Of a DNA stretch of 64,000 nucleotides, positions 1 through 64,000 are shown in pieces. The stretch covers positions 186,001-250,000 of the forward strand of contig NZ_JAEVLS010000004.1 in assembly GCF_016801985.1 (NCBI RefSeq). Reading direction: 5' to 3'. This DNA is from Steroidobacter gossypii (lineage in GTDB: Bacteria; Pseudomonadota; Gammaproteobacteria; Steroidobacterales; Steroidobacteraceae). Every line of letters begins with the position of its first letter. Position 1 is the stretch's first letter. Both the position numbers and the translations under genes were made by a program. Under the pieces are notes generated by a model, which searched no databases, was not told the origin of the DNA, and was given only the letters and a program-made list of their open reading frames with translations.

Positions 1-532
1 AACCCTTGATGGCGGCACCATGCTTGCCAGTAAGCAGCCAGTAATGCAGTTCGCGAAACAAAGGCTGGATCAGCAGGGACATCGATTCGGGATGCCTGAG
101 CAGGTTCATCAGGCGCAGCGCGACCGATGCCACGTCTGCATCCGTATTTTCGGTCCGCCATGGGCTGCCTTCGGTGGTCACCGCATGGATTTCCGAAACG
201 AGGCTGGTGATCACGGCGGCGTCCAGCTCGATGAGCAGCGCGATGTAGGGCTCGAGGAGACTGGCCTGACATACTTCGGTCACGCTGGGAACGTCCGAGG
301 TGAACAGCACTGACTCACCTGCGCCAGCTTCGATGGCTCTTGTTCCAATCGAAACTTTCATCCGTCCCTGCAAAACGAGGCAAATCATCGGTCGGTCGCT
401 TTCCGGCAGGAATGCGCGCGGACGTGTGAGACGAACGACGCGCAGACCGACGATCGGCGTCACCGCGATGCCGGACGCGTCGGCGTGCGACTCCGAGAAA
501 CGCCGCGCTGTGTCGAGCAAGAGTTGGTTCAT
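1..532 (-). CDS. AraC-type transcriptional regulator, N-terminal part (cut by window edge)
   Basis: The reverse strand is open from an ATG at 532 to the left edge, giving 177 residues. It begins MNQLLLDTARRFSESHAD, continues with a cupin-like sensor fold (PMICLVLQGRMKVSIG, then GESVLFTSDVPSVTEV) and ends in an alpha-helical stretch with LMNLLRHPESMSLLIQPLF. This matches the N-terminal effector domain of the AraC_N (PF06719) type; the DNA-binding HTH would lie to the left of the window. The start codon overlaps the stop of the upstream SDR fragment in an ATGA, so the two are probably translationally coupled. In this family the HTH partner usually controls a neighbouring oxidoreductase. The family call is good; the effector is unknown. 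Confidence 0.8.
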   Translation of the reverse strand, partial: MNQLLLDTARRFSESHADASGIAVTPIVGLRVVRLTRPRAFLPESDRPMICLVLQGRMKVSIGTRAIEAGAGESVLFTSDVPSVTEVCQASLLEPYIALLIELDAAVITSLVSEIHAVTTEGSPWRTENTDADVASVALRLMNLLRHPESMSLLIQPLFRELHYWLLTGKHGAAIKG

Positions 533-906
533 GACTGAAGCTCGAGGACGATCGCACTGGAGCCGCTATTCAGAATGGGCAGCAGCAGCTCGATCAATGG
601 AAGCGCAGCGCCGGACTCCACGGCATCGGCGTCGACGACCAGGATGTCCAGGCGGTCGCCGATCACTGCGCGGACAACTCGAGCCAGCTGATTCGCGCCA
701 TCGGCAGTCGCCACATCCGCCACGGCCGCGCGGGCAATGCCGCCAGCCGAAACGATTGCTTCGACGATACGCGCGACGTTGGCGGTTGAATGCAGGTCGT
801 GGATGAGTACACGGGCGCCGGCATCCGCCAGTGCGATGGCCGCGGCTTTGCCCGGTGCTCGCGAGGCATTGGTCACAAGGGCCGTTTTTCCTCTCAAACG
901 AGTCAT
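529..906 (-). CDS. Half-length short-chain dehydrogenase (SDR) fragment
   Basis: This 125-residue frame has a strong ribosome site (GGGGAGGAGAG) just before ATG 906. It starts MTRLRGKTALVTNASRAPG and follows the SDR Rossmann pattern: beta1, a glycine-loop equivalent TNASRAPG (normally TGxxxGxG), an Asp after beta2 (LIHDLHS) and an ADVATADG segment resembling the SDR NAD-side Asp-Val motif. The NNAG motif is replaced by VVDADAV, and the chain ends at about the fifth beta strand, so the catalytic Ser-Tyr-Lys is absent. Typical SDRs have about 250 residues. The stop overlaps the start of the AraC gene by four bases. It is either a decayed SDR kept as a coupled leader or a small nucleotide-binding protein; it cannot be a standard dehydrogenase. 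Confidence 0.6.
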   Translation of the reverse strand: MTRLRGKTALVTNASRAPGKAAAIALADAGARVLIHDLHSTANVARIVEAIVSAGGIARAAVADVATADGANQLARVVRAVIGDRLDILVVDADAVESGAALPLIELLLPILNSGSSAIVLELQS

Positions 907-1036
907 CTCTCCTCCCCTGACCTGCCATATCCGTCGAGCATCTCCTCGATCCACGGGGGCCAATGTAGACCGGCGTTGCAGCCGGGAGAAAGACTTTGTA
1001 TCGTCGCCAGCGATACCTCTCAGGCATGGATCAACG

Positions 1037-1975
1037 ATGGAGCTCAGGCATCTCAAGTACTTCGTGGCGGTCGCTGAAGAGGGCAGCCTGACCGTAGCCG
1101 CGGAGAAACGGCTGTTCACCGCCCAGCCCTCCTTGAGTCGGCAATTGCGGGATCTGGAACACGAAGTGGGCGCGGCGCTGTTCGTCCGTCACGCGCGCGG
1201 TATCGAGCTCACGCCGGCGGGTCGAGCGTTCCTCGATCATGCGCGGCTGGCATTGAGCCAGGCGGCCGAGGCGATCGCTGCCGCACGCAGGGTTGCACGC
1301 CCTGGCAAACAAAGTTTCTCAGCTGGCTTCTTGACCGGCCAGGAAGTCGACTGGCTGCCTCATGTCACGGCAGTGCTGCGTGATGAGCTCAAGAACATCG
1401 ATCTCAAAGTGACCAGCGACTTCTCGCCCGATATCGCCGACGCGGTTCAACGTGGCGACATCGACGTGGGGTTCTGCCGCGTCGAGCCCCGCCCCGACGT
1501 GACCTACAGCGTCGTTGCACAGGAACCCATCGCTGTCATCCTGCCGAGCGATCACCGATTGGCGACTCGATCCGAGATCGATCCACGTGATCTGCAGCGC
1601 GAGGACTTCATCGGCTACTCGGACATTCCGCACGTACTACGCGATGTGGTGGATCGCTACTTCAAAAAGCAAGGCATCAAGGTGATACCACCCACGCACT
1701 TTCTCGACAACTTCACCACGGGCATATCTCTAGTCGCTTCCACTCGCGGTGTCACGCTGCTGCCCGCTTATGTGCTTCGCGTCCTGCCATGGTCGGTCGT
1801 GAGTCGCCCTTTGAAAGGAAAGGCGCCGACGATCGATCTCGCCGCGGGATATCGCAAGGACAACAAGTCACCCGCGTTGAAATCTCTATTGGCCGGCATG
1901 GACCAACTGGTTGCCGCAGGACGTGACATCGTCAGCCGAAAATGGCCGCCCCACGAGCGCGGCGCCAACCCCTGA
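1037..1975 (+). CDS. LysR-family transcriptional regulator
   Basis: The 312-residue product begins MELRHLKYFVAVAEEGSLTV, the standard LysR winged-HTH N-terminus, with AQPSLSRQLRDLEHEVG as recognition helix and linker (about residues 30-50). The rest is a periplasmic-binding-like effector domain (about 90-295), with segments such as DIDVGFCRVEPRPDV and EPIAVILPSDHRLA that resemble the CatM/BenM aromatic-acid-responsive group. I chose ATG 1037 because the HTH starts at its first residues; the frame is open for another 300 bases upstream without LysR similarity. It is divergent from the SDR fragment/AraC pair with 130 bases between, the usual LysR arrangement, so it may control them. The effector cannot be deduced. 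Confidence 0.9.
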   Translation: MELRHLKYFVAVAEEGSLTVAAEKRLFTAQPSLSRQLRDLEHEVGAALFVRHARGIELTPAGRAFLDHARLALSQAAEAIAAARRVARPGKQSFSAGFLTGQEVDWLPHVTAVLRDELKNIDLKVTSDFSPDIADAVQRGDIDVGFCRVEPRPDVTYSVVAQEPIAVILPSDHRLATRSEIDPRDLQREDFIGYSDIPHVLRDVVDRYFKKQGIKVIPPTHFLDNFTTGISLVASTRGVTLLPAYVLRVLPWSVVSRPLKGKAPTIDLAAGYRKDNKSPALKSLLAGMDQLVAAGRDIVSRKWPPHERGANP

Positions 1976-2083
1976 CGGGTCGAACTCCCGCCTCGATCCA
2001 AGCGGACGACCGCGCTCCGCGACAGCAGGAAATACCACCAAATATATGACTTGTCCGCAGCCTGTTCCGGCCGAAATTCGGCA

Positions 2084-2111
2084 TTGACAGCGATGTCCTT
2101 CCGGGTATGTT
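2084..2111 (+). promoter_or_regulatory. Putative sigma-70 promoter of the xylanase gene
   Basis: TTGACA at 2084-2089 is followed after 16 bases by TATGTT at 2106-2111. A perfect -35 with a reasonable -10, in the 270-base gap before the xylanase gene, supports a vegetative promoter. The remaining leader of about 130 bases shows no ORF. Confidence 0.45.
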
Positions 2112-2246
2112 GAAGCCTGGGCGGCGGCGGCCGGCAGTGGTCCCAGCCCTTCTCCTGCTCAACTTTCAACGCAGAAAAATCAACGGAGGTGCTCCACAGT
2201 CGATTTTTGTTAGCGGTAACTTCTGCAACCAAAGGGGGATCATGAA

Positions 2247-3914
2247 ATGGCACATGGAAGCATCAACGCCGGGGACTGGAAACGGACTGCAGCTCCCACG
2301 AGGTTCCTGGCTGTCGCAGCAATGACGCTTGTCACCCTGCTCGGAACGGCGTACTTCACGCTCGCTCAAGCACAAAGCAACTCCACGATCGTAGTCCGCG
2401 CCCGCGGCACAGCGGGCAGCGAGTCCATCTCGCTACGTGTCGATAGCACCAACGTGGCGACCTGGACCTTGACGACGGGCTACCAGGACTACACCGCCAC
2501 GACGAACCTCACCGGCAACATCACGGTGGCCTTCACGAACGATGCCAGCGGTCGCGACGTGCAAGTGGACTACATCACCGTCAATGGCAGTATCCGCCAA
2601 TCGGAAAACCAGAGTTCCAACACCGGTGTCTGGGCTAACGGCAGTTGCGGAAGTGGCTCCAATAGCGAGTGGATGCATTGCAATGGCGCCATCGCGTATG
2701 GACCCATCTCGAGCTCGGCGAACAGCATTTCGGTTCGCGCGCGAGGCACTAGCGGCAGTGAGTCTTTGAGCTTACGTGTCGACAACACAAACGTGGCGAC
2801 CTGGACCCTGACGACGAGCTATCAGGACTACACTGCGTCGACGAGCCTCACGGGCGCGATCACGGTGGCATTCACCAACGACGATGGCAGCAACCGCGAC
2901 GTGCAGGTGGACTATATCGTCGTCAACGGCCAGACGCGGCAGGCGGAGGCGCAAAGCTCCAACACCGGCTTCTACACCAATGGCAGTTGCGGCGGCGGCG
3001 GCTTCAGCGAATGGCTGCACTGTAACGGCGCGATCGCGTTCGGCACAGTCAGCGGTGGCGGTCCCGGTCCCATTCCGGCCATGTTCGTGGGCAACATCAC
3101 CACCAATGGCGCCGTTCGCAACGATTTCACCCAGTATTGGGACCAGCTCACGCCTGAGAACGAAGGCAAGTGGGGCACGGTCGAAGCAACGCGGGACGTG
3201 TACAACTGGAGCGGGCTGGACCAGGCTTATAACTATGCGATGGCGAACAACATCCCGTTCAAGCAGCACACCTTCGTCTGGGGCAATCAGGCGCCGAGCT
3301 GGATCAACTCGCTGAGCGCATCGGAGCAGGCGGCGGAAATCGAGGAATGGATTCGCGACTACTGCGCGCGCTATCCGAATACCGCGATGATCGACGTGGT
3401 CAACGAAGCAACGCCGGGCCACGCGCCGGCGACCTATGCGCAGAACGCGTTCGGCAGCAACTGGATCATTCGCTCCTTCCAGCTGGCGCGACAGTACTGC
3501 CCCAATGCCATCCTGATTCTCAACGACTACAACGTGCTGAGCTGGGACACCGAAGCGTTCATCCAAATGGCGACGCCAGCCGTCAATGCCGGCGTGGTCG
3601 ACGCCTTGGGCGCGCAGGCCCACGGCCTGGAGGGCCAGTCCCTGAGCAGCATCCAGAACAAGTTGAACCAGGTGGCCGCGCTCGGCCTGCCGATCTACAT
3701 CTCGGAGTACGATGTCGCCAGGACCAACGATCAGGAACAGTTGCAGATCATGCAGACGCAGTTCCCGCTGTTCTACAACCATCCGTCCGTGGCGGGCATC
3801 ACGTTGTGGGGATATGTCGTTGACAGCACATGGGTCACTGGCAGCGGCTTGATCTACAGCAACGGCACGCGCCGTCCGGCGATGAACTGGCTGATGAACT
3901 ATCTGGGCCGCTGA
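2247..3914 (+). CDS. Secreted GH10 endo-1,4-beta-xylanase with two CBM60-like modules
   Basis: The 555-residue enzyme would cut the beta-1,4-xylan backbone outside the cell. Residues 1 to about 43 form a long signal peptide (hydrophobic VAAMTLVTLLGTAYFTLA, cleavage near AQA). Two tandem modules of about 105 residues follow, each with VRARGT.GSES.SLRVD, VQVDYI.VNG and a Cys pair in SCG...SEW.HCNG. They resemble CBM60/CBM36 calcium-dependent xylan-binding modules. The GH10 barrel starts near residue 280 and is shorter than many GH10 domains. The acid/base is Glu387 (DVVNEATPG) and the nucleophile Glu487 (YISEYDV). ATG 2247 has AAAGGGGGA just upstream. It is convergent with the - strand GH43 gene and starts the arabinoxylan locus. 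Confidence 0.93.
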   Translation: MAHGSINAGDWKRTAAPTRFLAVAAMTLVTLLGTAYFTLAQAQSNSTIVVRARGTAGSESISLRVDSTNVATWTLTTGYQDYTATTNLTGNITVAFTNDASGRDVQVDYITVNGSIRQSENQSSNTGVWANGSCGSGSNSEWMHCNGAIAYGPISSSANSISVRARGTSGSESLSLRVDNTNVATWTLTTSYQDYTASTSLTGAITVAFTNDDGSNRDVQVDYIVVNGQTRQAEAQSSNTGFYTNGSCGGGGFSEWLHCNGAIAFGTVSGGGPGPIPAMFVGNITTNGAVRNDFTQYWDQLTPENEGKWGTVEATRDVYNWSGLDQAYNYAMANNIPFKQHTFVWGNQAPSWINSLSASEQAAEIEEWIRDYCARYPNTAMIDVVNEATPGHAPATYAQNAFGSNWIIRSFQLARQYCPNAILILNDYNVLSWDTEAFIQMATPAVNAGVVDALGAQAHGLEGQSLSSIQNKLNQVAALGLPIYISEYDVARTNDQEQLQIMQTQFPLFYNHPSVAGITLWGYVVDSTWVTGSGLIYSNGTRRPAMNWLMNYLGR

Positions 3915-3928
3915 ACGGCCTTGCCTCG

Positions 3929-3957
3929 GGCGCCCCTATCTGAAGGGGCGCCTGTTT
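3929..3957 (+). terminator. Putative terminator between convergent xylanase and GH43 genes
   Basis: A perfect 9-bp stem GGCGCCCCT (3929-3937) / AGGGGCGCC (3944-3952) with a six-base loop is followed by TGTTTG. The U-tract is weak. The position 14 bases after the xylanase stop, between converging genes, supports termination. Confidence 0.6.
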
Positions 3958-3961
3958 GCTC

Positions 3962-5305
3962 TCAACGGATCCTGACCCAATCCACTTCGACGGGTTCGGG
4001 CCCGGCACTGGTCACGAACAGATCGTGCACGCCGGCCGGAATGGCCTTCGCAGCGGCACTGGCAATCTTCCAATCGGCTGTTCCCCGATCGATGTCGACT
4101 CGGCCGATCATGGGTCCGTCTGGTTTATCCAAACGCAGTTCGAGCGCCCCCGTGGCGGGCGCCTTCACGCGCACCTCGATCGATGCCTGAGCACCCGCGC
4201 CGAAGTCGACTTCGTCGAATCTCACCCATGCCTGGTCGGCACTGAAGGTGGTTCTCCAGCCCGCGTGCGGATTTGCTTCGTCCAGGAATGAAATCGCGAC
4301 CCCTGCCCCGCTGGTCGCACTGTAGCGGTCGATCTGGATCTCGCTGCTCGCATTCACCAGGCCGACACCGCGCAAGGTGGGAGTGACTTTCTGGATCGTG
4401 CCGTCGGCGTTGAAGAACAACTTGTCGGCCCGGATCGCGCGGTTCTTGTCGAACGAGGGAGAAAGATCCTTGTCGTGATAGAACAGATACCACTGCCCCC
4501 GGTAGTCGAGGATGGAGTGGTGCACGGTCCAGCAACCGCTCTGCGCTTCGTCCAGAATCACGCCGGCATGTTTGAACGGCCCCATGGGCGAGGTGCTCAT
4601 CGCATACTCGAGGCGCTCGGTCTTGTTCGCGACGTGCGGATAGGTGAGATAGTAGATGCCGTTGCGTTCGAATACGAAGGGCCCTTCCTGCAATCCCTTC
4701 TTGGGCAGTTCGTCGAACACCGCCGGCTCACCCTCGATCTCCAGCATGTTCGGCTTCAACCTGGCGACCAGGATCTTGTCCAGGGAATAGTACAGATAGG
4801 CGCTGCCGTCCTTGTCGATGAGCACGGCCGGATCGATGCCTTGCACGCCCTCGATGTAAGTGGGCATGGGTTTGAACGGTCCGTAGGGCTTGTCCGCGAT
4901 CGCCACGCCGATGCGGAACCCGCCGCTCTTCGCGATCGCCGGAAAATAAAAATAATACTTGCCGTCTTTGAAGACGGCGTCCGGCGCCCACATGGCGTAA
5001 GCGCCGGGATCGGCCCACTCCACTTCCGTCTGCTTCACGATCACGCCGTGATCTTTCCAGTCCGTCAGATTCTCCGAAGAGAAGACGTGATAATCCTCCA
5101 TGACAAACCAGTTCGGCTTGCCTTTGTAGCCTGGCGGCGCCTTGATGTCGTGCGAAGGATAGACGTAGACCTTGCCCTCGAACACGCGCGCCGTCGGGTC
5201 GGCGGTGAACTGATCCATGATCAGCGGATTGGTCGCGAACGCTGCTGTGGTGTGCAGCAGCCCTGCAACAGCCGCGGGCAGAAAGTGACGTAGCGAGAGA
5301 GTCAT
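3962..5305 (-). CDS. Exported GH43 arabinofuranosidase/xylosidase with C-terminal CBM6-like domain
   Basis: The 447-residue protein has a signal peptide (MTLSLRHFLPAAVAGLLHTTAAFA) and a five-bladed propeller of the GH43 type. The catalytic set is visible: general base Asp36 (ADPTARV), pKa modulator Asp158 (GIDPAVLID) and general acid Glu207 (LQEGPFVF). After about residue 320 comes a beta-sandwich with GAGVAISFLDEANPH and FDEVDFGAGAQASIEVRV, typical of CBM6. GH43 enzymes with this layout remove arabinose or xylose from arabinoxylan. The gene is last in the long reverse-strand series, and a terminator separates it from the receptor gene upstream, so it may have its own promoter. The exact GH43 subfamily and substrate cannot be fixed by eye. 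Confidence 0.88.
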   Translation of the reverse strand: MTLSLRHFLPAAVAGLLHTTAAFATNPLIMDQFTADPTARVFEGKVYVYPSHDIKAPPGYKGKPNWFVMEDYHVFSSENLTDWKDHGVIVKQTEVEWADPGAYAMWAPDAVFKDGKYYFYFPAIAKSGGFRIGVAIADKPYGPFKPMPTYIEGVQGIDPAVLIDKDGSAYLYYSLDKILVARLKPNMLEIEGEPAVFDELPKKGLQEGPFVFERNGIYYLTYPHVANKTERLEYAMSTSPMGPFKHAGVILDEAQSGCWTVHHSILDYRGQWYLFYHDKDLSPSFDKNRAIRADKLFFNADGTIQKVTPTLRGVGLVNASSEIQIDRYSATSGAGVAISFLDEANPHAGWRTTFSADQAWVRFDEVDFGAGAQASIEVRVKAPATGALELRLDKPDGPMIGRVDIDRGTADWKIASAAAKAIPAGVHDLFVTSAGPEPVEVDWVRIR

Positions 5306-5338
5306 GGTGCACCTGGGTTCCGAACTTGCCGAGCCATG

Positions 5339-5370
5339 AAAAAAGGCGACCCGAATCCTCGGGTCGCCTT
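5339..5370 (-). terminator. Strong rho-independent terminator after the TonB receptor gene
   Basis: Read on the - strand this is a perfect 12-bp stem (arms 5359-5370 and 5343-5354, core GGCGACCCGA) with a four-base loop, followed by a run of six T (complement of 5339-5344). It lies 11 bases after the stop of the receptor gene ending at 5381. Confidence 0.9.
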
Positions 5371-5380
5371 CGCGATCACA

Positions 5381-8359
5381 TCAAAGCTCGAAACGCACGC
5401 CGAGGCGATACACACGGCCGAGCGCATCATAGAGCGCCGGGTTGCTGAAGATCGTTACACGCGCCGGGTGCTCATCGAGCACGTTGTCGACTTTGAAGTA
5501 GGCAACCGTGCCCGGCAACATCTCGTACGATCCGCCGATATCCAGGTAGAAAGCCCCATCCACGTGATTGTTGTTGATGGTCGGTCGATTGACGGTCGAG
5601 ATCGGGCAGGTGCCGGGCTGACATTCGATGTACTGGTTGCCCAACACGCCGTCGCTGATCCACCGTTCCTGGATCTGGAACGAGAACTTGTCGGTGTCGT
5701 AGCTCTGGATGGCCAGCACTTTCCAATCCGCCTTGGTGTCGATGTTGACACCGGCGGTGTCCACCGGGATGGTGCCCGGCAGGCCATTGTCGCTGATGTA
5801 TTCGCGGATGTGCGTCGCCAGGCCGCGCACCGTGAACGTACCGGGCAAACCGAACAACTGCGGCCACCGATAGCTCGCCTCGATATCGAACCCGGAAGTT
5901 TCGATGGAAGCGAAGTTGAACGACTGCACGTTGATGAAGTTCGGTCCGTTCGGATTGTTCAGGTTGAACGCGTTACAGGTGGGCAGAACACCCCGGAAAC
6001 AGAAGTTGACGATGTCATTGGCGCTCAGGCTCGAGATCACGTCGTCGATCTTGATCTTGTAATAGTCCACCGACACGCTGAAGTTCGGCAGCCAGGCGGG
6101 CTCGGATAACACCACACCGAATGACGTATTGCGGGCGATCTCCGGCGTGAGCGCGGGATTGCCGACCTGGTTCTGGATCGCGAGCACGTTGACGTTGCGG
6201 AACGGGTCCAGGAAGTTCGGCAGCGTGGTCGTGACCGGCGCCGCGAACAGCTCCGAAAGATTGGGCGCACGCGCATCGCGCGACGTGGTGGCGCGCAGGC
6301 GCAGACCATCCAGCGGAGTATCCCAGGTGCCGCCGATCTTCCAAACGTCGATCGTTCCAGAGGTGCTGTAATCGGTCACGCGTGAGGCGGCATTGAGGTT
6401 CGCTCGACCGACGCTCTCTGTATCGAACAGCGGCAGGTCGAACTCCAGATAGGCTTCCTTGACGCTGTACTCGCCCTCGCCGTTCTTGTAGTTGCCCGCA
6501 TACCAGTTGTTGCCGGTGTCCAGCAGCACGGGATCGGCCGGATAGTCATCGTTGTATGGCGTTCCTTCGATACCCGCTTGAGGCAGGATGCCGTTGCCAT
6601 AGGCATCGGCGCGAACGCGGTATTCTTCCTTTCGATACTCGACGCCCAATGCAATCGCCAGCGGCCCGGCCCACAGGTCGACCGGCTCACCGGAGATGTT
6701 GAAGCTGGCGACGTCCTGATTCTGTCGCGTGCGCTGATACGGACCCTTCGCCGGCATGATGTAGTTGAACGCCGCGTCCGAAGGCCGCATGCCGCCGAAG
6801 ATGTTGATGGGCACGCAGCCGTTCGCCCGCGCCACGGGATCGGCGCAAACGATATTGCCGTCCAACGTGATCGCGTTGATCGCCTGGTTGAAACGTCGCG
6901 ACAGCATGATGCTCTTGACGTCGACGTCCGAGAAGTTGACGCCGTGCTCGTAATAACCGTTGTAGTTCCAGTTCTTGCCCAGCACGGACATGCCACCGAG
7001 CGCGCCCAGCACGAAACGATACTGACGGCGATCGGTGTACACCTGCGTGCTCGGCAGGATGGCGTTGCTGGTTCCGTATTGGAAGCTGGTGATGGCGTCG
7101 GCAGGGTTGCCGTTGGGCGCCGCGCACATCGCCCGGATCGACGCCGGCAGGAAGGCGTTATCGCACTGGATGGTGAGATTCGGCCGGTTCATGCCGTTGA
7201 TGGGCTGATTGTGAGTCTGCACCTGGGCCAGGTTGACCGTGACGTACACTTCGTCGTCATCCGCGAAGTCGAATCCCAGTCGGCCGTAGCCGTTGATGCG
7301 CTCCAGATCGGACTGCAAGGTGCGGCCGGAGTCGACATTGCCGGACAGATCGCCGCCGACGCAGAAGCCCGGAAGGCAGCCACTGACAGTGCCGGCCGCG
7401 TTGCGATCGGGCACGCCGTTGGAGCCGTACTGGAACTGAAATGGGTTGCCGGCTTCGTCGAACGCCCATCCCTGCAGCGGCCCGGAGGTGATCAGGCCGT
7501 ACTTGGTGTAGTTGTAAGGCTGGGCGTAATCGATCACGACGTATTGCGGCGATCCATCATTCGTCACGTTGCGATTGACGAGGGTTCGCTGCGTGAACCA
7601 GTCGCGACCGCCCGCAAGCCCGACGCCGTAAGGACCCGGGCCCACACCTGCTTCGTCGTGATATTCGACGCTGCCCACCGCATGCAGGCGACCGTCGAGG
7701 AAGCTGCTGCCGGCGGCGAACTGAGCGACGACGGTCTCGTTGTCGTCGTAGTTGGTGATGCCGCCTTGAACATTCCCCTTGAAGCCTTCGAAGCGCGTGT
7801 TCGTGACAAAGTTGACCACGCCGCCCACGGCGTCGGAACCGTAGGAAGACGATGCGCCGCCGTTGACCACGTCGACGCGTTCGATCAGCAGCTGAGGAAA
7901 CAAACTCACGTCGGGCACGCCCGTGACGTTCGCGCCGACGACACGCTGACCATCGAGCAGCGTCAGGGTGCGGATCGGACCCAAGCCACGTAGCGAAAAC
8001 GAGCTCAGGCCTTGCTGTCCGCTGGAGGTGCTGAAGGTGTTGGTCTGCGTACCGGTGGAGCCTTGCAGCGACGGCAACTGCGCGACGGTGGTGAAAATGT
8101 TGGGCTGGGCGTTCGCGGTGAGCTGCTCAGCGCTGATCACCGAGGTGGGCGTCGGCGCGTTGTAACCCGTCGACATGATGCGGGTGCCCGTGACGAGCAC
8201 CTCCTCGAGGCCCGAGCCCTCCTTCTTCTCATCCGAGGGCGACACTTGAGCCTGCACCGACAGTGGCATCAGCAACCCGAAGGCCGCCAACGTCCGAAAG
8301 CCTCCCGACCTGCTTTTCATCAATGAACCGAGGCCGTCCTTGCGAAAATTTTTTGACAT
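5381..8359 (-). CDS. TonB-dependent outer-membrane receptor (xylan locus, second copy)
   Basis: This 992-residue protein should import oligosaccharides across the outer membrane using TonB energy. After a signal peptide (hydrophobic FRTLAAFGLLMPLSVQAQ, about residues 21-38) comes a TonB-box-like EEVLVTGTRI, then the plug with LPSLQGSTG and SSSYGSDAVGGVVNFVTN. The C-terminal barrel contains the family pattern ATTSRDARAPNLSELFA and ends VYRLGVRFEL. The pattern fits the large proteobacterial carbohydrate-type receptors. ATG 8359 is preceded by AGAAGAG. It follows the GntR gene by 54 bases in the same direction and has its own strong terminator downstream, so it probably closes the glycosidase operon. 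The ligand is inferred from context only. Confidence 0.92.
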   Translation of the reverse strand: MSKNFRKDGLGSLMKSRSGGFRTLAAFGLLMPLSVQAQVSPSDEKKEGSGLEEVLVTGTRIMSTGYNAPTPTSVISAEQLTANAQPNIFTTVAQLPSLQGSTGTQTNTFSTSSGQQGLSSFSLRGLGPIRTLTLLDGQRVVGANVTGVPDVSLFPQLLIERVDVVNGGASSSYGSDAVGGVVNFVTNTRFEGFKGNVQGGITNYDDNETVVAQFAAGSSFLDGRLHAVGSVEYHDEAGVGPGPYGVGLAGGRDWFTQRTLVNRNVTNDGSPQYVVIDYAQPYNYTKYGLITSGPLQGWAFDEAGNPFQFQYGSNGVPDRNAAGTVSGCLPGFCVGGDLSGNVDSGRTLQSDLERINGYGRLGFDFADDDEVYVTVNLAQVQTHNQPINGMNRPNLTIQCDNAFLPASIRAMCAAPNGNPADAITSFQYGTSNAILPSTQVYTDRRQYRFVLGALGGMSVLGKNWNYNGYYEHGVNFSDVDVKSIMLSRRFNQAINAITLDGNIVCADPVARANGCVPINIFGGMRPSDAAFNYIMPAKGPYQRTRQNQDVASFNISGEPVDLWAGPLAIALGVEYRKEEYRVRADAYGNGILPQAGIEGTPYNDDYPADPVLLDTGNNWYAGNYKNGEGEYSVKEAYLEFDLPLFDTESVGRANLNAASRVTDYSTSGTIDVWKIGGTWDTPLDGLRLRATTSRDARAPNLSELFAAPVTTTLPNFLDPFRNVNVLAIQNQVGNPALTPEIARNTSFGVVLSEPAWLPNFSVSVDYYKIKIDDVISSLSANDIVNFCFRGVLPTCNAFNLNNPNGPNFINVQSFNFASIETSGFDIEASYRWPQLFGLPGTFTVRGLATHIREYISDNGLPGTIPVDTAGVNIDTKADWKVLAIQSYDTDKFSFQIQERWISDGVLGNQYIECQPGTCPISTVNRPTINNNHVDGAFYLDIGGSYEMLPGTVAYFKVDNVLDEHPARVTIFSNPALYDALGRVYRLGVRFEL

Positions 8360-8413
8360 GGTCTCTTCTCGTGGATTTTAGTTTCTCAGGGCCCGACTCC
8401 GCTCGATCGCGGT

Positions 8414-9112
8414 CTATATCTCCAGATCGATCACTTCGCTCATCGCAGTGCGCGCAGCGGTGACATCGGTCGCCGAGATCGCAGCGAAAAGCTCTGAATA
8501 CTTGGCAGCAATCGCCCGCGAGTGCGTCGGCCGCGGCGCGCGCTGACCGGTTGCCCCGGCGAGCGCCTGGTCGATGATTCGGCCCATGGCCGAAAAGAAA
8601 CAATTGCCGGCCGACTCGAACATCACCGCACGAAACTCACGTTGTGACATCCGGGCTGCCCCAGCAGGAAGCCGATAGATGTCTACCAATGCCGCGCGCA
8701 TCGCCTGCTGCTGCGGCTCCGTGCGTCGCTCAGCGGCCAAGGCCGCGGCGCTGGGCTCGATCGCCCTGCGCAATTCGTAGATCGAGGGCAACACCTGTCG
8801 TCCACGCTGAACACCGAGCAGCCAGCCCACGACATCCGGGTCCAACCAGTGCCATAGCTCGGCCGACGTCACCTTGGTGCCGGCCCTGCGACGACTCTCC
8901 ACCAAACCTTTCGCCACCAGGATGCGCATTGCTTCCCGATACGCCGTTCGCGACACCCGCAGACGCAAGCACGCATCCACCTCTCCTTCCAGGAGCTGGC
9001 CAGGCTTCACGTCGCCTGAAAGGATGGTTACAGCTACGTCGCGCGCGATGCTGCCACTCAGCGATGCGGCTCGCGTTTCGGCCCGATCGTTGTTGCTGAT
9101 CATGACGCTCAT
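8414..9112 (-). CDS. GntR-family (FadR/FCD type) transcriptional regulator in the xylan locus
   Basis: The 232-residue protein has an N-terminal winged HTH (residues about 20-85: VAVTILSGDVKPGQLL, then LRVSRTAYREAMRILVAKG and GTKVT) and an all-helical FCD effector domain (about 110-228: YELRRAIEPSAAALAAER...). Regulators of this type usually repress sugar or sugar-acid catabolic genes and release DNA on binding the ligand. A ribosome site GAGGGACC precedes ATG 9112. It lies 33 bases downstream of the arabinofuranosidase gene and 54 bases upstream of the receptor gene, so it is probably co-transcribed with the genes it controls. Its operator and ligand (arabinose- or uronate-derived?) are not shown by the sequence. 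Confidence 0.88.
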   Translation of the reverse strand: MSVMISNNDRAETRAASLSGSIARDVAVTILSGDVKPGQLLEGEVDACLRLRVSRTAYREAMRILVAKGLVESRRRAGTKVTSAELWHWLDPDVVGWLLGVQRGRQVLPSIYELRRAIEPSAAALAAERRTEPQQQAMRAALVDIYRLPAGAARMSQREFRAVMFESAGNCFFSAMGRIIDQALAGATGQRAPRPTHSRAIAAKYSELFAAISATDVTAARTAMSEVIDLEI

Positions 9113-9145
9113 GGTCCCTCGAGCCCGCGCAACGCCCGTAACGCC

Positions 9146-10702
9146 TCATTCCTCCAATGCAACGACGGCCACAGAATGCGGCGGCAACTTCAAATTGATC
9201 TTGCCGGCGCGCGCCTTCGCTTCGAGTGACTTCGGTGCGACCGCATTGGGAGCGTCGAACGTGTTCACGCTGTCGACCTTCGGCGCCGAAAGAACTCTTC
9301 CCACGGCGCGCTTGGCGCGCGAGGTCAACTCCACCTGCGCAGGAGCGGAAGGATCCACATTGGTCAGCGCCAGCCAGGTCTTGCCATCCTTGCCCTTGGC
9401 GGCGATGGCATCGAGCTGCGGTAAGGTGATGTCGCCGTTGACGTAACTGCCTGCGTCGAACGTCACCGGTAGAAACGTCGCGTCCTGAAAAGGCACATAC
9501 ATGTGGAACACGTGATACGTGGGGGTCAGCACCAGCTTGTCCCGCTCGGTCAGGATCATGGCCTGCAGCACGTTCACCATTTGCGCGATGTTCGCGATGC
9601 GCACTCGATCCGCCTTTCGAGCGAACATGTTGATGTTGAGCGCAGCGATGACTGCGTCGCGAATGCTGTTCTGCTGCTCGAGAAATCCTTCCTTGCTGCC
9701 GGGCGTCGGCGCGAGCCAGGAGCCCCATTCGTCGACGACCAGCGCGATCTTCTTCTCCGGGTCGTACCGGTCCATGATCGCGACGTGAGTGTTCAGCAAC
9801 TCGTTCATTCGCAAGGTGTGCTTGACCAGCGCTGCGTACTCTTTCGGACCGAAGCCGGTGGCGTCGAACTTCGGCGGCCAGCCGCCGCCGACCGTGTAGT
9901 AGTGCAACGAGAGCCCATCGATGTCCCAGCTCCAGTTGCGCTCCTTCCAGGCTTTCATCACCGCTTCGGTGTAGCCGGTGTCCGCAGTATCCGGCCCGAC
10001 GGCAATCTTCAGCGTCGGATGTTTGGCGTTGTAATTGCGCGTGTAGCGGGCATAGATGCGCAGCTGGCTCACATATTGTTCTGGGGTCATCGAGCCGCCG
10101 CAGCCCCAGCTCTCATTGCCGATGCCCATGAACGAGATGCCGTACGGTTCGGGATGTCCGTTCGCCGCGCGTTGCTTCGCCAGCGTCGTGGGCTGATCGG
10201 TCGTCATGTATTCGAACCAGTCGGCCGCCTCGTGCGGCGTGCCGGAGCCGACATTGACCGAGATGTACGCCTCGGCGCCGATCTGTTGCACGAAGTCCAT
10301 GAACTCGTGGGTGCCGAAGGTATTCGGCTCGATGACGCCGCCCCAGTTGGGATTGAGGGTCGCGGGCCGCTCCGCTTGCGGACCGATGCCGTTGCGCCAG
10401 TGATACTCGTCGGCGAAGCAACCACCCGGCCAGCGCACGTTGGGCACGCGCAGCTCTTTCAGCGCCGCCACCACGTCGTTACGGATGCCTCGTGTATTCG
10501 GAATCGGCGAGTCCGGTCCGACCCAGACTCCCTCGTACACGCCTCGTCCCAGATGCTCTGCGAACTGACCAAAGAGGTGTCGATCGATCTTGGCGCCCGG
10601 CTTGTCCGCGTCGATCTTCACTGCGACCGGCTCGCCCTGGGCCACACCGACACACGCCGTCAAACCGATCAGCAGCGCTCGAACTGAAAACATGAATTTC
10701 AT
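9146..10702 (-). CDS. GH51 alpha-L-arabinofuranosidase
   Basis: The 518-residue enzyme releases arabinose from arabinoxylan or its oligomers. A signal peptide (MKFMFSVRALLIGLTACVGVAQG) predicts export. Then follow the GH51 N-terminal segment HLFGQFAEHLGRGVYEGVWV, the (beta/alpha)8 barrel, and a C-terminal beta domain ending LPPHSVAVVALEE. Acid/base Glu197 is in GIGNESWGCGG and the nucleophile Glu325 in VVDEWGSW. The length is normal for GH51. It is 43 bases downstream of the GH3 gene and 33 bases upstream of the GntR gene, all in one direction. Many GH51 enzymes are cytoplasmic; the clear signal peptide places this one in the periplasm, where it would work on imported oligosaccharides together with the GH3 enzyme. 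Confidence 0.94.
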   Translation of the reverse strand: MKFMFSVRALLIGLTACVGVAQGEPVAVKIDADKPGAKIDRHLFGQFAEHLGRGVYEGVWVGPDSPIPNTRGIRNDVVAALKELRVPNVRWPGGCFADEYHWRNGIGPQAERPATLNPNWGGVIEPNTFGTHEFMDFVQQIGAEAYISVNVGSGTPHEAADWFEYMTTDQPTTLAKQRAANGHPEPYGISFMGIGNESWGCGGSMTPEQYVSQLRIYARYTRNYNAKHPTLKIAVGPDTADTGYTEAVMKAWKERNWSWDIDGLSLHYYTVGGGWPPKFDATGFGPKEYAALVKHTLRMNELLNTHVAIMDRYDPEKKIALVVDEWGSWLAPTPGSKEGFLEQQNSIRDAVIAALNINMFARKADRVRIANIAQMVNVLQAMILTERDKLVLTPTYHVFHMYVPFQDATFLPVTFDAGSYVNGDITLPQLDAIAAKGKDGKTWLALTNVDPSAPAQVELTSRAKRAVGRVLSAPKVDSVNTFDAPNAVAPKSLEAKARAGKINLKLPPHSVAVVALEE

Positions 10703-10745
10703 TGCAACGTCCTATCGTTCCTTTGTTACTTGCGAAGCGGTCCGC

Positions 10746-13427
10746 TCACGGCGCCAGCGGAGTGACTCGCGTCATCGTGAAAACACCGGACTGCACTGGC
10801 ACACCGGTGCCCGGCTGCCCCGATCCCACGCTCACAGTGTGTTCGCCCGAGAAAATCTGGCGCTGGCCGTCGCGAGTCACGAAACTCAGATCGCGCCGCG
10901 AGAGCTCGAACGTGACGGATCGCTGCTCGCCTGGACGCAGCTGCAGACGTTGAAAGCCTCGCAGTGCGAGCCGCGGTGCGCCTTCGAACGACGGGGGATC
11001 CAGATACAGCTGAGCAACCTCTTCGCCCACGCGGCTGCTGGTGTTTCGAATCGTGGTTGTGACACGCAGCCCGTTTTCGGCCGCGCCGTCGATCGGTTGC
11101 ACGCTCAGAGCGCCGTATTCGAAGCTCGAGTAGCTCAAGCCAAAGCCGAACGGATAAACCGGCGCGCCTTCGAAGTAACGATAGGTGCGCCCTTGCATCG
11201 AGTAATCCTCGAACGGCGGCAGATCCTCGACGCTGCGGTAGAACGTAAGCGGCAGTCGTCCGGCCGGGTTGGTCTTGCCAGCGATCACGTTGCCGATGGC
11301 CAGCCCGCCTGCCTGTCCTGCGTACCAGGCTTCAATGAGTCCCGACGCATGTGCCTGCTTCCAGGAAACATCGAGCGTGCTGCCATTCATGAGCACCACG
11401 ATCAGCGGTTTGCCCGTCGCCTTGGCCTGCTCGAGCAGCCGGCGCTGATCGGCGGGCAGATCGATCGAAGTCTTGTCGCCACCGAAGAAGCCCTCCAGCT
11501 CGACTTTCATCTCTTCGCCTTCGAGATTGGAGTTCAGGCCGACGGCGGCGACGATCACATCCGCTTGTGCCGCGGCGGCGCGCAGGTCGGCTTCGGGTTG
11601 GGTCGAAACACGTTTCCACAACACTTCAATGCCGGCCAGCAACAACGCCTCCGCGGTGACCCGAATCGGATAGCGCCGCCCTTTCTGTAATTCGAGCGTC
11701 GACATCTCCGAGCGCGTACCCCACGGCTGATGGCGATGCTGGGCAATCAGCTTGCCGTCCAGCATGAGCTCCGCATTCGGACCGCTCAGACCGATGCGAT
11801 ACGTTCCGCTCTCGGGCGGCACTACAAAACCCGTCCACACGACGCGGTAGTAGTCGGATAGTTGCGCGTGCTCGTTGCCGCGCATGGCGATGCCCGGCTC
11901 GACCCGAGACACCGTCGGTTTGCTCTTGAATTTGACTTTGCCGGCGCGCTCCGCATATTCCGCGTGCGTCGCGTAGCGCTTCGGCAAACGCTCGTCGGCG
12001 TCGTAGTACTCAGCCAACAGACCCGGCTCTCCGCTGGGCGAGCGCAACGCCGACGTTGGGATCGGGTCGCCATCGGTGATGGCAGGCGACCAAGGCACAT
12101 GCGTCACGACGGCGCGTGGCATCGCCCGGCGCAATCCGTCGACGAGAGAAATCGGAGGACTCGACAGCGCCGAGGAATAGTTTCCTCGCAACACCCGCGT
12201 CGCGTCGGCGTGCGGGCCGATCACCGCGATCCGTTCGCTGCCCTTCAATGGCAACACGCCGTCGTTCTTGAGCAGCACGAGCGTCTTCTCGGCGGCTTTC
12301 AATGCGAGTGCATCCCGCTCGGGCGTCGTGACCGGCGCAGGCGGAGTATTGATCGCCGGGCGTCCGGCGAGTCCGGGCAGATCGCCATTGAGATAGCGAG
12401 CCGAGAACAATCGGATCAGCGCCTGATCGATGTCTCGCATGCTGATCAAGCCGCGCTCGTAGGCTTGCTTGTAGCGGTTGCCCAGACCGTCGAGATCGAA
12501 CAACGTGGCATTGGTGCACTCGTTGTCGACGCCTGCCTTGAGCGCGGCGGCCACGGCAGTTACTGCATCTGGCGCGAATCCGTGCTTCTCGGAGATGTCT
12601 TGCACGGCGTCGCAGTCCGAGACCACGTAGCCGTTGAACTTCCACGCGTCGCGTAGGCGCGCTCGTAACAATTCATTGCTCACACACGCAGGTTCGCCGT
12701 TGACGCGGTTGTAGGCGCACATGATCGAACCCGCCCGCCCTTCGACAATCGCCGCACGAAATGCGGGCAGGTAGGTATCTTCGAGGTCGTGCGGCGAGAC
12801 GAACACATTGGCGTGATGTCGCGTCGACTCGGGGCCGCTGTGAACGGCGAAGTGTTTGGGCGAGGCGATCACGTCGGGCCGATCGGGATCGGGACCTTGC
12901 ATCCCGCGCACGTACGCAACACCCAAGCGCGCGGTCAGAAATGGATCCTCACCGTAGGTTTCCTGTCCTCGTCCCCAGCGCGGATCGCGGAAAATGTTGA
13001 TGTTGGGTGACCAGGTATTCAGCCCGGTGCCAATGCGGCCCAGCCGTCCCGTCTTGCGGCCCAATGCGTGCAGCGCTCGCACTTCCACGCTGATGGCGCC
13101 GGCCACTTCTTGCAGCAGCGCCTCGTCGAACGACGCAGCGAGTCCGATCGGTTCCGGGAAATTCGTGGTCGGCACGGGACCAAGCGCGCCATGCAACGAT
13201 TCGGTCCACCAGTTGTAGGCGGGAGCGCCCAAGCGCGGAATGGCTGGCGCGGTGTTGAGCAACTGCTCCACTTTTTCATCCAGCGTCAGCTGGCCCACCA
13301 ACGCCGCGGCCTTCTGCTCCGCTCGAACACGCAGCGAAGCGTCGTCGGCATCGGCGTTCGCCGCACCGCTTGCCGCCGTGGCCAGGCAAAGCGCCAGCAG
13401 ACAACTTGAGATGAAGCGCAAAGTCAT
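10746..13427 (-). CDS. GH3 beta-xylosidase/beta-glucosidase with PA14 insert
   Basis: The 893-residue periplasmic glycosidase starts at ATG 13427, which has AGGAAGAGGAAC upstream and opens a signal peptide (MTLRFISSCLLALCLATAASG). The order is GH3 N-terminal barrel, GH3 C-terminal domain interrupted by a PA14 domain (GEPGLLAEYYDADERL ... LSGPNAELMLDGKLIAQ), and a fibronectin-III-like end. The nucleophile is Asp271 in GYVVSDCDAV. WTESLHGA near the start is typical of the xylosidase branch. An open frame extends 106 codons further upstream into the cupin gene but lacks any family sequence. The gene lies 14 bases after the cupin stop, inside the arabinoxylan operon, so release of xylose from xylo-oligomers is the likely role. 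Confidence 0.93.
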   Translation of the reverse strand: MTLRFISSCLLALCLATAASGAANADADDASLRVRAEQKAAALVGQLTLDEKVEQLLNTAPAIPRLGAPAYNWWTESLHGALGPVPTTNFPEPIGLAASFDEALLQEVAGAISVEVRALHALGRKTGRLGRIGTGLNTWSPNINIFRDPRWGRGQETYGEDPFLTARLGVAYVRGMQGPDPDRPDVIASPKHFAVHSGPESTRHHANVFVSPHDLEDTYLPAFRAAIVEGRAGSIMCAYNRVNGEPACVSNELLRARLRDAWKFNGYVVSDCDAVQDISEKHGFAPDAVTAVAAALKAGVDNECTNATLFDLDGLGNRYKQAYERGLISMRDIDQALIRLFSARYLNGDLPGLAGRPAINTPPAPVTTPERDALALKAAEKTLVLLKNDGVLPLKGSERIAVIGPHADATRVLRGNYSSALSSPPISLVDGLRRAMPRAVVTHVPWSPAITDGDPIPTSALRSPSGEPGLLAEYYDADERLPKRYATHAEYAERAGKVKFKSKPTVSRVEPGIAMRGNEHAQLSDYYRVVWTGFVVPPESGTYRIGLSGPNAELMLDGKLIAQHRHQPWGTRSEMSTLELQKGRRYPIRVTAEALLLAGIEVLWKRVSTQPEADLRAAAAQADVIVAAVGLNSNLEGEEMKVELEGFFGGDKTSIDLPADQRRLLEQAKATGKPLIVVLMNGSTLDVSWKQAHASGLIEAWYAGQAGGLAIGNVIAGKTNPAGRLPLTFYRSVEDLPPFEDYSMQGRTYRYFEGAPVYPFGFGLSYSSFEYGALSVQPIDGAAENGLRVTTTIRNTSSRVGEEVAQLYLDPPSFEGAPRLALRGFQRLQLRPGEQRSVTFELSRRDLSFVTRDGQRQIFSGEHTVSVGSGQPGTGVPVQSGVFTMTRVTPLAP

Positions 13428-13441
13428 GCCGTTCCTCTTCC

Positions 13442-14458
13442 TCACACTCCGCGCAGCATCTGCATGACGCTGGCGCAGATCTTTTGATAGTTGTCCGGCT
13501 TCAGCGGTCCCAGCACACCGTGCTGACTCGCGGGCAGATGCGCCAGCGGATGACCATTGGTCCGAAACACAAAGTGGTCGAAGAACGCCTTCCACGCCTG
13601 TCGTTCGGCGGGCGGGCGTTCGCAAATGGTGATCAAACTCAGCAGCAGCGCGGCCGCCGGAGCATCCGGGCCGGCGCGGAAGGCGTCCCACCAGTAATTC
13701 ACCAAGGCATTGAGCGAGCTGGTTGCCTCGACCTGATGCCACCACAGCTTCGGCACATAGATGGCATCTCCCGCGTGCAACTCAGCCACGAGCGCTTGGT
13801 CTCGCACTTCCCGAAAGCGGGGATATCTCTCGTCATCTGGGGGTGCAGAAGCGGCAAGACTCACCGGCTGGCCCGCCATCGTGTGATCGATGGGACTGAT
13901 GTACAGGCGGTCGATGGTTTCAGGGGCGTACAACGTGAAGCGTCGCGTGCCCGCCACCACGCATGCGATGTTGTCCATCGTGTCGTAGTGAGCCGAAACA
14001 ATCGAGGCGTGGCCGATCCAGATGCGCGGCTCGACTTCGTCCTTCAGCAGCGACAACGAATTCTCGGCCGCGAATCCTGGCAAATAGAGGCCCGTGGGCA
14101 GCGAGCCCATGTACATCGATGGCTTGCCCGGCCCGCCCGCCGTCGCAACGATTTGCTCGAGAGCGCTGCTGAAGCTCATGCGCTCGCGCGAGAAGTTGAA
14201 TCCGCTCAGATCGTCGCTGTAGTAGTACCTGCCCTCGATGTGGGGTGCGCCGACAAACACTTCCGCCTGCGCGCCCTTGTCGAACTTCGCAAGGTAATCT
14301 TTGAAATGCGCGGCAGAGCGTGTGGCGGCGAGCACGATGGGCCACGAACGGACCAGTCCGCGAATCACGACCGGGCGACACGGCTCCGCAACCTCACGCA
14401 GGAATGTGTTCGGCTCGGTGAGGTCGTGCGCCGCAATTTCTCTGGGGATCGCTGCCAT
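13442..14458 (-). CDS. Cupin-8/JmjC-like (FIH-type) protein of the halogenase cluster
   Basis: The 338-residue cytoplasmic protein has the cupin-8 core: an N-terminal ..EPCRPVVIRGLVRSWP, metal ligands in SAHYDTMDN (His157, Asp159) and a distal His241 in LWWHQVEA, matching the HxD...H facial triad of Fe(II)/2-oxoglutarate oxygenases. No signal peptide is seen. It sits between an esterase gene (13 bases) and the GH3 gene (14 bases), so it is part of the operon. Cupin-8 genes recur with SapC and tryptophan-halogenase-like genes near TonB receptors in several carbohydrate-using Proteobacteria. Its substrate is unknown; hydroxylation of a protein or small molecule is only a family-level guess. Confidence 0.85.
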   Translation of the reverse strand: MAAIPREIAAHDLTEPNTFLREVAEPCRPVVIRGLVRSWPIVLAATRSAAHFKDYLAKFDKGAQAEVFVGAPHIEGRYYYSDDLSGFNFSRERMSFSSALEQIVATAGGPGKPSMYMGSLPTGLYLPGFAAENSLSLLKDEVEPRIWIGHASIVSAHYDTMDNIACVVAGTRRFTLYAPETIDRLYISPIDHTMAGQPVSLAASAPPDDERYPRFREVRDQALVAELHAGDAIYVPKLWWHQVEATSSLNALVNYWWDAFRAGPDAPAAALLLSLITICERPPAERQAWKAFFDHFVFRTNGHPLAHLPASQHGVLGPLKPDNYQKICASVMQMLRGV

Positions 14459-14471
14459 CGTGCTCTGCCGA

Positions 14472-15542
14472 TCAACGGCATCCCGCTTTGAAACAAAGGT
14501 TCGCGCTGAAAAACGGCAGCACGTGATTCTGGAATCGCTCGCCCAGCTTGTTGGTATGGTCGCCGGCGTACACCTCGAAGGTGTTCTGGATGCCGTAGGC
14601 GTTCAGCACATCGTGAAGCTTCGCGGTATCGGCCCGCAGTCGGTCCTGATCGCCGACATCGAGCGCGATTCCGTGATAGCGTCGGATGTTTCCGATGTAC
14701 TGATGAACGAACGCGAGTGGCGCATTGGCGGCCCACTTCGCCAACACGTCCGCCTGCGCATCGCCACCGCTGTTGGGCAGATCGAGAAACAGCGGCGGAT
14801 TCTTCGGATTCGGCGACCAGGCTGCCGCGGCGGCCAACTGCGCACGCGCGAAGAACGGCAGCTTGGCCGAGTCCGCCGACGTCTTCACCGATTCCAGCAA
14901 CTTGTCGAACTCTGCGCCGTCGCCTCGAACCGCGCGCGGCGACAGGCAACAGGGGCTCATGATGTACAGGCTGCCGAACACCTCGGCGTGTTTCATTCCG
15001 ATACGAGTGGTTCCATAGCCACCCATGGAATGTCCGGCCAGTCCACGGCTGCTTCGCTCCGGAATGGTCCGATAGTGCGCATCGATGTAAGCGACCACGT
15101 CACGCGCGATGAAACCTTCGAAGTCCCCGGTCGTCATCGAGCTCGAGTACATCGAACCGTTGTGCACGGTCTTGGAATCGGGGAGCACCACGATCATCTC
15201 GTTTGCTCCTCGGGCAAACGCGCCCTCGAGGGTTTGCGGCGCATGGATCTCGCGCGACCACTGCTGGGCGCCGATGGAATACCCATGGAGCGCGTACACC
15301 ACGGGATAACGTCGACTCGTTTCCTTTTTGTAGCTGGGCGGCAGGAACACCAGCACGTCACGCTCGACTGAATTGCCTTCGAGGTTTCCTTCCAGCGCCT
15401 GCGCATGGACCTTGATGGATTCGACCATGACCGGCTTGGCGCCAGGGACCACCGGCGGCGCGTCTGTCTGTAGCTGAGCCCACGCAGCAGGTGCGGTCCA
15501 GGCACTCAACAGCAACGCCAGGATCCGAACAGCGTCGCTCAT
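14472..15542 (-). CDS. Exported alpha/beta-hydrolase esterase (esterase D/feruloyl type)
   Basis: The 356-residue enzyme starts at ATG 15542 (MSDAVRILALLLSAWTAPAAWAQ), a clear signal peptide. The frame is open 25 codons further upstream but that part overlaps the preceding esterase. The fold is the PF00756 putative esterase: VLVFLPPSYK, YPVVYALHGY, nucleophile Ser172 in GLAGHSMGGYG and a C-terminal His in VYAGDHTNKLG. Relatives cleave feruloyl or acetyl esters on xylan. Only two bases separate it from the stop of the upstream esterase gene, which suggests translational coupling and joint action on acyl groups of arabinoxylan oligomers in the periplasm. Confidence 0.85.
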   Translation of the reverse strand: MSDAVRILALLLSAWTAPAAWAQLQTDAPPVVPGAKPVMVESIKVHAQALEGNLEGNSVERDVLVFLPPSYKKETSRRYPVVYALHGYSIGAQQWSREIHAPQTLEGAFARGANEMIVVLPDSKTVHNGSMYSSSMTTGDFEGFIARDVVAYIDAHYRTIPERSSRGLAGHSMGGYGTTRIGMKHAEVFGSLYIMSPCCLSPRAVRGDGAEFDKLLESVKTSADSAKLPFFARAQLAAAAAWSPNPKNPPLFLDLPNSGGDAQADVLAKWAANAPLAFVHQYIGNIRRYHGIALDVGDQDRLRADTAKLHDVLNAYGIQNTFEVYAGDHTNKLGERFQNHVLPFFSANLCFKAGCR

Positions 15543-15544
15543 GG

Positions 15545-16786
<1,242 letters not shown>

Positions 16787-17470
16787 TCAGCGAGCCGCGG
16801 CGAGTTTGCGATTGCGCAGGTGAGCCAGCACCGACAGTTGATTGAGCGAGCCCGCCACCGTGTACGCCAGCTGCAGATGCCCACTGCGAAACAAGCGCAG
16901 CACGTCGACATCGGCGAGATCGCGCAACGCATCGCGACTCACGGTGTAGAGGCCCTCCAGCGTCAGCCGCTCGCCGTCATCGAAGCTCAAAGCGATGTCG
17001 ATCGGCTCGATCAGCTTCAGCTCCTTCAGGTCGCGCACCAACGCAGCCGTCTGCTCGATGCCCTCGTGCAGCTGCTTGAGCACGCGCTGCATCCGGCGCA
17101 GCGCCGTGCTCGGCTGCTGCGCACTGTCGAACAGCGGCTCGCCTTCAACCTCGCTGAAGCGCGCGTTGCCGCGATCGATGGCGATGCAATCGCCCGAGAT
17201 GAAAAATCCATCGCGCTGCAGACTGAGCGGCTCGAAGCCGCCGCGATCCTCTTTGGTCTCGAGCGCGGCCTCGCCCGGCTTCAAGCCCAGCGCGACGCCC
17301 GCATAGAACGCTCCCGTGCCGGGATCTTTCGAGAACAGAATCGGACACGCGATCGCCGCGGCGACGAACTCACTCGGCACGATCTGCACGAAGTGCGGCT
17401 CCGCGCCGCGCCGCGGTAGCAGTCGCAACTGAGCGTGATTCTGAGAATTGAGCAGCTCATGGGTGGTCAT
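16787..17470 (-). CDS. SapC-family protein
   Basis: The 227-residue protein matches the SapC family (PF07277): FVQIVPSEFVAAAIACPILFSKDPGTGAF, GGFEPLSLQRDGFFISGD, a central IAIDRGNARFSEVEGEPLF, and a C-terminal RDALRDLADVDVLRLFRSGHL. SapC was named in Campylobacter surface-layer biology, but in TonB-receptor loci its function is not known. No signal peptide is evident. It is 14 bases downstream of the halogenase-like gene and about 30 bases upstream of the first esterase gene, so the halogenase, SapC and cupin genes are carried in the arabinoxylan operon. Its mid-part is rich in charged helices (RRMQRVLKQLHEG). Confidence 0.88.
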   Translation of the reverse strand: MTTHELLNSQNHAQLRLLPRRGAEPHFVQIVPSEFVAAAIACPILFSKDPGTGAFYAGVALGLKPGEAALETKEDRGGFEPLSLQRDGFFISGDCIAIDRGNARFSEVEGEPLFDSAQQPSTALRRMQRVLKQLHEGIEQTAALVRDLKELKLIEPIDIALSFDDGERLTLEGLYTVSRDALRDLADVDVLRLFRSGHLQLAYTVAGSLNQLSVLAHLRNRKLAAAR

Positions 17471-17484
17471 CTTTCACGGACCTC

Positions 17485-19029
17485 CTACACCGGCTGCAGC
17501 CCGTGCTGGACGATCTTGCGAATCAGATCGCGGTGGCGAGGCAATCCCGCTCGCAGCTTTTCCGTGTGCGCAATGTTCTCGCGCATCGCTCGCTGCGCGT
17601 TGTTCGCGCTGCCTTCGACCATCTGCGGCTCGAGCTCGGTGCGAAAGCCCATGCCATACAGCACGTACTGATAGCTCGCCGCCGGGAACACCTCCTCGAT
17701 GCGATCGAACTCGTCGTGATACCAGGGCGACTGATAGCGCCACAGCAACATCAGGTGCTGCAATCGTTCGGGGATGGTCTCCGGCAGTCGGTTGTCGCGC
17801 CAGAACGCGCTGTCGTCGCGCTGAGTGAGCGCGTAGTGCAGCTTGAGGAAATCGATGATCCTGCCCCAGCGATACTCGGTCGTGTTGTTGAAACGCGCGG
17901 CGATGACGTCCATCACCTCACGGCACACCGGCATCTGCTCGGCGACCAGCTTGGCCGACATCTCGATGAGCACGATGGCCGAGGATTCCAACGGCTCGAG
18001 AAAGCCCGCCGACAGGCCGATGGCGACACAGTTGCGCTTCCAGAAAATCTGCCGATGGCCGGTGCGTATCGGGATCTTGCGAACGGACAGATCCTTCGCC
18101 GCCGCTCCGATATACCCACGCAGCTCGCGTTCCGCATCGTCGACCGATATGTGACGACTGGAAAAGACATGACCCACGCCGCGGCGGGTGGGCAAGCCGA
18201 TGTCCCAGATCCAGCCGGCCGACTGCGCCGTTGAGATGGTGTGTGTTGCGATCGGACTTGCTTCGGTTTCGTACGGCACCTGCACGGCGAGCGCGGTATC
18301 GCAGAACAGGACGTCGCTGCAATCCACGAAGGGCACGCCCAACGTTTCGCCGATGAGCAGCGCCTTGAAGCCGGTGCAATCCACGAACAAGTCGCCTTCG
18401 ATCTCGCCAGCCTGCTCGGTCTCGAGACTGCGAATGTCGCCGCTGTCATTCAGATGAACACGCCGCACATCGGCGAGCACATGACGCACGCCGAGCTTTT
18501 CGCAGCAGTGCTGCTGCAGGAACGGCGCGAACTTTCCGGCGTCGAGGTGATAGGCGTAGTTGGCTACCGCCTCGTACTCGGCGGTGGCGATGGTCTTCGG
18601 CGCCAGGCCGTCGTCACAGATCTTGCCTTGCGGGCACACCGCATCACAGAAGCTGCTGCCATCGTTTCGCGCCAGCCAATGCGGCACCAGATTGATGTGC
18701 GAGAAGCTCTGCGGAAGCATCAGGGGATGGTAGTAACCATCGTTCGCCGCACCGGTGGTCCACCGGGCGAACCACGCGCCTTGTTTGAATGCGGCGTCAC
18801 ACTTGCGAAACAGCTCGGTCTCCGACACGCCGATGCGCGACAGCGTGGTTCGCAGCGTCGGCCACGTCCCCTCCCCCACGCCGATGATCGGCGTGTTGGG
18901 TGACTCCACCAAGGTCACGCTGAAGCTCGACGGAATCCGGCTGCGATGCCTGGCGGCGATGACACCCGCCGTCAACCATCCGGCGGTGCCACCACCGACG
19001 ATCACGATTCTTCTGACTGCATGCACCAT
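17485..19029 (-). CDS. Tryptophan-halogenase-like FAD protein (PrnA family)
   Basis: The 514-residue cytoplasmic flavoprotein starts with the FAD-binding IVIVGGGTAGWLTAGVIA. It has VGEGTWPTL, a SAGFLEPLESSAIVLIE segment typical of flavin-dependent halogenases, and the signature WxWxI at Trp273-Ile-Trp275 (GWIWDIGLPT), where the usual proline after Ile is Gly. By family, such enzymes chlorinate or brominate indoles with FADH2 from a reductase; none is encoded nearby. Paralogues that sit with SapC, cupin-8 and TonB receptors in sugar loci have no proven halogenation role. It follows the TonB receptor terminator and heads the long glycosidase operon. Thr, Asp or Gly changes at the WxWxIP motif are worth a structural look. 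Confidence 0.9.
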   Translation of the reverse strand: MVHAVRRIVIVGGGTAGWLTAGVIAARHRSRIPSSFSVTLVESPNTPIIGVGEGTWPTLRTTLSRIGVSETELFRKCDAAFKQGAWFARWTTGAANDGYYHPLMLPQSFSHINLVPHWLARNDGSSFCDAVCPQGKICDDGLAPKTIATAEYEAVANYAYHLDAGKFAPFLQQHCCEKLGVRHVLADVRRVHLNDSGDIRSLETEQAGEIEGDLFVDCTGFKALLIGETLGVPFVDCSDVLFCDTALAVQVPYETEASPIATHTISTAQSAGWIWDIGLPTRRGVGHVFSSRHISVDDAERELRGYIGAAAKDLSVRKIPIRTGHRQIFWKRNCVAIGLSAGFLEPLESSAIVLIEMSAKLVAEQMPVCREVMDVIAARFNNTTEYRWGRIIDFLKLHYALTQRDDSAFWRDNRLPETIPERLQHLMLLWRYQSPWYHDEFDRIEEVFPAASYQYVLYGMGFRTELEPQMVEGSANNAQRAMRENIAHTEKLRAGLPRHRDLIRKIVQHGLQPV

Positions 19030-19063
19030 GGTCTGTCAATCAACCGTCGCGCGATGTCGATGT

Positions 19064-19107
19064 AAAAAACGGGGAGGCGACTACGGAGGGGGTGTCGAGG
19101 CCTCCCC
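19064..19107 (-). terminator. Rho-independent terminator after the first TonB receptor gene
   Basis: On the - strand GGGGAGGC (19107-19100) pairs with GCCTCCCC (19078-19071) across a 21-base loop and is followed by G and a run of T (complement of 19064-19069). It lies nine bases after the receptor stop and before the halogenase gene. Confidence 0.75.
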
Positions 19108-19115
19108 TATCAACG

Positions 19116-21962
19116 CTACATCCGGAAGCGCGCTCCCAGCGCATATCGTCGTCCATAGGCGAACACGTCGAGCAATTGATTGTCGAAGCGGCCGTGCGTA
19201 CTCATCGTATCGTTGGTGACGTTCAACGCTTCGAAGTACACGTTCAGATAGTCGGTGAGCTGGTAGCTGGTGCTCACGTCGATCTGCAGGCTCGAATTGA
19301 CGAACGTGGGCTCGGCGCCGAACTGGGAGTTGTTCTGGTTCTGGCCGAACTGCAGCAGATATTCGTCGCGCCAGTTGGCGGCGACGCGCAGTTCGAAGCC
19401 GTTCTTGTCGTAGAAACCGACGAAATTGGCCGAGTCCGCCAGGCCGGTGACCGCGAAGCCGCTTTGCGAAATATCGTAGCGATCGTACGGCTTGTCGGTA
19501 TCGACCAGCGTGACGTTGCCGTTGAAGCCGAAGCCGGTGTCGCCGAACACGTGCTGCCACGCGAGCTCGAACCCATCCACCGTCGCGTCCGGTCCATTGA
19601 CCCGTTGCGAAACCGTGTACACGGCGGGCTCGCCGGTGGTCGGGTCGATCACGTCGTTGATCGTCTGCCGCTGCGTACCCTGCACGATGAAGTTGGTCAC
19701 ATCCTTGATGAAGTAGTTCAACGACGCATAGGAGTTCTGCTGGTAGTACCACTCCACGGCGAAGTCGAAGTTATCCGACAGGTACGGCTTCAACGCCGGA
19801 TTGCCGCCTTCCGCGGTGAGTGCCCCGACGCGTGGCAGCGAGCCTACGTTCAAGACCGGCGTCAGGAAGTTGATATTCGGCCGGGTCAGCGTACGCGACG
19901 CGCCGAAACGCGCGTGAACGTCCGGCGTGATCTCCAGCTTCATATCCAGGCTAGGCAGCAGATAGGAATATCTGCTCTTGGTCGAGATCGGCTGAGTGTC
20001 CGAGAAGGTCGTCGACAGCAGGGTCGGATCCGCCGGATTCTGCGTCAGGAGGATGGGCAGTCGGCCGAGGCCCGCGGATTCGACGTGAGTACGCTCGTTA
20101 CGCACGCCGGCGCTGAAATGGAATGGCCTGCCCGCCACATCGACCTGGAACGAGGCGCGCACGAATGCCGCCCAGGTCTTCTCCTCGATGTTCTGGACAG
20201 TGCCGGGATCGAGCGCGAGATCGAGCGATCCGGTGTAGTCACAGCAGTCGTAGTTGAAGCCGGGAATGTTCTGCGTCTGTGGATTGCCCAGTCCTTGCAG
20301 ATAGGCGTACAACGCACGCGGGTTGTACACGAGCAGTTGCGGCGGCAAGGCGCCGGCGCCCGAGAATCCAGGAATGAATCCCGATGTCCCGATGGTGCCG
20401 CGATAAAGGTTGGTAGGCACAACGACGCCCGAAGTGCGACCCGAAGGCGCGCCGTAACCCGACCACGCCTGCCAGAAATTGTTGGCGAACGTGTTGCGAT
20501 CGGCGAGCTCGAAAGTGTCGTCGAGATAGGACGTTCCCGCATCCAGACGCAGGCCGTCCTGCTTCCAGGTGGCGGTGATGCGCGCCTGCTTGATCGTATC
20601 GGTATTTTCTTCGGAGGTGCGCACCAGCACGTGAGAACCGATGATGGATGGGTCCAGATAGCGGGATGGGTCGCCGTTGGGACCGTAAGTCGTCAATTGC
20701 GGCAACGTATCGCTGCTATCGCCCAGCACACGCACACCCAGCGCGGTGCCCAGCGCGCCGCCGTAACCGATATCCGCGCCGTCGCTGCCCTGGCCGTCGG
20801 GGTTCTGTTCGCTCTTGGCGTAGGAGGCGTCGATGTCGAGACTGAAGTTCTCCGACACGTCGATCTTGAGATTGATGCCGGTCTGATTGGTCTCGCGAAA
20901 CTGCTCCGCGATGCTGGCATTCAAATCCATCGGCGTGCCCGACTGGATGAAATCGATCACCGTGCCGTTGCTGTCGAACTGCACGTTGCGCAGGTCGTCG
21001 CGGTTGAACCACAGCGCGAAGCCGTAAGTCTCGGTCACGATCTTCTGCCGCGAATAGTTGTCGTCGATCGTGAGCAGGACGTTATCCGAGGGTCGCCATT
21101 GGAACGCGATGCGACCGTCGATGCGCTCGTCGCTCACCTGTGACTGCTCGGCGCCGTACTGTTGCTGCCACCAACCCACGACTGTTTTGTTGGCATCGTC
21201 CAACTGGTCCCCGGTGCAGCTCGGCGTCAACTGACAAGGCGCGAAGCGGCCGCCCTCCCAACCCGAAACGAACACCCGGTTGGTGTCGGTGCTTCGGTCC
21301 GTGTAGATGGCGTCGACCAGAAAGCCGAGCGTGTCGTCGGCAAACGTATTGCTGAACAACGCGCCCACCGTAGGCTTCACGTCGCCGGCTTCGTCCTGCA
21401 TCGATCCCGACGCGCTGGTCACGAAGCGCGGACCGGGTTGATCGAAGGGTTTGGGGAACAACACGTTCACGGTCGCGCCGATCGAGCTGGACGACAACGT
21501 GACATCCGGCGTCTTCATCACGCTCAGCGCACCGACGAAGTCCGCGCCCACGGTGCTGAAATCGACCGAACGCTGACCCGAGGCCGTTGAAATGCGCCGT
21601 CCGTCGTAGAGCGTCTCGTTGAAGTCGCCGCCGAAGCCGCGCACCGTGATGCCAGTCGGCTCGCCGCGCGTGCCAGCACGTTGGATCGAGACACCTGGCA
21701 CTCGCTGCAATGACGCGGCGACGTTCGAATCCGGAAATTTGCCGATGTCTTCGGATGAAATCACATCGACGACGCCGGTCGCCTCGCGCTTCATATCCAG
21801 ATTGCGCTGCAGCGATTCCCTGATACCGGTAACAACCACTTCCTCGAGACTGCTGCCATCGCCGGATGAAGCGGAGCCCTCTTGGGCTTCGACCGGCATG
21901 GAGCTTGCTAGCGCTACCAAAATTGCGCCATGCAGGGCGCGATTTCTGATCACCGACTGCAT
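19116..21962 (-). CDS. TonB-dependent receptor (xylan locus, first copy)
   Basis: The 948-residue outer-membrane importer starts at ATG 21962, preceded by GGGGGAAG; the open frame runs 36 codons further but without signal-peptide character. Residues 1 to about 26 are a signal peptide (ALHGAILVALASSMPVEAQ). The TonB-box-like EEVVVTGIRESLQRNLDMKR and plug motifs SNVAASLQRVPGVSIQRAG and GITVRGFGGDFNETLYDG are those of the TIGR01782 TonB-Xanth-Caul receptor group, which is often linked to plant polysaccharide use. The barrel ends YALGARFRM. It precedes the halogenase/SapC gene pair, the usual order in such loci. A 533-base upstream region with palindromes probably carries its control sites. Confidence 0.94.
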   Translation of the reverse strand: MQSVIRNRALHGAILVALASSMPVEAQEGSASSGDGSSLEEVVVTGIRESLQRNLDMKREATGVVDVISSEDIGKFPDSNVAASLQRVPGVSIQRAGTRGEPTGITVRGFGGDFNETLYDGRRISTASGQRSVDFSTVGADFVGALSVMKTPDVTLSSSSIGATVNVLFPKPFDQPGPRFVTSASGSMQDEAGDVKPTVGALFSNTFADDTLGFLVDAIYTDRSTDTNRVFVSGWEGGRFAPCQLTPSCTGDQLDDANKTVVGWWQQQYGAEQSQVSDERIDGRIAFQWRPSDNVLLTIDDNYSRQKIVTETYGFALWFNRDDLRNVQFDSNGTVIDFIQSGTPMDLNASIAEQFRETNQTGINLKIDVSENFSLDIDASYAKSEQNPDGQGSDGADIGYGGALGTALGVRVLGDSSDTLPQLTTYGPNGDPSRYLDPSIIGSHVLVRTSEENTDTIKQARITATWKQDGLRLDAGTSYLDDTFELADRNTFANNFWQAWSGYGAPSGRTSGVVVPTNLYRGTIGTSGFIPGFSGAGALPPQLLVYNPRALYAYLQGLGNPQTQNIPGFNYDCCDYTGSLDLALDPGTVQNIEEKTWAAFVRASFQVDVAGRPFHFSAGVRNERTHVESAGLGRLPILLTQNPADPTLLSTTFSDTQPISTKSRYSYLLPSLDMKLEITPDVHARFGASRTLTRPNINFLTPVLNVGSLPRVGALTAEGGNPALKPYLSDNFDFAVEWYYQQNSYASLNYFIKDVTNFIVQGTQRQTINDVIDPTTGEPAVYTVSQRVNGPDATVDGFELAWQHVFGDTGFGFNGNVTLVDTDKPYDRYDISQSGFAVTGLADSANFVGFYDKNGFELRVAANWRDEYLLQFGQNQNNSQFGAEPTFVNSSLQIDVSTSYQLTDYLNVYFEALNVTNDTMSTHGRFDNQLLDVFAYGRRYALGARFRM

Positions 21963-22016
21963 CGATCTTCCCCCTTTTGGATTTGCCGCCCTTTTGTGTG
22001 GGCGTGCTTGCGGCGT

Positions 22017-22045
22017 ACTTAAGCACCGCGAGTCGAGCGCGTCAA
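22017..22045 (-). promoter_or_regulatory. Possible promoter of the first TonB receptor gene
   Basis: On the - strand TTGACG (22045-22040) and TTAAGT (22022-22017) are separated by 17 bases, about 55 bases before ATG 21962. The -35 is good and the -10 weak, as expected for a promoter needing activation. Confidence 0.35.
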
Positions 22046-22110
22046 TACTCGTACAATTGTTTTTTATCAAAAACGTGACGATCGATCAGAAACATCCAAG
22101 CATGCGCACG

Positions 22111-22122
22111 TGTTTGCAAACA
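22111..22122. promoter_or_regulatory. Perfect 12-bp palindrome, operator candidate
   Basis: TGTTTGCAAACA is a perfect dyad about 150 bases upstream of the receptor start and 66 bases upstream of the candidate -35. The form resembles sites of LacI- or GntR-type sugar regulators. No match to a named operator is claimed. Confidence 0.45.
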
Positions 22123-22168
22123 ATCGATAGAAAACAATCGAGAGTTAGAAAACATCGTTCATGAAAAG

Positions 22169-22200
22169 AAACATCGAACCGAATTCTTCGTTCGATGTTT
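22169..22200. promoter_or_regulatory. 11-bp perfect inverted repeat (AAACATCGAAC)
   Basis: AAACATCGAAC (22169-22179) and its complement GTTCGATGTTT (22190-22200) flank a 10-base spacer containing GAATTC. The same word AAACATCG occurs again at 22150-22157 and AAACATCC at 22090. No U-tract follows, so it is more likely a protein-binding site than a terminator. Confidence 0.45.
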
Positions 22201-22495
22201 GCAAGCGAACGCGCCGTGATGACGCAAATAAAACATTTGCGAATTCGTCCGGCCGCCGGTCTTGGGGGGCCGTCAAGGACGAAACAACAGGATGAGCTGC
22301 CGAACTGCCAGCGAGTCCGCAGATAAAAGAAACATTGCGACTCGCCGCGAGCGCAGGAACCATCCCGCTCACTCGAGGCGAGATTCCAATCTCACATTGG
22401 GTCACGCGCCTGGACGATACACGGCGCCACTAATGGAAGCTAGATCACCAATGACATGACACCGGTCCCAATGTGCACTCCCTCCAAAAAAAATT

Positions 22496-22870
22496 TCACT
22501 CCTGTGTCTGCTGCTTGAGATATGCAATCAAGTTATCCAGGTCATCGTCGCTGCTTATGCCCGGGAACGCCATCTTCGTTCCCGGCAAGGTTCGATCCGG
22601 CGCCTTCAGATACTTCTGCAGCGTGGCCTCATCCCAGGTGAAACCCGACCTGCGCATCGCCGATGAGTAGCGATAGCCCGGATAAGTTCCGGCGGCGCGT
22701 CCGACGACGCCGTTCAGCACCGGTCCGACGCTGTTCTGCGCGTCCGCTCCGACGGTGTGACAAGCCGAACACTGAGCGAATACTTTGGCGCCCGCTTCGG
22801 CGTCGCCATCGGCGTGAGCGGAGCCAACGAATGCCAGCGCGCACAGGCTGGCGATTGCAACTTTCTTCAC
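22496..22870 (-). CDS. Periplasmic class I cytochrome c
   Basis: The 124-residue protein has a signal peptide (MKKVAIASLCALAFVGSAHA) and one haem site CSACH (Cys34, Cys37, His38), with VGPVLNGVVGR and a distal Met in PGTKMAFPGI. This is the small soluble cytochrome c-550/c2 type. It is 12 bases downstream of the GMC dehydrogenase gene, so it probably takes electrons from that flavoenzyme and passes them to the respiratory chain. The gene is the last of a five-gene reverse-strand operon that starts with the amidohydrolase. Confidence 0.92.
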   Translation of the reverse strand: MKKVAIASLCALAFVGSAHADGDAEAGAKVFAQCSACHTVGADAQNSVGPVLNGVVGRAAGTYPGYRYSSAMRRSGFTWDEATLQKYLKAPDRTLPGTKMAFPGISSDDDLDNLIAYLKQQTQE

Positions 22871-22882
22871 CTTGATCCTCTC

Positions 22883-24652
22883 TCAAACGGTCACGAGGCG
22901 CTCCGGCCGCTTCAGGTACTGGTCCTTGAGCGTATCTGCCAATCGGTACGCCAATGCACCGACGGGCCCGGTCGGATTGCGCCCCGCATTCTGCGGAAAC
23001 ACGCTGGATCCCACCACGAAGACATTGGAAACATCCCAGCACTGCAGATACTTGTTCACCGCGCTGGTGCGGGGATCGTCGCCGAACACCGTGCCGCCGG
23101 TGTTGTGCGTGGTCTGATACGGCACGATGGAATAACGTCCTCGCTCGCGCCGGCTCAGCACCTGCTCTGCTCCCATCTCCTTGGCGATGCTCGCGCAGAT
23201 GCCGCGCGCGTACTCCATCTGCCTGAACTCGTTCTCCTGCCAATCGAAGGTCAGTCGCAGCATGGGGCGGCCAAATGAATCGGTATAGGTAGGATCGAGA
23301 TCCAGATAGTTCTGGCGATACGACATCACCGAACCCTGATTGCCCACCGCCGTCATGCGGTGATACGTCTCGACCACCGCTTTCTTCCAACCCGCCCCCC
23401 AACGCGGCGAGCCGGGAGGCACGGGATGGCGGGCGATGGGTGCGCCGCTATTGCTGCCGCTGCTGATCCCTCCGCCACCGATGAATCCAACCTTGGCGAA
23501 ATCCGGATTGTCGCTGTTGAAGTCGTCGATCCAGGTGCCCAAAGCGCCCGATCCCATGAACGGGTTGAAGTACGTGCCCTTGGGAAACAGCGCGCCCACG
23601 CCCCCCATGGACTGATACGAGTAGTTGCGTCCGACGACGCCGGTGTTGCGCTTGAAGTCGTACGGTTTGCCGATCTTCGAATGCAACATCAGGTGCACGT
23701 TGCCGAATACGTAGGCGGCGAGGATCACCAGGTCCGCGGGTTGCTCGAATTCACGGCCGCCCGCATCGAGATAAGTGACGCTCACGGCGCGTTTGCGCCG
23801 CGAGTCGAGATTCACTTTCATCACATAGGCGTTGGTCCGCGCTTCGAAATTCGGATTCTTGTAAGCGAGCGGTATGACCGTGAAGTGGGGACTGGCCTTC
23901 GCGTTGGCCTCGCAGCCGTAAGCGGTACACATGCCGCAGTAGTGACATTGCCCCAGCGCCACGCCGTCCGGGTTGGTGTAGGGACGCGAAGCGTTGGACG
24001 CCGGCACCGGAAACGGGTGATAGCCCAGATTGCGCGCCGCCTTCTCGAACAGCACCATGTTGTGAGACTGCGTGAGCGGCGGATTCGGAAACTCGCTGGC
24101 GCGCGGCGCCTCGAAGATATTGCCGCCTTCGATCTTCTTGCCTTGCAGGTTGCCGGCCTTGCCGGAGGTGCCGCAGACCTTCTCGAACTTGTCGTAGTAG
24201 GGCTCGAGCTCGTGGTAGTCGACGGGAAAGTCCTGCAAGTTCATATCCGCCGGGATGATGCTCTTGCCGTACTTCGCCACGGTGCCGGAGTACATCTTGT
24301 GCTCCCACTCCGTCCACCGCCAGTGCAGCCCGGACCAATGCGTGCCGGCGCCGCCGACGCCCTCCCCCGGCAGGAACGAGCCGAGCTGACGCATCGGCAA
24401 CGCTCGTTGAGATGGATCGTTACGAAACGTCAGCGTCTCCTTGCGCAGATTCTGGATCAGCTCATGACGACGCGAGTAACGCAGCTCGTCGTGAACCTGC
24501 GGCGCCATGAAATCCGGGTTGGTGGCGCGCGGTCCGCCGCGCTCGAACGCAACGATCTTCAAGCCAGTGGACGCCAGCTCCTTGGCGAGAATGCCGCCGG
24601 CCCAGCCCAGGCCGACGATAGCGATATCGACAGGTTTCAACTTGGTGGCCAC
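22883..24652 (-). CDS. GMC-family FAD dehydrogenase, large subunit (gluconate/sugar dehydrogenase type)
   Basis: The 589-residue flavoprotein begins VDIAIVGLGWAGGILAKEL, the FAD dinucleotide fold, and has LPGEGVGGAGTHWSGLHWRW and a C-terminal QTTHNTGGTVFGDDP and VVGSSVFPQNAGRNPTGPVG, typical of the gluconate 2-dehydrogenase/GMC group. A Cys cluster GQCHYCGMCTAYGCEAN (around residues 230-250) is also typical of this membrane-bound class. It has no signal of its own; in this family it is exported together with the Tat-bearing small subunit encoded just upstream (24703-25452). The next gene is a cytochrome c. The reaction is oxidation of an alcohol or hydroxy group of an unknown sugar or cyclic alcohol in the periplasm. 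Confidence 0.9.
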   Translation of the reverse strand: MATKLKPVDIAIVGLGWAGGILAKELASTGLKIVAFERGGPRATNPDFMAPQVHDELRYSRRHELIQNLRKETLTFRNDPSQRALPMRQLGSFLPGEGVGGAGTHWSGLHWRWTEWEHKMYSGTVAKYGKSIIPADMNLQDFPVDYHELEPYYDKFEKVCGTSGKAGNLQGKKIEGGNIFEAPRASEFPNPPLTQSHNMVLFEKAARNLGYHPFPVPASNASRPYTNPDGVALGQCHYCGMCTAYGCEANAKASPHFTVIPLAYKNPNFEARTNAYVMKVNLDSRRKRAVSVTYLDAGGREFEQPADLVILAAYVFGNVHLMLHSKIGKPYDFKRNTGVVGRNYSYQSMGGVGALFPKGTYFNPFMGSGALGTWIDDFNSDNPDFAKVGFIGGGGISSGSNSGAPIARHPVPPGSPRWGAGWKKAVVETYHRMTAVGNQGSVMSYRQNYLDLDPTYTDSFGRPMLRLTFDWQENEFRQMEYARGICASIAKEMGAEQVLSRRERGRYSIVPYQTTHNTGGTVFGDDPRTSAVNKYLQCWDVSNVFVVGSSVFPQNAGRNPTGPVGALAYRLADTLKDQYLKRPERLVTV

Positions 24653-24702
24653 TCGACCTCCGCAATCAGTGTGGCGAACCGCTCCCGGGTCCGGGCGACG
24701 CT

Positions 24703-25452
24703 TTACAGCAGGTCCTGGATGCTCATGGGCTCGGTCATGTATTTCTTGTTGCGCCAGGCTTCGATCTTGTCCGCATACATGGCGCCAATGCCCGGGAAGC
24801 CGATCATCTTCCAGGACGCCTTGCCCTTGTTGCCGCCGTAGAGCGGATCGGCGAAGAAACCCTGCATGGTGAGGTCGTACAGCAGATTGAAAAAGATGGC
24901 GGTCGGCACCGTGGGCAACTCGATCTGCCCCGTCTCCAGTTGCGTCATCACAGCGATGCGATCCTCGTTGGTGAGCGCGTCGAAGGGCCGCTTGTACTTC
25001 GCCCGCAGGTACGCGTTCACATCCAGAATGCCATTGCGAAACAGCTCGCTGGGCGTCATGCGCAATTGATAGCCCTGCTCCGGCGTGCCTTCCATGAACG
25101 GCCCCTGCAGATACATGCGATCGCCGCGGCCGTAGCCCGAGTTCAATTGTCGATCGATGAACACCGCCACGCCCAACTCCAGAGCGCCGGGCCCAACGTC
25201 GTCGGCCGGAATCAGCGTATCGACCGCCGCTTCGACGAACGCCGCTTCGTCGCCGTTGAGAAATTCATAGACGGGAACCTGCTCGTCGACAGGAACTGCG
25301 GGCGCATGCGTCGCATGATGTCCTGCCACAGCGGAATCTTCTGCGGCCGCGCTGCCGAGTGGCAGCACGCCGGAGGCAGCGCCGGCTCCGAAGAGCTTGA
25401 GCCATGCGCGCCGATTCACGATCTTCGGCTCCGCATCGTTTTCTTTACTCAT
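24703..25452 (-). CDS. Gluconate 2-dehydrogenase subunit 3-like protein with Tat signal
   Basis: The 249-residue small subunit carries a twin-arginine signal (NRRAWLKLFGAGAASG) near residue 13. The body matches the Gluconate_2-dh3 family (PF13618): FLNGDEAAFVEAAVDTLIPAD, AVFIDRQLNSGYGRGDRMY, and a C-terminal FNLLYDLTMQGFFADPLYGGN. It is a chaperone-like partner that carries the folded flavoprotein subunit across the membrane. The gene lies 50 bases upstream of the GMC subunit gene and 23 bases downstream of the MFS transporter gene, in one reading direction. Confidence 0.9.
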   Translation of the reverse strand: MSKENDAEPKIVNRRAWLKLFGAGAASGVLPLGSAAAEDSAVAGHHATHAPAVPVDEQVPVYEFLNGDEAAFVEAAVDTLIPADDVGPGALELGVAVFIDRQLNSGYGRGDRMYLQGPFMEGTPEQGYQLRMTPSELFRNGILDVNAYLRAKYKRPFDALTNEDRIAVMTQLETGQIELPTVPTAIFFNLLYDLTMQGFFADPLYGGNKGKASWKMIGFPGIGAMYADKIEAWRNKKYMTEPMSIQDLL

Positions 25453-25475
25453 GATTCCCCCAAGTCGCCGCCCCG

Positions 25476-26807
25476 CTATGAAGCAGTGGCAGCATCCTCA
25501 TACACGCGCTTCGACGCATCGATTCGCGTGAACAGTATTGCAGCCACCAACGAGTAGCCCGCGAGCACGAAGAACGCAGTCGTCCAGCCGCTCGCCGTGA
25601 CGATATAGCCCGTCATCGCCGCAGCGAGCGCCGCGCCGATGTTTCCGAAGGTGTTCATGACTGCCGACACGGAGCCCGCATAAACTCCACCGATGTCGAG
25701 GGTCACGGCCCATGAAACGCCGACGGTCAGTTCAATGCCGAACACCGCCAGCGCGAACCAGCCCACGCTGACGAGCGGATCGTTCGCGAGACAGGCGAGC
25801 GGAATGGTGATGGCGGCGATCAGAAATCCTGGAATGGCCACCACGCGGCGCGCCAGCTTGAGATTGCCGGTACGCTTCAGCGCCAGATCCGAAAACCAGC
25901 CGCCGCAGATATCGCCCGCGACGCCGGCGAGCAACGGCAAGCTGGCATAGATGCCCATCTGCTGGAGGTCGAACTCTCGCTCGGCATGCAGATATTTCGG
26001 GAACCAGGTCAGAAAGATGCCGATGTCGTAGCCGTAACAGAAATACATCGCCGACAGCAGCCACATCTGCGGACTGCGCAGAATGCTTCGCCACGGAACG
26101 ATCTTGGAGCGATTCGCCGTGTTGCCCAATGCGTTGGCGATCAACTCCCGCTCGGCGCTGTTGACCATCCGATGTTCGTTGGGAGAGTCGCGGTAGAACC
26201 AGTACCACACCGCTGCCCACACGATGCCAAGCACTGCAAAGATGTAGAACGGCGCGCGCCATCCGTAATGAGCGATGATGAACACCACCACGATCGGCGT
26301 GAGCGCTCCGCCCAGCCTCGAGCCTGCATGCGTGATGCCTTGTGCGAAGCCTCGCTCGGACGGCAGCATCCAACGCGACAGCGAGCGGGTTGCGATAGGA
26401 AACGCGCCCGCTTCTCCCATGCCAAACAAGAAGCGACAGACGATCATCGACGTCGCCGACCACGTCATCGCAGTGGCCGCGGTAAACGCCGACCACCACG
26501 TCACAATGGCTGGCAGTGCGCGGCGCGGCCCGAAGCGATCCCCAAGCCAACCGCCCGGAATCTGAAACAGCGCGTACGACAGCTGGTACGCGCCCAGGAT
26601 CCATCCCATGGTGACAATGGAGAAGCCGAACTCTTCCTGAATCGAAGGCACCGCCGCCGAGATCACCACTCGATCGATGTACGTGATCATGTAGGCGACC
26701 ACGGTGAGCCACAGCACCGCGTGGCGAACGCGCGTCGGCGCAACCACTCCGGCGTGATCGAGCGCCGGAGCCGCCGACTTCACAGCAACTGCATCACCGT
26801 TCGCCAT
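25476..26807 (-). CDS. MFS transporter, anion:cation symporter (ACS) type
   Basis: The 443-residue protein has 12 predicted membrane helices, beginning AVLWLTVVAYMITYIDRVVIS. GWLGDRFGPRRALPAIV is the MFS motif between helices 2 and 3. ITYIDRV, QIPGGWLGDRFG and SLSRWMLPSERGFAQG are typical of the ACS group, which moves sugar acids, phthalate or similar organic anions by proton symport. It overlaps the amidohydrolase gene by 14 bases. Import of the acid made or used by this operon is the likely role; the actual substrate is not visible. Confidence 0.9.
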   Translation of the reverse strand: MANGDAVAVKSAAPALDHAGVVAPTRVRHAVLWLTVVAYMITYIDRVVISAAVPSIQEEFGFSIVTMGWILGAYQLSYALFQIPGGWLGDRFGPRRALPAIVTWWSAFTAATAMTWSATSMIVCRFLFGMGEAGAFPIATRSLSRWMLPSERGFAQGITHAGSRLGGALTPIVVVFIIAHYGWRAPFYIFAVLGIVWAAVWYWFYRDSPNEHRMVNSAERELIANALGNTANRSKIVPWRSILRSPQMWLLSAMYFCYGYDIGIFLTWFPKYLHAEREFDLQQMGIYASLPLLAGVAGDICGGWFSDLALKRTGNLKLARRVVAIPGFLIAAITIPLACLANDPLVSVGWFALAVFGIELTVGVSWAVTLDIGGVYAGSVSAVMNTFGNIGAALAAAMTGYIVTASGWTTAFFVLAGYSLVAAILFTRIDASKRVYEDAATAS

Positions 26808-28185
26808 GTGCGCCGCCCTCGGATCCGCCCTTGCATTCGTTCGCGGCGCGACCGGTGCACAGCGACCAGATGGTCGGCACGGCCTTGCCTGCTACGTAAA
26901 CCGAGTGAATGGTTCGCGTATTGCGAATGTCACGAGTCGGATCGGCGTCGAGCACGACGAGATCGGCGCTCTTGCCCGGCTCGATCGTTCCCAGATCTTT
27001 GGCGCCGATCAGTCGAGCGTTGACGCCGGTGGCGGCGGTGAGCGCCTGCAACGGCGTCAGCCCCGCCTGCACCATCAGTTGCAGTTCCCAGTGGAGGAAA
27101 TAGCCGGCGAAGCGTCCGGAGGGTCCGCTATCGGTGCCCACGCCGTAACGCACACCCGCTTCGATTTCGCGGCGAGTATTTTTCAACGCCGTCTCGAGCA
27201 CGCCCGGGTACTCACTGAAATGCTTGCCCGCTGCGAGCTGCTGCTGACGTTCGGTGCTTGCGAGCGTCGCCAGCGCGGCCGGCGTGATCGAGCGACTGAA
27301 GAAGGGATCGTCGAGGAACGGCAACTTCGTATAGGTGAACGAAGCTTCGCGGCTCAAGGTCGCAGCCACTTGCGCCACGTCGCGACGTTTCATGTCATTC
27401 AGCAACTGCTGATCGACCGGCCGATCGCGTACGCTGTGCGCGAAGCCATCGATGCCTTGCGAGGCCAGCGTCTTCGCGTTGTCCAGGTAGAAGATGTGCG
27501 CGATCGCGCGCAGTCCGTGTTTGTGCGTCTGATCGATGATGGCCTTGCTGATCTCCGCCGGCATGCGCGAGGGCAGATCGCCGAACTCGTCATCGACCCA
27601 CAATTTGATGAAGTCGACGCCTTTGGCGACCTGCTCATCCACCGCCTGGCGTGCTTCGGCTTCGTTCGCCACCGGACGGTTGAGTCCGGCAACGCCGCCG
27701 TAAGAACCTTTGAACACCAGCCCTTGGCCCGAGGTGAACACTCTGGCCATCTCGGGCTGCGCTTTGCGCTGATCGGCGCGAATGCTGAAGATCACATCCG
27801 TATCGGTGCCCAGCACTTGCACCGCCGTGACGCCATACGCTGCGTAGATACGCAACTGCTGTTGCACCGACTCGCGAGAATAAAACCTGATGTCCTGAGC
27901 GAGATCGTTGACCAGCCCGAGATGCACATGACTGTCGATGAGTCCGGGCATCACGAACTTCCCGGATAAATCCAGCACCGTCGCGCCGGCGGGAAGTTTC
28001 AAACTGGAACGTGGCCCGACCCACGCGATCCGGACGTCATCGACGATGAGTGCCGAGGCTGATGCCGGCGTCCGGCCGGTGCCATCTATAAGAGTGAAAT
28101 TCGTGAGCACCGTGGCGGCCGCATGCGCCACCGACAGCGCCGCCAAACCCAGCCACGTGGCGACGATACGGACTGCTAGCTGCAC
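26794..28185 (-). CDS. Exported amidohydrolase-superfamily metal hydrolase
   Basis: The 463-residue enzyme has a signal peptide (MQLAVRIVATWLGLAALSVAHA) and the metal site of the imidazolonepropionase-like amidohydrolases: HxH in GLIDSHVHLG (His86, His88), a candidate bridging Lys in FIKLWVDDEF, His in AIAHIFYLD and FAHSVRD, and the Asp in GVGTDSGPSG. Related periplasmic enzymes act as prolidases, lactonases or amidases. It is first in the operon with the MFS, GMC and cytochrome genes. An operator-like site (28226-28245) lies about 40 bases upstream of ATG 28185. Whether it hydrolyses an ester, lactone or amide cannot be read from the sequence. Confidence 0.86.
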   Translation of the reverse strand: MQLAVRIVATWLGLAALSVAHAAATVLTNFTLIDGTGRTPASASALIVDDVRIAWVGPRSSLKLPAGATVLDLSGKFVMPGLIDSHVHLGLVNDLAQDIRFYSRESVQQQLRIYAAYGVTAVQVLGTDTDVIFSIRADQRKAQPEMARVFTSGQGLVFKGSYGGVAGLNRPVANEAEARQAVDEQVAKGVDFIKLWVDDEFGDLPSRMPAEISKAIIDQTHKHGLRAIAHIFYLDNAKTLASQGIDGFAHSVRDRPVDQQLLNDMKRRDVAQVAATLSREASFTYTKLPFLDDPFFSRSITPAALATLASTERQQQLAAGKHFSEYPGVLETALKNTRREIEAGVRYGVGTDSGPSGRFAGYFLHWELQLMVQAGLTPLQALTAATGVNARLIGAKDLGTIEPGKSADLVVLDADPTRDIRNTRTIHSVYVAGKAVPTIWSLCTGRAANECKGGSEGGAHGER

Positions 28186-28225
28186 TCATCCCCCTATGGC
28201 GCCAGGCTTGTGTCCGCCCGACGGC

Positions 28226-28245
28226 CTATATCCTATATCATATCG
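28226..28245 (-). promoter_or_regulatory. Operator-like site A upstream of the amidohydrolase operon
   Basis: On the - strand this reads CGATATGATATAGGATATAG. It shares the 14-mer ATATGATATAGGAT exactly with site B at 29139-29152 and 12 of 14 positions with site C near 35321. It lies about 40 bases before the amidohydrolase start. It may be bound by the FCD-GntR regulator encoded alongside. Confidence 0.6.
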
Positions 28246-28341
28246 CCATCATCGCGGCCTGGAGGTCGGATTGTCAATGATATCGGTAACAAATCTTGGC
28301 GGGCGGCGCCAGGTGGCGTGAGGCGGAGGCAGTCGTCGGGG

Positions 28342-29061
28342 CTAGTCGCGCGTGAATTTCACCAGGCGCTGATAGGACTTTTCGAGATGAGCGCGCATCG
28401 CCGCGGCCGCTTTGTCGGGATCGCGCTGTTGCAGGGCCTTGGTGACCAGCGTGTGTTCAGTGACCGCTTCATTGGTCACTTCGCGATGGAATCGCAGGCG
28501 GAAGATGTGCAAATGGATGTGCAGGCGCCTAAGCGACTCCACGATCAGATCGTTACCGCTGCCGCGTGCGATTTGCTCGTGAAACTCGGCGTCTTGGTCG
28601 GCGAAACGGTCGTACAGCGCACGCGACTCCGCCGCCTTGTCGGGATTCATTTCCAAAGCCAGTCCGCACAGATCGACCAGTGCTTTATCGGTCATTCGCT
28701 CGGCCGCGCAGCGTGCGGCGTAGGGCTCGATGAGCATGCGAATTTCGAACAGCTCTTCGAACTGTTTGCGATTCAGCGTCGGCGCCGTGCAATAGCCGAT
28801 GAAGCGCTGTTTGGTGACCAGCCCGTTCGCCTCGAGCATGCTGAGCGCTTCACGAATCGGCGTCTGCGAGATCCCGAACTCCCGCGCCATGCTGTCCACC
28901 GAGATGCGCGTGTTCGGCGGGATCTTCAGCGACATGATGTCTTCGCGGATCCGCGCGTATGCATCCTCCACGAAGCCGGACGTCCGCTTGATCTGGCGAG
29001 AACTCTCCGTGGAAGGCGCGGCCACCGGTGTCACTGGCGGGCTCTTGGGGTCGATGCTCAT
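28342..29061 (-). CDS. GntR-family (FadR/FCD type) regulator of the catabolic island
   Basis: The 239-residue protein has a proline-rich start, then the winged HTH (about residues 30-95: DAYARIREDIMSLKIPPNTRI, FGISQTPIREALSMLEANG) and an FCD helical effector domain (about 105-230), with conserved His/Asp positions (AEFHEQIARGSGND, HIHLHIFRLRFH) that bind metal and organic acids in this family. It is divergent from the iron-type alcohol dehydrogenase gene. The perfect palindrome at 29133-29146 lies between them, 72 bases upstream of its ATG. Similar sites occur at two other promoters in the island. It is therefore the best candidate for the island's repressor; the ligand is unknown. Confidence 0.9.
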   Translation of the reverse strand: MSIDPKSPPVTPVAAPSTESSRQIKRTSGFVEDAYARIREDIMSLKIPPNTRISVDSMAREFGISQTPIREALSMLEANGLVTKQRFIGYCTAPTLNRKQFEELFEIRMLIEPYAARCAAERMTDKALVDLCGLALEMNPDKAAESRALYDRFADQDAEFHEQIARGSGNDLIVESLRRLHIHLHIFRLRFHREVTNEAVTEHTLVTKALQQRDPDKAAAAMRAHLEKSYQRLVKFTRD

Positions 29062-29132
29062 AGGAATGTCGGGTCGGTCGTTGGTGCTCGACGTTGAGGG
29101 CCCCTATTGTCGTCCAGCCTCCGTGGCAATTC

Positions 29133-29152
29133 TATCATATATGATATAGGAT
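29133..29152. promoter_or_regulatory. Operator-like site B between the GntR and alcohol dehydrogenase genes
   Basis: TATCATATATGATA (29133-29146) is a perfect 14-bp palindrome, extended by TAGGAT to 29152. Such AT-rich dyads are typical of FCD-GntR operators, and the position in a divergent promoter fits autoregulation plus control of 29198-31925. Confidence 0.7.
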
Positions 29153-29197
29153 CGTCGCAACGAAGTCGGCCGTCGCCGGCTCTGCAGAGAGACATCA

Positions 29198-30427
29198 ATG
29201 AGCCTATTCGGCGCCATGCGGCTGCCTCGCTCCGTGCTGTTCGGGTCCGGTCAACGCCAGGCGCTGGCGGGAGTGGCCGAGCAATTCGGCCATCGCGTGC
29301 TGATCTGCACCGATCCGAGGCTCGGGTCGGATCAAGAGATCCAAGCACTGATCGGAAATCTGGGGCGACGAGGGCTGAGCGCTCTTCTTTATGACCAGAC
29401 GCAGCCCGACCTGCCGATCGACTCCATCATGGACTGCGTGCGGGCGGCGGCGAGTTTCACACCGGACGTCGTCATCGGCATCGGCGGTGGCAGCTGCATG
29501 GACATGGCCAAGGCCGCTGCAGTGTTGCTCACTCATGGCGGCGAGCCTTCCTCCTACTATGGAGAATACAAGGTGCCAGGCCCGGTCATCCCGGTGATCG
29601 CCGTGCCGACGACCTCGGGCACCGGCTCTGAGGTCACACCGGTTGCGGTCGTGGCCGACACTGCAAAAGGGATGAAGATCGGCATCGCCAGCCCCCACAT
29701 CATTCCTCAAGTCGCGGTATGCGATCCCGAGCTGACATTGAGCTGCCCTCCTCGACTCACCGCGTGCTCGGGCGGCGACGCGCTCACTCACGCGATCGAA
29801 TCCTTCACCGCGCTGGCACGCACGCCGAGCGCCGATCTGACATTGCAGCACGTGTTCATCGGCAAGAACGCGCTCTCGGATCATTTCGCGCTGCTCGCGA
29901 TCTCTTCGATCTGGAACAGCCTCTATCCTGCCTATATCAACGGCAACGATCTGCAGGCGCGCGAGAATCTCATGATGGGCTCGCTGGCGGCCGGTTGCGC
30001 CTTTGGAACGGCGGGAACCGCGGCCGCTCATGCCATCCAGTATCCCGTTGGAAACGCCACGCATACGGCGCACGGAGACGGCGTCGCTTCCTTGCTGCCT
30101 TATGTGATGGAGTTCAACCGGCCCGCTTGTGTCGATAACTTCGCGCAGATCGCGCGGATGCTACGCCTGGGAGATGGCAACAGCAGTAACGATGATCTGT
30201 CGCGGATCCTCATCGATGAGGTAGCGGGACTGCTCGGCTCGGTTGGCATCCCACGCACATTGAAAGATCTCGGGTTGGCCGCGGACCAGCAGCAATGGAC
30301 CGCCGAAAGCGCCATCTCGATCCAGCGCCTGGTCAAGAACAATCCGCGACCGCTGGACCTGCGGGCGATGCAGGCCATCACTGCCGCCGCTTATTCCGGC
30401 GACCGGGCCGCACTTCGCAACGCCTGA
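29198..30427 (+). CDS. Iron-containing (group III) alcohol dehydrogenase
   Basis: The 409-residue NAD(P)-dependent enzyme matches the Fe-ADH family: nucleotide site DVVIGIGGGSCMDMAKAAA, AVPTTSGTGSEVTPVAV and metal ligands in SGGDALTHAIESFTA plus the His residues of AAAHAIQYPVG and NATHTAHGDGV. It oxidises or reduces a short-chain hydroxy compound, for example 4-hydroxybutyrate or lactaldehyde type, in the cytoplasm. ATG 29198 is followed after 13 bases by the aldehyde dehydrogenase gene, so an alcohol to aldehyde to acid sequence is likely. The upstream region carries operator-like site B. Confidence 0.92.
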   Translation: MSLFGAMRLPRSVLFGSGQRQALAGVAEQFGHRVLICTDPRLGSDQEIQALIGNLGRRGLSALLYDQTQPDLPIDSIMDCVRAAASFTPDVVIGIGGGSCMDMAKAAAVLLTHGGEPSSYYGEYKVPGPVIPVIAVPTTSGTGSEVTPVAVVADTAKGMKIGIASPHIIPQVAVCDPELTLSCPPRLTACSGGDALTHAIESFTALARTPSADLTLQHVFIGKNALSDHFALLAISSIWNSLYPAYINGNDLQARENLMMGSLAAGCAFGTAGTAAAHAIQYPVGNATHTAHGDGVASLLPYVMEFNRPACVDNFAQIARMLRLGDGNSSNDDLSRILIDEVAGLLGSVGIPRTLKDLGLAADQQQWTAESAISIQRLVKNNPRPLDLRAMQAITAAAYSGDRAALRNA

Positions 30428-30440
30428 CCTGAACCGAGTT

Positions 30441-31925
30441 ATGAAGAGTTCCAACAACTATCTGCTACCAGCTTGTTCTGCAAACCCGGTGCGCGAGATC
30501 CCCACTGATCTTTTGATCGGCGAGCAATGGCGCGCAGGCGCCGAAGGCCGGCGCATCGATGTGATCAATCCCTCCACTGGAGAGCTTCTCACCTCGGTCG
30601 CGGATGCGACGATCAAGGATGGGATTCAGGCTATCGACGCCGCCGCCCAGGCTGCCACCGGATGGGCAGCGACGCCGCCCAGAAAGCGGGCCGAACTGCT
30701 GCGCACGTGCTTCGAGCGAATGGTTGCCCACAGCGAATGGCTGGCGCAGTTGATATCGCTGGAGAATGGCAAGGCGCTGGCGGATGCCAAGAGCGAAGTG
30801 CTGTATGCTGCCGAGTTCTTCCGATGGTATGCGGAGGAAGCGGTCCGACTGGAAGGCGAAGTCAGCGTATCGCCGAGCGGCGCCAACCGCATCGTCGTGA
30901 TGTACCAACCGATCGGCATAGCGCTGCTGATCACGCCGTGGAATTTCCCGGCCGCGATGGCTACACGCAAGATCGCTCCCGCGCTCGCCGCGGGCTGCAC
31001 CTGCATTCTCAAACCCGCCGAAGAAACACCGCTGACCGCATACGCCGTTGCACAGATCATGCTGGAAGCCGGCATTCCTCCAGGCGTTGTGAATGTCATC
31101 ACGACCTCGGATCCCGCGGCCGTCGTCAAGGCCATGCTGCACGAGGGCAGGATACGAAAGCTCTCTTTCACAGGGTCGACCGAAGTGGGTCGACTGCTGC
31201 TTCGTGAAGCCGCGGATACCGTCGTCAACTCCTCCATGGAGCTCGGCGGCAACGCGCCGTTCCTGGTGTTCGAGGATGCCAACATCGAAGAGGCGATCGC
31301 CGGCGCCATGATCGCAAAGATGCGCAACGGCGGCGAAGCCTGTACCGCAGCGAATCGTTTCTATATTCAACGCGGCGTGTACGAGCAGTTCACAAAACAA
31401 CTGGTCGCGCGAATGGGCGCCGTGAAGCTTGGTGAGGGCTGCTCGCCCGAGACGGGCTGCGGAGCGCTCATCAACCGTGCAGCGGTCGAGAAGATCGAAT
31501 TGCTCGTGGCCGATGCCGTAAAGCGAGGCGCGCGTGTGCTGTTGGGTGGCTCCGCGCCGACGCGGCCGGGCTTCTTCTATCCGCCAACCGTGCTGGCCGA
31601 TGTCCCGGCAGGTGCGGAGATACTCAAACAGGAAATCTTCGGCCCGGTCGCCGCCCTCGTCCCCTTCGACTCCATCGATGAGGCGGTCCAGCTTGCGAAC
31701 GACACCGAGTACGGACTGGTCTCCTACATCTACACAGGAGATCTCAAAACCGGCTTGCGCATTTCGGAGCGGCTCGAAAGTGGCATGATCGCGCTCAATC
31801 GCGGGCTGGTCTCGGATGCCGCGGCGCCGTTCGGCGGCGTGAAACAGAGCGGCCTGGGACGAGAAGGATCACATCACGGCATCCGCGAGTTCACCGAAGC
31901 GAAGTACATCGCCGTCGAGTGGTGA
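30441..31925 (+). CDS. NAD(P)-dependent aldehyde dehydrogenase (succinate-semialdehyde dehydrogenase-like)
   Basis: The 494-residue enzyme has all the family landmarks: PWNFPAAMATRKIAPALAAG, the cofactor loop SFTGSTEVGR, the general base Glu267 in ELGGNAPFLVFEDA, the nucleophile Cys301 in GGEACTAANRF and GPVAALVPF near the end. Its overall sequence is of the GabD type that makes succinate from succinate semialdehyde, though other small aldehydes are possible. It follows the iron-type alcohol dehydrogenase gene by 13 bases and is convergent with the enoyl-CoA hydratase gene. Together they would feed an aldehyde product of the island into central metabolism. Confidence 0.93.
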   Translation: MKSSNNYLLPACSANPVREIPTDLLIGEQWRAGAEGRRIDVINPSTGELLTSVADATIKDGIQAIDAAAQAATGWAATPPRKRAELLRTCFERMVAHSEWLAQLISLENGKALADAKSEVLYAAEFFRWYAEEAVRLEGEVSVSPSGANRIVVMYQPIGIALLITPWNFPAAMATRKIAPALAAGCTCILKPAEETPLTAYAVAQIMLEAGIPPGVVNVITTSDPAAVVKAMLHEGRIRKLSFTGSTEVGRLLLREAADTVVNSSMELGGNAPFLVFEDANIEEAIAGAMIAKMRNGGEACTAANRFYIQRGVYEQFTKQLVARMGAVKLGEGCSPETGCGALINRAAVEKIELLVADAVKRGARVLLGGSAPTRPGFFYPPTVLADVPAGAEILKQEIFGPVAALVPFDSIDEAVQLANDTEYGLVSYIYTGDLKTGLRISERLESGMIALNRGLVSDAAAPFGGVKQSGLGREGSHHGIREFTEAKYIAVEW

Positions 31926-31966
31926 TGGATGGGCGGCCACGAGCGAGGCGCCGTGGCCGCCCTCGT

Positions 31967-32749
31967 TCAACTGCCCCTCCATTGCGGCACGGTTTTGTTT
32001 TTCGCCACGAAGTTGGCCACACCTCGCTTGAAGTCCTCGCTGCCGTAGACCTGTTCGATCAAGTCATCGACGTTCGGCAGATTTGCGTAGCTCAGCCGGC
32101 GCATCATCTCCTTGCTGGCGCGCGTCGTGAGCGGCGCATTGGCGGCCGCTCGTTGGCAAAGCTCATCCACTGCAGCGTCCATGGCCGCCGGCTCGACGAC
32201 GCTGTAGAGCACGCCTTTGGTCATCATTTCCTGCGCGGAGACAACTTCTCCCAACAGCAGCATCCGCTTTGCCATGGTGACGCCGATCGCGCCAGCGATG
32301 CGAGCGCAGCTGCTTATGGACAAACAATTGGCGATGGTTCGGCCCAGTGGCGAGGCAAAGCGCGCGTCGGGCGTGGCGATGCGAAAATCCGCGGCGCTGA
32401 AAATATTCAGACCGCCGCCCACGGCCCAACCCTCGATGATCGCGATGGTGGTGACCGGCAATGCATCGACGGCGGCCATACATTCATCGATGTGTCGCTC
32501 GTACGCGATCCCGTCACGCCCGGAGGTAAAGCCGGCGAAGCCGCTGATATCCGTGCCGGAGATGAACGCCTTGCCGCCAACGCCCCGAAATGTCACGACA
32601 CGCACGCTAGGATCCTGCGCGATCTGTCTGCAGACATCACGAAGGTCGCACCACATTTGATGCGTCAGCGCGTTGTGCGCCGACGGGTTGTCGAAGCGAA
32701 TATGCGCGACGACGTCGCGCTTCTCATAGACCAGTCTGGCTTCACTCAT
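31967..32749 (-). CDS. Enoyl-CoA hydratase/isomerase (crotonase) family protein
   Basis: The 260-residue protein starts at ATG 32749, which overlaps the CoA-transferase stop as ATGA; the frame is open far upstream but only this start fits the family. It has the crotonase core: HIRFDNPSAHNALTHQMW, an oxyanion-hole segment VGGKAFISGTDISGF and IIEGWAVGGGLNIFSAADFR. SPLGRTIANCL replaces the usual EIxLG helix; the hydratase Glu pair is not plain, so isomerase, hydrolase or C-C lyase chemistry is as likely as hydration. It acts on the CoA thioester made by the CaiB-type enzyme encoded before it. Confidence 0.88.
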   Translation of the reverse strand: MSEARLVYEKRDVVAHIRFDNPSAHNALTHQMWCDLRDVCRQIAQDPSVRVVTFRGVGGKAFISGTDISGFAGFTSGRDGIAYERHIDECMAAVDALPVTTIAIIEGWAVGGGLNIFSAADFRIATPDARFASPLGRTIANCLSISSCARIAGAIGVTMAKRMLLLGEVVSAQEMMTKGVLYSVVEPAAMDAAVDELCQRAAANAPLTTRASKEMMRRLSYANLPNVDDLIEQVYGSEDFKRGVANFVAKNKTVPQWRGS

Positions 32750-33990
32750 GACGCGGTCCTTTTTGAGGAGGCCGGCAGCAGCCCTGCTTCGATCAGCTCG
32801 CGGCGAATCTCGTCGCCATGCTGATCCAGCAAGGGCGGCGCATGGCGCACCCGCTGCGGCGTGCCGCGCATTTTCACCGGGAAACCCAACGCGCGGAACG
32901 AGCCTTCCACAGGATGTGGAATGTTCATGACCATCTCTCGCGCAGCCACGTGGTCGCTCGCGAGCGCCTGCTCGTAATTGTAGATCGGGCCCGCTGGCAC
33001 GCCGGCCGCCAGCAGCGCCTCGACCCACTCGTGCACCGTGCGCTCGGCCAGGGTGGGCCGCAGTTCTTCGATCAACTCGACTCGATGGCTGACGCGCGAA
33101 GCATTCGTGGCAAAGCGTGGATCCGCATTCAGCTCCGGTCGCTGCACCACTTCCAGGAAAGTCAGCCACAGCTTTTGATTTGCAGCGCCGATGACGAAAT
33201 AGCCATCGGCGGCCCGCACGGCCTGATAAGGAGCGGACATACGATTGGCCGAGCCGATCGGTTGTGGAGACTTGCCGGTGCCCCACAACTCGGTGGTCTC
33301 CCACACCGACAAGCCGAGCGCAGCTTCCAGCAGGGAGGCGTCGATGAACTGACCGCGCCCGGATTTCTCCCGGCCCAGCAATGCGCTGAGAATGCCGTAC
33401 GTAGCAAACAAACCAGCCCCCAGATCCGCGACCGGGATGCCGTTCTTGACCGGCTCTTCGCCGGGCAATCCCGTGGCGCTCAACGCTCCCGACATTGCTT
33501 GCGCGATCAGATCGAAACCCGGACGTTGCGCCCACGGACCGGTCTGACCGAACCCCGAAATGCTCGCATAGACCAGTCGTGGGTTGATGGCCGATAGCGT
33601 CTCGTAATCCATGCGGAGTCGCGCGGCGACGCCCGGGCGCGCGTTCTCGACCAACACGTCCGCGGTTTTCACCAGGGCGTAGAGCACATCGCGGTGCTCG
33701 GGATTCTTCAGATCGAGCGCGATGCTCCGTTTATTTCGATTCAGCGCGAGAAAGCCGGGGCTGTCCTCGCCTTTCAAACGGAAGCCCATGGAGTGACGGG
33801 TGGAATCGCCGACTTTCGGCGGCTCGATCTTGATTACATCTGCGCCCATGTCGCCCAACAACATGCAGCAGAAGGGGCCGGCCATGACCTGCGTGATATC
33901 CAGCACGCGGATCCCCGCCAGTGGCAGGTTGCTGTTGTCGTTCCGAGTCGGTGTCTCCACGGTCCCCTCTTCTGAAACTCTTTTCCTCAT
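32746..33990 (-). CDS. CaiB/BaiF family CoA-transferase
   Basis: The 414-residue enzyme matches family III CoA-transferases: GIRVLDITQVMAGPFCCMLL, GADVIKIEPP, the catalytic Asp in RPGFDLIAQAMSG and GRGQFIDASLLEA. It transfers CoA to an organic acid without an acyl-anhydride intermediate. ATG 33990 overlaps the MFS stop (ATGA); a GTG at 33960 has a better ribosome site (AGAGGGG) and would give 404 residues. The operon order MFS transporter, CoA-transferase, hydratase points to uptake of an acid, its activation and a crotonase step. The nature of the acid is unknown. Confidence 0.92.
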   Translation of the reverse strand: MRKRVSEEGTVETPTRNDNSNLPLAGIRVLDITQVMAGPFCCMLLGDMGADVIKIEPPKVGDSTRHSMGFRLKGEDSPGFLALNRNKRSIALDLKNPEHRDVLYALVKTADVLVENARPGVAARLRMDYETLSAINPRLVYASISGFGQTGPWAQRPGFDLIAQAMSGALSATGLPGEEPVKNGIPVADLGAGLFATYGILSALLGREKSGRGQFIDASLLEAALGLSVWETTELWGTGKSPQPIGSANRMSAPYQAVRAADGYFVIGAANQKLWLTFLEVVQRPELNADPRFATNASRVSHRVELIEELRPTLAERTVHEWVEALLAAGVPAGPIYNYEQALASDHVAAREMVMNIPHPVEGSFRALGFPVKMRGTPQRVRHAPPLLDQHGDEIRRELIEAGLLPASSKRTAS

Positions 33991-35315
33991 GCCGCCGATC
34001 GCGGCAGGCGCCCATCTTCGAGAGTCCGTGTCGGATCCACGAGCAACCAGGCAACGGCGCCGATCACAGCCAGCGCCGCGGCCACGAAGAAGGCGGATTT
34101 CCACCCGAGCTCGGCGGCGATCCAGGGCGTCAGCGAGGCGGTGATCGCACCTCCCACCTGACAGCCCATGTTCATTACGCCGGAAACGACGCCGGCGTGC
34201 TCACCCGCGAAGTCCGCGGTCACCGACCAGTATGCGCTCTGGGAAAGATAGATAGCGCCAGCGCCGCCGGCGAGCACCAGCGTCGCGACCGTAGCGCTGT
34301 TGGCAATCGAGCCGAACACCAGAAAAACGGCGGTCAGCAACAATGCGATCACCGGTAGCCCGCAGCGTCCGAGTCGCAATCCGTAACGCTTCACGATGGC
34401 GTCGTTGATGACGCCGCCAAGCAGACAACACACTGTCATGGCAATGAATGGCAGCATGCTGTACAGCGCGCTGGTCTTGAGATTCAGGCCGCGCACCTCG
34501 GCAAGATAAATAAAGAACCAGCTGAAGAAAATCCACACCACGTAGCCGAAGGTGAAATAGCTGATGGTGAGCGCCAACACATCGCGGTTCGAAAAGATTC
34601 GTCGCCAGGGAACGGGCGTGCGGGCCGCGGGTCTGGAGGTGTCAATGCCGGCGCGAATGTGCTCGAGTTCTGCGTCCGAGACCCGTGGATGCTGATCCGG
34701 CCGGTCGCGAGCGACGATGTACCAGATCAAGCCCACGATGCATCCCACGACGGCGCAGAACCAGAACGACGCGCGCCAGCCGTACGATTCGATGATGGCA
34801 TTCAATATGGGAGGCGTGAGTCCGGCGCCGGCGCCCACGCCAGCGAAGATCCAACCGTTGGCTTTACCACGCTCCTGTACGGGAACCCAGCGAGCCACGA
34901 TCTGATTGGCGGCGGGATACACGACGGATTCGCCGATGCCCAATCCCAATCGCACCAGGAACAGCATCGTCAGCCCATGACTTGCCGTGGGCGGAACGAG
35001 CGCGGTCAGCGCGGTGAACACGCCCCACCACAACACCCCCAAGCTGAGGATGTTTCTGGGCCCCAAACGCACCGCGAGCCACCCGGCCGGAATCTGAAAT
35101 CCGGCATATCCCAGCAGAAAAGCGCTGAACACCCAGCCCAGTTGAATCTGGGTCAGAGCGTATTCCTGGGCTAACGCCACGCCCGCAATGGAAATGTTGG
35201 TGCGGTCGAGAAAGGCGACCGTGCTGAGCAGAAACAGCAGAAACACCAACAAGAAGCGGACCGGGACCACGCTGGGGCGAACCCCCTGCCGTACTCTTGT
35301 TGCCGTGGCCATCAT
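33987..35315 (-). CDS. MFS transporter, anion:cation symporter (ACS) type
   Basis: About 442 residues with 12 predicted membrane helices. The first is VPVRFLLVFLLFLLSTVAFLDR, followed by the MFS motif GWLAVRLGPRNILSLG. The ACS-type signature SVVYPAANQIVARWVPVQERG is present. The start is uncertain: ATG 35315, ATG 35312 or TTG 35351 are in frame. ATG 35315 is placed directly at the end of operator-like site C, with no ribosome site before it, so the message might be leaderless. The downstream CoA-transferase gene overlaps its stop. It should import the acid used by these enzymes. Confidence 0.88.
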   Translation of the reverse strand: MMATATRVRQGVRPSVVPVRFLLVFLLFLLSTVAFLDRTNISIAGVALAQEYALTQIQLGWVFSAFLLGYAGFQIPAGWLAVRLGPRNILSLGVLWWGVFTALTALVPPTASHGLTMLFLVRLGLGIGESVVYPAANQIVARWVPVQERGKANGWIFAGVGAGAGLTPPILNAIIESYGWRASFWFCAVVGCIVGLIWYIVARDRPDQHPRVSDAELEHIRAGIDTSRPAARTPVPWRRIFSNRDVLALTISYFTFGYVVWIFFSWFFIYLAEVRGLNLKTSALYSMLPFIAMTVCCLLGGVINDAIVKRYGLRLGRCGLPVIALLLTAVFLVFGSIANSATVATLVLAGGAGAIYLSQSAYWSVTADFAGEHAGVVSGVMNMGCQVGGAITASLTPWIAAELGWKSAFFVAAALAVIGAVAWLLVDPTRTLEDGRLPRSAA

Positions 35316-35337
35316 ATCGTATATGCTATCGGATATG
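35311..35337 (+). promoter_or_regulatory. Operator-like site C in the divergent MFS/bicupin promoter
   Basis: ATATGCTATCGGAT (35321-35334) matches the shared 14-mer of sites A and B at 12 positions, and ATCATATCGTATATG (35311-35325) supplies a second arm. It overlaps the proposed MFS start and lies about 50 bases before the bicupin gene, so one bound regulator could control both directions. Confidence 0.55.
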
Positions 35338-35382
35338 AAATTAGACGACAACGCCGTGAGTGCATATCACGGCTAAGGGGGA

Positions 35383-36300
35383 GTGGTGCTCGGCCGGGCT
35401 TTCATTGCATCCATGCTCGTGTCCGCCTCATCGATGGCGGCCGACACGCCGCAACCGCCGAGCCCTGCATTGGCTCAGCGCATCGCGCACACCGATCCTG
35501 CAACTTTCCGATCGTTGAGTGCCGTGCACGGTGGCGCCGGCTCGATGGAGTTCGGCGTGCTGCTCGGGGACGCGGCGCTCAGCACCAACTTCATTTTTCT
35601 CCATCGCGGCGTGATCCAGCCTCGCAGCGGCATCGGCCAGCATTTTCATAACTATTGCGAAGAGATGTTCGTCATTCTCGATGGCGAGGCCGAGTTCACC
35701 ATCGACGGGCGCACTTCCCTGCTCAAGGGCCCGGCCGGCGCGCCGAACCGACTGGGCCACTCCCACGCGATCTACAACCCCACCGATCGGCCGGTGCAGT
35801 GGCTCAATATCAACGTCGGCACCTCTAAAACGTACGACGCCTTCGATCTCGGCGACGCTCGCGTCGGCGTGCCGCTCGACCCGGTGCCGCAGTTCATCTC
35901 GATGCAACTCGATCGAAAGTTGCTGAAACCTGTGGACGCGATGAATGGCGGTAAGGGCCGCGTGCAGTATCGCCGCGTGCTCGAGCCGAGTGTGTTCTTC
36001 ACCGCCTGGTCTTATGTCGATCACCTGCTCCTTCCGCCGCGCACGAGCGTCGGTCCAGAGCGCCTTGCCGATGTGAGCGAGGTTTACTACGTGATCGCCG
36101 GCGCCGGTAGCGCAAGCGTCGGATCAGAGCGCGCAGCCATTCGCAGTGGCGACGCCATCGCCGTCGACCTCGAGCAATCGAAATCCTTCAGCAACGAGAA
36201 TGGCACTCCCCTCGAGCTGATGATCATCGGCGTCGCGCGAGATATGGCGGCGAAGACCGATCTGCTCCGAAGACCCCGGCCTACTCGGAATCGACAATGA
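35383..36300 (+). CDS. Exported bicupin protein
   Basis: The 305-residue protein starts at GTG 35383 (or GTG 35386), right after AAGGGGGAG, and has a signal peptide ([19 protein letters not shown]). Two cupin barrels are visible: the first with [27 protein letters not shown] (His, His, Glu ligands), the second with [19 protein letters not shown]. The domain order resembles gentisate-dioxygenase-like and sugar-binding bicupins. Its last codon overlaps the start of the PQQ dehydrogenase gene by four bases, so the two are translated together. Enzyme or binding role is undecided. Confidence 0.8.
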
Positions 36301-38192
36301 AGCGAACCATCGCTCTCACCGCCATCGGAATCCTGGTGACTGCGTGCACGAGCGCGCCTGTCTCGGTCGACTGGCCCACCTATCACGGTGATGCGGGCGG
36401 GACGCGCTTCTCGCACCTCGATGAGATCACGCCGGAAAACGTCGGCAAATTGCAGGTCGCGTGGACCTATCACATGCGGCCGCCAAGCACGACGCCTGCT
36501 CCGCCCTCCAGCGATGAGGGCGAGGAAATACCGATACGGCGCAGCCGGTTCATCCCCTCGGAAGCCACGCCGCTGGTCGTGAACGGTCGAATGTTTGTAT
36601 CCACGCCCTACGGGCGAGTCGTTGCGCTCGATCCGGACAATGGTCGCGAGCTGTGGGTGTACGAATTGCCCAATCACGACCAGCCCTCCACACGCGGCGT
36701 CGAGTATTGGCCAGGCATGGGCGATGCGGAGCCGGCGATCTTCTTCGGTACGCGCAGCGGCAAGCTCATCGGACTGTCCGCCGCGACCGGCAAGCCCATC
36801 GCGAGTTTCGGCAACGGCGGCATCGTGGATATGAAGACTCCCGAGGTAATGAACGGCAGTCCCCGTGCGCCGCTGGGGATGAGCTCGCCGCCTCTTACTT
36901 ATAAGCATCTCATCATCACGGGCTCGCGCGTCCAGGAGACACCCACGCTAGGCGCAGCTGGTGACGTGCGTGCCTGGGATGCGCGCACCGGTCAGCTCGT
37001 GTGGACCTTTCACACGGTGCCTCGCCCCGGCGAGTTCGGCCACGACACCTGGGAAGGCGACAGCTGGAAACGTCGTTCCGGCGTGAATGTCTGGACGCCG
37101 CTGGTGCTCGATGCCGAGCGCGGCATCGCTTATCTGCCGATCGGCGCGCCGGCCTTCGATCGCTGGGGCGGCGATCGTAAAGGCGCCAATCTGTTCAGCA
37201 ACTCCATCGTCGCGGTCGATGCGGCGACTGGGAAATATCTGTGGCACTTCCAGACAGTGCATCACGATATCTGGGACCTCGATCTGCCTTCGGCCACGCT
37301 GGTGGAGGTGAAGCGCAACGGCAAGATCATTCCCGCCATCGCGGTCATGAACAAGACCGCCCTGCTGTTTGTGCTCGACCGGGTGACGGGCCAGCCGATT
37401 CATGAAGTCAAAGAAGTCCCGGTGCCGACCGAGACCGACATCCCGGATGAAAAGCCCTGGCCCACGCAGCCCATGCCGGTCGCGCCACCGCCGCTTGCGC
37501 GACCGGAATTCAAGATGTCCGATCTTGCCGATCTCACTCCGGAACATCGCGCCTTCTGTGAGCAACTGATCGAGGAGAAAAACATCGTCGAGAGCCGCGC
37601 ATTTCAGCCGCTGCGCGGCGACTCTGCGGTGGCGAGCTTTCCTGGCAGCCTCGGCGGTGTCGATTGGGGTGGCGGCGCGTTCGATCCGAAGCTCGGCTAC
37701 TACATCGTCAATATCAACGAGCTGGGCAGTCCGCAGCAGCTGGCGAAGCGACCGGACGGCTCGTGGGGCTTGAAGGACGGCTATGTATATTTCTGGAATC
37801 ACGAGACGCGCCTGCCCTGTCAGCAACCACCGTGGGGAAGCCTGGTCGCAGTCGACGTGAGCACTGGAAAGATTGCATGGCGTTCGACCTTGGGCATCAG
37901 CGAGAACTTGCCCGAGCATCTACAGAACACGGGCCGCATCAGCGCCGGCGGCCCCATCCTGACCGCCAGTGGCCTGACCTTCATTGGCGGCACCGACGAT
38001 AACCGCATTCGCGCCTTCGACTCGCGCACCGGCGCCGAGCTGTGGAGCTTCAAGCTGCCCGCCTCGATCTACGGCACACCGATGACCTATCGCGGCAAGA
38101 GCGGCAAGCAGTTCATCGCCGCGGTCAACACGGGCGGTTTCGTGGGCAGCCCGGTCGAGAGCGACACCGTCACCGCCTTTTCGCTCCCTTGA
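36297..38192 (+). CDS. PQQ-dependent dehydrogenase, periplasmic lipoprotein (membrane-type glucose/quinate dehydrogenase relative)
   Basis: The 631-residue protein has a lipoprotein signal ([14 protein letters not shown], lipid on Cys17), then a beta-propeller with PQQ-type repeats: [70 protein letters not shown]-like [12 protein letters not shown] and [20 protein letters not shown]. These are those of the quinoprotein glucose/quinate/shikimate dehydrogenases without the membrane-helix part. The electron acceptor is probably the small cytochrome c encoded 14 bases downstream. PQQ synthesis genes are not in the window. Substrate: a sugar, polyol or cyclic alcohol. Confidence 0.93.
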
Positions 38193-38206
38193 TCCGAGCT
38201 CTCACC

Positions 38207-38503
38207 ATGTTTCGATCGACCACGCACACCACGCTCATCGTCGGACTGACCCTCCTCGCGAGTGCGCCGCTGCTTGCTCAACAAGCGCTCGAAGAGCCTC
38301 CTGCAGGTCCGGGCCTGGAGCTCATTGAACGCAGCTGTGTCAGCTGTCACGACATCTACATGATCACGACCAAGCGCAAGACGCCGGAACAGTGGGCGGA
38401 GGTGATGGATCTGATGGCGGCGCGCGGCGCCGAAGTGACGCCGGATGAGATGCAGATCATCCAGGACTATCTGTCTCGGAACTTCTCAGCATCGAACCAT
38501 TGA
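38207..38503 (+). CDS. Small periplasmic cytochrome c
   Basis: The 98-residue product has a signal peptide (TTLIVGLTLLASAPLLAQQ) and one haem motif CVSCH, followed by KTPEQWAEVMDLMAARGAEVTPDEMQIIQDYL, the compact helix pattern found in quinohaemoprotein-associated cytochromes. ATG 38207 begins 14 bases after the PQQ dehydrogenase stop; the frame is open into that gene but without family sequence. It should be the electron acceptor of the quinoprotein. The downstream gene begins immediately after its stop. Confidence 0.88.
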   Translation: MFRSTTHTTLIVGLTLLASAPLLAQQALEEPPAGPGLELIERSCVSCHDIYMITTKRKTPEQWAEVMDLMAARGAEVTPDEMQIIQDYLSRNFSASNH

Positions 38504-38517
38504 GTCGAGGAATGCTC

Positions 38518-38943
38518 ATGAACAGACGAGGTTGGTTGAAATCGGTTGCGTGGTTCGGCGCCGGTAGCGCCATGGCTGCCAGTGCGATCGGTCGATCGGC
38601 GGCAGCGGCGAGCAAGGCCAGCAAGCCCATCGTTCTCTACTGCGATCTCGCCGTGGATCCGGCTCGCGAACAGGAAATGCTCGACGCCTATCAAAACCAT
38701 TTCAAGCCGGTGGCGCAGAAACATCCCGGCTACATCGATCTGAAGATGCTCAAGCTGCGCAAGGTGATTCAAGGCGGCCCGGCGCCCGCCAAGAGCATCA
38801 ACTATCGTTTCCAGTTGACCTATGAAAGCGAGGAGCTGCGCCAGCAATGGATTGCCTCGGACGATCACACCAAGTATTGGCCCATGATCGAAAACACCGT
38901 CACCGACAAGGGCTACCTGGTGCTGCTCACCGACGCTGTTTGA
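38518..38943 (+). CDS. Tat-exported ABM/Dabb-like small protein
   Basis: The 141-residue protein starts at ATG 38518, which has GAGGAA six bases upstream; ATG 38512 and TTG 38500 are in frame. It carries a twin-arginine signal (MNRRGWLKSVAWFGAGSAM). The mature part (about 100 residues) reads IVLYCDLAVDPAREQEMLDA, FKPVAQKHPGYIDLKMLKLR and SEELRQQWIASDDHTKYWPMI, the alpha/beta ferredoxin-like pattern of antibiotic biosynthesis monooxygenase (ABM) and stress-barrel proteins. Export of such a domain is uncommon. It stands between the cytochrome and lactonase genes and may act on an oxidised intermediate. Confidence 0.75.
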   Translation: MNRRGWLKSVAWFGAGSAMAASAIGRSAAAASKASKPIVLYCDLAVDPAREQEMLDAYQNHFKPVAQKHPGYIDLKMLKLRKVIQGGPAPAKSINYRFQLTYESEELRQQWIASDDHTKYWPMIENTVTDKGYLVLLTDAV

Positions 38944-38962
38944 AAACTCATTGGGAGATCGC

Positions 38963-39985
38963 ATGAGACATTTCGTCGAGCTGGCTCGGCGCGTTCTGCA
39001 GAGAACCCCGTTCGCCCTGGCAGGCATGGTCGCCACAGCCGCCTTCGCAGCGGATGGCGCGGCCACTCGCATCGAGCGCCTCGACCCGGCGCTCGACGCG
39101 CTCATCGCGCCGAACGCCACGATCCAGCGCGTCGCGACCGGGTTCAAGTTCACCGAAGGTCCCATGTGGCGCGAGGGTCGTCTATGGTTCTCGGATCTGC
39201 GCGACAACAAAGTGTACGCAGTCACTCCCGGGGGCAAAGTGGAGTTGTTGATCGAGAGCGCCGGCGGTCTCGATCCGTTTCCGGTGGATTCGTACCTGGG
39301 CTCGAACGCAATGGCGACCGACCAGGACGGCTCGGTGCTGTTGGTGCAGCAAGGCGGCCGCAAGATCGTCCGTCTCGATGCGCAACTCAAGCCGACCGTG
39401 CTGCTGGATCGCTACCAGGGCAAGCAGTTGAACAGTCCGAACGATCTGGCGTTTGCGCCGGATGGCTCGCTTTGGTTTACTGATCCGCCGTTCGGCCTGC
39501 GCGGCATGGACAAGGATCCTGCCAAGCAACTGCCATTCAACGGCGTGTATCGCTGGGCGGGCGGCAAGCTCGAGGTCGTGATCGAGGATCTCACCTTGCC
39601 CAACGGCCTCGCCTTCTCGCCCGATGGGAAAACCCTGTATGTCGCGAACTTCGGACCGGAGCGATTCGTCAAGGCCTATGACGTCGGCGTCGACGGCGCG
39701 GTCAGCAACCCTCGCATGCTGATTCAGTACGGAGTGGATGAAAAAAGGCCCGGCGGCCCGGACGGTTTGAAGGTGGACAGCGCAGGAAACATCTGGACCA
39801 CCGGGCCTGGCGGGATTCGCATCATCACGCCGCGAGGCAAAGTGCTCGGACAGCTGGTCCTGCCTGAAGTGGCCGCAAATCTGGCATTTGCCGAGCAAGG
39901 CAAGGTCGCCTACATCACCGCCACGTCGAGCATCTACAAGATCGCCCTGCGCACCCCGGGCGTCATGCCGCTGTATCAACGCTGA
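38963..39985 (+). CDS. SMP-30/gluconolactonase-family protein, exported
   Basis: The 340-residue protein starts at ATG 38963 with GGGAG upstream and has a signal peptide ending near VATAAFAAD. The six-bladed propeller shows KFTEGPMWREGRLWFSDLRDN (the metal Glu), SPNDLAFAPDGSLWFTDPPFG (Asn, Asp) and LPNGLAFSPDGKTLYVANF (Asn), with PGGPDGLKVDSAGNIWTTGPG (Asp). This is the SMP-30/gluconolactonase metal centre. It would open a lactone produced by the PQQ dehydrogenase in the periplasm. It is 19 bases after the ABM-like gene and 21 bases before the next bicupin gene. Confidence 0.92.
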   Translation: MRHFVELARRVLQRTPFALAGMVATAAFAADGAATRIERLDPALDALIAPNATIQRVATGFKFTEGPMWREGRLWFSDLRDNKVYAVTPGGKVELLIESAGGLDPFPVDSYLGSNAMATDQDGSVLLVQQGGRKIVRLDAQLKPTVLLDRYQGKQLNSPNDLAFAPDGSLWFTDPPFGLRGMDKDPAKQLPFNGVYRWAGGKLEVVIEDLTLPNGLAFSPDGKTLYVANFGPERFVKAYDVGVDGAVSNPRMLIQYGVDEKRPGGPDGLKVDSAGNIWTTGPGGIRIITPRGKVLGQLVLPEVAANLAFAEQGKVAYITATSSIYKIALRTPGVMPLYQR

Positions 39986-40006
39986 GCTCGAGAATCCGGA
40001 GACGCC

Positions 40007-40948
40007 ATGAGAATGTTCGATCGATCGACGGTTCAGCTGACGTGCGTGCTAGCCGGAACGCTGATCTTTGGGAGCGGCGCATTTGCGCAGCAAGCCTCAC
40101 AGCGGCCACAACCCATCGTGGCGTGGTCGGCTCAACCAGTGCAGGCGAATGAATGGACCGCACCTCACAAGCCGCATTGGAAACTTTCCGAGGTGCTGGC
40201 GAAACATTCCGGCGAACGCAGCTGGCAGGAGGACATCGTCAGCGACCGCGATTTCGTGGCCCGCTACATCTCGATGGCGCCCGGCGAGAAGACCAAGCGA
40301 CAGTTCTTCGCGGACGACCGGGTTTTCTGGATCGTGCAGTCGGGCCGCATGCGCGTCAGCATCGATGGTCAGGAGCCTTTCGTCGCGAGCCGGGGCTTCA
40401 TGGTGCAAGTCCCCTATCGGATCCCCTACAGCATCGAGACGGTCGGTTCCGAGCCGTCGCTGCGTTTCGAAGTCACCGGCGCGCAGGCCGTGCCGCTCTT
40501 CCCTCTCGAGGAAACGCCGACGCCTGTGGCCGGTAAGAAATATGTGAAGGTGAGCTTCACCGGGAGCGGCGCTTACGACGAGGTCAACAAGCCTTATCTC
40601 GATTTCAACAAAGCCGTGGTCGCAGCGAACGGGCGGGGCGGCCCGTTCGTCAAGGACGACAAGACCTTCGCGAACATCATTCGTGGACCGGGCAGTGCGC
40701 CGCCGCCGGCAAGCAACCTGGGCCATTTCCACGTCGGTTATTCAGAGTTCTGGCTGGTCCTGGAAGGCAAGATCGATTATCAGATCGAAGGCGTTCCGTT
40801 CTTCACCGCCGAGCCCGGCGACGTGGTCTACGCACCGCAGGGCCGCTGGCATCGCGCGAGCTGGGGCGGCAACGGCATGGCCACTCGCCTCGCCATCAAT
40901 CCGCGACCGGAAGGCATGCACAACTTCCAGCCTCCGGAAGCCCACTGA
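40007..40948 (+). CDS. Exported bicupin protein, second in operon
   Basis: The 313-residue protein has a signal peptide (VLAGTLIFGSGAFAQQ). The first cupin contains APGEKTKRQFFADDRVFWIVQSGRMRV and the second LGHFHVGYSEFWLVLEGKIDYQIEG, with His, His, Glu metal ligands and GDVVYAPQGRWHRASWGG as the last ligand region. It is the last gene of the + strand operon that starts with another bicupin, and is convergent with the DUF6493-like gene. Duplicated cupins at both ends of a quinoprotein/lactonase operon suggest they bind or isomerise a sugar-acid-like compound, but the reaction is unknown. Confidence 0.82.
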   Translation: MRMFDRSTVQLTCVLAGTLIFGSGAFAQQASQRPQPIVAWSAQPVQANEWTAPHKPHWKLSEVLAKHSGERSWQEDIVSDRDFVARYISMAPGEKTKRQFFADDRVFWIVQSGRMRVSIDGQEPFVASRGFMVQVPYRIPYSIETVGSEPSLRFEVTGAQAVPLFPLEETPTPVAGKKYVKVSFTGSGAYDEVNKPYLDFNKAVVAANGRGGPFVKDDKTFANIIRGPGSAPPPASNLGHFHVGYSEFWLVLEGKIDYQIEGVPFFTAEPGDVVYAPQGRWHRASWGGNGMATRLAINPRPEGMHNFQPPEAH

Positions 40949-40954
40949 GCGGCG

Positions 40955-43609
40955 TCACTTGCTCAGCAGCGCTTTGCGCAGCGTGGCGCCCTTGCCTCCC
41001 AGCACGAGCCTCGCCACCGTCTGCCGGCTCTGCTCTGTCAAGGTCGCCGCACCCTCCGCGACGATCTCCACCGCCAGTTCCAACAATGCATTGGTTCCTC
41101 TGGGCGGCTCTTCGGGCTTGATCTCGAGCAAGGCCCTGATCAGCTCGAACACCACGGGCGAAACCGCTGCATCGATACGCCGCGCCTCGCGAAAGGACTT
41201 GGCGGGGCGTGTGAGTTCCTGGGAAGAGACTTTCAATACCGGCGGCAAGCTCTTCGCCAGCAGCGAAACATCCAGGCGGCCCTCTCGATGAGTGCACACC
41301 AGCGCGTCGACCGCGATGGCCGTTTCGCCCGCATTCCCGGTCACCAGGCCAGCCGCCAGAAGTAAAGTCGCGATCGGACTCATCTCGACCGTGGGATCGA
41401 GCAACAGCTGCAAGTAAGGCAGGTTCTGCCGAACCGTGGAGCGCTGACCGTGCGCCAGCTCGGTAACGCCGTCGGCAAAGAAACAATCCAGGTCGGAAGG
41501 CACGAGCGTCGAATGATAGAGGATGAAACCTTCATTCCTGCCGCCGATGGTCGGTCGCTGGAACCAGCCGCGCCGATCGAGCTGGTCGTTCTCCAACTCC
41601 AGCGCCGCGACCGGATCGGGAATCGCCTCCGGAAGCGTTTCGACCCGCTTGAAGGTAATGCGCGCGAAATCCTCAGTGATCTCTTCCTGCTGGATCCCCC
41701 TGAGATACCACTCGTGACGGCGGCGTGAGTTTCCATTGAGCACTCGCCTGATGCGAGCCGCGGCGGCGAACAGCGCCGACTCCTCCAGGCGACTGATCCT
41801 GTCCCCGAGTGCATAACGTAGCGCAAGTGTGAACTCACTTTCTGGCAGCGCGCGCGCAGCTTCAACCGCCTGCTCGTCCGCCACCGGCGCCAGCCGCAAC
41901 AACGCGCTCGCCTGCTCATGTACCGAATCGGTCACTCCGGCGTCGATGTGAGCACGCACGCGCTCGATGAGAAGGCGCGCATCGATAAACCCGCGCATGT
42001 GAGTTGGCGTGCTCAACGGCACCAGCCCTTTGCCCAGTATCGCAAGATTCATCGCGTCCTCGACGCGACGAGTCAAATGCTGGTCGGCAAGGTTCGGTCC
42101 CCACATGCTGCTCGTCGGGCTGGCACGCAGCCGATCGCTCTTGAGCAGCAAGAGCAGCACGCGTCCAATCTCCCACGCCTGCGGTGTCTGTAACCGGGGA
42201 AGCCGCGCCGCAACCGGTTCGAAGCGCCGGCACGCCTCTTCGGAGAGGGGCGCGGCCTGCACGAGCCCGGCCAGCACGCGTTCCCACTCGTCGAGCTCGA
42301 AACTGTGTTCGAACACGTACGAGGTACGATCGACCAGTTCGTCGATGGCAGCGATAGGTTGAATCCGACGACTCGGATCCAATGGACCGACACGCTCCTC
42401 AGGACGGCTTACCAGGGGTTCCACGGAGTCGCTGACGGGCGCGGCCTGCCCGCCAAGACGGCGCAGCTCATCTCGATGCATGGGAGAAATGGCGTTGTGG
42501 TACTTCGCCAGCATGGACCGCGTCGCCTCATCCATTCCCCACTCATCCAACCGCCGGAGCACTTGCTTCTGCACATCGGAGGATTCGTGCGCCAGCGCAG
42601 GCACGATCGCGGCGGCCGCCCCGGTGGCGAGCGCAGGATCGCGCTTCACACACCGATCCAACAACTTGAGCGCCGCTTCCACATGCTTCTTGACCGCCGA
42701 CGAGAGCACACGACGAAGCGCGCCGAGCAGTTGATCCGGTGCGATCAATCCGGCGTCGTCGAGCTGCTGCACGGCTTCGAGCGCGAGCGTCACCGTGGTC
42801 GGCATCCGGCTTTCGAACAAAGCCAGGTAGCGCGAGCAATGCGGACTCATCTCGGGGATCGTAGGCGCCAGCTTCTGGTGAAAAGCTCGGAGCCAGTTGC
42901 TGCGGGATTCTTTCAAGTCGCGCTCCAACGCAGCGATGGTTCGATCCAGCAGCTCGGCCCTTGGATAGACTCCGAGAGCGTTGAGTTGGAGCAGCACGTT
43001 CGACCAGCGCCATTCGCCCAACTGTTTCTCGAGCGAGGCCAGATTCGCGACCGAGGTCCCTTCGATGTCCAGGATCTGCAACAGCGTGTCTTTCAATCCG
43101 GGATCTTCTTTGAACGGCGCCTCGAGGCCCCGAGGCCGGTCGTGCTCGCGACGAAACAGCAGCATCAAGCCGGCGATGTACACTTCGCTCGCAGGCCGCG
43201 CTGCCACTCCGGCGACGATCAGCCGCTGCACGTCTTCGATCACGTGCGGACCTTCCTTCAGAATCGCTTCGACCAGCAGGTCCACACCGGGCGGCTTGAA
43301 CTCGATCGCCCAGGCGACCAGCGTTCCCACGTGCCAGTAGAGCTCGATGGCGGCGTTCATATGCCCGAACACCATGGCCGTTGCTGCAGCGGCATAGCGT
43401 TGCTCGTGCGTGGGTGGCCCGCCCCACTCGCCCCAAGGCTCTTGCTTGCGCTTCGCTGCGTGTCTGATGAGCTTCAGCATGCGCGACACGCGGGCCTTTT
43501 CGGCATCGAGCTGCTCGGGCGTCATCGCATGCAGAACACCGGCGATGCCGTATCTATCGCCGGCGTGCACAGCACGCTCCAGCGCCGTAGACGGAACGAA
43601 GCTAGTCAT
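40955..43609 (-). CDS. Large helical-repeat protein, DUF6493-like
   Basis: An 884-residue, signal-less and mostly alpha-helical protein with no recognisable enzyme motif. The pattern of paired amphipathic helices (for example ALKLLDRCVKRDPALATGAA, then LAHESSDVQKQVLRRLDEWG) suggests HEAT/ARM-like repeats in residues about 230-390. The C-terminal half has ELENDQLDRRGWFQRP and HGQRSTVRQNLPYLQLLLDPT. I recall DUF6493 proteins with this look beside SWIM-finger genes; the match is from memory. ATG 43609 is chosen, GTG 43612 is an alternative. It starts 12 bases after the SWIM gene stop, so the two form one transcription unit. It probably is a scaffold for the SWIM protein. Confidence 0.65.
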   Translation of the reverse strand: MTSFVPSTALERAVHAGDRYGIAGVLHAMTPEQLDAEKARVSRMLKLIRHAAKRKQEPWGEWGGPPTHEQRYAAAATAMVFGHMNAAIELYWHVGTLVAWAIEFKPPGVDLLVEAILKEGPHVIEDVQRLIVAGVAARPASEVYIAGLMLLFRREHDRPRGLEAPFKEDPGLKDTLLQILDIEGTSVANLASLEKQLGEWRWSNVLLQLNALGVYPRAELLDRTIAALERDLKESRSNWLRAFHQKLAPTIPEMSPHCSRYLALFESRMPTTVTLALEAVQQLDDAGLIAPDQLLGALRRVLSSAVKKHVEAALKLLDRCVKRDPALATGAAAAIVPALAHESSDVQKQVLRRLDEWGMDEATRSMLAKYHNAISPMHRDELRRLGGQAAPVSDSVEPLVSRPEERVGPLDPSRRIQPIAAIDELVDRTSYVFEHSFELDEWERVLAGLVQAAPLSEEACRRFEPVAARLPRLQTPQAWEIGRVLLLLLKSDRLRASPTSSMWGPNLADQHLTRRVEDAMNLAILGKGLVPLSTPTHMRGFIDARLLIERVRAHIDAGVTDSVHEQASALLRLAPVADEQAVEAARALPESEFTLALRYALGDRISRLEESALFAAAARIRRVLNGNSRRRHEWYLRGIQQEEITEDFARITFKRVETLPEAIPDPVAALELENDQLDRRGWFQRPTIGGRNEGFILYHSTLVPSDLDCFFADGVTELAHGQRSTVRQNLPYLQLLLDPTVEMSPIATLLLAAGLVTGNAGETAIAVDALVCTHREGRLDVSLLAKSLPPVLKVSSQELTRPAKSFREARRIDAAVSPVVFELIRALLEIKPEEPPRGTNALLELAVEIVAEGAATLTEQSRQTVARLVLGGKGATLRKALLSK

Positions 43610-43621
43610 CACAACAAATCT

Positions 43622-44971
43622 TTATCGAGTGGCGTGGCGCAGCGTGGCGGCTGCAAGCACATGCTTGCAGGGACCGCGCTCACCCTGGTGTTTAGCGAAC
43701 CAGGCACACGTGCAACGTAGCTCGTGGTCCACTTCACGCACATGATGCGGGATATCGCCGCTCTTGACCTCCGCCTCGAAGGGCCGTTGCCTCAGCACCT
43801 TCACCCCCTCGCCCAGCAGGATCGACTTGGCGTCCTTCAAGCGTGGGTGCAGGTCCTCCAGCATGGATAGATCGAAGGGCAGCACTCGGTGGAAATAATG
43901 TCCGCCGAGCACATCGTATCCGGCGAGACCGGAAGCGCCGATGATCCGCAGAGCGTCGCTCACGACGTGAGTGGCAACGTTCATCTCGCGCGCGAGCACG
44001 TTCACATCCAAGGCCGCCTGCCACTGCAATTGAGCACGAACGCGCGTGAGCACCGCCGACACCGCACTGTCATCTGCTTGCATCATTGCTGAGAGGGCCT
44101 GACCTTCGCCCGAGAAGCCGCGCCACGGTTCGGCAGTCAAGCTCAGCGTCAGACGAGCAACACCAAAGTCCAGCACCCAGGCGCTCGCCTGCTGGGCATC
44201 GTCGGCATAAGCACTGAGACTTTCGCAATGAGGCAGGAGTGTTTCCAGCACCCGCAGGCGTGTCGTGTCCATGACCCGCACGCCGCGCTCGACCGGCCGG
44301 GTCGTGCTGTACAACCCCGATGGGCCGCGAGCAATCCACAGTGACAACCGCGAGGTGCGTGACTTGGGCAAGCCTCGAAACAGGCGCAAGGCATCGACGC
44401 CCGACACTTCGAAACGCCGTTTCATGCCGGCCTGCTGGGACTGCACCTCCACCATGCCGCGCAACCAACGGTTCGGCAGCTCCACCTTCCGCTCAGTGGC
44501 CTGCCCGCTGGCGGAACGGATCGTGAACTCGTTGCTTCCCACGGCGAGCGCCAGGCCACCGGCGTCTCTGACCTTATCGAGGGCGGCGCGCATCGGCGAA
44601 TTGAAGTCGATGTTGGTCGTGCCCTTGCCGGTCACCTCGCCGTCATAGGATTCCGGCAGCATGTCGGCGCGAATGTAGGCGCCACAACAGCTCGAGAAAC
44701 CTTCGAAGCGAAGCACACCGCCGCCCGATGTCACGACCGGATCCGACAGGGTCATCGGCCTGCCATTCATTCCCGGCGGCGTATAGAAACGGGTACCGAC
44801 GATTATGTGAACCGCCGTCAACAGATCGGCGATGAGCCGCGGCTGAAGCACCCGCCCTTCGAAGAAATAGGGATAGCGCTCGCCACCGGTATCCGCGGTG
44901 GCGAGAATGAGCTTCGCCCGGGGTTCCTGCAGCAGCTGAGATTGCGCAGCGTACTTATATGTATGTAGCAC
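43622..44971 (-). CDS. SWIM zinc-finger protein
   Basis: The 449-residue protein starts at GTG 44971. Near the C-terminus is a full SWIM finger: Cys420-x-Cys422 (RCTCAWF), then Cys435-x-His437 (GPCKHVLAAA), a CxC...CxH zinc site that binds DNA or protein. The first 240 residues form a distinct domain with FSSCCGAYIRADMLP and RLFRGLPKSRTSRLSLWIARG, and residues about 290-360 look like a winged helix (LARE MNVATHVVSDALRIIGASG). The gene is nine bases or so upstream of the DUF6493-like gene. SWIM proteins of this type occur with MoxR-ATPase/VWA systems in other bacteria; neither is present here. Confidence 0.85.
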   Translation of the reverse strand: MLHTYKYAAQSQLLQEPRAKLILATADTGGERYPYFFEGRVLQPRLIADLLTAVHIIVGTRFYTPPGMNGRPMTLSDPVVTSGGGVLRFEGFSSCCGAYIRADMLPESYDGEVTGKGTTNIDFNSPMRAALDKVRDAGGLALAVGSNEFTIRSASGQATERKVELPNRWLRGMVEVQSQQAGMKRRFEVSGVDALRLFRGLPKSRTSRLSLWIARGPSGLYSTTRPVERGVRVMDTTRLRVLETLLPHCESLSAYADDAQQASAWVLDFGVARLTLSLTAEPWRGFSGEGQALSAMMQADDSAVSAVLTRVRAQLQWQAALDVNVLAREMNVATHVVSDALRIIGASGLAGYDVLGGHYFHRVLPFDLSMLEDLHPRLKDAKSILLGEGVKVLRQRPFEAEVKSGDIPHHVREVDHELRCTCAWFAKHQGERGPCKHVLAAATLRHATR

Positions 44972-45055
44972 CCTGCTACTGTGTCATGACTCCAACGCAC
45001 GCGGAAGATCCCGGTGCGTTGGGCATGAGCAGGTTGCGGTTCGCTGCGCGAACCC

Positions 45056-46372
45056 TCAGGGTTTGGCGACCTTGCCACCCTTCATCACGAAGCTCACACG
45101 CTCCAGCTCGGTCACGTCCTGCAGCGGATCGCCTTTCACGGCGATCAGGTCTGCCCATTTACCGTTGCTCAGCGAGCCCACTTCATTGTCGATCCGGTTG
45201 TGCCTGGCGCCCCACACGGTGGCGGAACGGATCGCATCCAGCGGCGAGAAGCCAGCGGACACCATCAACGCGAACTCTTTTGCATTGTCCCCGTGCGCTG
45301 ACACGCCAGAATCCGTGCCGAATGCGACCTGCACGCCGCCTTCCCGGGCACGACGCGCCATGTCCACCATCTTCGGTCCGACTTCCAACGCCTTGTCGCG
45401 CACCGCCGGCGGCATCCAGCTGGCGGTACGAGCGCGCTCAGCCACAGTGGCGCCGGCCAGCAACGTCGGCACGAGATAGGTCTTGTTGGCTTTCATCAGC
45501 TTGATGGAGTCGGCGTCGAGATAAGTGCCGTGCTCAATGGAATCTACGCCGGCGCGCAAGGCCGCGTTGACACCATCGGTGCCGTGCGCGTGGCACACCA
45601 CACGCCGACCCAGCGCATGCGCCGTCGTGACGATGGCTTTCAGCTCATCGTCCTGCATCTGCTGGCTCAGACCTGCAGCCGTGTTCGACAGCACACCGCC
45701 CGTCGATGCGATCTTGATCACGTCGGCGCCCCGTTGCACCGCCTGTCGCACGGCGCGACGACAATCGTCAGCACCGGAGCAACGACCCGGACGAGCAAAC
45801 AATTCGGTGATGTCCGGACGATAGCCGTGCACGTCACCATGACCGCCGTGCGCACCCACGCCGCCTGCGGCAATGATTCTCGGACCGAAGGCGCGACCGG
45901 AGTTGATTGCATCACGCAGGGCGAACACAGCATCGGCGTCGCCGCCGAGGTCAGCCAACGTGGTGAAGCCGGCGCGCAGAGTTCGCTGCGCGTACATCAA
46001 ACCATCCAGCGTGCGATCGGCGGAGGTCTTCTTCACTGCATCGAGCTCGGAGGTGGGCCCGCCTTCGGAAGTGATATGCACGTGACTGTCGATCAGCCCC
46101 GGCAGCACGAAGCTGTCACGCAGATCGATGGTCTCTCCACCCGCGGGCGCGCTGTGATAACCGTCGCGCACTTCCAGGATCTTGCCGTTGGCAATCACCA
46201 AGGTGCGTTCCTGCTCCACACGACCATTGCCGGGATCTGCCAGCAGACGGCCGGCCTGCACGAACACCTGCTTGCCCTCCTCGGCTGCGGCGGCATTCTG
46301 CGCCGAGGCGCCGATGGCCATTCCGAGCAAGGTCATTCCTAGAAGACGGCGTACCGCCGTGGTCGTTGTCAT
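45056..46372 (-). CDS. Exported amidohydrolase (imidazolonepropionase/prolidase-like)
   Basis: The 438-residue enzyme starts at ATG 46372, with AAGAGG seven bases upstream (ATG 46378 and 46396 are also in frame). The signal peptide reads RRLLGMTLLGMAIGASAQNAAAA. The metal site includes GLIDSHVHITSEG (HxH), the candidate bridging Lys in ADVIKIASTGG, His in VVCHAHGTDG and IEHGTYLD, and Asp in AFGTDSGVSAHG. The length and motifs are those of the metal-dependent hydrolase group that includes Xaa-Pro dipeptidases. A terminator lies upstream after the S9 peptidase gene, so it has its own promoter. A role in peptide use beside the S9 enzyme is plausible. Confidence 0.9.
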   Translation of the reverse strand: MTTTTAVRRLLGMTLLGMAIGASAQNAAAAEEGKQVFVQAGRLLADPGNGRVEQERTLVIANGKILEVRDGYHSAPAGGETIDLRDSFVLPGLIDSHVHITSEGGPTSELDAVKKTSADRTLDGLMYAQRTLRAGFTTLADLGGDADAVFALRDAINSGRAFGPRIIAAGGVGAHGGHGDVHGYRPDITELFARPGRCSGADDCRRAVRQAVQRGADVIKIASTGGVLSNTAAGLSQQMQDDELKAIVTTAHALGRRVVCHAHGTDGVNAALRAGVDSIEHGTYLDADSIKLMKANKTYLVPTLLAGATVAERARTASWMPPAVRDKALEVGPKMVDMARRAREGGVQVAFGTDSGVSAHGDNAKEFALMVSAGFSPLDAIRSATVWGARHNRIDNEVGSLSNGKWADLIAVKGDPLQDVTELERVSFVMKGGKVAKP

Positions 46373-46562
46373 GGTCATGCCTCTTGTGTTGTTCATTGGC
46401 TCAACACGGGATCGGCCGGATCGCCGTCGACCCCGCTGAATGAGCGTATGAGCGCCATCGATGGATGCTGGGATTGTGCCACCGTCGTGGGCGCACGAGA
46501 CAATGTGCTCGCCAACCGGCACACAATTGCAAGTTTGAAGGCGCAGAGCGTCAGTTTCGCGC

Positions 46563-46605
46563 AATAAAAATGCACCGATGGCCCGACGAACGCCGGGCCC
46601 GGTGC
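46563..46605 (-). terminator. Rho-independent terminator after the S9 peptidase gene
   Basis: On the - strand GCACCG/GGCCCG pairs with CGGGCC/CGGTGC across an eight-base loop with a two-base bulge, and is followed by ATTTTTATT. It lies about 30 bases after the peptidase stop at 46635. Confidence 0.85.
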
Positions 46606-46634
46606 ATCAGGACAATGATCGGCCGCTCAAGCTA

Positions 46635-48620
46635 TCAACGGCTCGCTGGCATCTGCCGAGCGCCTGCCCGTAGATGTCGATCCAGGAAATTCACCACCAT
46701 CAGGTTGGTGTCGACGTAGGCCTCGGTGTCTTCGATGGAGTGGCCTGAATCTCCCCGCACATGCAGTTCAACGAGCCCGCCGTTCGCTCGGATCGCGCGC
46801 TCCATTTCTTTGATCTGCGCGAGCGGCGTTCGAGGATCGTTGACGCCTGCGTCCATGAGGACTGGCGCGCGGATTCGAGCAGCATGCGTGAGCGGCGAGC
46901 GATTGCGCCACAGAGCCTCGTCTTTGATCGGATCTCCGATGAGAGTGCGCATGAACGCCTGGATCCAGGGCGCTGAAGCCTTGTACGCGGAGTGGAAATC
47001 AGCCAACGGGCGCAGCGCCACACCCGCCGCCCATCGATCCCGCTGCGTCGACAGCGCCATCAGCGCCAGATAACCACCCCATGAGCCGCCAGACGCAGCC
47101 ACTCTCTTTGCATCGACGTAGCCCGTCGCGATCAGCCAGTCCGCTGCGGCGCGCACGTCGCTCAACTCGGCGCCGCCGGGGTCCCGGTGATTGGCGCGCT
47201 GAAAATCCTGGTCGTAGTTGAGTGACCCTCGGTAGTTCGGGCTGATCACGACATAGCCGCGGGCCGCGAGGACCTGAATGGGTATGTTGAGATAGGGGCG
47301 AGTCTGGTCCGCAGGCCCGCCATGAATATCCACCACGGCAGGATGCGAGCCGTCTCGCTTCAGATTGGGCGGAATCCAGACCAGAGCGGGAATCTGAAAG
47401 CGTCCATCGGTGCTCGGAAATGTCACAGCGATTGGCGAGACGAAGGAGCGCGCCAACTTGGGCGGCGTACTGTTCACGAGTACTTGCTCTGCACCTGTCT
47501 CGATTTCGATGGCGACGAGGTCGCCGGGCCGGGTGCCTGCGCTCAAATAGACCAGCCGCTTCCCATCGGGCGAGAACTTCGAGCCGCCGAGCTGCATGGT
47601 CGCCGCCGGAAATGCACTCGTCAACTCGTACACTCCTGTTCCATGGGTGAGCTGCTGCGTCGTACGCGAAGCGACGTCGTGAATGAAGATGTGGGTCGAC
47701 AGCGACTCGTCGCGAGTGAAAACGACGCGCTTGCCATCGGGAGAGAAGGCAGCGGGAATGTGGTGCGCTTTGTCGCGGGTGATCCATTGACGCGCTCCCG
47801 TACGAGTGTCGAGCAGCGCGACATTCATCCACCCCGTGCCCTCATTCGAACCAAACAGAACGTAGCGCCCGTCCGGCGAGACGTCTGCCAGCCGATTCAA
47901 GCTTTCCCCTTCATGCGACGTCAGATTCTCTGGAGCAGCCTCGCCAGACGCCCGCACACGCATGATGTCGGTATCGAGCAGCGACCAGGCGCGATCGTAG
48001 AAGTAGATATAGTCGTCGCTCGACCATAACGGACTGACTCGAGTGCGTTCCGTCGGTCCGTCGCCGGTCAGGAAACGCACCTTGCGACTGGCGATATCGA
48101 TGACTGCGATCTCGCCCGACGCCGAGTCCTTGGCGCGCGAGCTGAAGACGATCTTGCGCCCGTCAGGCGACCAACCGGCGCAGGTCTCGGCGTGATCTGG
48201 AGTTTGGGTCAGATTGTGGGCCCGACCGGTGGCGACATCGATAACAAAGATGTCGTAAATCTCATCGCCGTCCTTGTCGGCGACGTACAGGAGCTGCTTC
48301 CCGTCGGGCGACCATCGCGGCCCCAACTGAGTGCCTTTGGCGGGCGCCGCCGGATGTGACTTCTTCGTAGCCACCTCGGTGAGCCACACGTTCGCCGGGC
48401 CCGACCGATACGAGGTGTAGGCAATGAAACGTCCATCGGGCGACCAGACCGGATAGCCAGGCTCGTCCAGCGCCGCGAGCTCTTTGGGATCGGCGGCTAC
48501 GTAATCGGCTCGGACGGGACTGACTGCCGATCTCGGATCGCTCACCGGTTGAGCAACGCTGCCGGCGCTGCAAAGCCATGACAGTAGAAACGGTGCTAAC
48601 AGCAAAGCTGGAGTACGCAT
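46635..48620 (-). CDS. Exported S9-family peptidase (acylaminoacyl/dipeptidyl type)
   Basis: The 661-residue enzyme has a signal peptide (MRTPALLLAPFLLSWLCSAGSVAQP), a seven-bladed WD40-like TolB-type propeller with repeated YPVWSPDGRF, GPRWSPDGKQLLYV and CAGWSPDGRKIVFSS motifs (about residues 50-380), and a C-terminal alpha/beta-hydrolase. The catalytic Ser513 is in ASGGSWGGYLAL; the Asp is in DAGVNDPRTPLAQI and the His in GDSGHSIED. It cleaves short peptides in the periplasm. Its message ends at a clear terminator before the amidohydrolase gene. Confidence 0.94.
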   Translation of the reverse strand: MRTPALLLAPFLLSWLCSAGSVAQPVSDPRSAVSPVRADYVAADPKELAALDEPGYPVWSPDGRFIAYTSYRSGPANVWLTEVATKKSHPAAPAKGTQLGPRWSPDGKQLLYVADKDGDEIYDIFVIDVATGRAHNLTQTPDHAETCAGWSPDGRKIVFSSRAKDSASGEIAVIDIASRKVRFLTGDGPTERTRVSPLWSSDDYIYFYDRAWSLLDTDIMRVRASGEAAPENLTSHEGESLNRLADVSPDGRYVLFGSNEGTGWMNVALLDTRTGARQWITRDKAHHIPAAFSPDGKRVVFTRDESLSTHIFIHDVASRTTQQLTHGTGVYELTSAFPAATMQLGGSKFSPDGKRLVYLSAGTRPGDLVAIEIETGAEQVLVNSTPPKLARSFVSPIAVTFPSTDGRFQIPALVWIPPNLKRDGSHPAVVDIHGGPADQTRPYLNIPIQVLAARGYVVISPNYRGSLNYDQDFQRANHRDPGGAELSDVRAAADWLIATGYVDAKRVAASGGSWGGYLALMALSTQRDRWAAGVALRPLADFHSAYKASAPWIQAFMRTLIGDPIKDEALWRNRSPLTHAARIRAPVLMDAGVNDPRTPLAQIKEMERAIRANGGLVELHVRGDSGHSIEDTEAYVDTNLMVVNFLDRHLRAGARQMPASR

Positions 48621-48653
48621 GGTATGGGTCCGAACTGTGTTCGAGAGGCCTGC

Positions 48654-49148
48654 TCAGCGCCAGCCGACTCGTTTACCCACCGTCGAGATCATGGCCTGCT
48701 CCGGGCTGACGGTGATCGAACGCACTTCATGTCCGTAGTCGACGATGACCATGCGCTCTTCGATGGACACACCCGGCGCAGGCTGAAACAGCGTCCTGCC
48801 GGTGCAGTCGGGATTCACTACGTAGGTGCCAGAGCCAGGTCGATCGAACACGATGCCCGACAGGGAGCCCTTGGCGTTGTCGATCTGGGTGAAGTTGCCT
48901 GCACCGTCGAAGGTGCGAGTGACGACGCCGATCATTTGCTCCAGCTCGGTACCACCCGGCACGCGGCGTGTTCCCTGCATCTGAATTCCATAGGCGCCTT
49001 TGATCGTGCGATTACTGCACGTCGTCATCTTTTGATGCGACGCGCTCTGTTGCGTGACGTCGCTGACCTGTCCGGCGCCTACGCTCAACGTCGCACCTCC
49101 CACCAACAAGCTCGCTGTGACTGCCGCAACACCGATCATAGGTTTCAT
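48654..49148 (-). CDS. Secreted hypothetical protein
   Basis: The 164-residue protein has a strong ribosome site (GAGGAGAT) before ATG 49148 and a signal peptide (MKPMIGVAAVTASLLVGGATLSVGA). The mature part has two Cys (TTCSNRTIKGAYGIQMQGTR and NPDCTGRTLF), a repeated beta pattern and the motif TFDGAGNFTQIDNAKGSLSG. Proteins with GAYG...FDGAGN patterns are common as unnamed beta-sandwich/lipocalin-like exported proteins in Proteobacteria and Acidobacteria. The function is unknown. It is divergent from the AraC gene and 33 bases upstream of the S9 peptidase gene. Confidence 0.75.
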   Translation of the reverse strand: MKPMIGVAAVTASLLVGGATLSVGAGQVSDVTQQSASHQKMTTCSNRTIKGAYGIQMQGTRRVPGGTELEQMIGVVTRTFDGAGNFTQIDNAKGSLSGIVFDRPGSGTYVVNPDCTGRTLFQPAPGVSIEERMVIVDYGHEVRSITVSPEQAMISTVGKRVGWR

Positions 49149-49322
49149 GACAATCTCCTCGTGCTTACAGGGTCGATGCTGCTTCGCGTCCGACGCAGGA
49201 TTGATAAAGATTAGATCCGTCGCGGCCGCTCGGCTCAGCGATTCGCGACAAACGATTCGTCGGCAAGCGACAAATGAGCCACAATAGTGACATCAGCGCT
49301 CAACGCGCTCGAGGGGGTCGTC

Positions 49323-50288
49323 ATGCTGGTGTTCAACTCTGACGATCATGCGCCGAAGCAGCGCGTCGAGGCGTGGCAGGAATTTTCAGCGCGCAGCCTC
49401 GCAGCGCTGAGATCCGTAGCAGCAGGTGAGCAGCGCTTTCAGGCGAACGTCAAAGGTAAGCTCATCGGCGATCTCATGATCGGTCGTCTTCAGGGTGCCG
49501 GGCACATCAGCGAAAGAACCCGCTTGGAGATCTCACAACAGCCGCGACATCACTACGGCGCAGTGATTCATCTCGGAGGCAAACCGCTGATGCGGTGTCG
49601 CGGCCGGCTCATCCAGGTGCAGCCTGGAGATATTTCCATCTTAAGTACGATGGACGATTTCTGGTTCGACGGCGAGGCGCCGTTCGAATACATGGTCGTT
49701 CGGCTCCCGGAGCGCTGGCCGGACTCGCGAATGTTCAGACCGGAGCTTCTGACTGGATCCGTGATCTCTCGCGCCAACCCGTTGCGGGGCATTCTGGTCG
49801 ACTACGTTGTGAGCGTGTTCCACCAATCCGATCGCCTGCCTGCATCGGCTGCTGCAGCCGTGGCTCAACACATCCTGGATCTGTTGTCCGCGACGCTGGT
49901 GGAAGAGCCGTTGCAGATCGGCGGGTCCGCGGCGCTCCGAGCCGCCCTCTTCGACAGCGCCTGTCGGATGATCGCAAGCCACGCGACCGACCCGGAGCTA
50001 CGCACCGAGGCCATCGCGCGACGGTTGCGGATCTCCGTTCGGATGCTGCAACGGATCTTCAAGGAGAACGATGCGACGGTCGCGCAGCGAATCTCGATGG
50101 CACGCATCGCTCGAAGCGCCACGATGCTGGCCAACGATCGAGGCAGTGGAGCCACCATCACCGAGATTGCGTTTGCCTCCGGGTTCCGGGATCTGACCAC
50201 CTTCGAGCGCGCCTTCTGCGCGTCCAAGGGAATGACGCCATCCGCCTGGCGTCGACGGGCGCTGCAGTCGCCAACTTCACCGACGTGA
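49323..50288 (+). CDS. AraC-family transcriptional regulator
   Basis: The 321-residue regulator starts at ATG 49323, with GAGGGGG five bases upstream. Residues about 15-190 form an AraC-binding-like cupin domain (HYGAVIHLGGKPLMRCRG, QVQPGDISILSTMDDFWFDG), and residues about 215-312 the double HTH: RTEAIARRLRISVRMLQRIFKEND and ITEIAFASGFRDLTTFERAFCASKG. It is divergent from the exported hypothetical gene at 48654-49148, which it may control. The effector is not known. Confidence 0.9.
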   Translation: MLVFNSDDHAPKQRVEAWQEFSARSLAALRSVAAGEQRFQANVKGKLIGDLMIGRLQGAGHISERTRLEISQQPRHHYGAVIHLGGKPLMRCRGRLIQVQPGDISILSTMDDFWFDGEAPFEYMVVRLPERWPDSRMFRPELLTGSVISRANPLRGILVDYVVSVFHQSDRLPASAAAAVAQHILDLLSATLVEEPLQIGGSAALRAALFDSACRMIASHATDPELRTEAIARRLRISVRMLQRIFKENDATVAQRISMARIARSATMLANDRGSGATITEIAFASGFRDLTTFERAFCASKGMTPSAWRRRALQSPTSPT

Positions 50289-50336
50289 CGCCGACTTACC
50301 TGTTCGGCAAATCCCTGTGGCCGCGAAAGCCCGGCT

Positions 50337-50783
50337 CTAGCCTTCGGACAAGGCCTTGATGAGTGGATGAACTTCATCCGCGTATGGGTTGACGACCGTC
50401 ACACCACGCCAGGTGAAACCGTGCTGGAAATCTTCGGATAGCAGAATACGACAGCGCGCCTCCGCAGCCACCGACAGAATCAGTCCATCCCAAATCTGCA
50501 TCGACATCTCGGCGGCAAGATCGAAAGCAGCAAGGAATGCGGCATGCGTCGAATCATGAACAGCGAAAGCATCCGACCAACTCAGCACCATCGAGCGAGC
50601 TTTTGCTCGATCGATGCCACTCGTGCCCGTGAGAACCCGAAAGAGTTCGCCGAGGGTCTGAGCAGGCAGCACGACATTGTCCACAGGCAAGGCGCTCAGC
50701 AAGGCATGAGTTTTCCGGCGCTTTGCCTCTTCCCCGACGCCCTCGGCGTACGCGAGGACATTCGTATCCAACGCGATCTTCAC
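50337..50783 (-). CDS. PIN-domain RNase toxin (VapC type)
   Basis: The 148-residue protein begins MKIALDTNVLAYAEG, which carries the first acidic residue of the PIN active site (Asp6). Others are the Glu in TLGELFRVL, Asp in MQIWDGLILSVAAEA and Asp in LLSEDFQHGFTW. PIN toxins cut RNA, often tRNA or rRNA. ATG 50783 overlaps the stop of the antitoxin gene by four bases, the usual operon form. It lies between the AraC gene (convergent, 48 bases) and the antitoxin gene. Confidence 0.9.
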   Translation of the reverse strand: MKIALDTNVLAYAEGVGEEAKRRKTHALLSALPVDNVVLPAQTLGELFRVLTGTSGIDRAKARSMVLSWSDAFAVHDSTHAAFLAAFDLAAEMSMQIWDGLILSVAAEARCRILLSEDFQHGFTWRGVTVVNPYADEVHPLIKALSEG

Positions 50784-51022
50784 CGCTCGTCGTCGTACAA
50801 GTCTGCGCGCTCCCAGTTGCGCGCACCGCCGCCCTTCCGCTTGCTGAGTCGCGCAAGCAATGCGTCCCTAGCCGCCGCACGCACCTGAAGTCTTCCTGAA
50901 GCAGGTCCCAATGTGGCTACGGGCTTGCCTCGCGAGGTGATCAAAATGGTTTGCCCGCGAGTCGCTTCGCGCAGCACTTCAGAGAAGTGACGGTTCGCCT
51001 CCGCCGCCGAGATGGTCTTCAT
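50780..51022 (-). CDS. Phd/YefM-family antitoxin
   Basis: The 80-residue protein starts at ATG 51022 (MKTISAAEANRHFSEVLREA), the typical Phd fold start; an in-frame upstream start would add 18 residues with no family match. GQTILITSRGKPVATLGPA is the dimer/DNA-binding core, and the basic C-terminal region RLSKRKGGGARNWERADLY should wrap the toxin. AGGGCAGG lies just before the start. The pair probably represses its own promoter in the 270-base gap toward the desaturase gene. Confidence 0.9.
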   Translation of the reverse strand: MKTISAAEANRHFSEVLREATRGQTILITSRGKPVATLGPASGRLQVRAAARDALLARLSKRKGGGARNWERADLYDDER

Positions 51023-51294
51023 CCTGCCCTCCGATGTAGTGCTGAACACTACCTCAGGCACATGGACTGGCGCCACTGCGCAAGGCGGCGCCCAGGCTTG
51101 GCGCGCGGATCCAGGCGTTTTCAGATGAGGACGATTCCAGAATGATCTTTCCGGAAGTCGGTAAGTTGTTGATCTGACGGCATGCGAGAACGATCTGATC
51201 CTCGCGGATCAATCCGGAAGCCAGTCCATCGCAGCTCAGTCCAGCGTCGGCATGTGGCGATCGCCACACCGAAAAACGCTGGAGGAGCGATGCA

Positions 51295-52266
51295 ATGATC
51301 AATGACAACACCCACGCCCCTGCCACCATCCATGTGGAGGGCCACCGCGTTCAGGCTGCAGAGATCGCGGCCGTGTGTAACGGCGAGGTGCGCTATTCAG
51401 CCGGCCGCTCCCTGTGGTTCACGATGATGTTCACAGGCGCCGTGATAGGCGGGATCGCAACGGCGACGCCCGCGGCGGTCGCACTGTTCGGGATCAGCAC
51501 CGCCATCGTTCTGCTGTTCGGACACTCGCTCGGCAGTCATCGCAAGCTGATTCACAACAGTTACCAGTGTCCACGCTGGCTCGCCTACCTGTTCGTCTAT
51601 TGCGGAACGATGGTCGGCTTGTCGGGGCCGATTGCGCTGTTACGACAGCACGAGTTGCGCGACTTCGCGCAGCGGCTGCCGAGGTGCCATGACTATCTTC
51701 GCCACGGCAGCGGGTTCTGGCGCGACGCCTGGTGGCAATTGCACTGTGATCTGCAGTTGGATGCGCCGCCTGAGATTCACATCGAAGCCGCAGTGGCCAA
51801 CGATAAGTTCTACGGCTTCCTCGAGCGCACCTGGATGCTGCAGCAGTTGCCGTGGGCGCTGGCGTTCTTTCTTTGGGGCGGATGGAGCTTCGTATTCTGG
51901 GGCGTGTGCGCGCGCGTGACCGCCGGAGTCCTCGGACATTGGTTGATCGGCTACTTCGCGCACAATCACGGTGAGATGCACTATCGCGTGCGGGGCGCGG
52001 CAGTCCAAGGACGAAACATCCCCTGGACCTCACTGCTCACCATGGGCGAGTGCTGGCACAACAACCATCATGCCTATCCCGGCTCCGCGAAGCTCGGTCT
52101 GTTCGACGGCGAGTGGGATCCGGGTTGGTGGGTGCTGGTTGCGCTTCGACGCGTTGGACTCGTGTGGGATGTGAGATTGCCCGAAGATCTGCCGCCGCGA
52201 CCCGAGCTGATCACGCTGGCCGCGACGGCATTGGACAACTTCAGTCCTGACCCCGCCTTGGAATAA
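51295..52266 (+). CDS. Membrane fatty-acid desaturase-family protein
   Basis: The 323-residue membrane protein has GGAGGAG seven bases before ATG 51295. Hydrophobic spans are LWFTMMFTGAVIGGIATATP, AAVALFGISTAIVLLFGHSLG, YLFVYCGTMVGLSGPIALL and ALAFFLWGGWSFVFWGV. His boxes: HSLGSHRKLIH (HxxxxH type) and a C-terminal GECWHNNHHAYP (HxxHH). The middle box, usually HRxHH, reads RQHELRDFAQ here. The family inserts a double bond into acyl chains or related lipids using a diiron centre. It is convergent with the small lipoprotein gene with no bases between the two stops. The enzyme may not use a typical acyl-CoA substrate. Confidence 0.82.
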   Translation: MINDNTHAPATIHVEGHRVQAAEIAAVCNGEVRYSAGRSLWFTMMFTGAVIGGIATATPAAVALFGISTAIVLLFGHSLGSHRKLIHNSYQCPRWLAYLFVYCGTMVGLSGPIALLRQHELRDFAQRLPRCHDYLRHGSGFWRDAWWQLHCDLQLDAPPEIHIEAAVANDKFYGFLERTWMLQQLPWALAFFLWGGWSFVFWGVCARVTAGVLGHWLIGYFAHNHGEMHYRVRGAAVQGRNIPWTSLLTMGECWHNNHHAYPGSAKLGLFDGEWDPGWWVLVALRRVGLVWDVRLPEDLPPRPELITLAATALDNFSPDPALE

Positions 52267-52503
52267 CTATTGGGCGGGTGGCTCAGACGGCGGTTGCTCG
52301 GACGGAGCTGTGGCGCTGTCCTCGGCCGGAGGCGCCGTGGGACCACCTTCGGGGATCCCCGGCTGCGTCACAGTAGGCGGATCCTCACGCCCGCCCACCC
52401 CGTCAGCGCTGCCAGGTCCATTGCCCTCGGTGTTGGCCTCCTCTCTGGCGCAAGCGGCCATGAGCAGAGCGGCAAGCACGAGACAGGGCGTTCGATACGT
52501 CAT
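52267..52503 (-). CDS. Small proline-rich lipoprotein
   Basis: A 78-residue product starts at ATG 52503 with GAGGAAATC upstream. The lipobox LMAACAREE places lipid on the Cys near residue 18. The rest is low-complexity, rich in Pro, Glu, Gly and Ser (PPTVTQPGIPEGGPTAPPAE), probably a disordered periplasmic tail. Its stop directly abuts the desaturase stop. No function can be assigned. The alternative is a chance frame, but start, ribosome site and lipobox agree. Confidence 0.65.
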   Translation of the reverse strand: MTYRTPCLVLAALLMAACAREEANTEGNGPGSADGVGGREDPPTVTQPGIPEGGPTAPPAEDSATAPSEQPPSEPPAQ

Positions 52504-52780
52504 GATTTCCTCACAAGTCCTCGGGGACGTTTCAGCGCCGCAGGGTCGGCGCCTGAGCAAGAAACTTCACAACCGCAGATGCGGTTCCGAGCGTTCGGAA
52601 GTGGAACAGCGGACCCGTTGCCCTCGGCATGGTCGAGCTCAGCAGCTGAACCGCTTTGCCATGAGCGCCGTTCGGATACATTTTTTGATACACCTGCTGC
52701 GAACGCGTACATTCTTGCCGGGTGTCTAATGCAGACGCGCGCTGCACGATGCAGCGATCTCTGGTCCAAGGAGGGACACC

Positions 52781-54091
52781 ATGAGCACGGAACGACCTCG
52801 TATCTGCGACAGCCGTACGGACACCGACCGCTTCTGGGCGTTGGCCGATCAGTTGCAGGAACAAACGGTGGGGCACGCCAGCGACATGTTCGCGTTTGTC
52901 GAACAGGCGAGTCCGCAGCGTCTGTTCTCATTGCTGGTGCAGTATCGATACTTCACCGCCTGTTACATCTGCGATATCGCGCTGCTGATCGCGCGAATGC
53001 ACCCGGGAAAGATCCGCAGCTTTCTGGCCGATATCCTGTTCGATGAGCTCGGAGCGGGCGATCACCGCGAGGCGCATCCCCAACTTTACGACGACTTCCT
53101 GGGCAGCCTCGGTATCGAGCATCCCGCGTTCGACGACATGGCGCTTGCGGACAACGTTTCTCTTTTGGAGCGGGCGCGAGCCAGTCTCATCGATCCCGCA
53201 CGCAGCATTGCCTATGGCATCGGGCTGCGTGGCATGGGAGGCGAATGCGTCTGTCAGATCTACCTGGCGCGGTTGTATCGACATTTGATTCTCAACCCGT
53301 ATGTGCGCGCGCGCGCCGACAAGATCGATTGGAAGTTCTGGGACCTGCACGTCGGCGAGCACGACATTGCCCACCGGGAGAAATTTCGCAAGCTGCTCAC
53401 CGACGAAGTTGCGCGAATGGAGCCCGACGCCGTGCACGCGCTCGAAGCGGGCTATCGCGACAGCATGAAGGCATGGTCGGCCTTCTGGAACAATATTCAC
53501 GACGAAGCCACCAAGTCGGAAGCGCAGCCGCCAGGCCGGCGTGCCGCCATTGGCCATCTCGACTTCGGCACGCCGGTGACGCAGCGTAGCGATCAGCAGA
53601 TCGCCCAGTTCCACCTTGCCATCGGCGTGCACGATCTGATGGCAGCGCGACAGTTCTATTGCGAGGTGCTCGGCGCCCGGCAGGGACGCTCGACCAACAA
53701 TCTGATCGACCTGGATTTCTACGGCCATCATCTGGTGATTCATCAGCAGCCGCGCGATCAGACTATCGGCAACGGCGCCTTCGGCTCCGCATTCTACGGC
53801 GAGACCGTCAAGGTGCCGCACTTCGGCATCAATCTGGATTGGGACTCGTGGAGCGCCCTCGCCGAACGGATCCAGTTGCACGACTACCGCTTCATCGATC
53901 CCCCTCATATTCGCATGCGCGACCTGCCAGGCGAGCATGCGACCATGTTCCTGGCCGATCCGAGCGGCAATGCGCTGGAGTTCAAGGCATTCCGCAATCA
54001 CGACGAAGTATTCGCCGTGATCTTCTCGCCAGACACCAAGGACATTCACGGATTGGACAAGCTCGTGCAGAGCGCCCGCGACCATCGCTGA
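52781..54091 (+). CDS. Fusion of haem-oxygenase-like diiron oxidase (HDO) and VOC-superfamily domain
   Basis: The 436-residue cytoplasmic protein has AAGGAGGGACACC before ATG 52781. Residues about 15-235 match the iron-containing redox enzyme/Haem_oxygenas_2 group: DELGAGDHREAHPQLYDDFL (Glu89, His99) and WDLHVGEHDIAHREKF (His190, Glu193, Asp195, His198 as candidate iron ligands). Residues about 272-425 are a VOC (glyoxalase/extradiol-dioxygenase) domain, with His278 (FHLAIG), His347 (PHFGI) and Glu400 (LEFKAF) forming the usual H-H-E metal set. HDO enzymes make alkenes, N-oxygenate amines or cleave C-C bonds; VOC domains isomerise, cleave or sequester. The fusion suggests a two-step metal-dependent oxidation. 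It lies after the desaturase/lipoprotein pair, in opposite relation to the latter. Confidence 0.85.
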   Translation: MSTERPRICDSRTDTDRFWALADQLQEQTVGHASDMFAFVEQASPQRLFSLLVQYRYFTACYICDIALLIARMHPGKIRSFLADILFDELGAGDHREAHPQLYDDFLGSLGIEHPAFDDMALADNVSLLERARASLIDPARSIAYGIGLRGMGGECVCQIYLARLYRHLILNPYVRARADKIDWKFWDLHVGEHDIAHREKFRKLLTDEVARMEPDAVHALEAGYRDSMKAWSAFWNNIHDEATKSEAQPPGRRAAIGHLDFGTPVTQRSDQQIAQFHLAIGVHDLMAARQFYCEVLGARQGRSTNNLIDLDFYGHHLVIHQQPRDQTIGNGAFGSAFYGETVKVPHFGINLDWDSWSALAERIQLHDYRFIDPPHIRMRDLPGEHATMFLADPSGNALEFKAFRNHDEVFAVIFSPDTKDIHGLDKLVQSARDHR

Positions 54092-54264
54092 CCGCTACGT
54101 CGAGGACTCCTGGCGCGCAGACCTCATGCGCCGAATCCACTCCTGGCGCGAACGGAATGCAGCGGCCACCTCGCTCGCGCCCAAAGGCTGTGAGTCGCGG
54201 CGGGGCTGAAACTGCGCCAGCATGCCGGGCGTAGTACTCATGAGACCCTCACGGAGAAGGCATC

Positions 54265-54576
54265 ATGAAGTGTAAGTATGTGCTTGCGACGTTGTTGGCG
54301 GGTGCGTTCTCGATGTCGGCCGGTGCGGCGGATCCGACCAATAGCACCCTCTTGAAACAATGCGAGTCGGCCCAGGGTGAGGTGAAACGCGAGTGCGAGG
54401 ACGTCGCCAAACAGATGTTGCGAAAGGATCAGGAAGGCCAGCAACGCAGCGACCAGACCGATCAGCAGGTGACCCACTCGAGCCCCGCCATGGAAACTCC
54501 GTCGGACGCCAAGCAAAAATCTGCTCAGCCCAGCGCCAAACCGACGCCGAAGCCGTCGAAGCCTAAGCCGGAGTGA
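54265..54576 (+). CDS. Small secreted hypothetical protein with Pro/Lys-rich tail
   Basis: The 103-residue protein has a signal peptide (MKCKYVLATLLAGAFSMSAGAA), a short charged stretch with two Cys (LLKQCESAQGEVKRECEDVAKQM) that may form a disulfide-linked hairpin, and a low-complexity end (KSAQPSAKPTPKPSKPKPE). GGAGAAGG lies before the start. Similar short exported proteins with a QCxxA...CxxxA helix occur in many Proteobacteria without known role. It is followed by a small lipoprotein gene in the same direction. Confidence 0.65.
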   Translation: MKCKYVLATLLAGAFSMSAGAADPTNSTLLKQCESAQGEVKRECEDVAKQMLRKDQEGQQRSDQTDQQVTHSSPAMETPSDAKQKSAQPSAKPTPKPSKPKPE

Positions 54577-54695
54577 TCGCATGCACTGAGTGAACGGCGG
54601 CGCGCCGATCCACCGATGTCGATCGGGCTGGCTGGGAACTCTTGAGTTCAATCGGAATCAGATGCGCACGGACTCGAACAAACAAAAGGGAGAAT

Positions 54696-55016
54696 ATGTC
54701 GAACCGAAGCGCAGGTGTCGTTGCAATCGTTGCGATCGCCTTATCGATGCTGGCCGGATGCGCATCCAACGTCTCGCAGGTGCGCACGCGAGGCGCGCTG
54801 GACATTGGCTGCGATCCAGCGGAGGTCGATGTGAGACTCGTCGAAAGATCGTACCTGGGAAGCACTCGCTACGAGGCGGAAGGCTGCGGCGCGACCCGCA
54901 CCTATGAATGCCGCGCCCGCCTGTATTCGCTCGGCCTGCCGCTAGGCGAGCGTACCTGCAAGCAACCGGGCGGCTCGCCTGACCCGGTCATCACATCGCG
55001 TGGAGTGGCCTTCTAG
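54696..55016 (+). CDS. Small lipoprotein, function unknown
   Basis: The 106-residue protein starts at ATG 54696 with AAAGGGAG upstream. Its lipobox LAGCASN is near residue 20. The mature part has four more Cys (DIGCDPAEVDVRLVERSYLG, EAEGCGATRTYECRARLY, and GERTCKQPG), so two disulfides are likely. This matches a family of small exported proteins with the GC...YEC...C pattern often seen in Gammaproteobacteria. It lies 143 bases upstream of the subtilase gene. Confidence 0.7.
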   Translation: MSNRSAGVVAIVAIALSMLAGCASNVSQVRTRGALDIGCDPAEVDVRLVERSYLGSTRYEAEGCGATRTYECRARLYSLGLPLGERTCKQPGGSPDPVITSRGVAF

Positions 55017-55159
55017 CCGTTATCGCCGGAGGCGCTGTCAGCCCAAAGCTGAACAAGGTCGGCGCTGAGAGCACGCTTCGGGGTTTTACATTCCGCAACA
55101 TCCGGGCAGGAACGCGCCGCGAACTGCACGACAAAGTCATCGTCGAGGATGAGCCCGTC

Positions 55160-57466
55160 GTGTATTCCAGCCGCCTCCTGTTCGGATTGTCGCTCGCCGT
55201 CCTCTTCAGCCCCAACGTTTTTGCCGCCGAATACAATCCCGCGCGCACGCAACCCGCGGCCGTCAGCGCCAGTGCCGAGCGTGTGATCGTCAAGCTGAAG
55301 GACACCGCCTCATCGGCCGGCGCTCGAGCCAAGCCCGCTGGCGATGCGATGGCGGCGCTGGCCAGACGTAACAAGCTCAGCTTGAAGCAAACGCGCCCGA
55401 TCACCTCGGCCCTGCACGTCATGAAGTTCGAGCCGGAGTCCTCGGGTGAGTCCGTCGACGAGATTCTCGCGCGGCTGCGGGCGGATCCTGCTGTCGAATA
55501 TGTCGAGCTGGATGAACGACGCTATCCACAGGCGGTGCCCAACGATCCGTTGTATCTGGGGCAGTGGTACCTGCAGAACGCCGCCACGACGCCGAGCGCG
55601 ATCGACGCCGTCAGCGCGTGGGATGTGACGACCGGCAACATCGGCGTGGTGATCGCCGATATCGACACAGGCGTGTTGTACAACCACCCCGATCTGCTGC
55701 GACTCGCGGCAAGCGGGCGATTGCTGCCGGGCTACGATTTCATCTCCGATCCGGCCGTGGCGAACGACGGCGACGGACGGGACTCGGATCCGACCGACGC
55801 AGGCGACTGGGTCACCGTGGCGGAGGCGAACTCTGCGGCCTTCAGCCGTTGCTCTGCCTCCGAAAGCTCCTGGCATGGCACACGCGTCGCAGGGATCCTC
55901 GGTGCACGGACCAACAATTCAACCGGAGTTTCAGGCGTCACCTGGAGCAACTCGATTCTGCCGGTGCGCGTGCTGGGCAAATGCGGCGGATTCGATTCGG
56001 ACATTCTCGCCGCCATGCTGTGGTCCGGCGGAATACGGGTCGCCGGCGCGCCGGACAATCCTTTTCCGGCGAAGATCGAGAATCTGAGTCTCGGATCGCT
56101 CGGCACCGTCTGCCCCGCGAGCTATCGAGACGTGATCGGCCAACTCACTGCAGCCGGTGTGCTGGTCGTGGCAGCCGCTGGCAACGAAGGTGGCCCGGTC
56201 GGCATCCCCGCAAGGTGCCCTGGCGTTGCGGCGATCGCGGGGCTGCGACACACCGGCACCAAGGTAGGCTTCAGCAGCCTCGGGCCGGAGATCGCCCTCG
56301 GCGCGCCAGGCGGCAACTGTGTCAACACCGGCGCAGGCCAGCCTTGTTTGTATTCGATCGATACGACGTCCAACCTTGGCACGACCACCGCCTCGACCAA
56401 TGTTTACACCGATCGATTCAACATCAACGTCGGCACCAGCTTCGCGGCGCCGATCGTTTCGGGCATCGCTGGGCTCATGGTCGCCGTCAACGGCAATCTG
56501 AACTCATCTCAGCTGATCGCGCGGCTCAAGGAAGGAGCGACGACCTACCCGGTGTCGAGCGATCCAAACGTTCCGCTGTGTCGCGTGCCCACGGCCCCGA
56601 ACGATTTGCAGACCGCCGAGTGCAGTTGCACGACGCAGACATGTGGCGCGGGCATGGCCAATGCGAATCGCGCTGTGCAGGCGGCCCTTCGCCCTATCGC
56701 CGCCGTCATGACGCCTACCTCCATCAGTGCCGGACAGAGTGTCGTGTTGAACGGTTCAGGAAGTGCGGCGGCATGTAACAGCACCGTCGCCTCGTATGCA
56801 TGGACGGTCGTCAGCGGCTCGACTTCCATCTCGGGTAGCAATACCGATACAGCCACCGTCATTGCGCCATCCACGGATTCCTTCACCGTGCGACTCACCG
56901 TGACCGACGATATGGGTCGACAGGACACGGCCGATGTAATCGTGAGCTCGAGCGCCGTCACCACAACGGCGCCGTCGAACGCTGGAACAAATGCGTGCCC
57001 GATCAGCAATATCTCTGCCGTCACCGTGTCCGTGTCGCCGGCGAGCGCAAGCATTCAGGTGGGCGGTTCGCAAACATTCACGGCTGTGGTCACCGATGCT
57101 TCGGACACGACGGTGAGCTGGCGAGTCAACGACATCGCCGGCGGCAATGCGACTGTTGGCACCATCTCGACCAGCGGCGTGTATACAGCCCCGGCAAGCG
57201 TGCCGTCACCTGCGACCGTCACGATTACAGCAGTGTCGTCGGCGGACAGCAGCCGATCGGCGTCCGCACAAGTCACAATCAGTCCGGCTGCGAGTCCCTC
57301 CGACAGCGGCAGCGGTGGCGGTGGTGGTGGCGGCGGCGCGTTCGACTGGCTGTCGTTGATGTTTCTACTGCTGTTCGCTGCCGGCTACGCCGGTCGCCGC
57401 CCGCGCAGACTCACAAGCAACAATTCAAGAACTGTCATACGCGCCCGCCCGGCGCGCTCGCCTTGA
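55160..57466 (+). CDS. Secreted subtilisin-like serine peptidase (S8) with GlyGly-CTERM-like tail
   Basis: The 768-residue protein starts at GTG 55160 and has a signal peptide (LLFGLSLAVLFSPNVFAAE). A propeptide-like region (about 40-120) precedes the S8 domain, with Asp169 in IADIDTGVLYNHPDL, His239 in SSWHGTRVAGIL and Ser427 in GTSFAAPIVSGI. After about residue 510 come PKD-like and bacterial Ig-like segments. The end has a Gly run, a hydrophobic segment (FDWLSLMFLLLFAAGYAG) and RRPRR, the form of the GlyGly-CTERM sorting signal handled by rhombosortase and type II secretion. It is followed by an M35 peptidase gene. Confidence 0.93.
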   Translation: MYSSRLLFGLSLAVLFSPNVFAAEYNPARTQPAAVSASAERVIVKLKDTASSAGARAKPAGDAMAALARRNKLSLKQTRPITSALHVMKFEPESSGESVDEILARLRADPAVEYVELDERRYPQAVPNDPLYLGQWYLQNAATTPSAIDAVSAWDVTTGNIGVVIADIDTGVLYNHPDLLRLAASGRLLPGYDFISDPAVANDGDGRDSDPTDAGDWVTVAEANSAAFSRCSASESSWHGTRVAGILGARTNNSTGVSGVTWSNSILPVRVLGKCGGFDSDILAAMLWSGGIRVAGAPDNPFPAKIENLSLGSLGTVCPASYRDVIGQLTAAGVLVVAAAGNEGGPVGIPARCPGVAAIAGLRHTGTKVGFSSLGPEIALGAPGGNCVNTGAGQPCLYSIDTTSNLGTTTASTNVYTDRFNINVGTSFAAPIVSGIAGLMVAVNGNLNSSQLIARLKEGATTYPVSSDPNVPLCRVPTAPNDLQTAECSCTTQTCGAGMANANRAVQAALRPIAAVMTPTSISAGQSVVLNGSGSAAACNSTVASYAWTVVSGSTSISGSNTDTATVIAPSTDSFTVRLTVTDDMGRQDTADVIVSSSAVTTTAPSNAGTNACPISNISAVTVSVSPASASIQVGGSQTFTAVVTDASDTTVSWRVNDIAGGNATVGTISTSGVYTAPASVPSPATVTITAVSSADSSRSASAQVTISPAASPSDSGSGGGGGGGGAFDWLSLMFLLLFAAGYAGRRPRRLTSNNSRTVIRARPARSP

Positions 57467-57607
57467 GGCTGCGCGCTCGACTCGGCGGCGCCTGATGTCG
57501 CCTTGACACGGATCGACCCCGCCCATTAGATGCGTACGCCGGCAAGTCCGGCGCAGCGGCCTCGCCGCTGCCCACAGAAGATCGAGAGCAAGCAAAAGGA
57601 GTTGCTT

Positions 57608-58705
57608 ATGGATCTCTATACTTTTCTCCGTCGTCCTCTGAGTCTCTATGGGCTGATCGCCGCCCTGTTGTTCGCACTCCCTGCCGCGGCCGCGAATGGG
57701 CCGTTGCAAACCAAGTTGGCCCCGGTGGCCGACGATCAGCGAATCACCGTCCGTGTCACCTTCACCAACACCTCGAACGAGGATGTGTACTTTCTAGCCT
57801 ACGAAACTCCGCTGCGCGGTATCGAGCGGGATCTGTTCGTCGTCGAGCTGGACGGAGAGCGCATGCCATACACCGGCATCGTCGCGTTCCGCGCGGCTCC
57901 CACCAAGGAGGATTGGATACAACTCGCACCGGGAACTGAAATATCGGAGGTAATAGACATCTCGGCCGCATACGACACACGCCGCAGTGGCACTTATCAG
58001 GTTCGCTACAACGCAGTTCAGCAAATCCACCAGGGTGTCGTGCCCAGCACATCTCCAGCAGTCGACGCGCAAGGTTTGGGAACAACTTCACAATACGTCG
58101 GTAAAGGCGTGTCGTCGGAATCGATCTCGGTATCGATTTCCGGAACGCCCGCATCCGCCAAAGATCTGGAACCGTTTGCGAAACCCGACGTGGCGCCCGA
58201 CTACGTGTCCGGCGAGTTCGAATGGCCCGCCGCCACCTACGGCTGCCAAAGCCCGTCCGTCATCAATTCAGCGCAGTCGACCGCGCGCAGCCGAGCACAA
58301 CGCGCTTATAACACTGCGACGAGCTTCAACTCCTGGTATCAAACCTGGTTCGGCAACTCGCCGTCGGCCGTCTCCACGGTCCGCTCACGCTTCGCCAACG
58401 CATACAACCGGCTCGGCCAGAATGTCGATTACTACTGCGGATCGTACGCTCCCTACTGCTCCGCCGGCGTGGTCGCCTACACCTATAAAACCACCAGCAA
58501 CCGGGTGTATCTGTGCTCGGCGTTCTGGAGCTACTCGGATAAAGGGCACGTGATCGGTCACGAGGCATATCACTGGAACACTGTCGCCGGCGCTGACGAT
58601 GTGACTTACGGCTTCAGTCAGTGTCAAAGCCTGGCGCGAACGCGGCCGAACGACGCGCTTCGCAACGCAGACAACTATGCGTATGCCGCCGACACTGCGC
58701 CCTGA
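57608..58705 (+). CDS. Secreted M35-like (aspzincin) metallopeptidase
   Basis: The 365-residue protein starts at ATG 57608 with AAAAGGAG upstream and a signal peptide (LIAALLFALPAAAANG). The first 170 residues form a beta-sandwich with VRVTFTNTSNEDVYFLAYETPL, as in peptidyl-Lys peptidases. The catalytic part has HExxH at His318-Glu319-His322 (IGHEAYHWN) and the third ligand in GADDVTYG (Asp330 or Asp331), the aspzincin signature. Several Cys (YYCGSYAPYC) suggest disulfides. M35 enzymes are best known from fungi and some secreting bacteria. It is 140 bases downstream of the subtilase gene, and a hairpin follows it. Confidence 0.9.
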   Translation: MDLYTFLRRPLSLYGLIAALLFALPAAAANGPLQTKLAPVADDQRITVRVTFTNTSNEDVYFLAYETPLRGIERDLFVVELDGERMPYTGIVAFRAAPTKEDWIQLAPGTEISEVIDISAAYDTRRSGTYQVRYNAVQQIHQGVVPSTSPAVDAQGLGTTSQYVGKGVSSESISVSISGTPASAKDLEPFAKPDVAPDYVSGEFEWPAATYGCQSPSVINSAQSTARSRAQRAYNTATSFNSWYQTWFGNSPSAVSTVRSRFANAYNRLGQNVDYYCGSYAPYCSAGVVAYTYKTTSNRVYLCSAFWSYSDKGHVIGHEAYHWNTVAGADDVTYGFSQCQSLARTRPNDALRNADNYAYAADTAP

Positions 58706-58745
58706 AGGCGCGACTCGAAAAGTTTGCTGACTTCGTAGCAGCGAT

Positions 58746-58773
58746 CGGCGGGGTGACTTTGCTCACCCCGCCG
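58746..58773 (+). terminator. Hairpin after the metallopeptidase gene
   Basis: CGGCGGGGTGA (58746-58756) pairs perfectly with TCACCCCGCCG (58763-58773) over a six-base loop, 40 bases after the stop. No U-tract follows, so it may aid termination or message stability. Confidence 0.5.
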
Positions 58774-58814
58774 TGGCGGCGCAACTGGCTGATGCGTCCG
58801 TTATACTCATCGCC

Positions 58815-59441
58815 ATGTACCAGCCACCTCTGTTCGCCGAATCCAGGCCCGAGGAACTGTTCCGCCTCATGCGCGAATATCCCCTCGGCATGCTCGTCAC
58901 GCACACGACGAGCGGCCTGGAGGCCAACCACCTTCCCTTTCTCGTAGATGAAGCGCGAGGCGCGTTCGGTACCTTGCTGGCGCATGTCGCGCGCGCCAAC
59001 CCGATCTGGCAACAGGTCAGCGACGGCGACGAGGTGTTGGCGGTGTTTCGCGGAGCTTCAGGCTACATCTCGCCGAATTGGTACCCGAGCAAGCAGGAGA
59101 CTCATCGGCATGTACCGACCTGGAACTACGAGGTGGTGCATGCTCACGGCCGCATCCACGTGCGTGACGACGAGAAGTTCGTTCGCGGGGTGGTGGCGCG
59201 CCTCACTCGCAACCATGAATCGAGCGAGCCCCGGCCCTGGAAAATGAGCGATGCGCCGGAGGACTACCTCGCCGAGTTGCTGGGTGACATCGTGGGCATC
59301 GAAGTCGAACTGACGCGAGTGCAAGGCAAACGCAAGCTCAGCCAGAACCGCGAGCCTCGCGACTTCGAAGCCACGGTGCGCGCCCTGGAAGAACGAGGTC
59401 ACACGGACCTCGCATCAGCGATGAAGCGAGCGACCGATTAG
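58815..59441 (+). CDS. PaiB-like FMN-binding protein
   Basis: The 208-residue protein starts MYQPPLFAESRPEELFRLMR at ATG 58815 and has GLEANHLPFLVDE, AVFRGASGYISPNWYPSKQE and VPTWNYEVVHAHGRIHV, all typical of the FMN_bind_2/PaiB family (PF04299). Bacillus PaiB is a transcriptional or protease-control protein; in Proteobacteria the role is open and an FMN-dependent activity is possible. It is a cytoplasmic, split-barrel-fold protein of about the usual length. It follows the M35 peptidase gene in the same direction, which recalls the link of PaiB with protease production, but this is only suggestive. Confidence 0.9.
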   Translation: MYQPPLFAESRPEELFRLMREYPLGMLVTHTTSGLEANHLPFLVDEARGAFGTLLAHVARANPIWQQVSDGDEVLAVFRGASGYISPNWYPSKQETHRHVPTWNYEVVHAHGRIHVRDDEKFVRGVVARLTRNHESSEPRPWKMSDAPEDYLAELLGDIVGIEVELTRVQGKRKLSQNREPRDFEATVRALEERGHTDLASAMKRATD

Positions 59442-59598
59442 ATTTCGAGACAAGACACGCCTCCAGCGCCGCCAGCCCTGACGGCAGCATCGCGCCCGGT
59501 GCACGGCTGCCGTGCGGGGCTGAGTGGCAACGCCGACGTGACTCGGACACGCGCGTGCGGCACAATTGTCTGAGTTGTTCTCCCGACCGGGTGCCTTC

Positions 59599-61023
59599 AT
59601 GACTGATCTGTCGCGCCGCTTGTTCCTCGGCGCCGCCACCGTTTTGGCCGCATGCCCGAGCTTGGGGCGAACGGCGACTGCTTCGACCGCTGCAGCCGCG
59701 GAGAATCCGTTGGTGCCGCAACGGGCCGATGCACAGATTTTCCGCCACGATGGCGACTACTACATGATGGCCTCCGTCCCCGAGTACGACCGGCTGATCA
59801 TTCGCCGCGCGCCGACGCTTGCAGGACTGCGCACAGCGGAGGAGATCGTGGTGTGGCGCCGGCCTGCGAGCGGTCGAATGGCGGGTCACATCTGGGCGCC
59901 CGAGCTGCACTTCGTCGATGGCCGCTGGCTCATTTATTTCGCGGCCGGCGATGGCGACGACAGGTTCCGCATCAGAACATACGTGCTACGCGCCTTGGGC
60001 TCAGACCCACTCGCTTCGAAGTGGGAGTTGCTCGGAAAGCTGGAGACGCCTTGGGATACGTTCACGCTGGACGCGACGCTGCTCGAACACCGCGGCGTGC
60101 GTTACATCAGTTGGGCTCAACACGAGCCCGGCTTCGACAACAACACGAATGTTTATCTCGCGCCACTCGCCACGCCCACGACGCTGGCGCGTGCGCCGGC
60201 ACGACTGACTGTCCCGACGCTTGACTGGGAGATTCAAGGCTTCAAGGTCAACGAAGGTCCCGCCTTTCTGGCGCGCAATGGGCGCCTGTTCATGACCTAC
60301 TCCGCGAGCGCGACCGACGCTCGTTACTGCCTGGGCCTGCTCACAGCGCCTGATGACGCCGACATCATGAACACGGCCGTGTGGACCAAGTCGCCGCAGC
60401 CGGTATTTGTCAGCTCCAAGGCAACCAGCGTCTATGGACCCGGGCACAACAGTTTCACGGTCGATGAGCAGGGTCATGACCTGCTCGTGTATCACGGCCG
60501 CGATTACGAGAAGATCGTTGGCGATCCACTGTACGATCCGAATCGTCACACTCGCATCCAGCGACTTTACTTCCGCGCCGACGGCACGCCGGACTTCGGT
60601 ATTCCCGTCGGTAACGGCGTGCTGCCCGACCGCTGGTCGCCACTGGATCGCTCCGATCGATTCGTAAGCGTCAAGGGAGAACGCGTCGTTGTGGGCGCCG
60701 GCCCGGTGGCAACGACCCAGTTCCGCCAGGTGACCAGCCGCCTGGATGCAAACAAAATATCGCTCGTCCCCATCGAGTCCCCCGCAAGCAAGCTCGTCGT
60801 CAACGCCGATTCAACTGTGACTGTGGCGCGCGACGACGGCAGCAACGGCTTCGCTCAACGCAGCAGCTTCGTCAAACAACCGGGACTCGCCGATCCAAAA
60901 GCCGTCAGCTTCGCCTCCCTCGCTTCGCCATCGCGCTACCTGCGACACGTCAACGGCGTGCTCCGACTCGCGCCCGTGAGCTCGGCAGCCGATCGGGCCG
61001 CAGCGACTTTCGCTGGCAGTTGA
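59599..61023 (+). CDS. Exported GH43 arabinofuranosidase with C-terminal AbfB (CBM42) domain
   Basis: The 474-residue enzyme starts at ATG 59599 with a Tat-like signal (LSRRLFLGAATVLAAC). The GH43 propeller spans about residues 35-330: ADAQIFRHDGDYYMMAS (general base Asp), IWAPELHFVDGRWLIYF, TFTLDATLLEHRG (second Asp) and KVNEGPAFLARNG (acid Glu), plus a VYGPGHNSFTVDE metal-His region. Residues about 375-474 form an AbfB beta-trefoil piece with SFVKQPGLADPKAVSFASL and SRYLRHVNGVLRL, which binds arabinose side chains. It complements the arabinoxylan locus 38 kb away but stands alone here. The upstream 157 bases show no clear promoter. Confidence 0.92.
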   Translation: MTDLSRRLFLGAATVLAACPSLGRTATASTAAAAENPLVPQRADAQIFRHDGDYYMMASVPEYDRLIIRRAPTLAGLRTAEEIVVWRRPASGRMAGHIWAPELHFVDGRWLIYFAAGDGDDRFRIRTYVLRALGSDPLASKWELLGKLETPWDTFTLDATLLEHRGVRYISWAQHEPGFDNNTNVYLAPLATPTTLARAPARLTVPTLDWEIQGFKVNEGPAFLARNGRLFMTYSASATDARYCLGLLTAPDDADIMNTAVWTKSPQPVFVSSKATSVYGPGHNSFTVDEQGHDLLVYHGRDYEKIVGDPLYDPNRHTRIQRLYFRADGTPDFGIPVGNGVLPDRWSPLDRSDRFVSVKGERVVVGAGPVATTQFRQVTSRLDANKISLVPIESPASKLVVNADSTVTVARDDGSNGFAQRSSFVKQPGLADPKAVSFASLASPSRYLRHVNGVLRLAPVSSAADRAAATFAGS

Positions 61024-61078
61024 AGCAGCCGCCCGGTCGCTTACATAAGACATAAACAATCGGCAGGAACGCTATGTC

Positions 61079-61100
61079 CAAACGCGCGCCTGCGCGTTTG
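61079..61100. other. Hairpin without U-tract between GH43 and VWA-protein genes
   Basis: CAAACGCGC (61079-61087) pairs with GCGCGTTTG (61092-61100) around a four-base loop. It lies about 56 bases after the GH43 stop. Neither side has a run of T, so a simple intrinsic terminator is not certain. Confidence 0.4.
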
Positions 61101-61240
61101 AAAATGGTGCATGCTCGGGGCACGAGTGCATCCCTTGGCGCACGGCATGAGCAACGCCTCGCGTCTGGTTGGCAGCACGGATGTTATCTGATCGCAGCCC
61201 GTGAATGACGGCTGCCTGTTGGCTAGGGAGTGGCAAAGTG

Positions 61241-64000
61241 ATGCCCGCAAGGTGGTTGGCTTGTTGTTTTGCCGTGCTCGGCGCATTGACGGCTCAAATC
61301 GCCGCAGCCGACTGGCTCACCGATCAGCGCCAGCAGGATGGCAGCTTTGCCACTGCCGCAGATGTCTCGACTCCTTACCAGTCCACTGCTGAAGCCGTCA
61401 GCACGCTGCACGCACTCGGTCGCGCGGTGGAAATAGGCGATGCCCAACAATACCTGCTGCGCCAGGAGTACTCCGGCACGGAGTTCCTGGCTCGCCGCAT
61501 CGTTGCGGCGGCAACAGCGGGCGTGGCCGCGCCTGAGCTCGTGGCCGAACTTCTGCTTCATCAAAATGCGGACGGAGGCTTCGGCGAGTCGATCGGTTAT
61601 CAGAGCACGGCGCTGGATACCGCGTTCGCATTGGACGCTCTGGTAGCCAGCGGCCATCTCTCCTCGACCCCGGCGGGTTTCGGCGTCGGCTATCTTCAAC
61701 AACAGCAACAAAGCAGCGGCGCCTGGCTCGGCATCGACGGTGGCACGTCCGCATATACGACGGCGCTTTGCGTGCAGGCGCTTTGGAAGTTTCGGCATCG
61801 CTTCGCCGTAACGAACTCGATCAACGCCGCTCGAGCTCAGCTGCTCGCACAACGGGATGCGCAACATCTGTGGGGAGAGCCACACCTCAGCGCGCTGGTG
61901 CTCACTGCATTGCTACCGACGCTCGCTGACGCAACGACTCTTGCCGATTCGGTGAACGCGCTACGCGCCACGATGCTGGCGAACGGCAGTTTCAACAACG
62001 ACGTATATACCACCGCGCTCGCCATGCGTGCGCTGGCCACCGCCGACGCGCCGTACGAGGATCAAATCAAGATTCGGGGACGGCTCATCGACGGCGACAC
62101 CCAGGCCGTGCTGCCGCGCGCACGAATCGACTTTACCGGCGCTGCTTCCACCACTGTTACAGCCGGCGACGATGGCCGATTCGAGTACGTTTCCGCCACC
62201 GCGGGCAGTTACTCGCTGGCGATCTCCGTCTCCGGTTATGCACCCGTCATCGCTTCCACAACCGTGCGCGCCGGCCAGACCGTGGATTTCGGTGATATCG
62301 CGCTCCTGCGTGGCCAGGCGCCCGTGGCCGCGGTGTTGCAAGGAAAGGTGACCGACAAGATCACCAACATCGGTATCGCCGGCGTCACCGTCGACGTAAT
62401 CGGACCCTCTCTGTCCGCCACCACCGATGCCGATGGCCATTATCAAATAGTCAATATTCCTCCGGGCGAAGCGACGCTGTCCGCACGCATCGACGGCTAT
62501 GGATCGGTGCAAGGTGCGGTGACGTTCGTCGCCGGCCAGGTCTACAACTTCTCGCCGCAGCTGATCGCGACGCCGGCGTCGGTCGTCGCAGTCGAAGGCA
62601 CGGTCATCAACGGTGACAACGGCATGGCGCTGCCCGGGGTCACGATCACAGCGACCACCTCTCAGGGCAGCATCACGGCTGTCACCGACGATTCGGGCGC
62701 TTACTCGCTGCAAAATATTGCGCCTGGCGCAGTCACGCTGACCGCAGCACTCGAAGGCTTTCATCCGATCGAAGGCACGGTGCAGGCCCGTGGCGGCACA
62801 ACGATCGTGTTCTCGCCGACGATGACGCCGATCGTAATGCCCGAGCCTCCCCCAGTCACAGGTCAAGTCAGGGGCGTGATCGTCGACAGTCTCAGCGGTG
62901 CGCAGCTCGCCAACGCGACGGTGCGTTTCTTTGTCGGCTCCACTCAACGAGCGACCGGCACGACGGACGCCGATGGACGATTCCTTCTCACCAACATCTC
63001 GGGCAACGGCGAGCTGCGCATTACGCGCACGAGCTATCAGAACCTGACGATCCCAGCCACCATCGTGGCGGGCATGGGACTGGACATGGGCGCCATCGAG
63101 TTGACGCGCACATCGCTGGGCACGGGCGGCGCCTTCCGGGGCGTCGTCAAGGATGTCGCCACCGATCAGGTTCGCTCCGGCGTCACGGTCACGGCGCGCT
63201 TCGGCTCCACCACACGCACCGACACGACCGACTCGGCGGGCGTGTTTGAATTCACCGGTTTGAACCCGCTACAAGGCAGCGCCCGCCTGACACGCACGGG
63301 CTACGAGCCGCTCGATCTTGGCCTGACGCTGGCGCTCGGCGAGATGATCGATCTCGGCACGTTGTATGTGCGCCCGGTCGACACCAGCGATGTAAGAGGC
63401 GATCTGTCCGTTTACACCCTGCGCGTGCAAGGGGTGCACATCGATCCCGAGACATATGCGGTCTCCGGCGCACTCGCCGTGGAGATCCATAACAGCGGTT
63501 CCGCCAACCTCACCGGCGCCGCCAACGTCAAAGCTTTCTTCGATGCGAATCGCAACGGTGCATTCGATGCGGGCGAGCCTGACCTCGGCAACGCGTCCAT
63601 GGCGATTGCCATGGACCCAGGCTCGGTAGAGTCGGTGAGCATCCCCTTGTCCGGCACGGTCGCATTCCGCGATGCGCCGATCAGCGTCTGGCTCGACAGC
63701 GAAAACACGCTGATCGAACAATCCGAGACCAATAACGTCGACACCACCGCCGGCATCTGCGGGAACGCGCAACGCCTCGCAGTCGACCTCGGCCTGTGCA
63801 TGGATTCTTCGGGCAGCATGAGCGCCGCGGACTTCCAGCTGCAACTGGCGGGTACCGCTGCCGCCGTCGAGAATGCATCGATCATCCCGCACGATGGATC
63901 GGTGCGCCTCACCGTAATGCAGTTCTCCAGCGCCACGACGGTGGAGCTGGCGCCAACGGTGGTGACCGAGGCGAACGCCGCAACGCTTGCATCGCGGATT
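61241..64000 (+). CDS. Large secreted multidomain protein: toroid, CarboxypepD_reg-like repeats, CARDB, VWA (cut by window edge)
   Basis: The frame is open for 920 codons from ATG 61241 (GTG 61238 possible; AGGGAG upstream) to the window edge without a stop. A signal peptide (MPARWLACCFAVLGALTAQIAA) leads into an alpha/alpha toroid (residues 25-270) with QW-type motifs such as DQRQQDGSF, LLLHQNADGGFGES and QQQQSSGAWLG, as in terpene-cyclase-fold proteins. Five CarboxypepD_reg-like beta modules of about 80 residues follow (starts near 276, 366, 451, 543 and 632), each with TDADGHY/FxxxNI-type turns. A CARDB-like domain (721-835) with a FFDANRNGAFDAGEPDL calcium loop precedes a VWA domain whose MIDAS residues are Asp855, Ser857 and Ser859 (MDSSGSMS). 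The whole points to a surface or secreted adhesion protein. The remainder lies outside. Confidence 0.85.
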   Translation, partial: MPARWLACCFAVLGALTAQIAAADWLTDQRQQDGSFATAADVSTPYQSTAEAVSTLHALGRAVEIGDAQQYLLRQEYSGTEFLARRIVAAATAGVAAPELVAELLLHQNADGGFGESIGYQSTALDTAFALDALVASGHLSSTPAGFGVGYLQQQQQSSGAWLGIDGGTSAYTTALCVQALWKFRHRFAVTNSINAARAQLLAQRDAQHLWGEPHLSALVLTALLPTLADATTLADSVNALRATMLANGSFNNDVYTTALAMRALATADAPYEDQIKIRGRLIDGDTQAVLPRARIDFTGAASTTVTAGDDGRFEYVSATAGSYSLAISVSGYAPVIASTTVRAGQTVDFGDIALLRGQAPVAAVLQGKVTDKITNIGIAGVTVDVIGPSLSATTDADGHYQIVNIPPGEATLSARIDGYGSVQGAVTFVAGQVYNFSPQLIATPASVVAVEGTVINGDNGMALPGVTITATTSQGSITAVTDDSGAYSLQNIAPGAVTLTAALEGFHPIEGTVQARGGTTIVFSPTMTPIVMPEPPPVTGQVRGVIVDSLSGAQLANATVRFFVGSTQRATGTTDADGRFLLTNISGNGELRITRTSYQNLTIPATIVAGMGLDMGAIELTRTSLGTGGAFRGVVKDVATDQVRSGVTVTARFGSTTRTDTTDSAGVFEFTGLNPLQGSARLTRTGYEPLDLGLTLALGEMIDLGTLYVRPVDTSDVRGDLSVYTLRVQGVHIDPETYAVSGALAVEIHNSGSANLTGAANVKAFFDANRNGAFDAGEPDLGNASMAIAMDPGSVESVSIPLSGTVAFRDAPISVWLDSENTLIEQSETNNVDTTAGICGNAQRLAVDLGLCMDSSGSMSAADFQLQLAGTAAAVENASIIPHDGSVRLTVMQFSSATTVELAPTVVTEANAATLASRI

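Follow-up and report, generated by a model that had tools for sequence, protein, structure and literature searches.

Does a single gene in the window (the whole stretch of 64,000 nucleotides of Steroidobacter gossypii DNA that was analysed) join two metal-enzyme domains in one protein and, if so, what might that protein do? The gene in question carries a domain of the haem-oxygenase-like diiron oxidase (HDO) type followed by a VOC domain (Table 1). Its open reading frame is a real gene: (i) GC contents at the three codon positions are coding-like (0.65/0.41/0.76), (ii) full-length homologues are 65–72% identical, and (iii) Pfam recognises both domains in the same 436-aa frame, each above its cut-off. 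These are Haem_oxygenas_2 (PF14518; residues 67–232, 43.0 bits against a cut-off of 28.9) and Glyoxalase (PF00903; residues 278–401, 36.5 bits against 20.6). The architecture search thus confirms the original prediction, which had placed an HDO and a VOC domain in one chain. No cupin was detected in the protein by Pfam, the VOC domain being found instead. An AlphaFold2 model of the full-length fusion, built from six alignment rows, was too low in confidence for use (pLDDT 44.5).

An assembly artefact was considered and ruled out, since the fusion is present both in the window and in 11 of the 20 genomes of the Lysobacter genus set. Here and below, “Lysobacter genus set” and “Lysobacter family” refer to the genus and family of Lysobacter sp. 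ISL-50 (locus L003). The family bears the NCBI name Lysobacteraceae, and is also called Xanthomonadaceae; the window genome belongs to another family.

Table 1. The fusion gene and its predicted functional elements, in window coordinates.
Feature	Position	Strand	Basis
HDO-VOC fusion gene, 436 aa	52781..54091	+	Open frame; full-length Lysobacter homologues; Pfam domains
AAGGAGG, ribosome-binding-site-like	52768..52774	+	Sequence reading; six bases 5' of the ATG
HDO domain, residues 1–240	52781..53500	+	PF14518 at 67–232; PDB profile matches to BesC, FlcD and CADD
Predicted helix-1 ligands E89 (53045–53047) and H99 (53075–53077)	53045..53077	+	38/38 rows; E-x9-H, as FlcD E181/H191
Predicted helix-2 ligand E155, then invariant C156 and C158	53243..53245 (E155)	+	Each in 38/38 rows
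Predicted helix-3 ligands H190, D195 and H198, with inserted G192	53348..53374	+	Each in 38/38 rows; BesC alignment gap at G192
Interdomain linker, about residues 241–275	53501..53605	+	Length varies, 24–37 residues across six fusions
VOC domain, residues 276–404	53606..53992	+	PF00903 at 278–401; 3rri match over 276–404
Predicted VOC metal triad H278, H347 and E400	53612..53980	+	56/56 VOC rows

Is the HDO domain equipped to bind metal? In an alignment of 38 HDO sequences, six predicted dimetal ligands (E89, H99, E155, H190, D195 and H198; three histidines and three carboxylates) are each invariant, as are G192, C156 and C158; the assignment comes from sequence alignment, and its helix-3 spacing is unusual. 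The earlier list of ligands is therefore amended rather than overturned: Glu89, His99, His190, Asp195 and His198 stand, Glu193 falls away (E in 36 rows and D in two, at a place that fits no canonical ligand position), and E155 had been missed. Written as motifs, the subfamily has E-x9-H, GxECxCQ and HxG[ED]xDxxH.

The unusual feature is the third helix, whose motif in this HDO subfamily reads H-x4-D-x2-H, with four residues between the first histidine and the next ligand as opposed to three in FlcD, MboA and AetD. In the available portions of the published descriptions, the spacing is H-x3-E-x2-H in AetD (ligands D76, H79, E140, H172, E176 and H179; PMC10654658) and H-x3-D-x4-H in MboA (E86, H89, E143, H172, D176 and H181; PMC13185094), while in FlcD the ligands are E181, H191, E244 and H274, with V278 and R281 occupying the last two places (PMC11363339). 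Because the helix-3 spacing is unlike these examples, there may be a change at the second metal site. An HMMER alignment with BesC places a one-residue gap at G192, such that D195 and H198 land on ligand columns; with a bulge in helix 3, the ligands would regain their geometry. BesC is the best PDB match of a profile built from 13 HDO rows (profile positions 49–234, E 8.9e-6), followed by two FlcD chains (1.4e-5 and 1.7e-5), two CADD chains (0.0065 and 0.0069) and three further, weaker matches. It differs from the fusion in being a 257-residue chain without a VOC domain, and in having a helix-3 motif without the inserted glycine.

The same helix can be read another way: the insertion may abolish the second site, leaving a mononuclear-iron enzyme like FlcD in which only E89, H99 and H190 bind iron. 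Counting from H190 in the canonical register, the last two ligand positions do fall on H194 and A197, neither of which is conserved (position 194 is H in just 13 of 38 rows), and FlcD, in the accessible text of PMC11363339, itself goes without the last two ligands. FlcD also shares the E-x9-H spacing of helix 1, and its chains are the closest, if weak, PDB matches of the HDO part in a single-sequence phmmer search (E 0.024 and 0.027). Yet D195 and H198 are invariant in all 38 rows with D-x2-H spacing and, taking G192 as inserted, they occupy the very positions that FlcD (which also has no VOC domain) has given up. On this evidence we consider a mononuclear site unlikely, and favour a domain that would bind a dimetal cluster, probably diiron.

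The haem-oxygenase-like seven-helix fold expected of an HDO was looked for by structural modelling. A weak AlphaFold2 model of the HDO part (six rows; pLDDT 58.5) breaks the helix at residues 193–195. When this model was searched with Foldseek, no match reached E ≤ 0.001; among the best 50 of 197 matches at E ≤ 10, 48 are haem-oxygenase-like by title, and the first 42 rows among the matches listed are all haem-oxygenase-like folds. BesC, RohS, HrmI, AetD, SznF and FlcD are all among these best 50, with FlcD showing the highest query-normalised TM-score (0.60)—a point that, for a model this weak, lends some further weight to the FlcD-like alternative.

The VOC domain retains the three ligands originally named for it, His278, His347 and Glu400, as do all 56 VOC rows aligned. 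Four further residues mark those VOCs that are paired with an HDO: H317, F338, N351 and H386 are fixed in 33 of 33 paired VOCs (12 from fusions and 21 from the split gene pairs described below), while standalone VOCs carry Q, V, I or V, and Q at these positions, the paired-VOC residues occurring in 0 of 23 rows. The 23 standalone rows are the loci returned by our searches rather than a full sample. No HDO was found near any of them in the fetched stretches (2.2–3.5 kb in total for 22 loci, 19 kb for one), which for most loci cover about 1.5 kb of flank per side. Searched against the PDB with phmmer, the VOC part finds the VOC protein 3rri (residues 276–404, E 1.3e-9). It is a single-domain protein of 135 residues with Q at the H317 position, and the printed alignment is gapped at H347; it also has a histidine at the H386 position, so H386 is not exclusive to HDO-paired VOCs.

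VOC proteins include drug binders. It is therefore conceivable that the VOC domain merely binds or protects the HDO product, in the manner of bleomycin-resistance proteins, and the fusion protein does show a match to Ble-like_N (PF22677), at a score below that family's own cut-off. Such a non-catalytic role sits poorly with a metal triad kept in 56 of 56 rows and with H317, N351 and H386, fixed in HDO-paired VOCs and missing from the 23 standalone rows; we judge it quite unlikely, and take the VOC domain to be a probable catalyst. The window genome also holds a standalone VOC paralogue (contig C25; L002/L067) that is 51% identical to the fused domain and has no HDO within the 19 kb fetched.

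Are the two domains found together outside the fusion? In 21 split loci of the Lysobacter family, the VOC gene lies directly 3' of the HDO gene on the same strand (21/21). At no fewer than 15 of them a possible VOC start codon is so placed that the VOC and HDO genes would overlap by exactly 4 bases, a count that rests on the first three candidates per locus. A class III aminotransferase gene follows on the same strand in 17 of the 21 and was not found in the other four, while a QueC-like PP-loop gene lies upstream, divergent from the HDO gene, in all 21. When the ORFs of four loci were compared, those common to at least seven of the 21 split loci all overlap the HDO, VOC, aminotransferase or PP-loop genes. 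The fusion is thus the one-gene form of an adjacent, often overlapping HDO-VOC gene pair; the fusion itself, together with adjacent, co-directional genes in every split locus, supports a functional coupling of the two domains.

The gene identities were examined at one split locus, L057. Its HDO gene matches PF14518 (48.7 bits) and its VOC gene PF00903 (33.6 bits against a cut-off of 20.6). The aminotransferase matches NCBIfam PRK06062 (718 bits against 472), and its best PDB match is taurine:2-oxoglutarate aminotransferase (E 4.2e-109). The PP-loop gene (10177–11052) carries WTGGWDSTFRLL and CGICPPC; it scores 19.8 bits with Pfam QueC, under the cut-off of 22, and matches no PDB chain.

The aminotransferase is also a neighbour of the fusions, although in a different arrangement: it adjoins all 11 Lysobacter fusions in convergent orientation, 71–420 bases away by alignment ends. 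No PP-loop gene was found near these 11 fusions in the fetched stretches. Three of the fusion loci (L003, L004 and L005) share ORFs of at least 110 aa only at the fusion and the aminotransferase. Association with the aminotransferase was counted among HDO-carrying loci only.

Comparison of the two arrangements suggests how they may be related. Within either the fusion or the split group, aminotransferase, HDO and VOC are all 75–87% identical; between the groups, mean identity is 73.6% for the aminotransferase as against 45.2% for HDO and 52.1% for VOC. We read this difference as replacement beside a resident aminotransferase: the pattern looks like that of an HDO-VOC unit swapped in one piece next to a neighbour that stayed constant. 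Faster evolution of both HDO and VOC domains is an alternative account of the same figures. In the HDO and VOC trees, both of which come from a quick method with a midpoint root and contain long branches that meet, the 12 fusions form one group (SH-aLRT 99 in each). The fusion HDOs adjoin a standalone HDO from a Rhizobium rhizogenes plasmid (SH-aLRT 99), and the fusion VOCs cluster with the split VOCs, apart from the standalone ones (SH-aLRT 95).

How far does the architecture extend? A scan of genome contigs returned five loci, all from Lysobacter and all full-length fusions, 67–70% identical in the alignment. Of the 20 genomes in the Lysobacter genus set, 11 have the fusion at full length, two have separate, neighbouring domain genes and seven have neither (one of the seven has a weak VOC match). 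Across the Lysobacter family, the HDO alignment matches 27 of 198 genomes, 26 of them strongly (E < 1e-90), comprising five with fusions and 21 with split pairs. Around the window genome the picture is sparser: the HDO part was found in 0 of 13 other genomes of its own genus, six of which have a standalone VOC only, and in its family of 150 genomes it alone matches the HDO alignment.

Wider samples gave similar results. In the class sample, matches occur in 56 of 369 genomes, mostly through the VOC part alone; the HDO match is strong (E < 1e-40) in four, among them the window genome, and none besides the window's has both domains in one match. Of 398 genomes in the phylum sample, the HDO alignment finds six, two of them strongly: the window genome and one split-pair genome, which is counted twice, as its coordinates equal those of one in the Lysobacter family sample. 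A second class within the phylum gave no strong HDO match among 385 genomes (eight match weakly, best E 2e-10). Viral contigs gave one weak match to the HDO alignment and none to the standalone HDO of locus L066; among plasmids, 98 records match, none of them with a single stretch that spans 80% of the query. Such patchy presence suggests that the HDO-VOC unit moved between bacterial families, in one direction or the other.

What substrate might the protein act on? An early proposal was lipid chemistry, on account of a neighbouring fatty acid desaturase. A gene matching FA_desaturase (PF00487; 51295–52266) indeed lies 514 bases upstream of the fusion and is read from the same strand, and the HDO UndA acts on fatty acids according to the available part of PMC13108848. 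Comparison of loci gives the proposal no support: a desaturase homologue is absent from all 37 related loci examined; the recurrent partner is the class III aminotransferase. The gap between desaturase and fusion also contains a promoter-like site, weak evidence against the proposal given that one was found against 0.6 expected. We regard a shared role of fusion and desaturase in lipid chemistry as very improbable. The window locus itself has neither the aminotransferase nor the PP-loop partner gene. Elsewhere in the window genome there is no close aminotransferase (best 36% identical), and one 41% identical PP-loop homologue whose neighbours are unlike HDO, VOC or aminotransferase genes.

A second lead comes from five loci that carry a standalone HDO. 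None showed a VOC match in the fetched stretches (4.6–24.8 kb), so an HDO of this family does not require a VOC partner. Three of the five have a serine acetyltransferase gene: directly upstream of the HDO in L066 (where Pfam identifies SATase_N), as the third downstream gene in L041, and at a distance of about 7 kb in L042, whose cysE reads in two frames and adjoins sat. L066 and L042 additionally have GST and cupin genes downstream of the HDO, the two cupins being 54% identical.

These neighbourhoods raise the possibility that the pathway handles substrates derived from cysteine or O-acetylserine, with a thiol-dependent VOC standing in for the GST of the two standalone loci. Such a reading would accord with the taurine aminotransferase match at L057 and with FlcD and FlcE, which use cysteine-derived substrates in the accessible text of PMC11363339. 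Several observations pull the other way: no cysE match occurs in 32 Lysobacter-family loci or in the window, the standalone sample is small (five loci), a lactate permease and a TetR gene separate HDO from GST in L042, the GSTs of L066 and L042 show no mutual match at E 1e-6, and the specificity of a class III aminotransferase is not readable from similarity. We therefore hold the cysteine pathway to be somewhat unlikely in this form, and treat cysE beside three of five standalone relatives as a lead only.

Two of the standalone loci are described here for their own sake. L041 (11971–15532; Rhizobium rhizogenes plasmid pC5.7c) contains the closest standalone HDO found, 49% identical. Downstream of it come genes for a methyltransferase, a DMT transporter and cysE, and upstream of it lie YcaO and TfuA genes; the region is possibly a small biosynthetic cluster. 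In L042 (8989–18554; Nostoc plasmid pNsp_g), the HDO gene is co-strand with those for lactate permease, GST, cupin, cysE and sat, with the gene for the TetR-type regulator on the opposite strand between them.

Does the fusion belong to a described type of enzyme? About a dozen of more than 10,000 predicted HDOs have been functionally validated, and SznF stands apart from the other characterised HDOs by a cupin at its C terminus, which rearranges what the HDO domain produces (both from the available part of the review PMC13108848). The fusion most likely resembles SznF, an N-nitrosourea-forming enzyme, in layout: an HDO is followed in the same chain by a second domain, which in SznF acts on the HDO product. 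It does not belong to that type; here the second domain is a VOC rather than a cupin, and the partner genes differ. No description of an HDO-VOC enzyme was found in the open-access literature (subscription papers lay outside its coverage), in agreement with the initial view that the fusion was not a recognised enzyme. Papers mixing HDO names with VOC words are, among the matches listed, genome or metagenome surveys by title, and the words fusion, fused, VOC and glyoxalase are absent from the accessible text of the review. The fusion is thus a real, conserved and apparently undescribed HDO-VOC architecture.

The account that we prefer, and to which we give slightly better than an even chance, is of a two-stage metalloenzyme with SznF-like layout acting on an amino-acid-type substrate, as part of a small pathway with an aminotransferase in the Lysobacter family. 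In the first stage, the N-terminal HDO domain would use O2 at its predicted dimetal cluster to oxidise an amino-acid-type small molecule; FlcD and FlcE use amino-acid-derived substrates (available text of PMC11363339). In the second, the VOC domain, of a distinct subfamily and with one divalent metal, would convert the reactive HDO product by rearrangement, by cleavage, or by addition of a thiol or water. In Lysobacter and its family, the HDO-VOC pair would work together with the class III, taurine-aminotransferase-like enzyme; the lone window copy would presumably still serve the same reaction as the Lysobacter pair.

A broader version can be offered tentatively, as possible but short of probable. 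Here, HDO-VOC and aminotransferase would make up an oxidative pathway so far undescribed, found repeatedly in the Lysobacter family and perhaps concerned with a cysteine-derived substrate. A single transformation in two steps would be shared between a diiron HDO, its third helix remodelled, and a VOC enzyme dedicated to it; the HDO-VOC unit would have become a fusion and passed between families. A conserved pair that is also found fused offers a direct handle on what one group of HDOs passes on and on the enzyme that receives it. With the aminotransferase, the PP-loop gene and both the split and the fused states to work with, the pathway is open to expression and deletion tests.

Lastly, other genes of the window were recognised around the locus. 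Upstream of the desaturase and the fusion, positions 50337–51076 hold genes for a PIN toxin and a Phd/YefM antitoxin (Pfam). Positions 57530–58705 hold a gene for a lysine-specific M35 metallopeptidase (Aspzincin_M35), beside which lies a large gene (55160–57466) that is subtilisin-like by eye.
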